Source: a virus. From it: a stretch of 35,219 nt of DNA. Below are positions 1 through 35,219 of the stretch, in pieces. Made by a program: the position numbers and the translations under genes. Where the stretch lies: IMG/VR virus record IMGVR_UViG_3300010885_056715, positions 1-35,219 of that record; one strand, given 5' to 3'. The first letter of the stretch is position 1. Every line of letters starts with the position of its first letter. The notes under the pieces are model-generated. The model was given only the letters and a program-made list of their open reading frames with translations. It searched no databases and was not told where the DNA came from.

Positions 1-89
1 GGCTCCCCCGCACACGCGGGGATCGACCCGCGCTGACGCACGGCCTTACCGCTCGCGGGGCGGCTCCCCCGCACACGCGGGGATCGACC
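1..89 (+). CRISPR. Type I-E-like mini-array: two repeats, one spacer
   Basis: Two identical 28-base repeats lie at 1-28 and 62-89 with a 33-base spacer at 29-61, giving the 61-base period of type I-E arrays. The repeat begins GGCTCCCCC and ends GGGGATCGACC. Its core CCCCGC-ACAC-GCGGGG forms the 6-bp hairpin expected for Cas6e processing, and the last eight bases GATCGACC would be the crRNA 5' handle. The pattern matches the E. coli repeat (GAGTTCCCC...GGGGATAAACC) in the same orientation, so transcription should run rightward. No third repeat occurs after 89. The window starts exactly on a repeat, so more repeats or a leader may lie to the left. No cas gene is visible anywhere in the window. 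Confidence 0.8.
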
Positions 90-138
90 TCTCGGCATCG
101 TGCGGGCGGCTCGTGGTGGCCGTGACCTGACGCCCGCC

Positions 139-190
139 TATCGGCCAGCCGCGCGGTTGGCCGATACCGCGGCCGATACCGTGGCCGATA
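139..190. repeat. GGCCGATA repeat cluster left of attP core
   Basis: An inverted pair TATCGGCCA (139-147) and TGGCCGATA (158-166) is followed by two more direct copies of GGCCGATA at 171-178 and 183-190, each 12 bases after the last. Short spaced direct repeats next to an attachment core are typical of integrase-arm or excisionase binding sites. That role is inferred from position only. Bases 90-138 show nothing I can name. Confidence 0.55.
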
Positions 191-240
191 GCTCCACCGG
201 GAGCGACCTTCCCCGGCGCACTGCGTCATCCGGCGCTTAT

Positions 241-259
241 GGTACAGATACGGTACAGC
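241..259. repeat. Arm-type repeat, left copy (GGTACAG pair)
   Basis: The 19-bp sequence GGTACAGATACGGTACAGC contains two GGTACAG heptamers 11 bases apart. The identical 19 bp recurs at 428-446, on the other side of the tRNA fragment. A partial inverted copy (CTGTACC) lies at 396-402. Such symmetric placement suggests tyrosine-integrase arm sites. Confidence 0.6.
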
Positions 260-295
260 ACCCTCTGAATCACCGATAAAACCTAATGAAAGCAG

Positions 296-344
296 CGGCT
301 TCCTAAGCCGAAGGTCGTGCGTTCAACTCGCACTGAGGGTACCA
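296..344 (+). other. attP core candidate: 3' part of tRNA-Arg(CCT)
   Basis: From the anticodon stem onward this reads as a tRNA. The anticodon loop TTCCTAA (300-306, anticodon CCT) is closed by CGGC/GCCG. A variable loop follows, then a perfect T arm GTGCG-TTCAACT-CGCAC (317-333), acceptor strand TGAGGGT (334-340), discriminator A and encoded CCA (342-344). The 5' part is missing: the only acceptor-like match (ACCCTC, 260-265) is 43 bases before the anticodon, and no D arm fits. Phages that integrate into tRNA genes carry such a 3' copy to rebuild the gene. The neighbouring integrase and flanking arm repeats support attP. Confidence 0.65.
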
Positions 345-395
345 CCAAAACAGCTTGTTTCCTGCGGTTTCTGATCCGATCCTCCCCGCAGCGAC

Positions 396-407
396 CTGTA
401 CCGTACC
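396..407. repeat. Inverted partial arm-type repeat
   Basis: CTGTACCGTACC is the reverse complement of GGTACGGTACAG and so matches the right part of the 19-bp arm repeat in inverted orientation. It is followed at 409-421 by a small hairpin CCCCG-ATT-CGGGG, which lacks a T-run and is only a weak terminator candidate for the leftward integrase transcript. Confidence 0.45.
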
Positions 408-427
408 GCCCCGATTCGGGGAGTTAC

Positions 428-446
428 GGTACAGATACGGTACAGC
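428..446. repeat. Arm-type repeat, right copy (GGTACAG pair)
   Basis: Exact second copy of the 19-bp repeat at 241-259, ending one base before the integrase stop codon (TGA, 450-448). Having matching arm sites on both sides of the core is the arrangement expected in attP and not in a single prophage junction. Confidence 0.6.
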
Positions 447-447
447 G

Positions 448-1641
448 TCACTGGCGCCGTCGCAGGGGGATGACCACCGCCGGGTCGCTCGCCAGCGCGG
501 CGGCGAGTCCCATGTCGACGGCGGGCCGGGCGGCGTCCGATCGGTATCGGCCGAGGTAGCGTTGCGTCGTTTCGAGATCGGCGTGCCCGAGCAGCCGTTG
601 GACGTCGCGCACACTGACGCCCGGGCGGCGGCTCATCTCTGTGGCGAACGTTCGGCGCGCGTCGTGCATCCCCGGCGCATCGTCGGGGAGCCCGGCCGAG
701 GCCCACGCTGCCGAGAGACGTGCCTCGATCCAATGGCCCCCGAGTGCGAGAGCCTTCCCGCTGAGGCCCACGGCGGACTCGCGCCACGCTGCGAGTTCGA
801 GCGCGAGGTCGGCGATGGTCGCAGGTACCGGCACGTCGCGCTCCTCGCGGTCCTTGGGGCGCCACGCCCCCCAGGCGCGCACGCGCACCACGTCTTTGCC
901 GACGTCCTTTGCCCGGAGGTGCCGTAGTTCGTCGACCCGTAGCCCGGTCTGCACCGCGACAGCCACGAGCACTGCCGCACCCCTCGCGTTGGCAGATTCG
1001 ATCGCCTCGTCAGCGCGGACGGAGGTCGACCGCGGCGGGTGCTCAAGCGCGCGGACGACCTGTGACCACTCAGCCGGCGAAGGGATGATCGGGTCGCGGT
1101 TGCGGGCAATCTCTTTAAGGTTCTTCCATGTGGAGAGAGCCCCCTCATCACAGAGGGGAGGCGTGCGGAGGGCCGCCCATCGCGCCATCGCTCGCACGAC
1201 CTGGATGGTGCGGTTGACGGTGGAGTCGCTGACCCCGCGGCGGTGCTCGGCCTCGACGTATCGGGCGAGCGTGGCCGTAGTGATTTGCTCGATGCGGTCG
1301 GCGCCGAGAGCCCCGACGAATGCAGCGAGACGGTAGGCGACGTTTTCGGCGTGGCGAGCAGACCAGCGCGAGCGGCACTCCTCCCCGAAGCGCCGGGAGA
1401 GCTCGATCAGATCCCCTTCACGGCCCGCAGTAGCAGCGCGCGGGTCGAGCTCGCCGCCCCCGAAGCGCTGGGCCGCGGCGCGATACGCGGTGGCGTGCGG
1501 GGTACCGTCAAGGGGGAGCCCGAGCGCCTGGCGGCCTTGGCCGGGGACGTGGCACCACCACTGACTGCCGCGGGGGAAAACGTGGAGCACGCCGCGCTTT
1601 CGTCGAGCCACCGCAGGAGCACGCTTCGTCGCAGACGCCAC
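448..1641 (-). CDS. int: Tyrosine recombinase (phage integrase)
   Basis: Catalyses site-specific recombination between the phage and bacterial attachment sites. The 397-residue length fits the family. Catalytic motifs are visible: the first Arg in TGLRVDELR (about 235), a Lys near 263, H-D-A-R-R (about 326-330), LLGH (about 353) and the nucleophile in TTQRYLG (about 362). Residues 80-160 look like the helical core-binding domain. GTG is taken as the start. It lies inside the excisionase-like gene, giving a 235-base overlap, so a later start is possible. This is the last gene of the leftward operon and points at the attachment core just beyond its stop, as usual for tRNA-integrating phages. 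Confidence 0.93.
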   Translation of the reverse strand: MASATKRAPAVARRKRGVLHVFPRGSQWWCHVPGQGRQALGLPLDGTPHATAYRAAAQRFGGGELDPRAATAGREGDLIELSRRFGEECRSRWSARHAENVAYRLAAFVGALGADRIEQITTATLARYVEAEHRRGVSDSTVNRTIQVVRAMARWAALRTPPLCDEGALSTWKNLKEIARNRDPIIPSPAEWSQVVRALEHPPRSTSVRADEAIESANARGAAVLVAVAVQTGLRVDELRHLRAKDVGKDVVRVRAWGAWRPKDREERDVPVPATIADLALELAAWRESAVGLSGKALALGGHWIEARLSAAWASAGLPDDAPGMHDARRTFATEMSRRPGVSVRDVQRLLGHADLETTQRYLGRYRSDAARPAVDMGLAAALASDPAVVIPLRRRQ

Positions 1642-1784
1642 TGATTACCGACCTTCGCCGCGGGCACTGCGCCCTCGGCGGCGAGACGGTACAGCACGTC
1701 GACCGACACGCGGCAAAGCGCCGCCGCTTCTGCAATCGTCAGCACGTCGCCGCCATCGATCAGAGCTACCGCGAGCGCGGTCAC
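1407..1784 (-). CDS. Excisionase-like HTH DNA-binding protein
   Basis: Residues 13-63 (starting DVLTIAEAAALCRVS, ending LLRWLDES) form the winged-helix motif of the excisionase/MerR-like family, which bends DNA at attachment sites and directs the integrase towards excision. The GTG start overlaps the stop of the upstream gene by GTGA, which decides the start. The frame then stays open for about 60 residues that overlap the integrase gene out of frame. That Ser/Ala/Arg-rich tail may be real, or may be a by-product of high GC. Sitting directly upstream of int fits a Xis role. It could also be a small regulator of the operon. Confidence 0.7.
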   Translation of the reverse strand: MTALAVALIDGGDVLTIAEAAALCRVSVDVLYRLAAEGAVPAAKVGNQWRLRRSVLLRWLDESAACSTFSPAAVSGGATSPAKAARRSGSPLTVPRTPPRIAPRPSASGAASSTRALLLRAVKGI

Positions 1785-1987
1785 GAGTGCACCTCGCAGA
1801 CGTCGCGTTCTGGCCCCAGCGTCCAGCCCTCCGCTGCCGCGAAAGCCGCCGCGGCATCCTCTCGGATCGTGTCGGGCGCAGTCACAATCCCCTCGCACCA
1901 CGCGGCGTCGCACCGCACCCACGCACACGGCACCTCAATCCGCAGTCCGCGAGCTGCGCCCACCAGCCATGTCACCCCTCGGCTCAT
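1781..1987 (-). CDS. Small zinc-ribbon-like protein
   Basis: This 68-residue protein starts MSRGVTWLVG at an ATGA overlap with the gene upstream and ends in a GTGA overlap with the excisionase-like gene, so it is part of a coupled chain. It has a C-x(4)-C pair (CDAAWC), an Ala-rich helix and a terminal C-x(2)-H (DVCEVH). This spacing is common in small phage zinc-knuckle proteins of unknown role. Metal binding is inferred from the Cys/His pattern. No function can be assigned. A longer upstream reading exists in the frame but would overlap the neighbour heavily. Confidence 0.65.
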   Translation of the reverse strand: MSRGVTWLVGAARGLRIEVPCAWVRCDAAWCEGIVTAPDTIREDAAAAFAAAEGWTLGPERDVCEVHS

Positions 1988-2490
1988 CGTCCCGCTCCCA
2001 TCCGGCCCCACAGCCGCGCCTCGACCCCGTCCATCCTCGCCGCGAGGGCATCCGCCGCCCGCAGTACGTCCGCCCCACCGCCGAGCACCTCTGCGAGCGC
2101 GAATGCGCCGTCGCGGTAGAGCGCCCACGGTGCCCCGCCTCGCTCGCGTCGCTGCGCCTGTTCCGCCGCCGCATCCGTCCACACCGTGACCGCGGCCCAC
2201 GAAGCGACCGCGGCCCGCGCGTCACCGATCTCCGCGACCCACTGGCGGGCTCGCGGCACGTCCGCCTCGTCGCAGATCACCACCGTCCGCTCGCGACCCG
2301 CCGCCAGCGCTCGGCGCAGGCGACGCAGCGGAGGAAGCGCCGCGGGGAGCACCAGGCCGTTGGCCTCGCCCGCGAGCACCAGCAGGCTCCAGGCGTCCAG
2401 CGCCGCGACCCAGAGCCGAGCGCGACGATCCCGCACCACCGGCCAGAGGGAAAACCGCGCTGTGGTGGGCGCCGCAACCGCGGCACTCAC
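1984..2490 (-). CDS. Hypothetical protein, leftward operon
   Basis: A 168-residue protein that I do not recognise. It is Ala/Arg rich, with a hydrophobic stretch near residues 28-50 (VAALDAWSLLVLAGEANGLV) that looks more like a buried helix than a membrane segment. A later part, ERTVVICDEADVPRARQWV, could be a strand-turn-helix. It starts with GTG in a GTGA overlap with the sigma-4-like gene and ends in an ATGA overlap with the zinc-ribbon gene. Position between recombination genes suggests an accessory recombination or regulatory role, but nothing in the sequence proves it. Confidence 0.6.
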   Translation of the reverse strand: MSAAVAAPTTARFSLWPVVRDRRARLWVAALDAWSLLVLAGEANGLVLPAALPPLRRLRRALAAGRERTVVICDEADVPRARQWVAEIGDARAAVASWAAVTVWTDAAAEQAQRRERGGAPWALYRDGAFALAEVLGGGADVLRAADALAARMDGVEARLWGRMGAGR

Positions 2491-3302
2491 CGCGCCATAC
2501 CCTGCGCGTAAAGCTGCGACGCCACGGACGTCTGCGTGGATAGCCTCGCGACCCCGCCTCTGGGGCTGCGATATGCGCCCGGCCCCGACGGAATATCATC
2601 GAGGTGATCGCGCATCCACGGCGCGGAGAGCCCGAGCTTGACCAACACCACGTCCTCAATCTGCCGGATGCGCTCGCGCGTCAGGTTCGTAAGCGTCCCG
2701 GCCGCCTCAAGCGAAACTCCCCCGCGGTCGGCCACGTCAAGCGCACACGTATCGGCCATCGAGGAGATATCAACGCCGTCGTCGTCGTCGTCGGGAAAGT
2801 TCAGTTTGATGTTTCCGTTCACAACGGAGACGTCAACTGCGAGGTGCCATTTGCACGAAATAAAGCCGCAGGGCCCGACGTGCCCGACACACTCCGCGCG
2901 CGTCATTGGGCGGCTATACCTCTCTGGATAGGCCCTCTCGTCCAGAGAAGCCTTGCGCTTTGAGGCCCGTCGCATGGACAGGGTGATCGCAGCCATCGGC
3001 CGCGGCTTCTTAGCCGGGCGCTTCGCAGGCGCAACCATAGCGAGGCCCGTCTTCGCGCGGTTACGAGCCACGCGGGCTCTGTCGGCGCATTCCCGGCAAC
3101 TAGGCGTTGCTCGTGCGCCGCTCAGGCGGTTCGACTTCACCAGTTGCTCCCTTCCGCACACGCATCGACAAAGCCATGATGCATTGCCTTTCAAGCCGCG
3201 GGACGTTTGCCGGACAACGATCCAGAGACCCACCACCGCGCCCGTCATGTCCGTCAGCACCCCCCGGCGCCGCGGGCCCACAATCTTGCCGTCGTCGGTC
3301 AC
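2487..3302 (-). CDS. Zinc-finger plus sigma-70 region-4-like DNA-binding protein
   Basis: The protein has 271 residues from the GTG at 3302, which overlaps the upstream stop as GTGA. Residues 19-85 carry a zinc-finger-like pattern (CRCVCG at 45-50, then C69 and C72) of the type often found at the start of phage HNH proteins. A basic Lys/Arg/Pro linker follows (about 92-120). Residues 132-230 resemble a family I know from deltaproteobacteria: TRAECV, then CGFISCKWHL, then KLNFP, then CALDVADRGG and finally LTRERIRQIE, the hallmark of sigma-70 region 4.2 helix-turn-helix. An acidic run DDDDD lies at 171-175. Likely a transcription regulator; it lacks regions 2 and 3 of a complete sigma factor. 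Confidence 0.75.
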   Translation of the reverse strand: MTDDGKIVGPRRRGVLTDMTGAVVGLWIVVRQTSRGLKGNASWLCRCVCGREQLVKSNRLSGARATPSCRECADRARVARNRAKTGLAMVAPAKRPAKKPRPMAAITLSMRRASKRKASLDERAYPERYSRPMTRAECVGHVGPCGFISCKWHLAVDVSVVNGNIKLNFPDDDDDGVDISSMADTCALDVADRGGVSLEAAGTLTNLTRERIRQIEDVVLVKLGLSAPWMRDHLDDIPSGPGAYRSPRGGVARLSTQTSVASQLYAQGMAR

Positions 3303-3457
3303 GGCGCCACCCGGCGGACAACTCTCACCACACACCGCAAGCACCCGGGCGTCGGGTATGGCGATGCTGCGTGGCCGTGCAGGCGGAGCACTCGCGCCCG
3401 GCGGCGGTTCTCCGCGGCGTCGTAGCGCGCCTGCGCCTGTGCGTTGGTCAACTTCAC
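3299..3457 (-). CDS. Small hypothetical protein
   Basis: A 52-residue basic protein starting MKLTNAQAQARYDAAENRRR. Its GTG overlaps the stop of the zinc protein upstream, and its own stop overlaps the GTG of the sigma-4-like gene, so both ends sit in the coupled chain of the operon. The first 25 residues read as a charged helix, and one C-x(2)-C-like stretch (PGCLRC) follows. I do not recognise a family. The short length and Arg-rich end leave some doubt that it is expressed. Confidence 0.5.
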   Translation of the reverse strand: MKLTNAQAQARYDAAENRRRARVLRLHGHAASPYPTPGCLRCVVRVVRRVAP

Positions 3458-3792
3458 CACACACCGCCCGCGCCGGGGAGCATCGGCGTTATCGGGCGCA
3501 GCGCTGCCGCGAGCGTCGTCAGTCCCGTCGCATGGTATCGCGAGAGCATCCGCCTGGGGAGCGTCGAGGCGTCGCCGGTCCCGTCGCACATAGGGCAGTC
3601 GCGCGTCAGCCGGATCGTATGGGCCAGCCCGCGCCCCGACCCGCCGCACGTCGCGCATGTCGCGGGCGTCGAGCGCGCAATGAGCGCGAGCACCTCCTTG
3701 GGATCGCGCATGATTGCGGGCGCATCGTCCCGCAACGGCCTTGGTTCCGTCCTTTGCCGCGCTGTCCACCGCTCGCCTGTTATCGTCGTCAT
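3454..3792 (-). CDS. DnaJ-type zinc-finger (CxxCxGxG) protein
   Basis: A 112-residue protein starting MTTITGERW at an ATG preceded by GGGAG. Residues 45-75 hold two CxxCxGxG-type knuckles (CATCGGSGRG and CPMCDGTGD), the zinc-binding signature of the DnaJ central domain, here without a J domain. The second half carries a short helix around RRMLSRYHATGL. Such small proteins are frequent in phage early operons, where their role is unknown. A second protein with the same motif lies at 5484-5795. The 100 bases upstream (3793-3892) separate it from the RecT-like gene and show no clear promoter. Confidence 0.75.
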   Translation of the reverse strand: MTTITGERWTARQRTEPRPLRDDAPAIMRDPKEVLALIARSTPATCATCGGSGRGLAHTIRLTRDCPMCDGTGDASTLPRRMLSRYHATGLTTLAAALRPITPMLPGAGGVW

Positions 3793-3892
3793 CGTCGATT
3801 GCTCCCGCGCTGTGTGTTTTCGCCGCCGCCCTGTCCGACGCACCCTGCGGATGCGCCCGACACGGCGGCGAGGCCGTTGCCCCGCCGTTGCG

Positions 3893-5281
3893 TCACGCCG
3901 CCTGGGCCAGCGCAGCGCGCTCCCGCGAGGCGTCAAGCGCGACGCGCTCCAGCGTCTGCGTCACGCCGATCAACGTGAGCCGCGCCACCCCCTCGGGTCG
4001 CGGTCGCTCCCCATCAATCGCCACGATGCGCTCCGCGGCAAGCGCAACAAAGCCCGCCCCGAGCGCCGCACCGTTGCAAGCCACCGACGACTCGATCCGC
4101 CGGCGGACGGTCATCTCCGCGAGGTGGTCGCGCCACCCGGCTTCGGTTTCGCGCCACGTCCCGTTGAGCGGGGGGATGTGCGAGGTGTCGCTGTCGAGCA
4201 CCAGGCGCGTCGTCGCGTTTGTGGTCTGGGCCGCTGCCACCGCGTCGGCGGTCGGCGCGTCGTTGCCCCTCGTGGGCGGCGGTGGAGGAGGCGCAAGCGC
4301 GGCGGTGATCCGCGCTTTCGCATCGTCAACGCCAAGCGCGCCGACGGTGGCGACCGCGACACCCATCACCCGAGTCTTGAGCAATTTCGGCATGGCGCCG
4401 CAGCCGCGGAGCACGCGCACCACATCAGCAACGACGCCGTCGCCTTCCTCGTCGTCGACGTGGCGATCGACCGCGGCGAGGCGGTCAAAGGCGAGCGCAA
4501 GGCTCAGGTCGAGGGTGCTGCCGCATATTGCACGCGCCTCGGACGCATTGAGGTGATAGCCGCGGGTCGCGAGGTGGCCGACCACCGCGTCAGCGACAGG
4601 TTTCGCTGACGTCCCGCCAAGCGCGTCGGAGTGCGCGCCGAAAACCGCTCGCACGCCGCTGATGTCTTCCGCCTCGAGGAGGTCCGCGGTGAACGCGAGG
4701 AGGCGATCAGGAGAGGCGGGTTGCGCTGGAGCCTCGTCGCGCACGAGCGTCGCCGCGCCGACGTCCGCGACCCGACCCTCGCTCACCTCATCGGGAGTGT
4801 AGAGGCCCATCGCCAGATCGGGGTACACCTCGCGCGCTAAGTCGGCGCTGCATCGGTGGCGAAGCATCTGCGCGGGGTAGGAGCCCCATGCCTGCGTTGA
4901 AAGGCGGGCGCGCTTAGCGTCCTCGGCGGTCCACGTCTTCCGCGTCGGGGTCGCGTCGCCGAGTCGGTGAGTCTCGATGGTGCACCGATCGGGCGTGCTC
5001 TCTAGCGTCTGCCACGACTGGCAGATGGTCGACGCGCGGACAATGCCCACGAGGAGGTCCGCGGAGAGTACCGGCTTCCCGCTGACCACGTGGATGCCGC
5101 GGAACGACTGCATCGGCGATAGGCCGAGCTCCATCCCGGTCAAGAGCACCACGAGCGCCTGCGATGGGTCGCGCACCGAACAGAGCCCGCTCTTTGCGGC
5201 GTGCGTCGCGAGCGCCTCCGCTTCATCCATTGTCTTAGGCGAAAGGCCGGTCGTAGCGCGCAAGCTGAGTTGTGTCGTCAT
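3893..5281 (-). CDS. RecT-like single-strand annealing protein
   Basis: A 462-residue protein from the ATG at 5281 (ATGA overlap upstream). The N-terminal 165 residues resemble phage RecT-family proteins: LLTGMELGLSPMQSFRGI (47-64), then HVVSGKPVLSADLLVGIVR, and later MLRHRCSADLAREVYPD with a following MGLYTPDE. RecT proteins anneal complementary strands and promote phage recombination. The C-terminal 300 residues are less typical and contain a poly-proline linker (APPPPPP, about 330), so the protein is longer than the usual 270-330 residues. No paired exonuclease is recognisable next to it. Its place in the leftward operon matches the red genes of lambda. Confidence 0.7.
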   Translation of the reverse strand: MTTQLSLRATTGLSPKTMDEAEALATHAAKSGLCSVRDPSQALVVLLTGMELGLSPMQSFRGIHVVSGKPVLSADLLVGIVRASTICQSWQTLESTPDRCTIETHRLGDATPTRKTWTAEDAKRARLSTQAWGSYPAQMLRHRCSADLAREVYPDLAMGLYTPDEVSEGRVADVGAATLVRDEAPAQPASPDRLLAFTADLLEAEDISGVRAVFGAHSDALGGTSAKPVADAVVGHLATRGYHLNASEARAICGSTLDLSLALAFDRLAAVDRHVDDEEGDGVVADVVRVLRGCGAMPKLLKTRVMGVAVATVGALGVDDAKARITAALAPPPPPPTRGNDAPTADAVAAAQTTNATTRLVLDSDTSHIPPLNGTWRETEAGWRDHLAEMTVRRRIESSVACNGAALGAGFVALAAERIVAIDGERPRPEGVARLTLIGVTQTLERVALDASRERAALAQAA

Positions 5282-5487
5282 GGCTTGTCCCCTGTGGTCG
5301 TCGTTGCTGTCGGCGCCGGGGTTAGCCCCGCCCGACGTTCCATTGCCGCCGCGTGGCGTCGGATGAGCCGCGCCCTTGCCCGCATCGAATCAGTGCTCAA
5401 CACGTGGCCCGCGCCTTCCATGTCGAGCGCCGTTTGCTCTAAGCGCATGGCCGTTGCCCGAAGCTCTGCCGCCGTCGGCGGAATCAC
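5278..5487 (-). CDS. Small hypothetical protein upstream of the RecT-like gene
   Basis: A 69-residue protein starting with GTG in a GTGA overlap with the zinc protein gene and ending in an ATGA overlap with the RecT-like gene. It is predicted to be helical and Arg/Ala rich (ELRATAMRLEQTALDMEG, then RARARLIRRHAAAMERR), ending in a Thr-rich tail. I do not recognise a family. The tight coupling suggests that it is co-translated with the RecT-like protein. Confidence 0.6.
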   Translation of the reverse strand: MIPPTAAELRATAMRLEQTALDMEGAGHVLSTDSMRARARLIRRHAAAMERRAGLTPAPTATTTTGDKP

Positions 5488-5795
5488 GCGGCCTCAGGGC
5501 TGCGCTCGCGGCCAGAGCCGCCGCAGTGGCCGCAGTTGTACTCAGGCCGCGACCCCTCCCCTGTCCCCGCGCACCCCCAGCAGATGCCGCCATCGTCGTC
5601 GTCTGCATCAAGCGCCTCGACGTCTGCCGCATCGAGGTGGCCGAGGCCGACCGCGACCGGGAGCGCCTCCGCCACCGCAGCGTCGAGCGTCGCGCCCGTG
5701 CCGAGCACGCCATCTGAATCCGCGACCAACCAGAGACGCCCCGCGGTTGCCACTGTAAGCCCCGCATCCTCGAGCAACCGAAGCGCGCCGTTCAC
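5484..5795 (-). CDS. Second DnaJ-type zinc-finger protein
   Basis: A 103-residue protein from a GTG that overlaps the upstream stop (GTGA). The first 65 residues form an alpha/beta-looking region (ALRLLEDAGLTVATAGRLW) followed by an acidic stretch DADDDD. Residues 75-97 contain two CxxCxGxG-like knuckles, CWGCAGTGEG and CGHCGGSGRE. It shares this motif with the protein at 3454-3792, but the rest of the sequences differ. Longer readings in this frame overlap the neighbour and are not needed. Confidence 0.7.
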   Translation of the reverse strand: MNGALRLLEDAGLTVATAGRLWLVADSDGVLGTGATLDAAVAEALPVAVGLGHLDAADVEALDADDDDGGICWGCAGTGEGSRPEYNCGHCGGSGRERSPEAA

Positions 5796-6037
5796 AACGC
5801 ACCTCGCGCCGCGAGGTGCGCGGCGTCGTGCTCCCAGAGCAGAACCCGCAGCGCCAGCGCCTCCCGCTCGCGGGCGGGCATCATCGAGGCACGCAAGTCG
5901 CGGACGACCGACGCGGCAAGGCACACGAGGTCGCGACCCACAGCCTCTGAGGCGGTGCGCAAGCCGACCGCGTGCAGGTCGGCGGCGAGGGTGGCGCGGG
6001 AGCGGACGCGGGCGGGGAGAGTGGCGGACGGGATCAT
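5792..6037 (-). CDS. First gene of the leftward operon, hypothetical
   Basis: An 81-residue protein starting MIPSATLPARVRSR. The ATG is preceded by a perfect AGGAGG (6048-6043) five bases away, the strongest ribosome binding site of the operon. It is the first gene after promoter PL (6110-6082). The sequence is helical with an Arg/Ala bias and no recognised motif. As the first leftward product it sits where lambda N-like regulators lie, although I see no arginine-rich RNA-binding motif beyond general basic character. Confidence 0.65.
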   Translation of the reverse strand: MIPSATLPARVRSRATLAADLHAVGLRTASEAVGRDLVCLAASVVRDLRASMMPAREREALALRVLLWEHDAAHLAARGAL

Positions 6038-6048
6038 CTGGGCCTCCT

Positions 6049-6072
6049 CGAAGCGGGGGTTGAACCGCTTCG
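6049..6072 (-). promoter_or_regulatory. Hairpin in the leader of the leftward operon
   Basis: CGAAGCGG (6049-6056) and CCGCTTCG (6065-6072) form a perfect 8-bp inverted repeat around an 8-base loop. It lies between PL and the AGGAGG site at 6048-6043. It could be an operator near the start point, a transcript hairpin that affects translation, or a processing site. The sequence does not decide. Confidence 0.45.
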
Positions 6073-6081
6073 GTGAGGTGA

Positions 6082-6110
6082 GATGTAGCCGCTAGGCTCT
6101 ACTCTGTCAA
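6082..6110 (-). promoter_or_regulatory. Promoter PL of the leftward early operon
   Basis: Read on the minus strand, TTGACA (6110-6105) is followed after 17 bases by TACATC (6087-6082), a good sigma-70 promoter. The spacer and -10 box include a 19-bp sequence found identically at the rightward promoter. It drives 6037 to 448. A palindromic operator candidate lies just upstream. Confidence 0.7.
6083..6101 (-). repeat. 19-bp operator-like repeat, left copy
   Basis: On the minus strand this reads TAGAGCCTAGCGGCTACAT, identical to 7333-7351 on the plus strand. Both copies span the spacer and -10 region of divergent phage promoters, so a shared repressor site is the natural reading. The core AGCC-TAGC-GGCT is an inverted repeat. 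Confidence 0.65.
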
Positions 6111-6112
6111 GC

Positions 6113-6132
6113 GTCTAGGCTATAGCCCAGAC
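6113..6132. promoter_or_regulatory. Near-perfect 20-bp palindrome upstream of PL
   Basis: GTCTAGGCTATAGCCCAGAC differs from its reverse complement by one base pair. It lies two bases upstream of the PL -35 box and overlaps the stop of the ImmA-like gene (TAG, 6122-6120). Its GGCT/AGCC half sites match those in the 19-bp repeat, so the same repressor may bind both. Confidence 0.55.
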
Positions 6133-6632
6133 GATTGATTGTTCTCCTCGGGAATCCAGCCGTGAACCTCCGCCATTACCGCCGTGACGAACCACGCCGG
6201 GGCCCACACGCGGTCAAGGGCCTGCGCCACCGTTAGCTCCCGCACAATCGGCCGTGGCATCAGCATCCATACGGTTAGCCACCAAGCGTCGGCCTCGTTT
6301 GTATTCTCAGGGCGCGCACTGAGGATTCTGTGCGCGTCACCATGAGCCACCAGGAGGCCGCGCAACTTCGGCTCTGCTCCCCAATCGTAGGCAATCGTCC
6401 CCCCCTGTGTCCCCTCCCCACACAAGCCGCTCGGGGCGCGCGGGAGCAGCCGGGCGCCTCCCGCTAGCGCAACGTGGCGCGGGTCGCTGAGTGGCGGTCG
6501 ACCCGCGGTGGCAAGCGCAACGCGCGCAATGTAGCGCAGCTCATCCGGCGACCGCCTTGGCGGCGGCTGGCGTACTGAATCGTATCGGCCCTCGACGATG
6601 GCCAACACGAAACCCTCAAGTGGGGATCTCAC
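6120..6632 (-). CDS. ImmA/IrrE-like protein with degenerate zinc motif
   Basis: A 170-residue protein from GTG at 6632, 39 bases after the repressor stop. The layout LLVAHGDAHRIL (93-104), then EADAWWLTVWMLMP (113-126), closely follows ImmA/IrrE metallopeptidases, in which HExxH is followed by an E-A-x-A helix and a L-M-P segment. Here the first motif is H-G-D-A-H, so the catalytic Glu is replaced by Gly. ImmA proteins cleave phage-type repressors to induce excision. This one may bind the repressor without cutting it, or use the neighbouring Asp. It lies in the cI-rex position of the lambda map. A divergent unrelated fold cannot be excluded. Confidence 0.6.
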   Translation of the reverse strand: MRSPLEGFVLAIVEGRYDSVRQPPPRRSPDELRYIARVALATAGRPPLSDPRHVALAGGARLLPRAPSGLCGEGTQGGTIAYDWGAEPKLRGLLVAHGDAHRILSARPENTNEADAWWLTVWMLMPRPIVRELTVAQALDRVWAPAWFVTAVMAEVHGWIPEENNQSSGL

Positions 6633-6671
6633 CCCCGCAGACTATGTCTCAGCTGGCATCAGGAACAACGC

Positions 6672-7241
6672 TCAAGGTTTCGGCATGGACGGCTTATGTC
6701 CACCCCCCGCTGCCCCGGGATGAGATCCAGGCTGACCCTTCGCATCAATCGCCGCCATATCCGAACGCATCTCGCTCTCCTCAGCGGTCTGCACTTCGGA
6801 GTTCGACGCGTTCTTCCACCAGAACGAGGCTAGGTCGAAGAGGAAGATTGCGTCGATCGTCTCTGGCCACTGCGCGGCGCACGTCGCGCCCGCCTGCAGG
6901 TACGCGCTCGAAGGCAGGCGACCGGGGAAGCGCTGTTCGGCGGCAACGAGGGCTTGAACGAAACCCGGGTGGTTCTGCAGGGCGGTAGTAGCTGCGCCGC
7001 GGCCCCCGAGGAGGTCCAGTAGGTCGCAGCCTACCAACCGCCCCATCGCCTCGACCGATTGCAAGTCCGGCGCTTTCTTGCCGTTCTTCCAGTTCATTAG
7101 GGTGGAGTAGGCAACTCCTGACGCGAGCTGCACCGCGGTCAGCGTAGGGAAGTAATGCGGCACGAGGGCTGCGATTAGGCGCTGCCCGACCGTCTCGGAA
7201 GGCCCAGCAGAGTCGGGAGCTGACTTCTGAGGTGTGGCCAT
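6672..7241 (-). CDS. CI-like repressor (XRE-family HTH)
   Basis: A 189-residue protein starting MATPQKSAPD. Residues 33-78 form a Cro/CI helix-turn-helix (LTAVQLASGVAYSTLMNWKN, then KAPDLQSVEAMGRLVG). The remaining 110 residues do not show the Ser-Lys protease dyad of LexA-like repressors, so induction may rely on the ImmA-like partner downstream. It is transcribed away from the Cro-like gene across an operator-rich gap, as in lambdoid immunity regions. It would keep PL and PR silent in the lysogen. Confidence 0.75.
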   Translation of the reverse strand: MATPQKSAPDSAGPSETVGQRLIAALVPHYFPTLTAVQLASGVAYSTLMNWKNGKKAPDLQSVEAMGRLVGCDLLDLLGGRGAATTALQNHPGFVQALVAAEQRFPGRLPSSAYLQAGATCAAQWPETIDAIFLFDLASFWWKNASNSEVQTAEESEMRSDMAAIDAKGQPGSHPGAAGGGHKPSMPKP

Positions 7242-7248
7242 GTCGCTC

Positions 7249-7326
7249 TAGCTTAATGCCTATCCGCACAGCCGCAAGCTAAGCATTGGCAATAGTCAGC
7301 GCGAGGAAAAGTCGTGAATAGCTTGC
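7249..7326. promoter_or_regulatory. Operator region between repressor and Cro-like genes
   Basis: The 119-base divergent gap contains repeated TAGCTT-type boxes: TAGCTTA at 7249-7255, its inverted relative AAGCTAAGC at 7276-7284, and TAGCTTGC at 7319-7326. The region is AT rich compared with its surroundings. The boxes probably bind the CI-like or Cro-like protein and should also hold the repressor's own promoter, which I cannot place with confidence. Confidence 0.45.
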
Positions 7327-7352
7327 AGGAGCTAGAGCCTAGCGGCTACATT
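7323..7352 (+). promoter_or_regulatory. Promoter PR of the rightward early genes
   Basis: TTGCAG (7323-7328) and TACATT (7347-7352) are 18 bases apart. The spacer and -10 hold the second copy of the 19-bp repeat. A start point about seven bases after the -10 would fall at or next to the ATG of the Cro-like gene at 7361. Confidence 0.6.
7333..7351 (+). repeat. 19-bp operator-like repeat, right copy
   Basis: TAGAGCCTAGCGGCTACAT, identical to the minus-strand sequence at 6101-6083. Identical operators inside both divergent early promoters imply coordinated repression of PL and PR. Confidence 0.65.
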
Positions 7353-7360
7353 CGCAGCCC

Positions 7361-7627
7361 ATGGAAATGCGCCGCCTGACCCCTAAGCTGTTTTTTATGC
7401 TTGACCTTGAGAACGGGAGCATGACTGCGGCCCAGAACGCGACCGGGATGGCGTATACGACCATCCACAAGACGAAGACCGGCGTCCGCATCAGCGTGCA
7501 GACCGCTAGAGCGCTGGAAGACTGGAGCCGCAAGCTCCCCTCCGCGAGGGCCGCGCGTGTGTGCATAGGCGCGATCGAAGCGGTGGGCCTCGCCGCGCCT
7601 GCGTCGCTCCGCAAGAGGGCCGCGTGA
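7361..7627 (+). CDS. Cro-like HTH protein
   Basis: An 88-residue protein starting MEMRRLTPKLFF. Residues 22-57 (MTAAQNATGMAYTTIHKTKT, then VQTARALEDWS) match a Cro/CI helix-turn-helix. Its divergent position opposite the repressor and small size fit a Cro role, shutting down repressor synthesis during lytic growth. No ribosome binding site precedes the ATG, and the predicted transcript start is at most a few bases upstream, so the mRNA may be leaderless. An alternative ATG lies at 7367. The stop overlaps the next gene by GTGA. Confidence 0.7.
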   Translation: MEMRRLTPKLFFMLDLENGSMTAAQNATGMAYTTIHKTKTGVRISVQTARALEDWSRKLPSARAARVCIGAIEAVGLAAPASLRKRAA

Positions 7628-7800
7628 GCCGCTTCGCTTCGCCTGGCGCACGCCACCTTGCTGCGTGCGTGACCGCCCTCGTAGGCCTCGGCGCTGCCGT
7701 TGCCATTCCGAGCCCTACGGCCATTGTTACAGGGCTCGCCGTGGGCGCTATGGGGCTCCTCGCGATGTCCCTCACTGCACGCGCTGCAGGTGCAGAGTGA
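7624..7800 (+). CDS. Small two-helix membrane protein
   Basis: A 58-residue protein from a GTG overlapping the Cro-like stop. Two hydrophobic segments are visible, HLAACVTALVGLGAAVAI (about 12-29) and AIVTGLAVGAMGLLAMSLTA (about 33-52), joined by a short PSPT turn, so it is likely an inner-membrane hairpin. Function unknown. Early-expressed phage membrane proteins are sometimes superinfection-exclusion factors, but this is only context. Confidence 0.6.
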   Translation: MSRFASPGARHLAACVTALVGLGAAVAIPSPTAIVTGLAVGAMGLLAMSLTARAAGAE

Positions 7801-8024
7801 GCGGCGCAGACAGTGTGGAGCCCACCATCGCCTCGACGGCCGCGCTCCTGCGCCGACTCGACCGACTCGCGACCGCAGCATCGCAGCTTGGCGATACGAT
7901 CGGCATGCGCCCCCTGTCGCCCGACGAGCGCCTGCGTCTCGGGTCGGCGCTCGACCGTCTCGAGGCGAGCATCGTCCAAGCAGGCCACGCGGCGGGCGTC
8001 TCACGCACTGGGGGAGCCTCGTGA
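7797..8024 (+). CDS. Small hypothetical early protein
   Basis: A 75-residue protein from a GTG in a GTGA overlap. It appears fully helical (ASTAALLRRLDRLATAASQL, then LSPDERLRLGSALDRLEASI), consistent with a helical hairpin or short coiled coil. I do not recognise a family. It is coupled at both ends to unrecognised small genes. Confidence 0.6.
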   Translation: MSGADSVEPTIASTAALLRRLDRLATAASQLGDTIGMRPLSPDERLRLGSALDRLEASIVQAGHAAGVSRTGGAS

Positions 8025-8428
8025 CCCAAGCAAGTGCCGAGAGCGGCGAGGTCGTTGTTTGCGCCACGCACCGCGCCCAACTCGCCGCGCGCACCTGCGC
8101 CAAACGCCACGTTGCCCGGGATGACCGAGGCCACCGTTACCTGCGTGTGCTCGGCCGCGAAGCGCGGTGGGCGACCTGCGCAAGCTGCTCGCTGGGCGCA
8201 GCCGCAGCGCTCCGACTCGGTGTGCCTGGAACACCCGGCGCGCTGCCCCACCTTCCGCCGTCGCGCATTACCTTCCGCCCAGTGGCCGAGCCGAGCCGGG
8301 CGCGCGAGCGTGCGCTGACGCCGACGCGCCTCGACTACCTTGACTACCTCGAGGGGGGGAACCTCCGCATTGTCAGGCACCCACTAGACGCCCTCGCACT
8401 CGGGATCGCCCCGTGGGGGGCCCTATGA
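8021..8428 (+). CDS. Hypothetical early protein with Cys/His pattern
   Basis: A 135-residue protein from a GTG in a GTGA overlap, starting MTQASAESGEVVV. Residues 14-60 contain C-x-x-H (CATH), a further Cys in RTCAKRH and C-x-x-C (CASC), a spacing that suggests a zinc-binding module. The second half is Pro/Arg rich with a Y-L-D-Y-L repeat-like stretch (RLDYLDYLEGGN). I do not recognise the family. The stop overlaps the next ATG as ATGA. Confidence 0.6.
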   Translation: MTQASAESGEVVVCATHRAQLAARTCAKRHVARDDRGHRYLRVLGREARWATCASCSLGAAAALRLGVPGTPGALPHLPPSRITFRPVAEPSRARERALTPTRLDYLDYLEGGNLRIVRHPLDALALGIAPWGAL

Positions 8429-8619
8429 CCGCCGGTCCCCGCACCGTTCAGCGGACAGTTTCCCTCCCCGACGAGGATCAGGCCGCGCGGCTGGTAGCCG
8501 CTGGCTGGCGCCCATCACCGCAGGCCGTCGGCGTTTGGCTGGACTCGGCCGGCGACGGGGAGCCGCGCTGGTGGACGCGAGCACTGGAGCTACTTTCGCG
8601 TGACCGGGGTGCCGCGTGA
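8425..8619 (+). CDS. Small hypothetical early protein
   Basis: A 64-residue protein starting MTAGPRTVQRTVSLPDE at an ATGA overlap. It contains Trp-rich parts (AGWRPSPQAVGVWL and PRWWTRALELLS). The mix of short strands and a final helix suggests a compact domain, but no family is recognised. Coupled at both ends. Confidence 0.6.
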   Translation: MTAGPRTVQRTVSLPDEDQAARLVAAGWRPSPQAVGVWLDSAGDGEPRWWTRALELLSRDRGAA

Positions 8620-8816
8620 GCCCGCCGCACGCAGCCGTCGCCGTCCGCATCACCGCGCTCCTTGCACGCCCTGGCGAGCGCGAGCGGCGCCACCGCGCAT
8701 GGCACCAGCGGCGCGTCGACGTAGCCGCATCCATTGACGCGCGGGGGGCAGTCGACCGGCGCCCGCAGATTGTCGCGGATTGCGACGACGACGCGGTGGA
8801 GAGGGGGGCCCGGTGA
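8616..8816 (+). CDS. Small hypothetical early protein, basic
   Basis: A 66-residue protein from a GTG in a GTGA overlap. It is strongly basic in the middle (RPGERERRHRAWHQRR) with an acidic end (DCDDDAVE). No family recognised. It closes the run of five coupled small genes after the Cro-like gene. A 33-base gap follows. Confidence 0.55.
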   Translation: MSPPHAAVAVRITALLARPGERERRHRAWHQRRVDVAASIDARGAVDRRPQIVADCDDDAVERGAR

Positions 8817-8849
8817 GGGTAGCTATGGACGATCGAAGGGGCCGAGACT

Positions 8850-9119
8850 ATGTTCGCACGCGTGATAACGCCGAAGCGCAAGACCACCCCCGCAGTGAAG
8901 GCGACGCGAGCGGACGGACGCCCCGTGTCGGAACTCTCGCAGCACGGGGACGCCGCGAAACTCGCGGCCGAGACGGCGCTTTTGCGCGCGGCGCTCGAAG
9001 CGAACGACTGGAACGCCACGAAGGCCGGGGCGTCGCTGGGCATCAACGCCCTCCCCACGGTGCTGCGCCAGATCGAGCGCTGCGGCCTTCGCGCGGAGTA
9101 CGAAAACCGCGGGCGATAG
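8850..9119 (+). CDS. Fis-type HTH regulator
   Basis: An 89-residue protein starting MFARVITPKR. Residues 40-85 (ETALLRAALEANDWNATKAG, then ASLGINALPTVLRQIERCGL) match the Fis-type helix-turn-helix found at the end of NtrC-like activators and in stand-alone phage regulators. Probably a DNA-binding protein acting on early genes. A perfect palindrome lies 11 bases after its stop and could be its own or another operator. The start follows a weak GGGGCCGAG site. Confidence 0.65.
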   Translation: MFARVITPKRKTTPAVKATRADGRPVSELSQHGDAAKLAAETALLRAALEANDWNATKAGASLGINALPTVLRQIERCGLRAEYENRGR

Positions 9120-9130
9120 TCGGTTACCGT

Positions 9131-9148
9131 GTTAGCACGCTTGCTAAC
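9131..9148. promoter_or_regulatory. Palindromic operator candidate
   Basis: GTTAGCA-CGCT-TGCTAAC is a perfect 7-bp inverted repeat in the 187-base gap between the Fis-type gene and the initiator gene. No T-run follows, so a regulator site is more likely than a terminator. The rest of the gap (9149-9306) shows nothing clear. Confidence 0.5.
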
Positions 9149-9306
9149 AAAGCAGCGATAGCGCACACTCCCATTGCCTCCATCACGCCTGCGCATCGCG
9201 GGCCGGGGGGCAGGAGTGCCCGTGCCACAGCACACACAGAGCCGCGCAGGCGAGCCGCCGCGGGGTGCGCGATGAGCCGTTCTCTCGGGCGCGGGGAGTT
9301 GGACCC

Positions 9307-10266
9307 ATGAGCGTCTATCGCAAGATCGACCCGCGCATGTGGGACGACGAGCGGTTCGTCGCCCTGTCCCCCGAAGCGAAGTTGGTGTGGGTGCTCATCC
9401 TTACCGGGCCGCACACCATGAGCCTCCCCGGGCTCTCCGTCTGCGGTAAGGCGGGGCTATCGGAAGCGTCTCGATACGGTATCGATACGGTATCGAAAGC
9501 CGTCGACGAACTCAGCGCCTCAGGCATGGTGGTCTTCAACGCCGCCGCCCGGGTGGTGCGCGTCCCCAACGCCCCGAAGTACAACCCATGCAGCAACGCG
9601 AAGGTGCTGACCGGGTGGCGCTCGCTCTGGAACTCCGTTCCTGAGTGCGCCGAAAAGTACCATCATGTCGCGAGCTTGCGCGCGTCGCTGGACTTTTCGC
9701 AGCCGTGGGTTCCTGCAGCGTGGGCGCACGCTTTCGGTACCCTATCGATACCCTATCGATACCGTATCGATAGGGTATCGATCTCAGGAGCAGGAGCAGG
9801 AGCACCAACAGGAACAGAACTCTCAGAGAGAGCCGAACTCGCCGCGGGTGCGGCGGTTCAGCCAGCGCCGCCCCTCAAACCCAAGCGCACGCCGAAGGCA
9901 CCGGCGACGCCAGAGCAGCCGCCCACCGACCCGACGGCACGGGCGGTGTTCGACGTCATCATCGCTGACCCGGTGCTCGCGGCCATCGTCGCCCGCCCGG
10001 CGGACCTCGCGACGCGCATGGTGGCCCCGGGCGCATACCCTGGCGTCAACGTCCTCTCCCAGGTGCTGCGGGCGGCGGCGTTCGTCGCAGGCGGCAAGCG
10101 GTCGTACCGCGACGGTCGGGCCTTCCTGCTCGGCTGGATGGGGCGGGCGGACATCGAGCCCGTAGCGCCGAAGGGTGGCCCACATACCCCCGCGCCCGTC
10201 GACCACCACGACCCCATCGAGGCCCAGCGCGCCATCTACCGCGCGCAGATCAAGGTCGCGTCGTGA
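9307..10266 (+). CDS. Replication initiator / helicase-loader protein
   Basis: A 319-residue protein starting MSVYRKIDPRMWDDERF, the typical start of phage replisome-organiser proteins (winged-helix N domain, residues 1-110, with LSPEAKLVWVLILTGPHT). A Pro/Lys-rich linker near 190-215 leads to a C-terminal helical domain that probably contacts the helicase. The gene contains two clusters of 11-bp iterons, so it likely binds an origin inside itself, as lambda O does. Its stop overlaps the helicase start. ATG at 9307 is chosen over an upstream GTG because it begins the conserved motif. Confidence 0.75.
   Translation: MSVYRKIDPRMWDDERFVALSPEAKLVWVLILTGPHTMSLPGLSVCGKAGLSEASRYGIDTVSKAVDELSASGMVVFNAAARVVRVPNAPKYNPCSNAKVLTGWRSLWNSVPECAEKYHHVASLRASLDFSQPWVPAAWAHAFGTLSIPYRYRIDRVSISGAGAGAPTGTELSERAELAAGAAVQPAPPLKPKRTPKAPATPEQPPTDPTARAVFDVIIADPVLAAIVARPADLATRMVAPGAYPGVNVLSQVLRAAAFVAGGKRSYRDGRAFLLGWMGRADIEPVAPKGGPHTPAPVDHHDPIEAQRAIYRAQIKVAS
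9475..9496 (+). repeat. Iteron cluster 1 (two 11-bp units)
   Basis: Two exact tandem copies of TACGGTATCGA at 9475-9485 and 9486-9496, preceded by TCGA. The same consensus, TA(S)(S)(S)TATCGA, recurs four times at 9738-9781. An 11-bp spacing places the units on one DNA face. Confidence 0.65.
9738..9781 (+). repeat. Iteron cluster 2 (four 11-bp units), candidate origin
   Basis: Four uninterrupted 11-bp units: TACCCTATCGA twice, TACCGTATCGA and TAGGGTATCGA. Since 11 is not a multiple of three, the repetition is not caused by a protein repeat. Together with cluster 1 this resembles an iteron-type replication origin inside the initiator gene. A purine-rich stretch with repeated CAGGAG follows at 9784-9803. 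Confidence 0.65.
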
Positions 10267-11855
10267 GCCACGAGCTCACGCGCCGCGATCCGATGGAGAT
10301 CACCGTGCGCCCCGTGCGGGACGTGCGCGCCATCGTCGACCACGACCCGGAGGCCGAGCGCGCGGTGCTCGCGGCGGTGCTGCTGGACGGGCGCGAGTGG
10401 GAGGCTGTCGACGCCATCCTCGAAGCGCGCGACTTCCACTTCCCGGTCCACTCCACGATCTTTGCCGCGATGGCGGCGGTGTCGGAGCGCGGACTGCCGC
10501 TCGACGTCGTAACCGTGGCGGATGAGCTGCGCGCGACGAACCGCATCAACGCCGTCGGCGGCGCGCAGTACCTCGGGGAGCTGACCGATGGGATCGCCAC
10601 GACGGCGCACCTCGAGACGCACGCTCGCATCGTCCGCGAGCACTCGGCGCGCCGCCAGGTGGTCGACATCGCCCGCGCCCTTGCCGCCCGGGCGCTCAGC
10701 GGCGCTCCCCTCGGCGCGCTCCTCGCGGGTGCCCTCGGCGCGCTCGAAAGCGTTGCGCTCCCCGCGGTTGAAGCGCCGACGTTGGCTGCGGATGTGGTGC
10801 GGTACTTCGACATCCTCGAAGGCCGCGCGCCACCATCCACCGCGCCGGTCCCGCTCGGCCTCGCGGACCTCGACGGCGCGCTTCACGGCGGCCTCCGCAT
10901 GGGCTCGTACCTGCTCCTGGGGTTGCCCGGCACCGGCAAGACGACGCTAGCGATGCAATGGGCCGCGCACGTCGCGAAGGTCTGTGGGTGGGTGCTCTTC
11001 GTATCGAAGGAAGAGAACCGCGACAAACTACGCGACGCGCTCCTCGCGCACCTCGCGCGACTCCCTTTAGAAAGGGTAGTCCACGCGCGAGAGCACCCGC
11101 ACGCGACGGGTCTGAACGACGACGCGATGGCGGCGCTCGTGGCCGCGGCGAATGCGCTCCACGGGCTGCGGCTGAGGGTGGCCGACCCCTCGACGCCGGG
11201 GTGCCCGTCGACCGTCGCAGAGATCGTCGCCATGGCCCGCGGGATGAGCCCGCGACCCGTCGCGATCTTCGTCGACAACCTCGGAGAACTCCTCACCCGC
11301 GGCACCTACGGCAGCCGCACCGATCTCGCGACCGAAGAGAAGATGAAAGACCTTCGCCGTGCGAAGAACCTCTTGAAAATCCCCATCGTGACGCTCGCGC
11401 ACCCGACGTCTGCCGCGCGCTCCGGCGCACGTCCGCGCCGTCTCGCGGAGGGCGACATCGCAGGCGGGCAGGCGTCGACCCGCGTGTGCGATGGCGTGCT
11501 GCTGATGCACCGCGAGGACAAGCACCCGACGCGCGACCACGCGAAAGACCCACCGACGCCTGGGTGTGTCGAGATCTACAGCGGCAAGGTGCGCGGGCTC
11601 TCGCAGCCGCTCTACGTCGAGGCGCTGGCGATCATTGACGAGCACCGCTTTGCCTCGCGCATCCGGCCCGACGCGGATGTGTGGCAGACGGTGCCCGCCG
11701 ATCCGGTGCGGGCGTACACCGCGGACGATGTGCTCGATCGCTACGGCGCGGGCGCCGGGCTCCCCGACGACGGCGCGCCGATGTTCGCGGGCGAGACCGG
11801 GACGCTAGACCTCGGGCCGCAGTACGACGACGGCAGCGAGCGGAGCGTGGCGTGA
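10263..11855 (+). CDS. DnaB-type replicative helicase
   Basis: A 530-residue protein from GTG at 10263 (GTGA overlap). Residues 25-145 match the DnaB N-terminal helical domain (DPEAERAVLAAVLLDGREW). The RecA-like motor has Walker A GLPGTGKTT (220-228), Walker B AIFVDN (334-339), a segment VTLAHPTSAAR in place of the usual L-S-Q-L loop, and ADGVLL-like VCDGVLLMHRED near 409-419. It would unwind DNA at the fork together with the initiator encoded just upstream, like the O/P pair of lambda, but with its own helicase. The acidic C-terminal 60 residues are an extension. Confidence 0.88.
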   Translation: MSHELTRRDPMEITVRPVRDVRAIVDHDPEAERAVLAAVLLDGREWEAVDAILEARDFHFPVHSTIFAAMAAVSERGLPLDVVTVADELRATNRINAVGGAQYLGELTDGIATTAHLETHARIVREHSARRQVVDIARALAARALSGAPLGALLAGALGALESVALPAVEAPTLAADVVRYFDILEGRAPPSTAPVPLGLADLDGALHGGLRMGSYLLLGLPGTGKTTLAMQWAAHVAKVCGWVLFVSKEENRDKLRDALLAHLARLPLERVVHAREHPHATGLNDDAMAALVAAANALHGLRLRVADPSTPGCPSTVAEIVAMARGMSPRPVAIFVDNLGELLTRGTYGSRTDLATEEKMKDLRRAKNLLKIPIVTLAHPTSAARSGARPRRLAEGDIAGGQASTRVCDGVLLMHREDKHPTRDHAKDPPTPGCVEIYSGKVRGLSQPLYVEALAIIDEHRFASRIRPDADVWQTVPADPVRAYTADDVLDRYGAGAGLPDDGAPMFAGETGTLDLGPQYDDGSERSVA

Positions 11856-12415
11856 CCCGCCGCGTCACAGCCGACCGCGCCGCTCTCCTCGCCGCGGCTC
11901 CTGCAAGCCTCCGCGCTCGCAACGCGATAGCACCCGGGGCGCCCGCAAAGCGCCCAGCACGTAGCGGTGGGCCCCCGGCGGCGGCGCGGACGCTCCCGGG
12001 GCCTCCTGACGCGACGTGGGTGGTCGTGGCGATCCCCCTGCGGCTGGTCAACCCCCTCAACAATCGGCAGCACTGGCGCGCGGTCAGCGAGCGCGGCCGG
12101 CGGGAGAAGGCCGCGACCGCGGCGGCCCTCCACGGACACTCGCCGCCAAAGGCGCCCCTTTTGGTTACGATTACTCGCGTCAGCCCGGGGCGGCTCGACG
12201 ACGACGGGGCGACGGCCAGCGCAAAGCACGTCCGCGACGCGACGGCGCGGTGGCTCGGCTGCGATGACGGGAGCGCCGCGGTGACGTGGGTGGTTCTGCA
12301 GGCGAAGGGACCCGCGGGCGTGCAGCTCACCGTGCGCCCGCGGGTGGCGCGGCGGGTGGTCTGCCCAGGGTGCGGATGTGGCGTGGTGGTGGGCAGCGAG
12401 GAGACGTGGCGATGA
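11852..12415 (+). CDS. RusA-like Holliday junction resolvase
   Basis: A 187-residue protein from GTG at 11852 (GTGA overlap). Residues 55-165 match RusA: IPLRLVNPLNNRQHW, then RLDDDGA (115-120) with the metal-binding Asp residues, then KHVRDATARWLGCDDG (125-140). RusA enzymes cut four-way junctions during phage recombination and replication. The first 50 residues are a basic Ala/Pro-rich extension. The C-terminus carries CPGCGC (171-176), a small zinc-knuckle-like addition not usual in RusA. Confidence 0.75.
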   Translation: MTRRVTADRAALLAAAPASLRARNAIAPGAPAKRPARSGGPPAAARTLPGPPDATWVVVAIPLRLVNPLNNRQHWRAVSERGRREKAATAAALHGHSPPKAPLLVTITRVSPGRLDDDGATASAKHVRDATARWLGCDDGSAAVTWVVLQAKGPAGVQLTVRPRVARRVVCPGCGCGVVVGSEETWR

Positions 12416-12762
12416 CGGACGATCCGACGGTGGACGCAACGGGCGCGCGGATACGGGATCTAGTGGGGCGGCTGTTAATGGCAGCATATGACGAGTGGGA
12501 CATCTCCGCGGAGTCGGCGACGCTCGCCCGCGAGGCGCTCGCGGAAATCGAGCGCCTCCGCGGGGTGCTCGACGCTTTCCGCGAGCGGATGGCCGAAGCG
12601 GAGGCGGAAGCGTGCCGCCGCACCGACGATCTCGTGGCAATCGGCGAGGCCCTTGAGCGACCGGGCGCCACGGCGGCGGAGTGCGTGGCGATCGTGCGCC
12701 GGATGCGGTCGCCAGCCGACGCAGGCGACTTGGCGGGGCTCGCGGCGCGGGGTGGCGCGTGA
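12412..12762 (+). CDS. Coiled-coil hypothetical protein
   Basis: A 116-residue protein starting MTDDPTVDATGARIRDL at an ATGA overlap. Residues 35-85 form a long charged helix with coiled-coil character (EIERLRGVLDAFRERMAEAE). No family recognised. It ends in a GTGA overlap with the next gene. Confidence 0.65.
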   Translation: MTDDPTVDATGARIRDLVGRLLMAAYDEWDISAESATLAREALAEIERLRGVLDAFRERMAEAEAEACRRTDDLVAIGEALERPGATAAECVAIVRRMRSPADAGDLAGLAARGGA

Positions 12763-13313
12763 CGCCCGACGCCTTCCGCAGCACCCTCGCGGCCCTCGTC
12801 GGCCTACAATCACATTCCTCGGATCTTCGCTCCGTGTCCTACGGGTCGGATGGCGCAGGGGGACTCCGCGAGGACACCGCGACCGACCGCGCAATCGACC
12901 GAGGCGACGTGCGTCGGGGGAGGGCGGCGCACGAGCAGTTGTCCCGCCTCCCGCTGCGGTGGCGCGTGGTGCTTCTGCGCCTGGTCGATGTGGCACACAC
13001 CGCGGCAGACGTCGGGGCGCACGCCCGTCACTACGCGGGCCAATGGGCGCCGCTCGAGGTGCGCGAGGCTGCGCAATCGGCCCCGTGGGCCGCGCAGGCG
13101 GCGGCGACGGCCTACGCCCGAGCGAAGCGCGTGGCGAGCGCGGCGCTGACACCAGAGACGCTGGCGATCCTCACGACGGCGCACGACCGGGCCGAAGCAA
13201 CCGCAGCGCGGGAGCGGGCGGCGCTCGCTGCGCTGACGGCGTGGGGCGAGGTCGAGCTCGCTGGGGCGGTTGGCGCCTGGGACGCTGCGGGCGCGGAAGC
13301 GGAGGCAGCATGA
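12759..13313 (+). CDS. Hypothetical protein, helical
   Basis: A 184-residue protein from GTG at 12759. It appears all helical with an Ala/Arg bias. The middle, LSRLPLRWRVVLLRLVDVAH then AADVGAHARHY, resembles helix-turn-helix spacing, and a regulator of late genes sits in this map position in many phages. That is position-based inference only. The last 60 residues form an Ala/Glu-rich helix. Confidence 0.55.
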   Translation: MTPDAFRSTLAALVGLQSHSSDLRSVSYGSDGAGGLREDTATDRAIDRGDVRRGRAAHEQLSRLPLRWRVVLLRLVDVAHTAADVGAHARHYAGQWAPLEVREAAQSAPWAAQAAATAYARAKRVASAALTPETLAILTTAHDRAEATAARERAALAALTAWGEVELAGAVGAWDAAGAEAEAA

Positions 13314-13495
13314 GCGCCGCCATCTGGCGAGCGACGCTCACGACTGGGCGCACGATGCGGGTGAAGGTCGATGTCGAGGCGCGCACCGTCGAGGGCGACC
13401 GCTACCCTGCGGACATCGATGCGGCCGATGCTGTGGCAGCCTACGCACGGAGATGGGGCGACGTGGTTCGGCTTACCGCGCCGACGGGCGCTTGA
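13310..13495 (+). CDS. Small hypothetical protein
   Basis: A 61-residue protein starting MSAAIWRATLTTGRTMRVKV at an ATGA overlap. Alternating hydrophobic residues suggest a small beta domain (VKVDVEARTVEGDRYPAD) followed by a helix. It ends the early/middle gene chain. No family recognised. Confidence 0.6.
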   Translation: MSAAIWRATLTTGRTMRVKVDVEARTVEGDRYPADIDAADAVAAYARRWGDVVRLTAPTGA

Positions 13496-13521
13496 CGGCG
13501 ATCCCGCGGACAACGTAACGT
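13492..13521 (+). promoter_or_regulatory. Possible late-gene promoter
   Basis: TTGACG (13492-13497) and TAACGT (13516-13521) are 18 bases apart. It lies at the end of the early gene chain and ahead of the packaging genes, in the 84-base gap 13496-13579. The -10 match is weak. Confidence 0.3.
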
Positions 13522-13579
13522 CCAAACAGCGCCACAGGTGCGCCCGCAAGGGCACCCACACAACGGCGCCACGCCCCTA

Positions 13580-13765
13580 ATGATGCTCACTGCCCGCGAC
13601 CTCGCCGCGCTCCTGTGCTGCACGCCACGTCATGCCCGGCGCATCCTCGCCCGCGAGGCCGCGCGCCCAGATGCTGCCGTCGCTGTCGTCACCGTCGCTG
13701 CGGGGAAGGGCGCTCGACGCTCGACCCGCGCGCTCGTGATGGGCGAGGCGAGCGCATCAATCTGA
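13580..13765 (+). CDS. Small HTH-like protein
   Basis: A 61-residue protein starting MMLTARDLAALLCCTPRHAR. Residues 3-23 fit a helix-turn-helix, and a basic end follows (KGARRSTRALVM). Two consecutive ATG codons (13580, 13583) are possible starts and neither has a clear ribosome binding site. It sits directly before the terminase small subunit, so it may be a late regulator or an auxiliary packaging protein. Confidence 0.55.
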   Translation: MMLTARDLAALLCCTPRHARRILAREAARPDAAVAVVTVAAGKGARRSTRALVMGEASASI

Positions 13766-13779
13766 CCGGAGGTGTCCTT

Positions 13780-14226
13780 ATGGATGCCATCACCAAGCCC
13801 GCGATTATCCCACGCGAGCGGCTCGACCTCGTCGAGAAGCTCTACCTCACCGGCGTGCCAGAGCACCGCATCCAGCGGCGCATCTGCGACGAGTACGGCG
13901 TCTCGACCCGCACCGCGCGCCGCTACCTCGAAAGGGTACGCGCGAAGCTCGCGGACCGCCCCGTCACCCCACCGGAGACGGTGCGCGCTCGCGCTGAGGC
14001 GATGCTGCTCGAAGCGTACGAGACGGCCCGCGACAAGCGCGACCGCACCGGCGCCGCGATGCCCGATTGCGGATCGATGGTCGCCGCCTCCTACCGCCTT
14101 GCGGAGCTTCACGGCGCCGCCGCCCCGAAGCGCCTCGATGTGACCAGCGGGGGCGAGGCCCTTACGAAACTGCCTGATGCTGAACTCCTCACTCGGATCG
14201 CTGCCCTCGAAAGCGCGAGCGGCTGA
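13780..14226 (+). CDS. terS: Terminase small subunit
   Basis: A 148-residue protein starting MDAITKPAIIPRERLDLVEK, with GGAGG seven bases upstream of the ATG, which fixes the start. Residues 15-50 form a helix-turn-helix (RRICDEYGVSTRTARRYLER) expected to recognise the packaging site. The middle is helical and would form the oligomer ring. The last 50 bases overlap the large-subunit gene. Length and position are usual for small terminases. The sequence does not reveal whether packaging uses a cos or pac site. Confidence 0.75.
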   Translation: MDAITKPAIIPRERLDLVEKLYLTGVPEHRIQRRICDEYGVSTRTARRYLERVRAKLADRPVTPPETVRARAEAMLLEAYETARDKRDRTGAAMPDCGSMVAASYRLAELHGAAAPKRLDVTSGGEALTKLPDAELLTRIAALESASG

Positions 14227-15592
14227 GCTTCGCGCGCTGCGGGTCGAGTACCTGCGCCGCCTCGAGCAGAGAGCAGAGCGCCTCCTCGACTTCATCCCGC
14301 GCGTCACCCCCCGGTGGTCGCGCCCGCACCACCTCGCCCCTCTGCTCGCGCTGCTTGAGCGGGTCGCCCGCGGGGAGAGAGTGTTTGCTTGCATCTCCGT
14401 CCCCCCGCGCCACGGCAAGACCGAGACGCTCCTGCACGCAATCGCGTGGTTTCTCCGCCGCGCGCCCGCCGATACGATCGCCTACGTCAGCTACGCGGCT
14501 CAAGTGGCCGAAAGCAAAAGTGACCTCGCCCGCGCCTATGCTCGCACCGCAGGCGTCACCCTGCGAGACGACCGCGGCTCCCTCGCAGAGTGGCGCACCC
14601 CCGATGGCGGCGGTGTCCTCGCGACCGGAATCGGCGGTCCGCTGACGTCGCAAGGCTGCAAGGTCGCGATCGTCGATGACCCCTTCAAGAATCGCCAGGA
14701 CGCCGAGAGCGCGCTGATTCGTCAGCGGACGTGGGATTGGTTCACCAGCACCCTGTGGACGCGCATCGAGCCCGGCGGGTCGTGCATCGTCTGTCATACC
14801 CGATGGCACGACGACGACCTCATCGGGCGCCTGTCGCGCGGTGAGATGGACGGTGTGGCGTGGGAGGTGATCAACCTCCCGGCGATCACCGTCGACGCGG
14901 ATGGCGTCGAGCACGCGCTCTGGCCCGAGCGCTGGCCGGTGAACGAACTCGCGGTCAAACGCGGCGCGAACGAGTACGACTGGGCCTCGCTCTTTCAAGG
15001 TCAGCCCCGAGCCCGCGGCGGCGAGGTCTTCCGCGCTCCTGCGCGCTACCTGGACCCGCAGCTCGCAGGCGCTCGCATCGTCCTCGCGGTGGACCCGGCG
15101 GGCACCGAAAGCACCAGGTCGGATTGGACCGTCGCCGTGGCCCTTGCAGTACGCGGGCATGGGCTCTCCCTCACCGCGGACGTGGTGGACGTGCTGCGCC
15201 TGCGCGCCGAGAACGGCGCAGTCGCCGCAGAACTTGGCCGCTGGCAACAACGCCACGGCCACGCGCCGCTCCATATCGAAGCCTCCCGCGACGGCAAGGC
15301 CATCGCCCGCACGCTGCGGCAGATCAACCCGCGGCTGCTCCTCACAGAGATCCCTGCCCGCGGGTCGAAGTTCGACCGCGCTCAGCCCCTTGCGACCGCC
15401 TGGAACGAGGGCCGCGTGCGCGTCCCGTCGAGCGGCGTGATGCACCCATGGCTCGGCCCCTTCCTCGAGACGGTGCTCCGCTTCACCGGCGTCGCCGACG
15501 CCCACGACGACGATGTGGACGCGCTCGCCTACGCCTGGAATGCCGCCGCCACAACCTCCGCTCCGTCCACTGGCCGCATCGGCGGGCTCTGA
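14177..15592 (+). CDS. terL: Terminase large subunit
   Basis: A 471-residue packaging ATPase/nuclease. Walker A is PPRHGKT (76-82), Walker B VAIVDDP (163-169) and the coupling motif TRWHDDD (208-214). The RNase H-like nuclease has AVDPAG (304-309) and the acidic C-terminal cluster DDDVDALAYAW (about 448-458). It pumps DNA into the prohead through the portal encoded just downstream and cuts it. The ATG overlaps terS by 50 bases, larger than the other overlaps here, but there is no better start. Confidence 0.93.
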   Translation: MLNSSLGSLPSKARAAELRALRVEYLRRLEQRAERLLDFIPRVTPRWSRPHHLAPLLALLERVARGERVFACISVPPRHGKTETLLHAIAWFLRRAPADTIAYVSYAAQVAESKSDLARAYARTAGVTLRDDRGSLAEWRTPDGGGVLATGIGGPLTSQGCKVAIVDDPFKNRQDAESALIRQRTWDWFTSTLWTRIEPGGSCIVCHTRWHDDDLIGRLSRGEMDGVAWEVINLPAITVDADGVEHALWPERWPVNELAVKRGANEYDWASLFQGQPRARGGEVFRAPARYLDPQLAGARIVLAVDPAGTESTRSDWTVAVALAVRGHGLSLTADVVDVLRLRAENGAVAAELGRWQQRHGHAPLHIEASRDGKAIARTLRQINPRLLLTEIPARGSKFDRAQPLATAWNEGRVRVPSSGVMHPWLGPFLETVLRFTGVADAHDDDVDALAYAWNAAATTSAPSTGRIGGL

Positions 15593-15595
15593 CCT

Positions 15596-17260
15596 ATGAC
15601 CATCGACCCCACCACCCCCGCGCTGCTCTTCACGGCGCTCCCGCGCGACTCGAAGCGCCTCTCGGAATTCCTGCTCAGCGAGCACGAGGACCGCGAGAGC
15701 GAACTTGGCTGTGCGTGGTGGCGTATCGTCCGCGAGTCGTACGAAGGCACCGGCGGCTTTGCCCGCAGCGTCGCCGCAGTTTCTTCGCGCGACGGTGGCC
15801 GGGGACGTTACGAAGCTGGCTCTGTGGGCGTGGGCCGCGGGCGCCGCACGTACCTGACTCCGTTCCGCCGCGAGTCCCCCGAGAGCTTTACCGCTCGCGC
15901 CGACCGCAGCGCTTACCAGAACCATGTCGCCCCGGTGATCGACGTATACCACGGTCATCTTGTGCGTCGGCAACCGAAGCGGACCAGCACCGCCGACCTC
16001 ATCACGGGCTGGTGGCCGGACGTCGATGGCGCAGGCCACGACATCGGCGAGTGGATTGCTGGCGTGGCCCTCCGCGCGCAGCTTTACGGGTGGTGCGCTG
16101 CGCTGGTGGACCGCCCCGACACCACCGACGCGAGCGCCGTCCGCACAACTGTCACCGCGCTCGACCCGAGCGAGGTGCGAGACTGGCAGGTGGGGCTCGA
16201 CGGGCGGCTTGATTGGGTGCGCCTGGTCAGCGAGTGGGAAGACTGCGATCCCGCTACGGGCGAGGAGGTCGAGTACCTCGAGGCGACAATCTGGACGCGC
16301 ACCGAATGGGCCCGCGTGACGATGGTCGAGGGGGAGGACAACCAGTACGTTGAAGTGTCTCGCAACGGCGCGACACACAGCCTGGGGAGCGTCCCGCTAC
16401 GCATTTTGCGGTGGCAGGAGCAGGTGTATTCGCGGTCGCTTTACGGGCTCTCTCAGGTGCAGGGTGTAGTCCCGCTCGCGCTCGCGCTGTTCGGGAACGA
16501 GTCGGAGCTCACGGACCACCTCGCCAACGCCAACTTCTCGATTCTGGCAGTTCAGTCAGATGACCCCGGGGCGCTCGCGAACCTCGCAATCGGGACAAAC
16601 AACGGCGTCCGCTACGGAACGCAGGAGGCAGCGCCGACGTTCGTGTCGCCCGGCTCCGACGTTGCGCTGCAGTACGCGTTGCGCTCGGAGACGCTGCGGG
16701 CTGCGATCTACACCGCCGCGAAGATGGAACCGCCGGGTGCCAAGGCCAGCGGAGGCGACGCGGCGAGCGGCATCGCGAAGGCCTACGATTTTTCGCAGAC
16801 CGAAGCAGGGCTGCAGACCTTTGCTCGCCAGCTGACGCGCTTCGAGTACGAGCTCGTGGGCCTCGTGGCCGCATGGGATGCGCTCGGGGACGCCGCAAAG
16901 GTGGCCGACGTGGTTGCCGCGACGACGATCGTCTATCCGACGCGCTACGACGCAGCAGGCATCCAGAACGATTTGGGGGCCATGTTCGCTGCACTCGACG
17001 ACAAGGTGCGCCCGCAGATGCCCCCTGCGGTTGTGCGCGACGCTCGCCTCGGCGTGGCTCGCGGGCTCTTCCCCGAAGCGTCCGCCGCCGCTGAGGCCGA
17101 CGTCGCCGCGCAAGTCGATGCGATGTACGCCGCCGACCTCGTGGCGCTCGAGCCCGTCGACCACGCCGCAGCCGCAGCCATGACCGTGGCCGACGCAGTC
17201 GCCGCGCTCCCCCTCGCTGCGCCCGGCGCGCTGACCAGCGCCCTCGCTGCGGCCCCCTGA
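15596..17260 (+). CDS. Portal protein
   Basis: A 554-residue protein starting MTIDPTTPALLFTALPRDSK, three bases after terL. Its order (terL, portal, scaffold, capsid) and sequence fit a portal: an N-terminal stretch (ESFTARADRSAYQNHVAPVI) as in large siphophage portals, a central beta-rich region (about 190-300), and ASGIAKAYDFSQTEAGLQTF (about 385-404), typical of the stem helix region. Portals form the ring through which DNA enters and to which the connector binds. The last 80 residues are Ala rich. Confidence 0.8.
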   Translation: MTIDPTTPALLFTALPRDSKRLSEFLLSEHEDRESELGCAWWRIVRESYEGTGGFARSVAAVSSRDGGRGRYEAGSVGVGRGRRTYLTPFRRESPESFTARADRSAYQNHVAPVIDVYHGHLVRRQPKRTSTADLITGWWPDVDGAGHDIGEWIAGVALRAQLYGWCAALVDRPDTTDASAVRTTVTALDPSEVRDWQVGLDGRLDWVRLVSEWEDCDPATGEEVEYLEATIWTRTEWARVTMVEGEDNQYVEVSRNGATHSLGSVPLRILRWQEQVYSRSLYGLSQVQGVVPLALALFGNESELTDHLANANFSILAVQSDDPGALANLAIGTNNGVRYGTQEAAPTFVSPGSDVALQYALRSETLRAAIYTAAKMEPPGAKASGGDAASGIAKAYDFSQTEAGLQTFARQLTRFEYELVGLVAAWDALGDAAKVADVVAATTIVYPTRYDAAGIQNDLGAMFAALDDKVRPQMPPAVVRDARLGVARGLFPEASAAAEADVAAQVDAMYAADLVALEPVDHAAAAAMTVADAVAALPLAAPGALTSALAAAP

Positions 17261-17267
17261 ATTCCGC

Positions 17268-17286
17268 CGCGGGCATCTCGCCCGCG
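17268..17286 (+). promoter_or_regulatory. GC hairpin between portal and scaffold genes
   Basis: CGCGGGC and GCCCGCG form a 7-bp stem around the loop ATCTC in the 111-base gap after the portal stop. No T-run follows. It could reduce read-through or protect transcript ends. The rest of the gap shows only the GGAGGGACGGAG ribosome binding region. Confidence 0.35.
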
Positions 17287-17371
17287 TGCTCCTCGCGCGC
17301 CCCCGACGCACCCGCCAGGGACCGCGCGCACCACAGCCCCCGCGACCATGCGCGGAGGGACGGAGACACTC

Positions 17372-18052
17372 ATGGCCGATACGATCACCGACCCGCCGGG
17401 CGCGGGAGCATCCACGGACCCCTCAGTCACAGGCACCGCCACCGTTACCTACACCAAGGACGATCTGACGCGCATCACCGCGCGCGAGGTCGCCAAGGAG
17501 CGGGCGGTCGCATCGACGCTCCAGCGCGAGCGCGACGAGGCGACGGCACGGCTCGCGGAGCTCGAGGCGAAGGCGCACGAGGCCGAGGAGGCGAAGCTCT
17601 CCGCAGCGCAGCGCGCGGAGAACGAGCGCCGTCGCGAGCGCGAAAAGCTCGAAGCGGAGCGCGAGACGTGGAAGGCCACCGCCACGAAGGAGCGCGGGCT
17701 CCGTCACGACGCGCTCACCGGCGAGGCCGCCACGCGCGTGGTGTCGTCGCTGGCGTCACGCTTCTCCCACGCCGACCTGGCGCGGGACGCCGCTCGGGAC
17801 ATTCGCGCGCACCTCGTCGTGCAGGCCGACGGCGAGGGCGTCGAGGCCGTCGTATGGCAGCACGGGCCGGGCGACACGGTGCCTTTGAGTGAGGGGTTCA
17901 AAGCCTTTGAAGCGAGCGGCTCTTTAGCGCGGTTCTACCGCGTTGAAGGCGGCTCAGGCGCACGGCATGGTGCCGGGAGCGCCACTGATCCGAAGACGTC
18001 GTGGGCGACCCTTTCCCCCACCGACAAGATGCTCGCGGGCCTGCGTAAGTAG
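17372..18052 (+). CDS. Capsid scaffolding protein
   Basis: A 226-residue protein starting MADTITDPPGAGAS, chosen because GGAG lies six bases before this ATG. An upstream ATG at 17348 has no such site. Residues 45-120 form a long charged coiled coil (RERDEATARLAELEAKAHEA and further Glu/Lys/Arg-rich helix). The end, SPTDKMLAGLRK, is basic, as in scaffolds that bind the capsid. Position directly before the major capsid gene supports scaffold function. Confidence 0.75.
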   Translation: MADTITDPPGAGASTDPSVTGTATVTYTKDDLTRITAREVAKERAVASTLQRERDEATARLAELEAKAHEAEEAKLSAAQRAENERRREREKLEAERETWKATATKERGLRHDALTGEAATRVVSSLASRFSHADLARDAARDIRAHLVVQADGEGVEAVVWQHGPGDTVPLSEGFKAFEASGSLARFYRVEGGSGARHGAGSATDPKTSWATLSPTDKMLAGLRK

Positions 18053-18073
18053 CCCCGGGCGAAGAGGTTTCTC

Positions 18074-19315
18074 ATGGCCGCTGTTCTCTCCCTCGTTGAG
18101 CTTCTCAAAGGCTCTGCCGACCCCGTTCTTGCGGGCGTCGCCGAGTCCATCATCACCGTTGACCAACTCATCGCTCAGCTGCCCTTTAAGAGCGTCGGTC
18201 TGTCCGATCACCTCACCTGGAAGCGCGAGAAGGCGCTCCCGGTCATCTCAAAGATCGCCAGCGGCGACAACATCACCTCGACCACCGCGCTCGCCTACGA
18301 CCGCGTAACCGCGTACCTGCGCCGCCTCGTCTGCGACCAGGACATCGACAACCTCGACGCGGGCGCCAGCGGCGGGATGCTCCCGGCGAAGGCCGAGGCG
18401 ATTGGCCGCGCATCGAAGGCGATGGGGCGCACCTTTGGCCTCGACGTCGTGACCGGCGCCCCGGCGTGGACCGTCACGATCAATGACTACGGCGCCAGCG
18501 GCGCCACGTCGGGCACGATTGTGGTGGGGCCGGGCCAAGACCCGCGGCTCGGCAACGCCCAGATCCGCTACGTCCTCAGCGGATCGACCGTCGCCTACAA
18601 GGGCCCCGGCGACGTCGACTTTGGTGCGCCCGTTGCCTACTCCTCGGGCGTCCGGGCGTACTCGCAGAACCCAAACAAGTGGGCCAACATTACGCTCGCG
18701 ACCCTCTCCGCGAACGGCATCGTCACGCTGTCGTTCGTTGCGAACACGAACAGCATCGACGGCATGGAGCGCCTGCTCTCCGCGGCGCAGACCATCACCG
18801 CGAGCACCAACGGCGACGCGATCACCCTCGCGACGATGGACCAGCTCGCCGACCTCGTGACCGACACCAACGGCGTCAAGGCGTACCTCATGCCCTCCCG
18901 CACCCGTCGCGCCATCATGGCGCTCGTGCGCTCCGCCGGCGGATCGACGATGGGCGAGTTCATGAGCGTGAACTTCGGCACGGGCCAGGACGTAAAAGTC
19001 CCCGCCTACAACGGGATTCCGATTCTTCGCTCGGACTTCATTCCGATCACCGACACGCAGGGCAGCCTGACGTCGGCCACCAAGGTCTACTGCGCCACCC
19101 TTGGCGAGCAGGGCGGACTCTGCGGCCTCTACTCCGAGGCCGGGATGGACGACGTCGGCGGCGAGATGATCGCCAGCGGGCTAAATGGAGTTCAGGTCAT
19201 CAATCTTGGCACCGTGCAGAATGCCGATGCCAAGCGCGTGCGGGTCAAGGCCTACTGGGGCCTCGCCTCGAAGACCGAGCGCGGCCTCGCGGCGGCTACC
19301 GGGATCAGCTCCTAG
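18074..19315 (+). CDS. Major capsid protein (HK97-like)
   Basis: A 413-residue protein starting MAAVLSLVELLKGSADPVLA with GAAGAGG upstream. Size, position after portal and scaffold, and segments such as LMPSRTRRAIMALVRSAGG and VPAYNGIPILRSDFIP (the P-domain/A-domain pattern seen in HK97-fold capsids) support this call. An Ala/Gly/Ser-rich insertion near residues 130-200 could be an extra surface domain. No protease gene is present, in line with a separate scaffold. Confidence 0.82.
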   Translation: MAAVLSLVELLKGSADPVLAGVAESIITVDQLIAQLPFKSVGLSDHLTWKREKALPVISKIASGDNITSTTALAYDRVTAYLRRLVCDQDIDNLDAGASGGMLPAKAEAIGRASKAMGRTFGLDVVTGAPAWTVTINDYGASGATSGTIVVGPGQDPRLGNAQIRYVLSGSTVAYKGPGDVDFGAPVAYSSGVRAYSQNPNKWANITLATLSANGIVTLSFVANTNSIDGMERLLSAAQTITASTNGDAITLATMDQLADLVTDTNGVKAYLMPSRTRRAIMALVRSAGGSTMGEFMSVNFGTGQDVKVPAYNGIPILRSDFIPITDTQGSLTSATKVYCATLGEQGGLCGLYSEAGMDDVGGEMIASGLNGVQVINLGTVQNADAKRVRVKAYWGLASKTERGLAAATGISS

Positions 19316-19623
19316 TGCCCTGCTCGGAGGCGTACCTCGACGCGCCGCGCTCCCTCCGTCGAGTCGTCCACCGCGAGCGCTTCACCGACTCGCTCGCGGG
19401 CGTCGACTTCGTCGATGGCGTGGCGACGTCGGGTATGCCCGAGAGCGTGGTCGCGCGCCTGGTCGGCCTCGGCGTCCCCCTCTCCGACTGCGGACCGTGG
19501 GAGCCTTCCGCCGACGCCCTTGCAACGCTCCCCGCGGAGCCCGCAGCCGCTGACCCGCTTGCCGCACCTGTGGCGCGGGATGCGGCGTCTCCCTCCCCTG
19601 CCCCCTCTCCCCGCCGTAGGTAA
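19315..19623 (+). CDS. Small head-associated protein, hypothetical
   Basis: A 102-residue protein from a GTG that shares one base with the capsid stop codon. It reads PCSEAYLDAPRSLRRVVHRE and has a short helical core (MPESVVARLVGLGVPLSDCG) followed by a long Ala/Pro-rich tail. It could be a head-tail linker or decoration protein. No family recognised. Confidence 0.55.
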   Translation: MPCSEAYLDAPRSLRRVVHRERFTDSLAGVDFVDGVATSGMPESVVARLVGLGVPLSDCGPWEPSADALATLPAEPAAADPLAAPVARDAASPSPAPSPRRR

Positions 19624-19629
19624 TCCGCC

Positions 19630-20055
19630 ATGACCACCGCCACCGACGCCCAAGTCCGGCTCCGCGCTCCCATTGCTGATGAGGCGATGGCGGCGATCAA
19701 TGCCGCTCGTGTGCGTCGGGTGGCAGTGGATTCGATTGCCCGCCCGCCTCTTGCCCTGAGCGACTTCCGCGACGAGGCCTATCGCCAGATCCTAGTGGCG
19801 CTCCGCAACCGCGACGTCACCCCCGACATGATTACCCGCCCCGATGACCTTCGCGAAAGCGAGGTGTGCTTGACTGTCGCGCTACTCTGCGAGGCTACCT
19901 CTCAGCGTGGCGCGTCTGCCCAGCAGCAGACTACGGACCTCTTCGGCCAAGAGGCCGTGCGCTGGCGTCTGGCCTACGACGCAGCCATCTCCGCCGCCGC
20001 GCCTACCCTGGGCCTCCGTGGCGGCGGGCGCAGCTTTACGTGGAGCAGAGGATGA
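19630..20055 (+). CDS. Putative head-tail adaptor protein
   Basis: A 141-residue protein starting MTTATDAQVRLRAPIADEAM. It appears mostly helical (FRDEAYRQILVALRNRDVTP, then AVRWRLAYDAAISAA), like gp6-type adaptors that sit under the portal. Its place after the capsid and before other connector proteins fits. The assignment is from position and helical content, not from a diagnostic motif. Confidence 0.6.
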   Translation: MTTATDAQVRLRAPIADEAMAAINAARVRRVAVDSIARPPLALSDFRDEAYRQILVALRNRDVTPDMITRPDDLRESEVCLTVALLCEATSQRGASAQQQTTDLFGQEAVRWRLAYDAAISAAAPTLGLRGGGRSFTWSRG

Positions 20056-20549
20056 CCGCCGCGCTTGTGTCGCCCATCGCCTCGTGGCTGTCGTCCCTCG
20101 TGGCGACCGCTACGGGTGTCCTGCACTCTTCGCGCGTCGGCGCCGAGCTCGGCGCGGCCGAGTACCCGCTGCTCGACGAGGACCGCACTCTCGACGTCCG
20201 CTATGTCAGCAGCGACCTACGCCCCTTTGCGGGCTCGTGCCGTCGTGCACTGCTCGCCTTCGACATCCGTGTCGCGTACCGCTACGACCTCGACCTCGAC
20301 CTCGTAGCCTCCGCAGGGGTGGGCCTCTCGCGCACATCGCTCGCCCGGCTGCGTGCGGCCGACGACGCCGCGGTAATCCGGGAGGCGTGCTTTGACGCGG
20401 CGCTCTACAGCGCGTCTGTCGTCGATGTGTCAGCGGGAATCCACACGATCGACGATGGCGGCGATGGGGTACTGGTCGGCACCCTCCCTGTGACCGTGGT
20501 GGTCAACTACGACGCCGCAGCCCTCGTGACTGGCGCGGCCCTGACATGA
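20052..20549 (+). CDS. Putative neck or tail-terminator protein
   Basis: A 165-residue protein starting MTAALVSPIASWLSSLVATA at an ATGA overlap. It has an alpha/beta pattern with conserved-looking strands (LDVRYVSSD, LAFDIRVAYRYDLDLDL, GTLPVTVVVNYDA), as in tail terminator/tail completion proteins of siphophages. Function rests on gene order. Confidence 0.55.
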   Translation: MTAALVSPIASWLSSLVATATGVLHSSRVGAELGAAEYPLLDEDRTLDVRYVSSDLRPFAGSCRRALLAFDIRVAYRYDLDLDLVASAGVGLSRTSLARLRAADDAAVIREACFDAALYSASVVDVSAGIHTIDDGGDGVLVGTLPVTVVVNYDAAALVTGAALT

Positions 20550-21082
20550 GCGTCGTCCTCCGCTTCCCTGGACCGCAGAAGTTCGCTCCATCGCTCGCGG
20601 TCGTCGCACGCGTGACGGAGCTCATCAACTCTCTGAACGTCAAGTGGGGCATCCGCTACGACTTCTCAGCAGCCCTTCGAGCGCCGCCGCGCACGCTTCG
20701 CCCACGCAAGGGCCCAGCCCCGACGCAGCCTGCCATCGCGGAAGTCATCCGATACTTCATCACAACGCGCGACATGTTCGCGATGACCCCGCACGCACTG
20801 CAGACCATCGGGCAAGAGCTCGTTACCGCGGCTGTCGTGGACGTGCGCGACGGCGGCAACGTCCCCACCGCGAGCACCATCATGCTCCGAATCGCCAACG
20901 CGCAAAAGCGCATGGTGATCGCGCGGTGGGAAGCAGGCGGCGGCGATCTGCCCCTCGCCCCGCTTTCGCCCGATTACGTCGCGTACAAGTTGCGTCTCGG
21001 CTACCCAGCGAAGATCGGCACCCTTACCGGGCAGAGCCTCGCCGCGATCCGAAAAGTCCGCGTCGTCGCCGTCCGCGTCTGA
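20546..21082 (+). CDS. Putative head-tail connector protein
   Basis: A 178-residue protein starting MSVVLRFPGPQKFAPSLAVV at an ATGA overlap. The centre resembles a minor capsid or connector protein (RYFITTRDMFAMTPHALQTI, then QKRMVIARWEAGGGDLPLAP). It ends 43 bases before the tail tube gene. I cannot name the family. Confidence 0.55.
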   Translation: MSVVLRFPGPQKFAPSLAVVARVTELINSLNVKWGIRYDFSAALRAPPRTLRPRKGPAPTQPAIAEVIRYFITTRDMFAMTPHALQTIGQELVTAAVVDVRDGGNVPTASTIMLRIANAQKRMVIARWEAGGGDLPLAPLSPDYVAYKLRLGYPAKIGTLTGQSLAAIRKVRVVAVRV

Positions 21083-21125
21083 CCTCTCCCCCGCTTCCGC
21101 ACCCCTCACCGAAGGTCCCCTACAC

Positions 21126-22385
21126 ATGCTCAGCCGCGCCATCAAGGTGCTCGTCGGTCGCGAGTCGACCGCCGGGACCACTGCCACCAATATGCGACCT
21201 CTCATCGTCGAGGGCGCGCAGATGCCTCTTGGGGATTCCTCGACGGAGATGCTCGCGGTCGAGCGGTCGAGCGGGTACCAGCACGACGCAGCGCCGATGG
21301 TGCGCGGCCTCCAGCGCAAGAGCCCCGTAAAGCTGGCTATGGCCGCAAAGTACGCGCCCTCACAGCTCGGCGCCGCCGCCAACGCTCCAGTCGCCATTAC
21401 CAACGCCAGCGCGCTTTCGCAGGAGCTGATCCTCGAGCACTGGCTTGGCGCCCGCGTCGCCTCGCAGGGTTCCACGGTCGTCTCGTCTGCGGACGCACGC
21501 ACGATCACCGTGACCACGGCTCACGGCTCGAGATTCACCGTTGGGCAGATGGCCGTCTTCTACGTCGCAGGGGTGCCCATGCTGCGCCAGATCACTGACA
21601 TCAGCACCGACACCCTCACCGTCTACCCTGACCTGACGGCCTCCCCGGCAGTGGGCCAGGCGATTCTCGGGTCAAGAACGTTCCATCGCGCGGAGAGCCA
21701 CAATCAAACGCTCACCGTCGAGGCCGCCAACACCGAGGCGAACACTCCGACGTCCCAGCAACGCGGTCGCATGGTGCGAGGGCAATGCGCGTGGTCGGCC
21801 GAGATTGGGGCGCGGGCGATGGTTGCCTTCGATGGCGTCAGTCAAGCACACGACCTGGGCAACCTTTCGATCAGCTATGCCGCCGTCGCCGACGACATGG
21901 GCGCGGACGTGGTGTGGGCGGGGGCGTCGTATCTGTGGCCCTCCACCGACGCGACGCCGCCCGCGCCGTTCTGCATCGAAAAGATGAGCGTGGCGCTTCC
22001 GAACGCCTGGCGCGAACAGGCCTGCCTTAGCGGCACCGAGGGGGCCAAGGGCGTCTTGATGACTGGCGGACGCACGCCGCCGACCGTCGAGGTCACGGTG
22101 CGCTGGGACGCCATCGGTGCGTCGGCCGTCGCGGCCTTCGAGGCAGGCCTAACCTTCTCGCTGCTCTCCTACGCCACCCGCGGTTCCGCCGCGGCGCAAG
22201 CGTGGGCGGGGTGGCTGTTTCCTATTCTCGCGTTCGACGCAGCGCCGACGCGCGTGGACGTCGAAGGCGAAGTGATGTGCGCAATGAAGTTCCGCGCGCT
22301 CGCCAACACCCTCGCCGCCGGGTCGCCGCTGTCCTCGTCGTCTACCGACGCAGAGCGCTCGCCCGTCCTCTATTTCCTCGCCTGA
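21126..22385 (+). CDS. Major tail tube protein
   Basis: A 419-residue protein starting MLSRAIKVLVGRESTAGTTA. Beta-rich, with repeated short strands (RTITVTTAHGSRFTVGQMAV and DISTDTLTVYP) and a middle like phage tube subunits (IGARAMVAFDGVSQAHDL). It lies between the connector genes and the tail assembly chaperone, where tube proteins are found. It is longer than the usual 150-250 residues, so extra surface domains are likely. Confidence 0.65.
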   Translation: MLSRAIKVLVGRESTAGTTATNMRPLIVEGAQMPLGDSSTEMLAVERSSGYQHDAAPMVRGLQRKSPVKLAMAAKYAPSQLGAAANAPVAITNASALSQELILEHWLGARVASQGSTVVSSADARTITVTTAHGSRFTVGQMAVFYVAGVPMLRQITDISTDTLTVYPDLTASPAVGQAILGSRTFHRAESHNQTLTVEAANTEANTPTSQQRGRMVRGQCAWSAEIGARAMVAFDGVSQAHDLGNLSISYAAVADDMGADVVWAGASYLWPSTDATPPAPFCIEKMSVALPNAWREQACLSGTEGAKGVLMTGGRTPPTVEVTVRWDAIGASAVAAFEAGLTFSLLSYATRGSAAAQAWAGWLFPILAFDAAPTRVDVEGEVMCAMKFRALANTLAAGSPLSSSSTDAERSPVLYFLA

Positions 22386-22393
22386 TCGGACCT

Positions 22394-22912
22394 ATGACAG
22401 ACCCCACAAGCATTCTCGCCGTCGTCCATGTCGGCGGGCGCGGCGACCCCGCGCTCGACCGCGAGAGCCCCGATCTGAGCGCCGCCGTCACCGCCCATGC
22501 GCGCGACCGCGACGCCGCCTCGCTCGACGCCTTGCGCCTGTGTGCAAAGACCGGCCGACGCGCGCACGAGTTCCATTTGACGCCGCTGCCCCCGGCAGCG
22601 ATGTTCAACCTCACGGCCCTCGAAGATGATCGCCAGCGAGCGCTCGCGGCCTTCCGAGCGGCCTGTTTCGCGGTGGTCGACGGCGACGGCGTGCGCCACG
22701 AGGCGAAGCTCTCGAGCGGCGCGCACGGTGGTCGGCGCGAGGTCGGTACGTATACCCAGGCGCCATTCGAGTGGTTCGAGCGGTGGTCGACGGCGTGCGG
22801 CCTTGAGGCGATCGTTGAGGCTGGAGCTGTCGCGCTCCGTCGCGCCGAGGTGTCCCCTGAGGATGTGGGTTTTTACTGGCCGTTGGCTGGGGTGCGACGG
22901 CTCATGCTCTAG
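22394..22912 (+). CDS. Tail assembly chaperone, short (gpG-like) form
   Basis: A 172-residue protein starting MTDPTSILAVVHVGGRGDPA. Its gene lies between tube and tape measure, and the reading frame contains a slippery heptamer near the end followed by an overlapping -1 frame open to 23358. This is the usual arrangement of gpG/gpGT tail assembly chaperones, which coat the tape measure while the tube polymerises. The sequence itself shows an alpha/beta core (EFHLTPLPPAAMFNLTAL). The assignment depends on context. Confidence 0.65.
   Translation: MTDPTSILAVVHVGGRGDPALDRESPDLSAAVTAHARDRDAASLDALRLCAKTGRRAHEFHLTPLPPAAMFNLTALEDDRQRALAAFRAACFAVVDGDGVRHEAKLSSGAHGGRREVGTYTQAPFEWFERWSTACGLEAIVEAGAVALRRAEVSPEDVGFYWPLAGVRRLML
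22867..22873 (+). promoter_or_regulatory. Probable -1 ribosomal frameshift site
   Basis: GGGTTTT is in phase as G-GGT-TTT within the gpG-like frame (GTG GGT TTT TAC), the X-XXY-YYZ pattern that permits -1 slippage. After slippage translation continues at 22873 and stays open to 23358. Confidence 0.6.
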
Positions 22913-23358
22913 GCCCCGTCCGCAAGGCGTGCGGGTGCCATTACCGCGAGGCCCAGCGCGCCGCTGCCGACCTCGATGACGACACCGAAGCACGCGCTGC
23001 GCACCTCTGCGCCGGGTGGGGCTGCGGTACGCCGGCCGAGAAGCGCACCCCCACCCACGATGCGCTCGCGGCTCGGGTCGCAATGATCCAGGGGCTCCCG
23101 GCAACGCCTACGGGATGCCCTTTCGCGCCGCTCTACCACCACGCTCCACCGTTGGTGCTCCGCGCAACGAGGGGCCTTTCGCGCATGGAGCAGGGCATCG
23201 CCGACGCGAGCGCGTTCCCTGGGGGCGTGACCGCGGTGGACCTCGCCGCGCTCGACGTGCTGCGCCGTGGTCGGGCGGCACGCGATGCCTCCGACGACGC
23301 GCACCGCGAAAAGGAGCGAAAGCAGCGCGATCTCGCACAGAAAGCATCACAAACATGA
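22873..23358 (+). CDS. Frameshift extension of tail chaperone (gpT-like part)
   Basis: This -1 frame is open from the slippery site to the TGA at 23358, giving 161 residues after the shift and a fusion of about 321 residues. It has no ATG or GTG until 23083, so expression needs the frameshift. Protein-like features start well before that codon: KACGCHYREAQRAAADLDDD and LCAGWGCG form a C-x-C...H/C...C pattern that may bind zinc. The end is a basic helix (REKERKQRDLAQKASQT). In lambda the T part of gpGT contacts tail tube subunits. Confidence 0.62.
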   Translation, partial: LLAVGWGATAHALGPVRKACGCHYREAQRAAADLDDDTEARAAHLCAGWGCGTPAEKRTPTHDALAARVAMIQGLPATPTGCPFAPLYHHAPPLVLRATRGLSRMEQGIADASAFPGGVTAVDLAALDVLRRGRAARDASDDAHREKERKQRDLAQKASQT

Positions 23359-23534
23359 AGGCTACCGCCGTGATTCTGATCGACCTCGACCTCGACGACC
23401 TCGCCGCGGGCGATCCGCAGACCGAAACGGCCCGCGACGTCGTACGCGCGGTCTGCGAGGCCTCGCGCCACCGCCTCGTCGCCTCGGGCGTCCGCGTCAC
23501 AGACGTGCGTGCCGCCCTCACGGATTACTCATGA
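23355..23534 (+). CDS. Small hypothetical protein before the tape measure
   Basis: A 59-residue protein starting MKATAVILIDLDLDDLAAGD at an ATGA overlap and ending in an ATGA overlap. It reads as a strand followed by two helices (ETARDVVRAVCEASRHRLVA). No family recognised. Confidence 0.6.
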   Translation: MKATAVILIDLDLDDLAAGDPQTETARDVVRAVCEASRHRLVASGVRVTDVRAALTDYS

Positions 23535-25699
23535 CAACCCTCGACATCAGTGGCCGTGTAGACCCCGCCTTCCTTGCGGGGCTGCGCTCTGTGGGCGAGG
23601 GCATGGGGACAGTCGCGGAAAAGACGCGGGCTGCGAGCGCAGAGGCAGAGTCGAGCGTCAACCGGATGCGCCGCCTGGCCGACGCGTTCAACGAGATGCA
23701 CACGATGATTTCGACGGTTGTGGGGACCGTGAGCAGGTTTGTCACCGCGACCGCAGAGCTCACCGCGGAACAGTCACATCTCGATGACATGAGCGCTCGG
23801 CTGGGCCTGAACTTCGACCAGGCCGCAGGGGCCGCGGGTCGCTTCGTCGACGAGGTGGATGTGATGAACACCGCGGGCGCCTTCGCCGCGCGTGGCATCC
23901 ACTTGACGCAGGTTGAACTCGACGCGATGACCCACTCCGCCGCGCGGATGGCGCAGCAGACTGGCGTCGAAACGTCGGCGGCGCTCAATACGCTGGAGGA
24001 GGCGCTGATCCGTGGCCGCGAGCGTGGGCTGGCCCCCTTCGGTGCGGAGATCTCCGCAACCGCGGCGCATGGCTACAGCCTCACCGAGGGGCTCGCTGCG
24101 TTGGTCGCGCAAGAGGGGCACATGGAGAGCGCGACCGACGACGCGCGCACGTCTGCCGCGGGCCTCTCGGACAGCTTTGGGGACGTGGCTCGCGGGGCAG
24201 CGACCTTCGCCGCGAATATCATCGGACTGCCGTCCATCCTCGCGGACGTGTCGCGCGCCGCGGGAGGGCTCGCCACCGACCTCGCAGAGATCAACCGCCT
24301 CGAGCGCGAGCAAGAATCGCGCACTGCCGAAGGAGGCGCGCGGGCACGAGCGCTGTCGGAGTTCGCCACAGCCCAGCACACCTCAGGGCAGATCGCAGAC
24401 CGACTTGGCGCCGCACGTACAAGCATCGCCGTCGCCAACATCAACGAAATGACTACAGCCCAGATCGTGGCAATGACGCAGCGGATCGGCTCGGTCAACA
24501 CCCGCCTCGCCACCACGGGCCAGCCCATCGACCTCGCAGGTGCGGCGCTTGGCGCGCTGCGCCCGGCATCTGGGTCCCGCATCGTGCTCGACACACGCGT
24601 AGGCGGCCAGGACCCTTTTCTGGCATCGGCGACACGATCCGAGGAGGAACTTCAGCGGGCCTCCCACGGTACGGTTATCTCCGTCACGGCCGACCGGGCC
24701 GAGCTGCTCGCGGTCTACCGGGAGGCGGGTCAGGCGCTTGCGACAGAGCGGGCGGCAGAGGCTGCGCGCGTCCGAGCCGCGGCCGAAGCGGAACGGCTCG
24801 CCCGGCTCCACGGCACTGAGGACGCCGAAGGCGCAGGCGGTGGTCGTGGTGGTGGTCGTGGCGGGGAGACCGCCGCTCAGCGGGCGCAGGCTGCGATGGC
24901 CTCGCAGGCAGGCGCTGCGAGAATGGTCGCTGCGATGGAGGCCGACGCCATTGAGCGTCGAGTCGCGCTCATGGCGCGCAACGTCGCGATTACGGATGCG
25001 ATGATTGCGTCTGGCGCAACCGCGACCGCTGCCGCCAACGACAACGAGAATTCGCAATCGGACATGGCCGATGCTCTCGCCGACAAGGAGCGCCGACGGC
25101 TCGACAGTCTGCGCGAGGCCCACGAGAGCTACACGGGCCGTCTCGCGGAGCTCAACGAAGACCGCGTCCATGGGTCGCAGTTGGCTGCAGAACTCACAAA
25201 CGACGCGTTTGGCCTGATGGGCAAAGCTCTCGCCACGCACACACAGGCCTTTATTGACGGGCGCGAGTCCGTCGGCACCGCACTGCAAGGGATGTTGGCC
25301 GACACCCTCAAGAGCGTCGGCCAGGAGGCAATCGTGAAGGGGGCGATGGAGATAGCGCACGGCGTCGCTGCGCTCGCAGGCGTCTACACCGCGCCGCTGG
25401 CCCCGGGGCATTTCGCCGCCGGTGCTGCCTACATTGGCGTAGGAGCGTTGGCGAGCATCGCTGGCGCCGCCCTCACCCCTGCGCCCTCCGCGCCCAGCGC
25501 GGGTGCAGGTGCAGGCAACCGCGGCGCAACGGGCCTCCTGAGCGACCGCGCGAGCGGGGGAAGCGACACGATGGCACCCATCAACATCAACTACTACGCG
25601 CCCGTAATCGGCGGCCGCGAGTCCGCCGACTACGAGGTCGCGCAGCGGCTCTCACGCTATGACGACGCGGGCCGCGCGCGGATGCAGAGGGCCGCGTGA
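23531..25699 (+). CDS. Tail tape measure protein
   Basis: A 722-residue protein starting MTTLDISGRVDPAFLAGLRS at an ATGA overlap. It is the second-longest protein of the window and is dominated by Ala-rich helices, with a Gly-rich linker (AGGGRGGGRGGE) in the middle and hydrophobic segments near the C-terminus (HGVAALAGVYTAPLAPGH and AAYIGVGALASIAGAAL), as in tape measures that insert into the membrane during DNA injection. It sets tail length. Position after the frameshifted chaperone supports this. Confidence 0.85.
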   Translation: MTTLDISGRVDPAFLAGLRSVGEGMGTVAEKTRAASAEAESSVNRMRRLADAFNEMHTMISTVVGTVSRFVTATAELTAEQSHLDDMSARLGLNFDQAAGAAGRFVDEVDVMNTAGAFAARGIHLTQVELDAMTHSAARMAQQTGVETSAALNTLEEALIRGRERGLAPFGAEISATAAHGYSLTEGLAALVAQEGHMESATDDARTSAAGLSDSFGDVARGAATFAANIIGLPSILADVSRAAGGLATDLAEINRLEREQESRTAEGGARARALSEFATAQHTSGQIADRLGAARTSIAVANINEMTTAQIVAMTQRIGSVNTRLATTGQPIDLAGAALGALRPASGSRIVLDTRVGGQDPFLASATRSEEELQRASHGTVISVTADRAELLAVYREAGQALATERAAEAARVRAAAEAERLARLHGTEDAEGAGGGRGGGRGGETAAQRAQAAMASQAGAARMVAAMEADAIERRVALMARNVAITDAMIASGATATAAANDNENSQSDMADALADKERRRLDSLREAHESYTGRLAELNEDRVHGSQLAAELTNDAFGLMGKALATHTQAFIDGRESVGTALQGMLADTLKSVGQEAIVKGAMEIAHGVAALAGVYTAPLAPGHFAAGAAYIGVGALASIAGAALTPAPSAPSAGAGAGNRGATGLLSDRASGGSDTMAPININYYAPVIGGRESADYEVAQRLSRYDDAGRARMQRAA

Positions 25700-26577
25700 C
25701 CCTTGCCGCTACCAGCGCCTTCGCTCCAGATTTCGCCCACACCGCCTCCGCGGCCGACGTGACGCTGACCTTCCCCACGGGCTCCCCCGTCACCGTCGTC
25801 CTCACGACCGGCACCTATCGCATGTGGCTCGCGCCGTCCGCCGGCTGCTACCTCCGCGCGCTCGCGTCGGCTGTTGCGGCGGCGGTGACTGCGGCCCGCA
25901 GCGTGACATACACGGGCATCGCATCGCTCTCCGCGGCGGGCATCTTCACGCTGCGCCTGGTCAGCGCAGGTGCCGCGCCGACCTCCGTGACCTTCGCCGC
26001 GCCGATGTGGCGACGCCTCGGAATGGCGAGTGCCACTCCGTCGCTGTCGAGCGGCGGCGGGATCACCGACGTGGTCGCCCAGCTGCCGGTGATGGGCCTC
26101 GCGCTCCTTTCTGCGACAAAGCACGGGCCATGGTTGCCTCAGCAAGCAGGCGGCGCTGAGCAGACCACCGGCGGGCTGGTGTACGCCGTCGCCGCGGCGC
26201 TCACGTCATGGCAGCGCGCACACGCGGTCAGCTTCCAGCCAACGACGCCTGATATGCGCGCAGCCCAAAGCGCAGACGCATCGGCGCTGCTCCCGGCGCC
26301 CGCGTACATGGGCGCGCTCGGGTCCGTGGCGACGGCGCGCGAATGGTCGGTGCTCGACGTGCTCTACGCCGCGCGCAACGCCCGTTGTGGGCTCGCACTC
26401 GACAACTGGCTAGCCGTGCGCACGGACACCAACGAGGCATTCTTCTCGGGGTACGTCGGTCCCGCGTCGCTGCTATCGCCCGCACTCACGGCGCCTGATG
26501 AAACATGGGACGCGTGGGCCGAGTGGACCCTTAACGTCGTGCTCCCCGTCGCCTCGCAGGCAATTACTCGCGCATGA
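25696..26577 (+). CDS. Putative distal tail protein
   Basis: A 293-residue protein from GTG at 25696 (GTGA overlap), directly after the tape measure. It is beta rich with segments such as ADVTLTFPTGSPVTVVLTTG and a Trp-rich C-terminus (WDAWAEWTLNVVLPV). The position matches the distal tail (Dit) protein that caps the tube and anchors the tip complex. No diagnostic motif seen. Confidence 0.55.
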   Translation: MTLAATSAFAPDFAHTASAADVTLTFPTGSPVTVVLTTGTYRMWLAPSAGCYLRALASAVAAAVTAARSVTYTGIASLSAAGIFTLRLVSAGAAPTSVTFAAPMWRRLGMASATPSLSSGGGITDVVAQLPVMGLALLSATKHGPWLPQQAGGAEQTTGGLVYAVAAALTSWQRAHAVSFQPTTPDMRAAQSADASALLPAPAYMGALGSVATAREWSVLDVLYAARNARCGLALDNWLAVRTDTNEAFFSGYVGPASLLSPALTAPDETWDAWAEWTLNVVLPVASQAITRA

Positions 26578-29261
26578 GCACCACGACCACGTATCTCGAT
26601 TGGGCCACGACACTCGCTCCTGGCGCGCAGATCGTCCCGGTGATCCTCGTAGCAGGCGTCCCAGTGGTCCTGACGCCCGCGGGTGTGCGCCCCACCATGG
26701 TGGCGATGACCATTGGCGTCCCCGATTCGTTGTGGTGGCCGGGCGGCGGCACGCTCACGGAGACGCTCCCTGATGCGTCCACCTTCGATCCGGTGGCAGA
26801 CCTCCTCGACCCACGCGAGACTTTCGAGGTGTACGAGAGTGTTAGCGTCCTCAAGGGCGACGTCCGTGTGGAAGCGCTCACATTCTCCATGGTGGACACC
26901 GACGGCCTCGCGACGGCCCTTCTGAGCGCGCGGGAGGGGCGTCTGTCGCAGCTGCTCGCGAGCGAGGTGAATGCGACCGACACGAGCATCCCCCTCGTGT
27001 CGTCCAGCGGCTTCCCCGCGTCGGGCATCGCCTGTCTCGGCCGCGAGACGTTTCTCTACTCATCGGTCAGCGGCAACAACCTGGTCACGTCGCTCGTCAC
27101 CCGCGGGAAGTACGGCTCCCCCGTGCGCCTCCATGGCGCTCCCGCGTCGCATCTCCCGCTCGTGACGGCAGGCGGCCCACGGCATTGGCAGTCGCGCCTC
27201 GCGACCCTGTGGCTGTGCGCGCTCTCGGCCGACGGCACAACCCTCACTGACCCGACGCTCTTCTACGCCGGGACCATCGGCGCGGGAGTGCAGTTAAAGG
27301 GCAACCTCTCGCGATGGTCTGTCCCCATTGACCACGTGACCGAGAGTCTGTCGCGCAAGATAAACACCGCGCCGATCGACCTCTACGGCTTCGCGCACTA
27401 TTCCACCTCGCCCGAATACCACCCGCTGTGCGTGGCGTATGCGACGACCCCGCACCCAGTCCGCGACGCGCTCGCATTGCAGTGGTCGACCACCAACGCG
27501 AACGACAACGGTGGCTGGCACCCGTCGTTGCATTCCTTCGTCGAGGCCGCCAACCGTACGTACTCCAGTGGCACCACCGGCAGCGGGTCCATCGAGGTCG
27601 ACAGCGCCGGGAAGCTGGTTGTGCGCCAGCAAGGGTCCAACGCCTCGCCGCGCTGGTTTGGTGCAACCGCCTGCTGGGACCTCAACGTCCTGAGCGACTA
27701 TCGGGTCGACGACGACACTACCCCCGCCGCGTGGGTCAGCCGTGCCGCCGCGCCCGAGGCCTGTTTTCTGCTCAAGGGGTGGGTAAAGATCCCCATGCAG
27801 GCGGACTTCGCGCGCATCCCCACGACGCTCGCCTGGACGGCTACGACCACCGACGGCTCGGCCGGGTACGCCGCGCTCTCCCTCGTAGCGGACACCCGCG
27901 GTGGCGCGGGGATGGTCGCGACGATCCTCGAACGCCGAGCAGACGCGGACAGCGGCTCCGTCCTCGTGCTCCCCTCGACCGCATGGGACCCGCTGTGCGT
28001 AAAGCGCACCCCGGCAAAGCTGGGCATCATCGCGCGCGGCGCGTCCGTCGTCGCCACGTTGCGAGCGGCGGCGCTGGGCATCGACGCGCTTACGGGGCAG
28101 GACCTGGCCGATAGCGCGGTCGATTGGGACCACCTCGAGCGAGCCTTCGCAGACGCGGGCTCTCCCGGCCTGCCGCAAGCGCGGGAATACCGCTTCGTGA
28201 GCGGCTCCGACTCGCTCATCAGCGTGCTCATTGGCGAGATGCGCCTGCGCGGGATGTGTCTCGCGATGCGCTTCGGCAAGATCACTGGCGTCCGCCTCGC
28301 GAGCGTCTCCGATGCGGAGGCCGTTGCCGCCACAATCACCGAGAGCGACCTTCTGGCCGAAGATGGGAAGGAAATCCCCGTCGAAGTGGTGGACAACACG
28401 GAGCCGCTTGCGACCTCGGTCGCCTTCTCCGTGCTCAACGGCACCGACACGCCCACTGTCGTCACAATCGCAGACACGACGTTCACCGACGAGTTCGGCA
28501 GTGGAGAAAAGGTCGAGTGCTCGGCCCTCCTCGCAGTCCCCGAGTCCATCGCGCCCGGCGTGGTCGCCGCGCTTGCGCCGCTCTACGCCGCCGCGCAGCA
28601 GATCCTCGGCCCTCTCGCGGAGCCGTCTCGCGCGATTCGTCTCGCGCTGACGCCGCTGCTCATGGGCCTGCAGACCGGGCAGCTGGTGGCACTCACACAC
28701 AGCCGCATCCCGGCGTGGACGGGTGGCCGAGGTGTCGCCGCTGTCTGCCAGGTGGCCGAGGTGCGCCGGGTGCTCTTCGGCGGACGCCTCCGCGCGACCG
28801 CAGTCCTACGCCTTCAGTCGTCGGTCAGCGGTAGCTACTGCCCTGAAGCGATCATTGCCGCGGGTGGGCTTACCGGCGGCAGCCCAGTGGTCACGCTCGA
28901 TCTGACGACGGGGTGGGGGCCGCAGTGCCACGCGCAGGACCACACGGCTGCGGGTGCCGCAGCGACCTCCCCGACGCAGGGCTTCGCGGTGGGTGACGTG
29001 GTGGTGCTCTCGGCGCTCAGCGACCGCACACCGATCGCGGATGAGCAGCGGACCATCGTCGCGGTTGGCCAAGGGACGATCACCCTCGACAGCGCCCCGA
29101 GCGCTGGGATGGTGTCGCAGGCCGCGAGCGCCTACGGTGCCACGTTGCGGTGGGCTGCTTGGGGGAGCGCTACGGCGCGGCAGCACAAGGGATTTGCGTG
29201 GGTCGCGGATGCGACGACGGGGCTTGTGGGTGGCGCTGAGGGGAAGCGGTGGGCCTCGTAG
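26574..29261 (+). CDS. Large tail tip / tail-associated protein
   Basis: An 895-residue protein, the longest in the window, starting MSTTTTYLDWATTLAPGAQI at an ATGA overlap. Early segments (ETFEVYESVSVLKGDVRVEA, then FLYSSVSGNNLVTSLVTRGK) and its size and location resemble hub or central fibre proteins at the tail tip. The middle contains possible carbohydrate-binding-like beta stretches, and the end (VGDVVVLSALSDRTPIADEQ) is also beta rich. It ends in TAG TAG. Probably contacts the cell surface. Confidence 0.65.
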   Translation: MSTTTTYLDWATTLAPGAQIVPVILVAGVPVVLTPAGVRPTMVAMTIGVPDSLWWPGGGTLTETLPDASTFDPVADLLDPRETFEVYESVSVLKGDVRVEALTFSMVDTDGLATALLSAREGRLSQLLASEVNATDTSIPLVSSSGFPASGIACLGRETFLYSSVSGNNLVTSLVTRGKYGSPVRLHGAPASHLPLVTAGGPRHWQSRLATLWLCALSADGTTLTDPTLFYAGTIGAGVQLKGNLSRWSVPIDHVTESLSRKINTAPIDLYGFAHYSTSPEYHPLCVAYATTPHPVRDALALQWSTTNANDNGGWHPSLHSFVEAANRTYSSGTTGSGSIEVDSAGKLVVRQQGSNASPRWFGATACWDLNVLSDYRVDDDTTPAAWVSRAAAPEACFLLKGWVKIPMQADFARIPTTLAWTATTTDGSAGYAALSLVADTRGGAGMVATILERRADADSGSVLVLPSTAWDPLCVKRTPAKLGIIARGASVVATLRAAALGIDALTGQDLADSAVDWDHLERAFADAGSPGLPQAREYRFVSGSDSLISVLIGEMRLRGMCLAMRFGKITGVRLASVSDAEAVAATITESDLLAEDGKEIPVEVVDNTEPLATSVAFSVLNGTDTPTVVTIADTTFTDEFGSGEKVECSALLAVPESIAPGVVAALAPLYAAAQQILGPLAEPSRAIRLALTPLLMGLQTGQLVALTHSRIPAWTGGRGVAAVCQVAEVRRVLFGGRLRATAVLRLQSSVSGSYCPEAIIAAGGLTGGSPVVTLDLTTGWGPQCHAQDHTAAGAAATSPTQGFAVGDVVVLSALSDRTPIADEQRTIVAVGQGTITLDSAPSAGMVSQAASAYGATLRWAAWGSATARQHKGFAWVADATTGLVGGAEGKRWAS

Positions 29262-29358
29262 TAGACATCCCGAGGACATCGCGCCATTCTCCCCCTCGCA
29301 GACGTGCGTCTGGGGCTACCGCTGCCCGCCGCTACCTGCTCCCGCAGCCTCCCGCTAG
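29230..29358 (+). CDS. Possible very small ORF between tail genes
   Basis: A frame with GTG at 29230 and stop at 29358 would encode about 42 residues, including HPEDIAPFSPSQTCVWGYRC, which looks protein-like. Its stop is immediately followed by the GTG of the next gene. It overlaps the preceding gene by 32 bases and has no clear ribosome binding site. It could also be non-coding. Confidence 0.25.
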   Translation: MALRGSGGPRSRHPEDIAPFSPSQTCVWGYRCPPLPAPAASR

Positions 29359-30057
29359 GTGCCAATGCCACCCCCACAGACCAACTGGCAAACGATCACC
29401 CCGGCGCGGTGGATCGACCTCCCCGCATCCGGCGGCGCGGACGACCGCTTCCGCGCAGGGCAACCGCTCTCCAGCGGGCTGATGCAGATCGCCGCGAACA
29501 ACGCCACGCTCGCGGCCTACGAGAATGGGCTCAGGACGTTGTGGAACCACCCAGGACAGACGGACATCGCGGGCCTACTAGGCTGGGGCCCCCGCGCGGG
29601 GCTGGGTGTCGCTGCCGAGGACTTCCCGTGGGACAGCGACCCGTTCGGTTCGGGGTCTGTCATGCTCCTCTTCGCAGGAGTCCATCGCATCCGGCAGACG
29701 CCCTATGGACAATGGCCGCGCGTCCAGCTTCGGGCGCGCATGTCCTGCGCCGGCGGCTCCACCGCGGGGCTCATCCTCGTGGGACGACCGCGGCTAGGCC
29801 GACCGCAGCCGGGCGACCTACTCGACCACCAGACCGTCACGAGCGCCACGATGACCGACGTGACCTGCACACTTGCGCCACTCAACGCACACGTCGGGCT
29901 TCGCGACTCCGCTCCGCGGGATGAACGCTCCGTACCGTCGCCTTCGCCCGCAGAGCAAGGACGCGACCCTGTGATGGCCTTCTACGTCGGCGCGTACACC
30001 AATGGCGCAGGCAAAGCGCTTGTGCGCGGCCTCTCCCTCCATCTCACCGACCCCTGA
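29359..30057 (+). CDS. Putative minor tail protein
   Basis: A 232-residue protein starting MPMPPPQTNWQTITPARWID from GTG at 29359, with an ATG at 29365 as an alternative. It has Trp/Gly-rich beta features (GQWPRVQLRARMSCAGG) and ends KALVRGLSLHLTDP. It sits among the tail tip genes. No family recognised. Confidence 0.6.
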   Translation: MPMPPPQTNWQTITPARWIDLPASGGADDRFRAGQPLSSGLMQIAANNATLAAYENGLRTLWNHPGQTDIAGLLGWGPRAGLGVAAEDFPWDSDPFGSGSVMLLFAGVHRIRQTPYGQWPRVQLRARMSCAGGSTAGLILVGRPRLGRPQPGDLLDHQTVTSATMTDVTCTLAPLNAHVGLRDSAPRDERSVPSPSPAEQGRDPVMAFYVGAYTNGAGKALVRGLSLHLTDP

Positions 30058-30060
30058 CCT

Positions 30061-31116
30061 ATGGCCATCACCCCCCGCCTCCTGCACACGCCTGTGGTGT
30101 GGTCGCAGCCGCGCGCCACCCTCCGCACGGCGCAAGGTAGTCACGGGCGCGAGCTCGCCGACCTCGCCAACGACGCCGCGAGCGGCCACTGCGGCCAGCG
30201 CGCGACGATTGCTCGCAACCAGGGCGGCACCTTCCACCTCTTCCTGCACGCGGCGACGACCGCGCGCTTCTACGAGGTCGCCTTTAGCGTCGGGTGGCGC
30301 GGCACTTACAGTGTGCCCGACGGGACAAAGGTCGCCCTCGCGATCACCGACGGCGCGGCAACGGTCACGGCCTCGTTGGAGATACCCACCGCGCTCCAGG
30401 GGTCGAGCGCCTCCCGGTGGCCGGGGCTCGCTGCAAGTGGCACGCGCCTCGACAGCCTCAACCGCGTGGTGGCGCACCTCGACCGCCTCGCGCTCATCTC
30501 CGCCGGTCTCTCGGCCTCGAGCGTGTGGCGGTGGCAATTCCAAGTGACATGCGGCTCGACCACCTGCTGCGAGGCCCTCGAGGTGGCAGAGTTGTCCCGC
30601 TTTGGCCTCGACACCGCCGACGCGTACGGTGACGACCCGCAGCGCTACCAGCCGCGGGGGATCATCACTGACGCGCTCGTCCGCACTGGCGCGACGCTCG
30701 AAGCCGCATATGACCTCGGTCGGCGGACCTACCACGCGACGTCGCTCGACGAGGCGGCTCCCGATGTCGTGACCGCAGGCAGCTATGGTGCAATCCCCGG
30801 GTCGCAGACGGAGACGTCTGGCGTCGCCCTTCCGTGGACCGTTCGACCACGCCGGATCAAGGGAGAGCCCGCAGTGCTCTTCGGCGTGAGGTACAAGACG
30901 AGTGGCGCCGGGGCAGGCTCGCTGCGGCTCTACACGGGCGGTGCGGGGTCGCCCTACACGCTAGCGCTGCCCGGCACGTCAAACGCCTGGTCCGACGTCC
31001 TGACTGGCGCGGGCGCGCTCGCGGATGCTGCGACCGATACGCTCCGCTTCCGCGGACAGGTGGCCTCCGGGTCGCTGTCCATCGCGTCCTATTGGGTGAT
31101 CGACGCCCCCGTCTGA
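30061..31116 (+). CDS. Putative minor tail / baseplate protein
   Basis: A 351-residue protein starting MAITPRLLHTPVVWSQPRAT, three bases after the previous stop. Beta-rich, with a Cys-containing segment (FQVTCGSTTCCEALEVAELS) and a C-terminal region of Gly/Ser-rich strands (GSLRLYTGGAGSPYTLALPG) that suggests a jelly-roll or carbohydrate-binding domain. Likely part of the tail tip. The exact role is not visible. Confidence 0.6.
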   Translation: MAITPRLLHTPVVWSQPRATLRTAQGSHGRELADLANDAASGHCGQRATIARNQGGTFHLFLHAATTARFYEVAFSVGWRGTYSVPDGTKVALAITDGAATVTASLEIPTALQGSSASRWPGLAASGTRLDSLNRVVAHLDRLALISAGLSASSVWRWQFQVTCGSTTCCEALEVAELSRFGLDTADAYGDDPQRYQPRGIITDALVRTGATLEAAYDLGRRTYHATSLDEAAPDVVTAGSYGAIPGSQTETSGVALPWTVRPRRIKGEPAVLFGVRYKTSGAGAGSLRLYTGGAGSPYTLALPGTSNAWSDVLTGAGALADAATDTLRFRGQVASGSLSIASYWVIDAPV

Positions 31117-31202
31117 TCGCCTTCCGACCGTCCTCCCCGCTCTCCCGTCGCGCCCCCTCCGCGACGCCGACTCGTCACGCATCACCCCCACGGAGCCCCA
31201 TT

Positions 31203-31532
31203 TTGCGCAACATCGAATACGCCCCCGCGGCGGTCGCCATCGTCACGTCTGCCTCGCCCACAGCCACCATCGTGCGGCCAGCGCTGACGGTCATGTCTCT
31301 GCTCTCGACGCTCGCGTGCGTCTCGGGCGGCAATATCACCGCGCTCAGCGTTGCCCGCACCCTCGACGGCGTGACGTTCGGCCCAGCCCGGCCCATCACC
31401 ACGGGCCTCCCGCTCGCAGCGGGACAGTCGCTGGACATCGACATCCTCGATGAACCCTCGATCGCGTACAGGTTCCGGATTACCGCTGCATCGGCGGGCA
31501 CGGCAACGCTGACCTCGCGAGGTGTCGTATGA
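31203..31532 (+). CDS. Small structural protein with TTG start
   Basis: A 109-residue protein that begins at TTG (31203), the only start in phase after GGAG (31192-31195); the first residues are MRNIEYAPAAVAIVTSASPT. It has an Ig-like beta pattern (SVARTLDGVTFGPARP, then IAYRFRITAASAGTATLTSR), common in tail accessory proteins. The 86-base gap before it is pyrimidine rich with no clear signal. It ends in an ATGA overlap with the fibre gene. Confidence 0.55.
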   Translation: MRNIEYAPAAVAIVTSASPTATIVRPALTVMSLLSTLACVSGGNITALSVARTLDGVTFGPARPITTGLPLAAGQSLDIDILDEPSIAYRFRITAASAGTATLTSRGVV

Positions 31533-32455
31533 GCCTCCGAATCAACGGAGCCGACCCCGCGGCGGGCGGCGCTGGCCTCCCCGCGGCGGGGGGCGCTGGA
31601 GAGGTGCCGCTCTCGACGGGCGCGGGTACGACCTACGTCGCGACCGACTTCGGCGCGCAGACGCAGACTGTGATCGCGGGCTCGATCGGCTCCGTCAATG
31701 GGCAGACGTTCATCGGCGACGGCGCGGGTAGCGCGACGACTACAAGCGCGACCGTGAGCGGCTTCCTCGCGGCTGCAAACTCGGCGTCGGCGCGGGCGGC
31801 GATTAGTGCCGCTGAGTCCGTAGCGCAGCCAGCTTACGATTTCACTTCTGCGACCGGGCTCACGACGTTTCTTGGAACTGCCGGAAACACCGTCACAGTG
31901 AGCGGTGGTGTCGCTGCGATCTACTCGCCCGCTCTTGCGGGGCAGTTGCGGTTCGACTCGATTGGTTCAGGCGTCCTTACCGGACCCGCGTTGTACCGGA
32001 ATTTTCCCGCGCCCGTCGCGGAGTTCGACGTAGCGACTCGCGTACTGGCTCCCGCCGGGTACGCGGACGGCAACTGCCGCTACGGGATTGAGGTTGCAAC
32101 ACTTGGTTCGTTCGTAACTGTATCCCTGCCACGGCAGCGGTTTACCTATCAGGCGGATAACGGCAACTTGTACTGGGAGGACGAGACTGGGTATCGGGCC
32201 AACCTCGCCGGGGCGGTCCCGCTCGATGGGACAGGGTGGATGCGGATTCAACTGATCGGAACAACCATGACTTTCTGGTTGGGGATCAGCGCAGGGAACG
32301 TCGTGCCGACGACGTGGACAATGAAGAAGCGGTTTGTGCCTACCGCCGCATTGTATGAGTCGGTGTGCGTGTCGCTACAACTAGGAGGCTCGATGGCTAG
32401 CTCCACCACTGCACGATTTGGCGCACTGGCTGTCCTGACGCCGGTGACGCTATGA
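31529..32455 (+). CDS. Tail fibre / receptor-binding protein candidate
   Basis: A 308-residue protein starting MSLRINGADPAAGGAGLPAA at an ATGA overlap. The first 100 residues are Ala/Gly/Ser/Thr rich, with FLAAANSASARAAISAA, a motif common in phage tail fibre shafts. The C-terminal 200 residues are beta rich with Trp (NLYWEDETGYRANLAGAVPL, GWMRIQLIGTTMTFWLGI), like a lectin-type or concanavalin-like head domain. The DNA for this part is about 55-60% GC, lower than its surroundings, which suggests exchange of the receptor-binding domain. Confidence 0.65.
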   Translation: MSLRINGADPAAGGAGLPAAGGAGEVPLSTGAGTTYVATDFGAQTQTVIAGSIGSVNGQTFIGDGAGSATTTSATVSGFLAAANSASARAAISAAESVAQPAYDFTSATGLTTFLGTAGNTVTVSGGVAAIYSPALAGQLRFDSIGSGVLTGPALYRNFPAPVAEFDVATRVLAPAGYADGNCRYGIEVATLGSFVTVSLPRQRFTYQADNGNLYWEDETGYRANLAGAVPLDGTGWMRIQLIGTTMTFWLGISAGNVVPTTWTMKKRFVPTAALYESVCVSLQLGGSMASSTTARFGALAVLTPVTL

Positions 32456-32670
32456 CTCAGCACCGCGACCTACTGGGCTACCACGCCACTGTCGGCGCGA
32501 TGGCGGGACTGACCGGGGCGGCACTTGCCGACAAGGCCGTCTCCTTCATCCTTGGGGTAGTCGGCTCTGTTTTGATTGTGTTTATTACCGAGTTGCTGCG
32601 CCCGTGGCTGCTGCGGCGTGCGCGCAAGCTCTCAGGAGAAAAAACCACGATCCCGCCCCCGCACGGCTGA
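32452..32670 (+). CDS. Holin candidate 1 (small membrane protein)
   Basis: A 72-residue protein starting MTQHRDLLGYHATVGAMAGL at an ATGA overlap. It has a weakly hydrophobic N-terminal segment and a strong membrane segment (SFILGVVGSVLIVFITELL, about 31-49), then a basic tail RRARKLSGEK. Length, charge pattern and position ahead of the lysis enzymes fit a class II or III holin. The 57 bases that follow are non-coding. Confidence 0.55.
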   Translation: MTQHRDLLGYHATVGAMAGLTGAALADKAVSFILGVVGSVLIVFITELLRPWLLRRARKLSGEKTTIPPPHG

Positions 32671-32727
32671 CCACTTGCGGTGGCCTGTGTGGGTCTGCCG
32701 CTACTTGCCACTCCGAAGGAGCCCCTC

Positions 32728-33000
32728 ATGACCCTCGCCATCCACTGGCTCGACACGCACGCGCTGTCGATCGCCCTCTGGCTTTCCCTTGTGACTGGCC
32801 TCCTGCGCATTGCCCACGCCATGCTGGCGCGGGCGCTCGCGCCGTACCCCCGCGCTCGCCACGCCGTCGAGGCCGTGGCCGCGGCGTCGCCCGATGTGCT
32901 GCGGTTCATCACGGAGAGCTACGCCCTCCTGACGGGTCGTGCGCTGCCGACTGTAGCGCCGCCCTCTGTCGGTCCGCTCGCTCCCCCAGAGGCCCCGTGA
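32728..33000 (+). CDS. Holin candidate 2 or lysis-associated membrane protein
   Basis: A 90-residue protein starting MTLAIHWLDTHALSIALWLS with GGAG seven bases before the ATG. One membrane segment spans about 12-32 (ALSIALWLSLVTGLLRIAHA). The rest is helical with a Pro-rich end. It lies between the first holin candidate and the lipoprotein. It could be a holin, an antiholin or an inner-membrane spanin partner. Confidence 0.5.
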   Translation: MTLAIHWLDTHALSIALWLSLVTGLLRIAHAMLARALAPYPRARHAVEAVAAASPDVLRFITESYALLTGRALPTVAPPSVGPLAPPEAP

Positions 33001-33302
33001 AGCTCTCCGCCCTCCTCCTCGCGGCCCTCGCCGCCGGGTGCCCCCTCGTCCGCGAGGGTGCCCTGCGCGCCTCCGTTGTCGTGAGCGACCCCACGGACTG
33101 CGTGCCCCTCACGCAGCGCTGCGTCGCAGGCGTCCCGGTGGTGTGCTCGCCCACACTGGTCCCCGGCTCCACGCACCATCGAGAGTGGCCGTCACTCCCT
33201 CGCTCGGGCGACGGGTCGCAGCGCGGCTGCGCGGGCGGCTGTGTGGTCGATGCGGACAGTGGAGTCGCGCACTGCGCGCCCGCGACGGACGGTGGGCTGT
33301 GA
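32997..33302 (+). CDS. Cysteine-rich lipoprotein in the lysis cassette
   Basis: A 101-residue protein from GTG at 32997 (GTGA overlap). The N-terminus MKLSALLLAALAAGC is a lipoprotein signal with lipobox LAAGC (11-15), so the mature protein would be lipid-anchored at Cys15. The mature part has six or so further Cys (DCVPLTQRCVAG, VCSP, GCAGGCV, HCAP), suggesting disulfides outside the cytoplasm. It could be an o-spanin-like protein or a lipoprotein that blocks superinfection. It lacks the Pro-rich linker typical of Rz1. Confidence 0.6.
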   Translation: MKLSALLLAALAAGCPLVREGALRASVVVSDPTDCVPLTQRCVAGVPVVCSPTLVPGSTHHREWPSLPRSGDGSQRGCAGGCVVDADSGVAHCAPATDGGL

Positions 33303-33961
33303 TCCCCCTCGACGTCGCTCTTCGTGTCGCCCGCAAGCGCGTCGCCACCGCGGGCGCTGAGCTCATCCTCCCCGACGACCTGCGCCGCGTCGCTGTCGTC
33401 GGCCTGGTCGCCGCGGGACACTCGCTCCAGGGCACCGGGATCACCAGCGACCACGTCGCACAGAACGTCACGATCACGCTCCCCGGCCTCCCCGGCGTGG
33501 CGTCCGATGCCCTCAGACTTATCCCTGTCGTCGGCCCTGCACTCGCCTCTCTCGGGCGCGCCAACGGGCGGTCGGCCATCTACCTCTCCCCCGCGGCCAT
33601 GCGCAGCGGCGAGGACCTCCTCGCGACCGTCGAGCACGAGCTCGGACACGTCGGCATGATCGCCGCGGGCGGGCTCGTCTACTGCGGCGTCTATCTGCTC
33701 GTCCCCGAAGCGCGGGCAGGCGGGGAGGCCCCCTGCTACGGCGCGAGCATGGCCGTGGACGTGGCGTGCGGGATGCCGCTGGCAGTAGCCGCATCGCGGG
33801 CGAAGTACTCCCTTGAGGGATACGGCCTCGATCCAGACGCGACGGCGCTCGCCCACGCGATCATCGACTCGGCCGCAGCCTCCATCGCAGCGACCGGAGA
33901 CTGCGGCGGCGCGGTCGCCGAGCTGCGGGCCGACCTGCTGCTCGAGGGGGTCGCGCTATGA
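33299..33961 (+). CDS. HExxH-containing protein in the lysis cassette
   Basis: A 220-residue protein from GTG at 33299 (GTGA overlap). It carries HELGH at 113-117 in the context TVEHELGHVGM, a zinc metallopeptidase signature. This is followed by a hydrophobic stretch (GMIAAGGLVYCGVYLLV) and a Cys/Gly segment (EAPCYGASMAVDVACG). I do not recognise the family. Placement between the lipoprotein and the M15-type peptidase suggests a role in lysis or in tail or envelope protein processing. A third zinc ligand is not obvious; candidates are acidic residues in EARAGGE. Confidence 0.6.
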   Translation: MIPLDVALRVARKRVATAGAELILPDDLRRVAVVGLVAAGHSLQGTGITSDHVAQNVTITLPGLPGVASDALRLIPVVGPALASLGRANGRSAIYLSPAAMRSGEDLLATVEHELGHVGMIAAGGLVYCGVYLLVPEARAGGEAPCYGASMAVDVACGMPLAVAASRAKYSLEGYGLDPDATALAHAIIDSAAASIAATGDCGGAVAELRADLLLEGVAL

Positions 33962-34761
33962 CCCCCGAGGCCATCGCGGCCGTCGAGTCGTCGTTGGTGT
34001 CGACGCGCTTCCTCGGCTGCTCTACGCGCGTCGCCCCGCGGCTCGCGGAGGTGCTCGCGACGGTCGAAGCCGCGCTGTATGACGAGTGGACGCGGGCGAT
34101 GCTCGGTGGCGCGGCAACGCAGACCTTCGCGGGGTGGCATGGCGTCCGAGGCTGCGGTGGATACCGCAAGGCCGCGGGATGGCATGGCAAGGGCCTCGCG
34201 ATCGACCTGAACTACAGCACCAACGGGTACAGCGCCACGCGACACACCAGCGCCCGCGGCGTAGTCTACGGTGGCGAGGCCGCGGGCGCGGCGATCCGTG
34301 GCGCGCGTGAGGCATTCGCCGACGCCTGCGACCGCGCCTGTGTCGCGCTTGACGGCGCGCCAGCGGACCTCGCTCCCCGCAAGGCGGGCGAGTCCACCGG
34401 GAGCGTGTGGGATCGCTGGCACCGCGTGAGCGAGGCCGTGCGCTACTACCTCGCTGCCGACTACCTCGCCGTCGATGCGCTCGACGTGGGCGAGGCGGAC
34501 GCGATCCCAGGCGTCGAGGTACCCCCGCAGATCGCGGCCGACTACCAGGCGCTCCGCGTGCCGCTCGTGGTCGGCCAGCCGCTGCCCAACCCACGGACCA
34601 CGCGCAACCCGGCGCGCGGGCTAATCGACCTCCCGCGCCACACCCTCGTCGCGCTAGCAGACGTCGGCGGGCTTCGCGTCGGAGGCTGCGACCTTGGCCG
34701 TGAGTCGGGCGACTGGATGCACCTGGACACCGCCAGCCGCATCGCCAGCGGCGCCGTATGA
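33958..34761 (+). CDS. Peptidase M15-like endolysin
   Basis: A 267-residue protein starting MTPEAIAAVESSLVSTRFLG at an ATGA overlap. GWHGKGLAIDL (75-85) matches the H-x(6)-D zinc motif of M15/VanY peptidases, and GDWMHLD (251-257) gives the third His ligand. Such enzymes cut peptide cross-bridges in the cell wall. There is no signal peptide, so release through a holin pore is expected. Residues 180-230 form a Pro/Arg-rich insertion. It is the main endolysin candidate. Confidence 0.75.
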   Translation: MTPEAIAAVESSLVSTRFLGCSTRVAPRLAEVLATVEAALYDEWTRAMLGGAATQTFAGWHGVRGCGGYRKAAGWHGKGLAIDLNYSTNGYSATRHTSARGVVYGGEAAGAAIRGAREAFADACDRACVALDGAPADLAPRKAGESTGSVWDRWHRVSEAVRYYLAADYLAVDALDVGEADAIPGVEVPPQIAADYQALRVPLVVGQPLPNPRTTRNPARGLIDLPRHTLVALADVGGLRVGGCDLGRESGDWMHLDTASRIASGAV

Positions 34762-35159
34762 CCGCGGCGTCGCTGCTCGCCCTCCTCGCGCTCGCATTCC
34801 CCGCAAGCGCGCACCTCCTGCGGCTCGACGTGGTGGCATCGCTGGTGCGCGCTGCCGACACTCACCACGTCCCTGCGCCGATCGTGGCCGCAGTGTCGTG
34901 GCTGGAGTCGCGCGCGGGCACCGCACCCCGCTACGCCTCCCTCGCGGGCGTCCGCATCAACCACGCCTACATTCGCAGCGACGCGCTCAGCGCCGACATT
35001 GCCGCGCGCTCCCTCGCCCGCCGTCGCGCCGAGTGCGGCGGGTGGCTGCGGGCTCTGGTGTCGTACAGGTGGGGGAGAGGGTGCTTAGCGCCCGACGCCA
35101 CCGGGTACGCCCCACGGGTGCTTGCCATCGCGCGGCGGCTCGGCCTCCCCGCGCACTGA
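34758..35159 (+). CDS. Lytic transglycosylase-like protein with signal sequence
   Basis: A 133-residue protein from ATG at 34758 (ATGA overlap). The N-terminal hydrophobic stretch SLLALLALAFPASAHLL is a secretion signal. VAAVSWLESRAG (43-54) resembles the catalytic E-S motif of soluble lytic transglycosylases, with Glu50 as the acid. The end (VSYRWGRGCLAPDATGYAPR, then VLAIARRLG) fits the helical lobe with an A-x-x-Y-like segment. The domain is short for the family. It would cleave the glycan strands, complementing the M15-like peptidase. Confidence 0.65.
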   Translation: MTAASLLALLALAFPASAHLLRLDVVASLVRAADTHHVPAPIVAAVSWLESRAGTAPRYASLAGVRINHAYIRSDALSADIAARSLARRRAECGGWLRALVSYRWGRGCLAPDATGYAPRVLAIARRLGLPAH

Positions 35160-35219
35160 CCCCCCCGCGGCGCTCGCGGACCTGGACGCTTGACATCGGG
35201 TCCGCAAAGAGGTCAAAGA
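35160..35219 (+). promoter_or_regulatory. End segment; candidate CRISPR leader if circular
   Basis: After the last stop, TTGACA (35190-35195) is followed by an AAAGAGGTCAAAGA end. If the molecule is circular, this segment joins directly to the first CRISPR repeat at position 1 and would be its leader. An inverted repeat GCGGACC (35176-35182) / GGTCCGC (35199-35205) overlaps the TTGACA and could instead be a terminator of the late genes. It has no T-run. Confidence 0.35.

Follow-up and report, generated by a model that had tools for sequence, protein, structure and literature searches.

Archaeal viruses carry CRISPR mini-arrays that have one or two spacers, host-type repeats and a leader but no cas genes, and whose spacers match sister viruses. 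Mini-arrays of bacteriophages and prophages, as described in a survey cited in PMC6858448 and in the review PMC11656645, are likewise cas-less, with host-type repeats and one or a few spacers; in the survey, as PMC6858448 cites it, they are reported without leaders. The spacer of the known virus mini-arrays matches a related virus in the majority of cases, not in all. Phages also carry solitary repeat units, or Racrs (PMC10651486), of which the type I-E examples inhibit the host I-E system.

Here we describe a repeat-spacer-repeat locus in a window of 35,219 nt, which is the whole IMG/VR virus record IMGVR_UViG_3300010885_056715, classed 'linear'. The locus shares with the archaeal virus mini-arrays the host-type repeats, the lack of cas genes and, putatively, the small number of spacers and the leader; it differs in belonging to a bacterial tailed temperate phage, in being of type I-E and in having a spacer for which no target was found. 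Unlike the bacterial phage mini-arrays, leaderless as far as these sources describe them, it appears to bear a leader and lies beside attP, and unlike a Racr it holds a spacer between two repeats. We propose, with a probability of about 0.6, that a temperate tailed phage, probably of a Myxococcota-like host, has a type I-E mini-array without cas genes between its late genes and its attP.

Results

The array occupies the first 90 bases of the window:

1-29, plus strand: CRISPR repeat 1, type I-E, 29 nt, an exact match to repeats of chromosomal I-E arrays
30-61, plus strand: spacer, 32 nt, without a protospacer match
62-90, plus strand: CRISPR repeat 2, the trailer-end copy, identical in its first 28 bases and with T as its 29th base

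GGCTCCCCCGCACACGCGGGGATCGACC stands at 1-28 and again, as an identical copy, at 62-89. No further match was found elsewhere in the window at up to 3 mismatches, and 100 shuffles gave 0 repeat matches. A sequence-only reading of this DNA had proposed a 28-base repeat and a 33-base spacer; the identical and unique copies were confirmed, but alignment to arrays in public genomes sets the true bounds of the repeat at 29 nt (GGCTCCCCCGCACACGCGGGGATCGACC followed by a base that varies, C in copy 1 and T in copy 2) with a 61-nt period, that is, a unit of 29 + 32. The locus thus has the dimensions of a type I-E array, with a 29-nt repeat, a 32-nt spacer and a CCCCGC-GCGGGG hairpin. GGCTCCCCCGCACACGCGGGGATCGACC is a genuine CRISPR repeat: public genomes contain long arrays built on its 26-nt core, with up to 77 exact copies in a single locus.

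Chromosomal type I-E arrays with this repeat are present in several phyla. In L007, from a Polyangiaceae genome, the identical 28-nt repeat directly adjoins cas7e-cas6e-cas1e-cas2e, and near-identical repeats adjoin annotated type I-E cas genes on Bosea and Pontibrevibacter plasmids. Judged by these neighbours the subtype is I-E, as had been proposed. The spread over several phyla means that the repeat does not name the host. Comparison with cellular arrays, suggested in the sequence-only reading, found the repeat exact in several bacterial genomes, one of them with adjacent I-E cas genes; a matching system in the phage's own host is putative. Contigs that bear arrays often break within them: those of the cellular loci L007 and L013 stop right behind the second repeat, with a single spacer, so assemblies can be cut inside arrays of this type. 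In L019, a lone perfect 29-nt repeat at 590-618 of the locus, on a 160-kb Myxococcaceae contig, is a candidate solitary-repeat unit or array remnant.

Among other viral records the exact repeat was absent, and two records had a related repeat. The 42-kb IMG/VR record IMGVR_UViG_3300033985_000086 (G354) holds five repeats of the window's repeat family (GTCTCCCCCGCGCACGCGGGGATCGACC), with phage genes around them and no cas genes:

L039 about 1656-1930, minus strand (G354:C1 about 4250-4514): I-E array of G354, five repeats

This array lies between a tail-fibre-type gene cluster and a DNA methyltransferase gene. It differs from that of the window in having four spacers, no leader-like sequence, a tail-fibre-type gene abutting it and, as far as seen, no attachment site beside it; 2 of the 4 spacers had no match in the phage collection. 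G354 is thus independent evidence that phages carry repeats of this family.

To the right of the array lie an attachment site and an integrase gene:

139-190, repeats on both strands: GGCCGATA at 139 (minus) and at 159, 171 and 183 (plus), 12-nt period, possible excisionase or accessory sites
237-259, plus strand: left (P) arm-like site, paired GGTACAG at 241 and 252, 96% identical to 424-446
291-344, plus strand: attP core, the 3' two-thirds of a tRNA-Arg(CCT) ending in CCA, without the tRNA 5' part (Rfam RF00005; Myxococcota homology)
391-446, plus strand: right (P') arm-like sites, GGTACAG at 396 (minus), 428 and 439, a motif found also before int in the relative G001
448-1641, minus strand: tyrosine integrase, 397 aa (PF00589, phrog_1)
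1599-1745, minus strand: HTH_17 excisionase-like domain beside int, in ORF 1407-1928 (PF12728, E 4.8e-14)

The Rfam tRNA model (RF00005) scores 291-344 just above its cut-off, and ARAGORN at default settings called no tRNA in the attP region. Myxococcota tRNA-Arg(CCT) genes align sharply from 291 on, the best with 88% identity over 52 nt and no difference in the first 28 bases, and the same comparison found no tRNA sequence left of 291. The integrase of G001 is an 83% identical protein, and the right-hand arm motif is kept upstream of its gene. By its layout, P-core-P' next to int, the site is a real attP. The array had been placed directly beside such a site; the attP next to int proved genuine, but its core lies about 200 bases from the array and does not adjoin it. 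Within the P' arm beside int, 391-438 form a near-perfect palindrome (CTGTACCGTACCGCCCCGA / TCGGGGAGTTACGGTACAG), which accounts for a spurious mir-486 match in Rfam.

The structure of the attachment site bears on the origin of the DNA to its left. When a phage integrates into a tRNA gene, the complete gene would be found at the prophage junction on the int side. A complete tRNA is thus expected at an int-side host junction and is absent here, so that bases 1-258 belong to the phage or, with lower probability, to another element integrated in tandem. We rejected host chromosome left of the core as the main reading, given the missing tRNA 5' part and the arm-like sites on both sides. In a broader form of this explanation the window shows only the last two repeats, on the trailer side, of a long array in the host chromosome or in a tandem element at the same tRNA, and the contig happens to break at that point. 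The L007 and L013 contigs do stop likewise, and the same repeat is common in chromosomal arrays; against this stand the lack of a complete tRNA-Arg (ARAGORN finds none and the 5' part is absent), the arm sites on both sides of the core and the leader-like sequence at the opposite end of the record. We consider this explanation unlikely, its tandem-element part being possible, and the DNA left of the attP core is most likely phage.

The rest of the window has the gene content of a temperate tailed phage. It encodes, besides the integrase and its HTH_17 excisionase-like neighbour, HNH-endonuclease-like, RecT-like annealing and repressor-like proteins, a DnaD-like loader, a DnaB-like helicase, terminase, portal, scaffold and major head protein. 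No cas family was found in 16 window ORFs searched against PADLOC and in others searched against Pfam and PHROGs, some small ORFs lying outside the scan, which agrees with the lack of cas genes noted earlier. In the region of the DnaD-like gene, at window positions 9459-9782, ATCGATACGGTATCGATACGG-type direct and inverted repeats are clustered and resemble replication-origin iterons. The array is thus most likely located in virus DNA, as indicated by an attP without the tRNA 5' part, arms on both sides, int and the structural genes.

A search for the host with the tRNA sequence gave its best match in Myxococcota (88% over 52 nt), the best in Pseudomonadota being 82% over 55 nt, and none in sampled genomes of the phylum to which the 'Bacteroidia' MAG belongs. 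No exact host was found: the attP tRNA sequence had no match at up to 3 mismatches in 331 Myxococcota genomes, and 189 Myxococcota genomes held no integrase match at E 1e-40. The host is probably Myxococcota-like.

The leader of a type I-E array lies immediately 5' of repeat 1. Base 1 of the window is exactly the first base of the repeat, and at its opposite edge the record finishes, at 35219, with a leader-like sequence:

33958-35159, plus strand: final two late genes before the leader-like end, without a family match, putative lysis genes
35190-35219, plus strand: leader-like end, TTGACA...TCAAAGA, similar to the signature before repeat 1 in cellular arrays, which would abut repeat 1 in a circular genome

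The last late gene ends at 35159, and the record terminates in CTTGACATCGGGTCCGCAAAGAGGTCAAAGA. Cellular leaders of the same or similar repeats mostly end in AGA and often have TT[GA]ACA some 30-50 bases upstream. A six-base end profile built from 12 leaders ranks the window end CAAAGA among the best 0.07% of all positions. In 6 of the 12 leaders the leader zone contains TT[GA]ACA, compared with 0.14% of positions in this genome. Of the 70,320 cut points that this genome offers, just one, 35219, combines a CAAAGA-type end with TT[GA]ACA; the leader criteria were set after the window end was seen, and these odds need discounting. The CTTTGACA form common in leaders is matched only in part (CTTGACA). 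At 55% GC the window end only reaches the upper limit of the known leaders (30-55%), level with the least AT-rich of them. We found no sigma-70-like promoter in the leader-like stretch and no intrinsic terminator or sigma-70 promoter on the plus strand at the array. Overall, the last 30 bases look like the end of a type I-E leader.

That the leader-like end coincides with a record start at an exact repeat boundary is not easily put down to chance, and the record, though classed 'linear', probably represents a circular phage genome opened between its leader and repeat 1. It has no terminal repeat that would account for an assembler cut exactly at this boundary. The junction between the late genes and attP is covered by none of the close relatives G001, G346 and G347, which share blocks with the window and are related to it by integrase, terminase and late genes. 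Relatives of the phage stem from IMG 3300046001-3300046003. That the array is carried by the phage, as the sequence-only reading had it, is upheld on both flanks, with attP and int to its right and the late genes and leader-like sequence at the other record end.

As recorded, the array comprises two repeats and one spacer and touches the record edge. A phage-borne array might instead have more than one spacer, with the extra ones between the leader and base 1 and the assembly broken at a spacer-repeat boundary. A start at the exact first base of a repeat is what would be expected where the upstream spacer varies, and the 'linear' class fits as well. However, if all variants ran from the leader into a repeat, the contig should continue through that first repeat at its right end, and it stops before it. 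We regard several spacers as improbable; the array, at the record edge, likely has exactly one.

No protospacer for 30-61 was found in IMG/VR or among INPHARED phages with a search pattern of the spacer with every sixth base free, though the databases may lack the target; plasmids gave merely weak partial matches. A competing virus as the target, the earlier expectation, was therefore not borne out by the search of these collections and the window. A self-targeting spacer was rejected, the window having no match at up to 9 mismatches. The best spacer match anywhere in the loci, relatives included, was no better than a reversed control, and the spacers of 15 array-bearing loci gave nothing clearly beyond control against this phage and its relatives.

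A spacer without a known target would also fit an RNA anti-CRISPR, in which the array acts as a Racr-like decoy and not as a guide against competitors, and mobile elements are known to carry Racrs that inhibit type I-E systems (PMC10651486). The Racrs of that study, however, are solitary repeat units, and its survey sets arrays aside; the window has two full repeats at array spacing. Because two complete repeats framing a standard 32-nt spacer are the form of a normal crRNA unit, a decoy role is very unlikely. We favour superinfection exclusion or immunity as the function of the array, by analogy with the known virus mini-arrays (PMC6858448, PMC11656645).

Discussion

The order around the proposed circle would be late genes, leader, repeat, 32-nt spacer, repeat, P arm, tRNA-Arg core, P' arm and int. 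In the lysogen, the array would be expressed from its leader or through read-through transcription, host Cas6e would cleave its repeats and host Cascade would take up the phage crRNA. Cas3 would then destroy DNA with a matching protospacer, most likely from a competitor, be it a related phage or a plasmid.

If the leader is intact, the phage copy could also receive new spacers through host Cas1-Cas2. We suggest only tentatively, as a reading that is doubtful at present, that the window holds a leader-bearing, adaptation-competent type I-E mini-array at attP, where host Cas1-Cas2 writes spacers into the phage genome. Phage mini-arrays are already known, and the leader may be the unusual part. 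A leader of its own at the attachment site would make this a phage-owned locus that can take up spacers through canonical adaptation, and would allow a direct test of whether phages use the host adaptation machinery against rivals. If the array is indeed adaptation-competent, the phage would have a heritable, updatable immune memory that travels with it.
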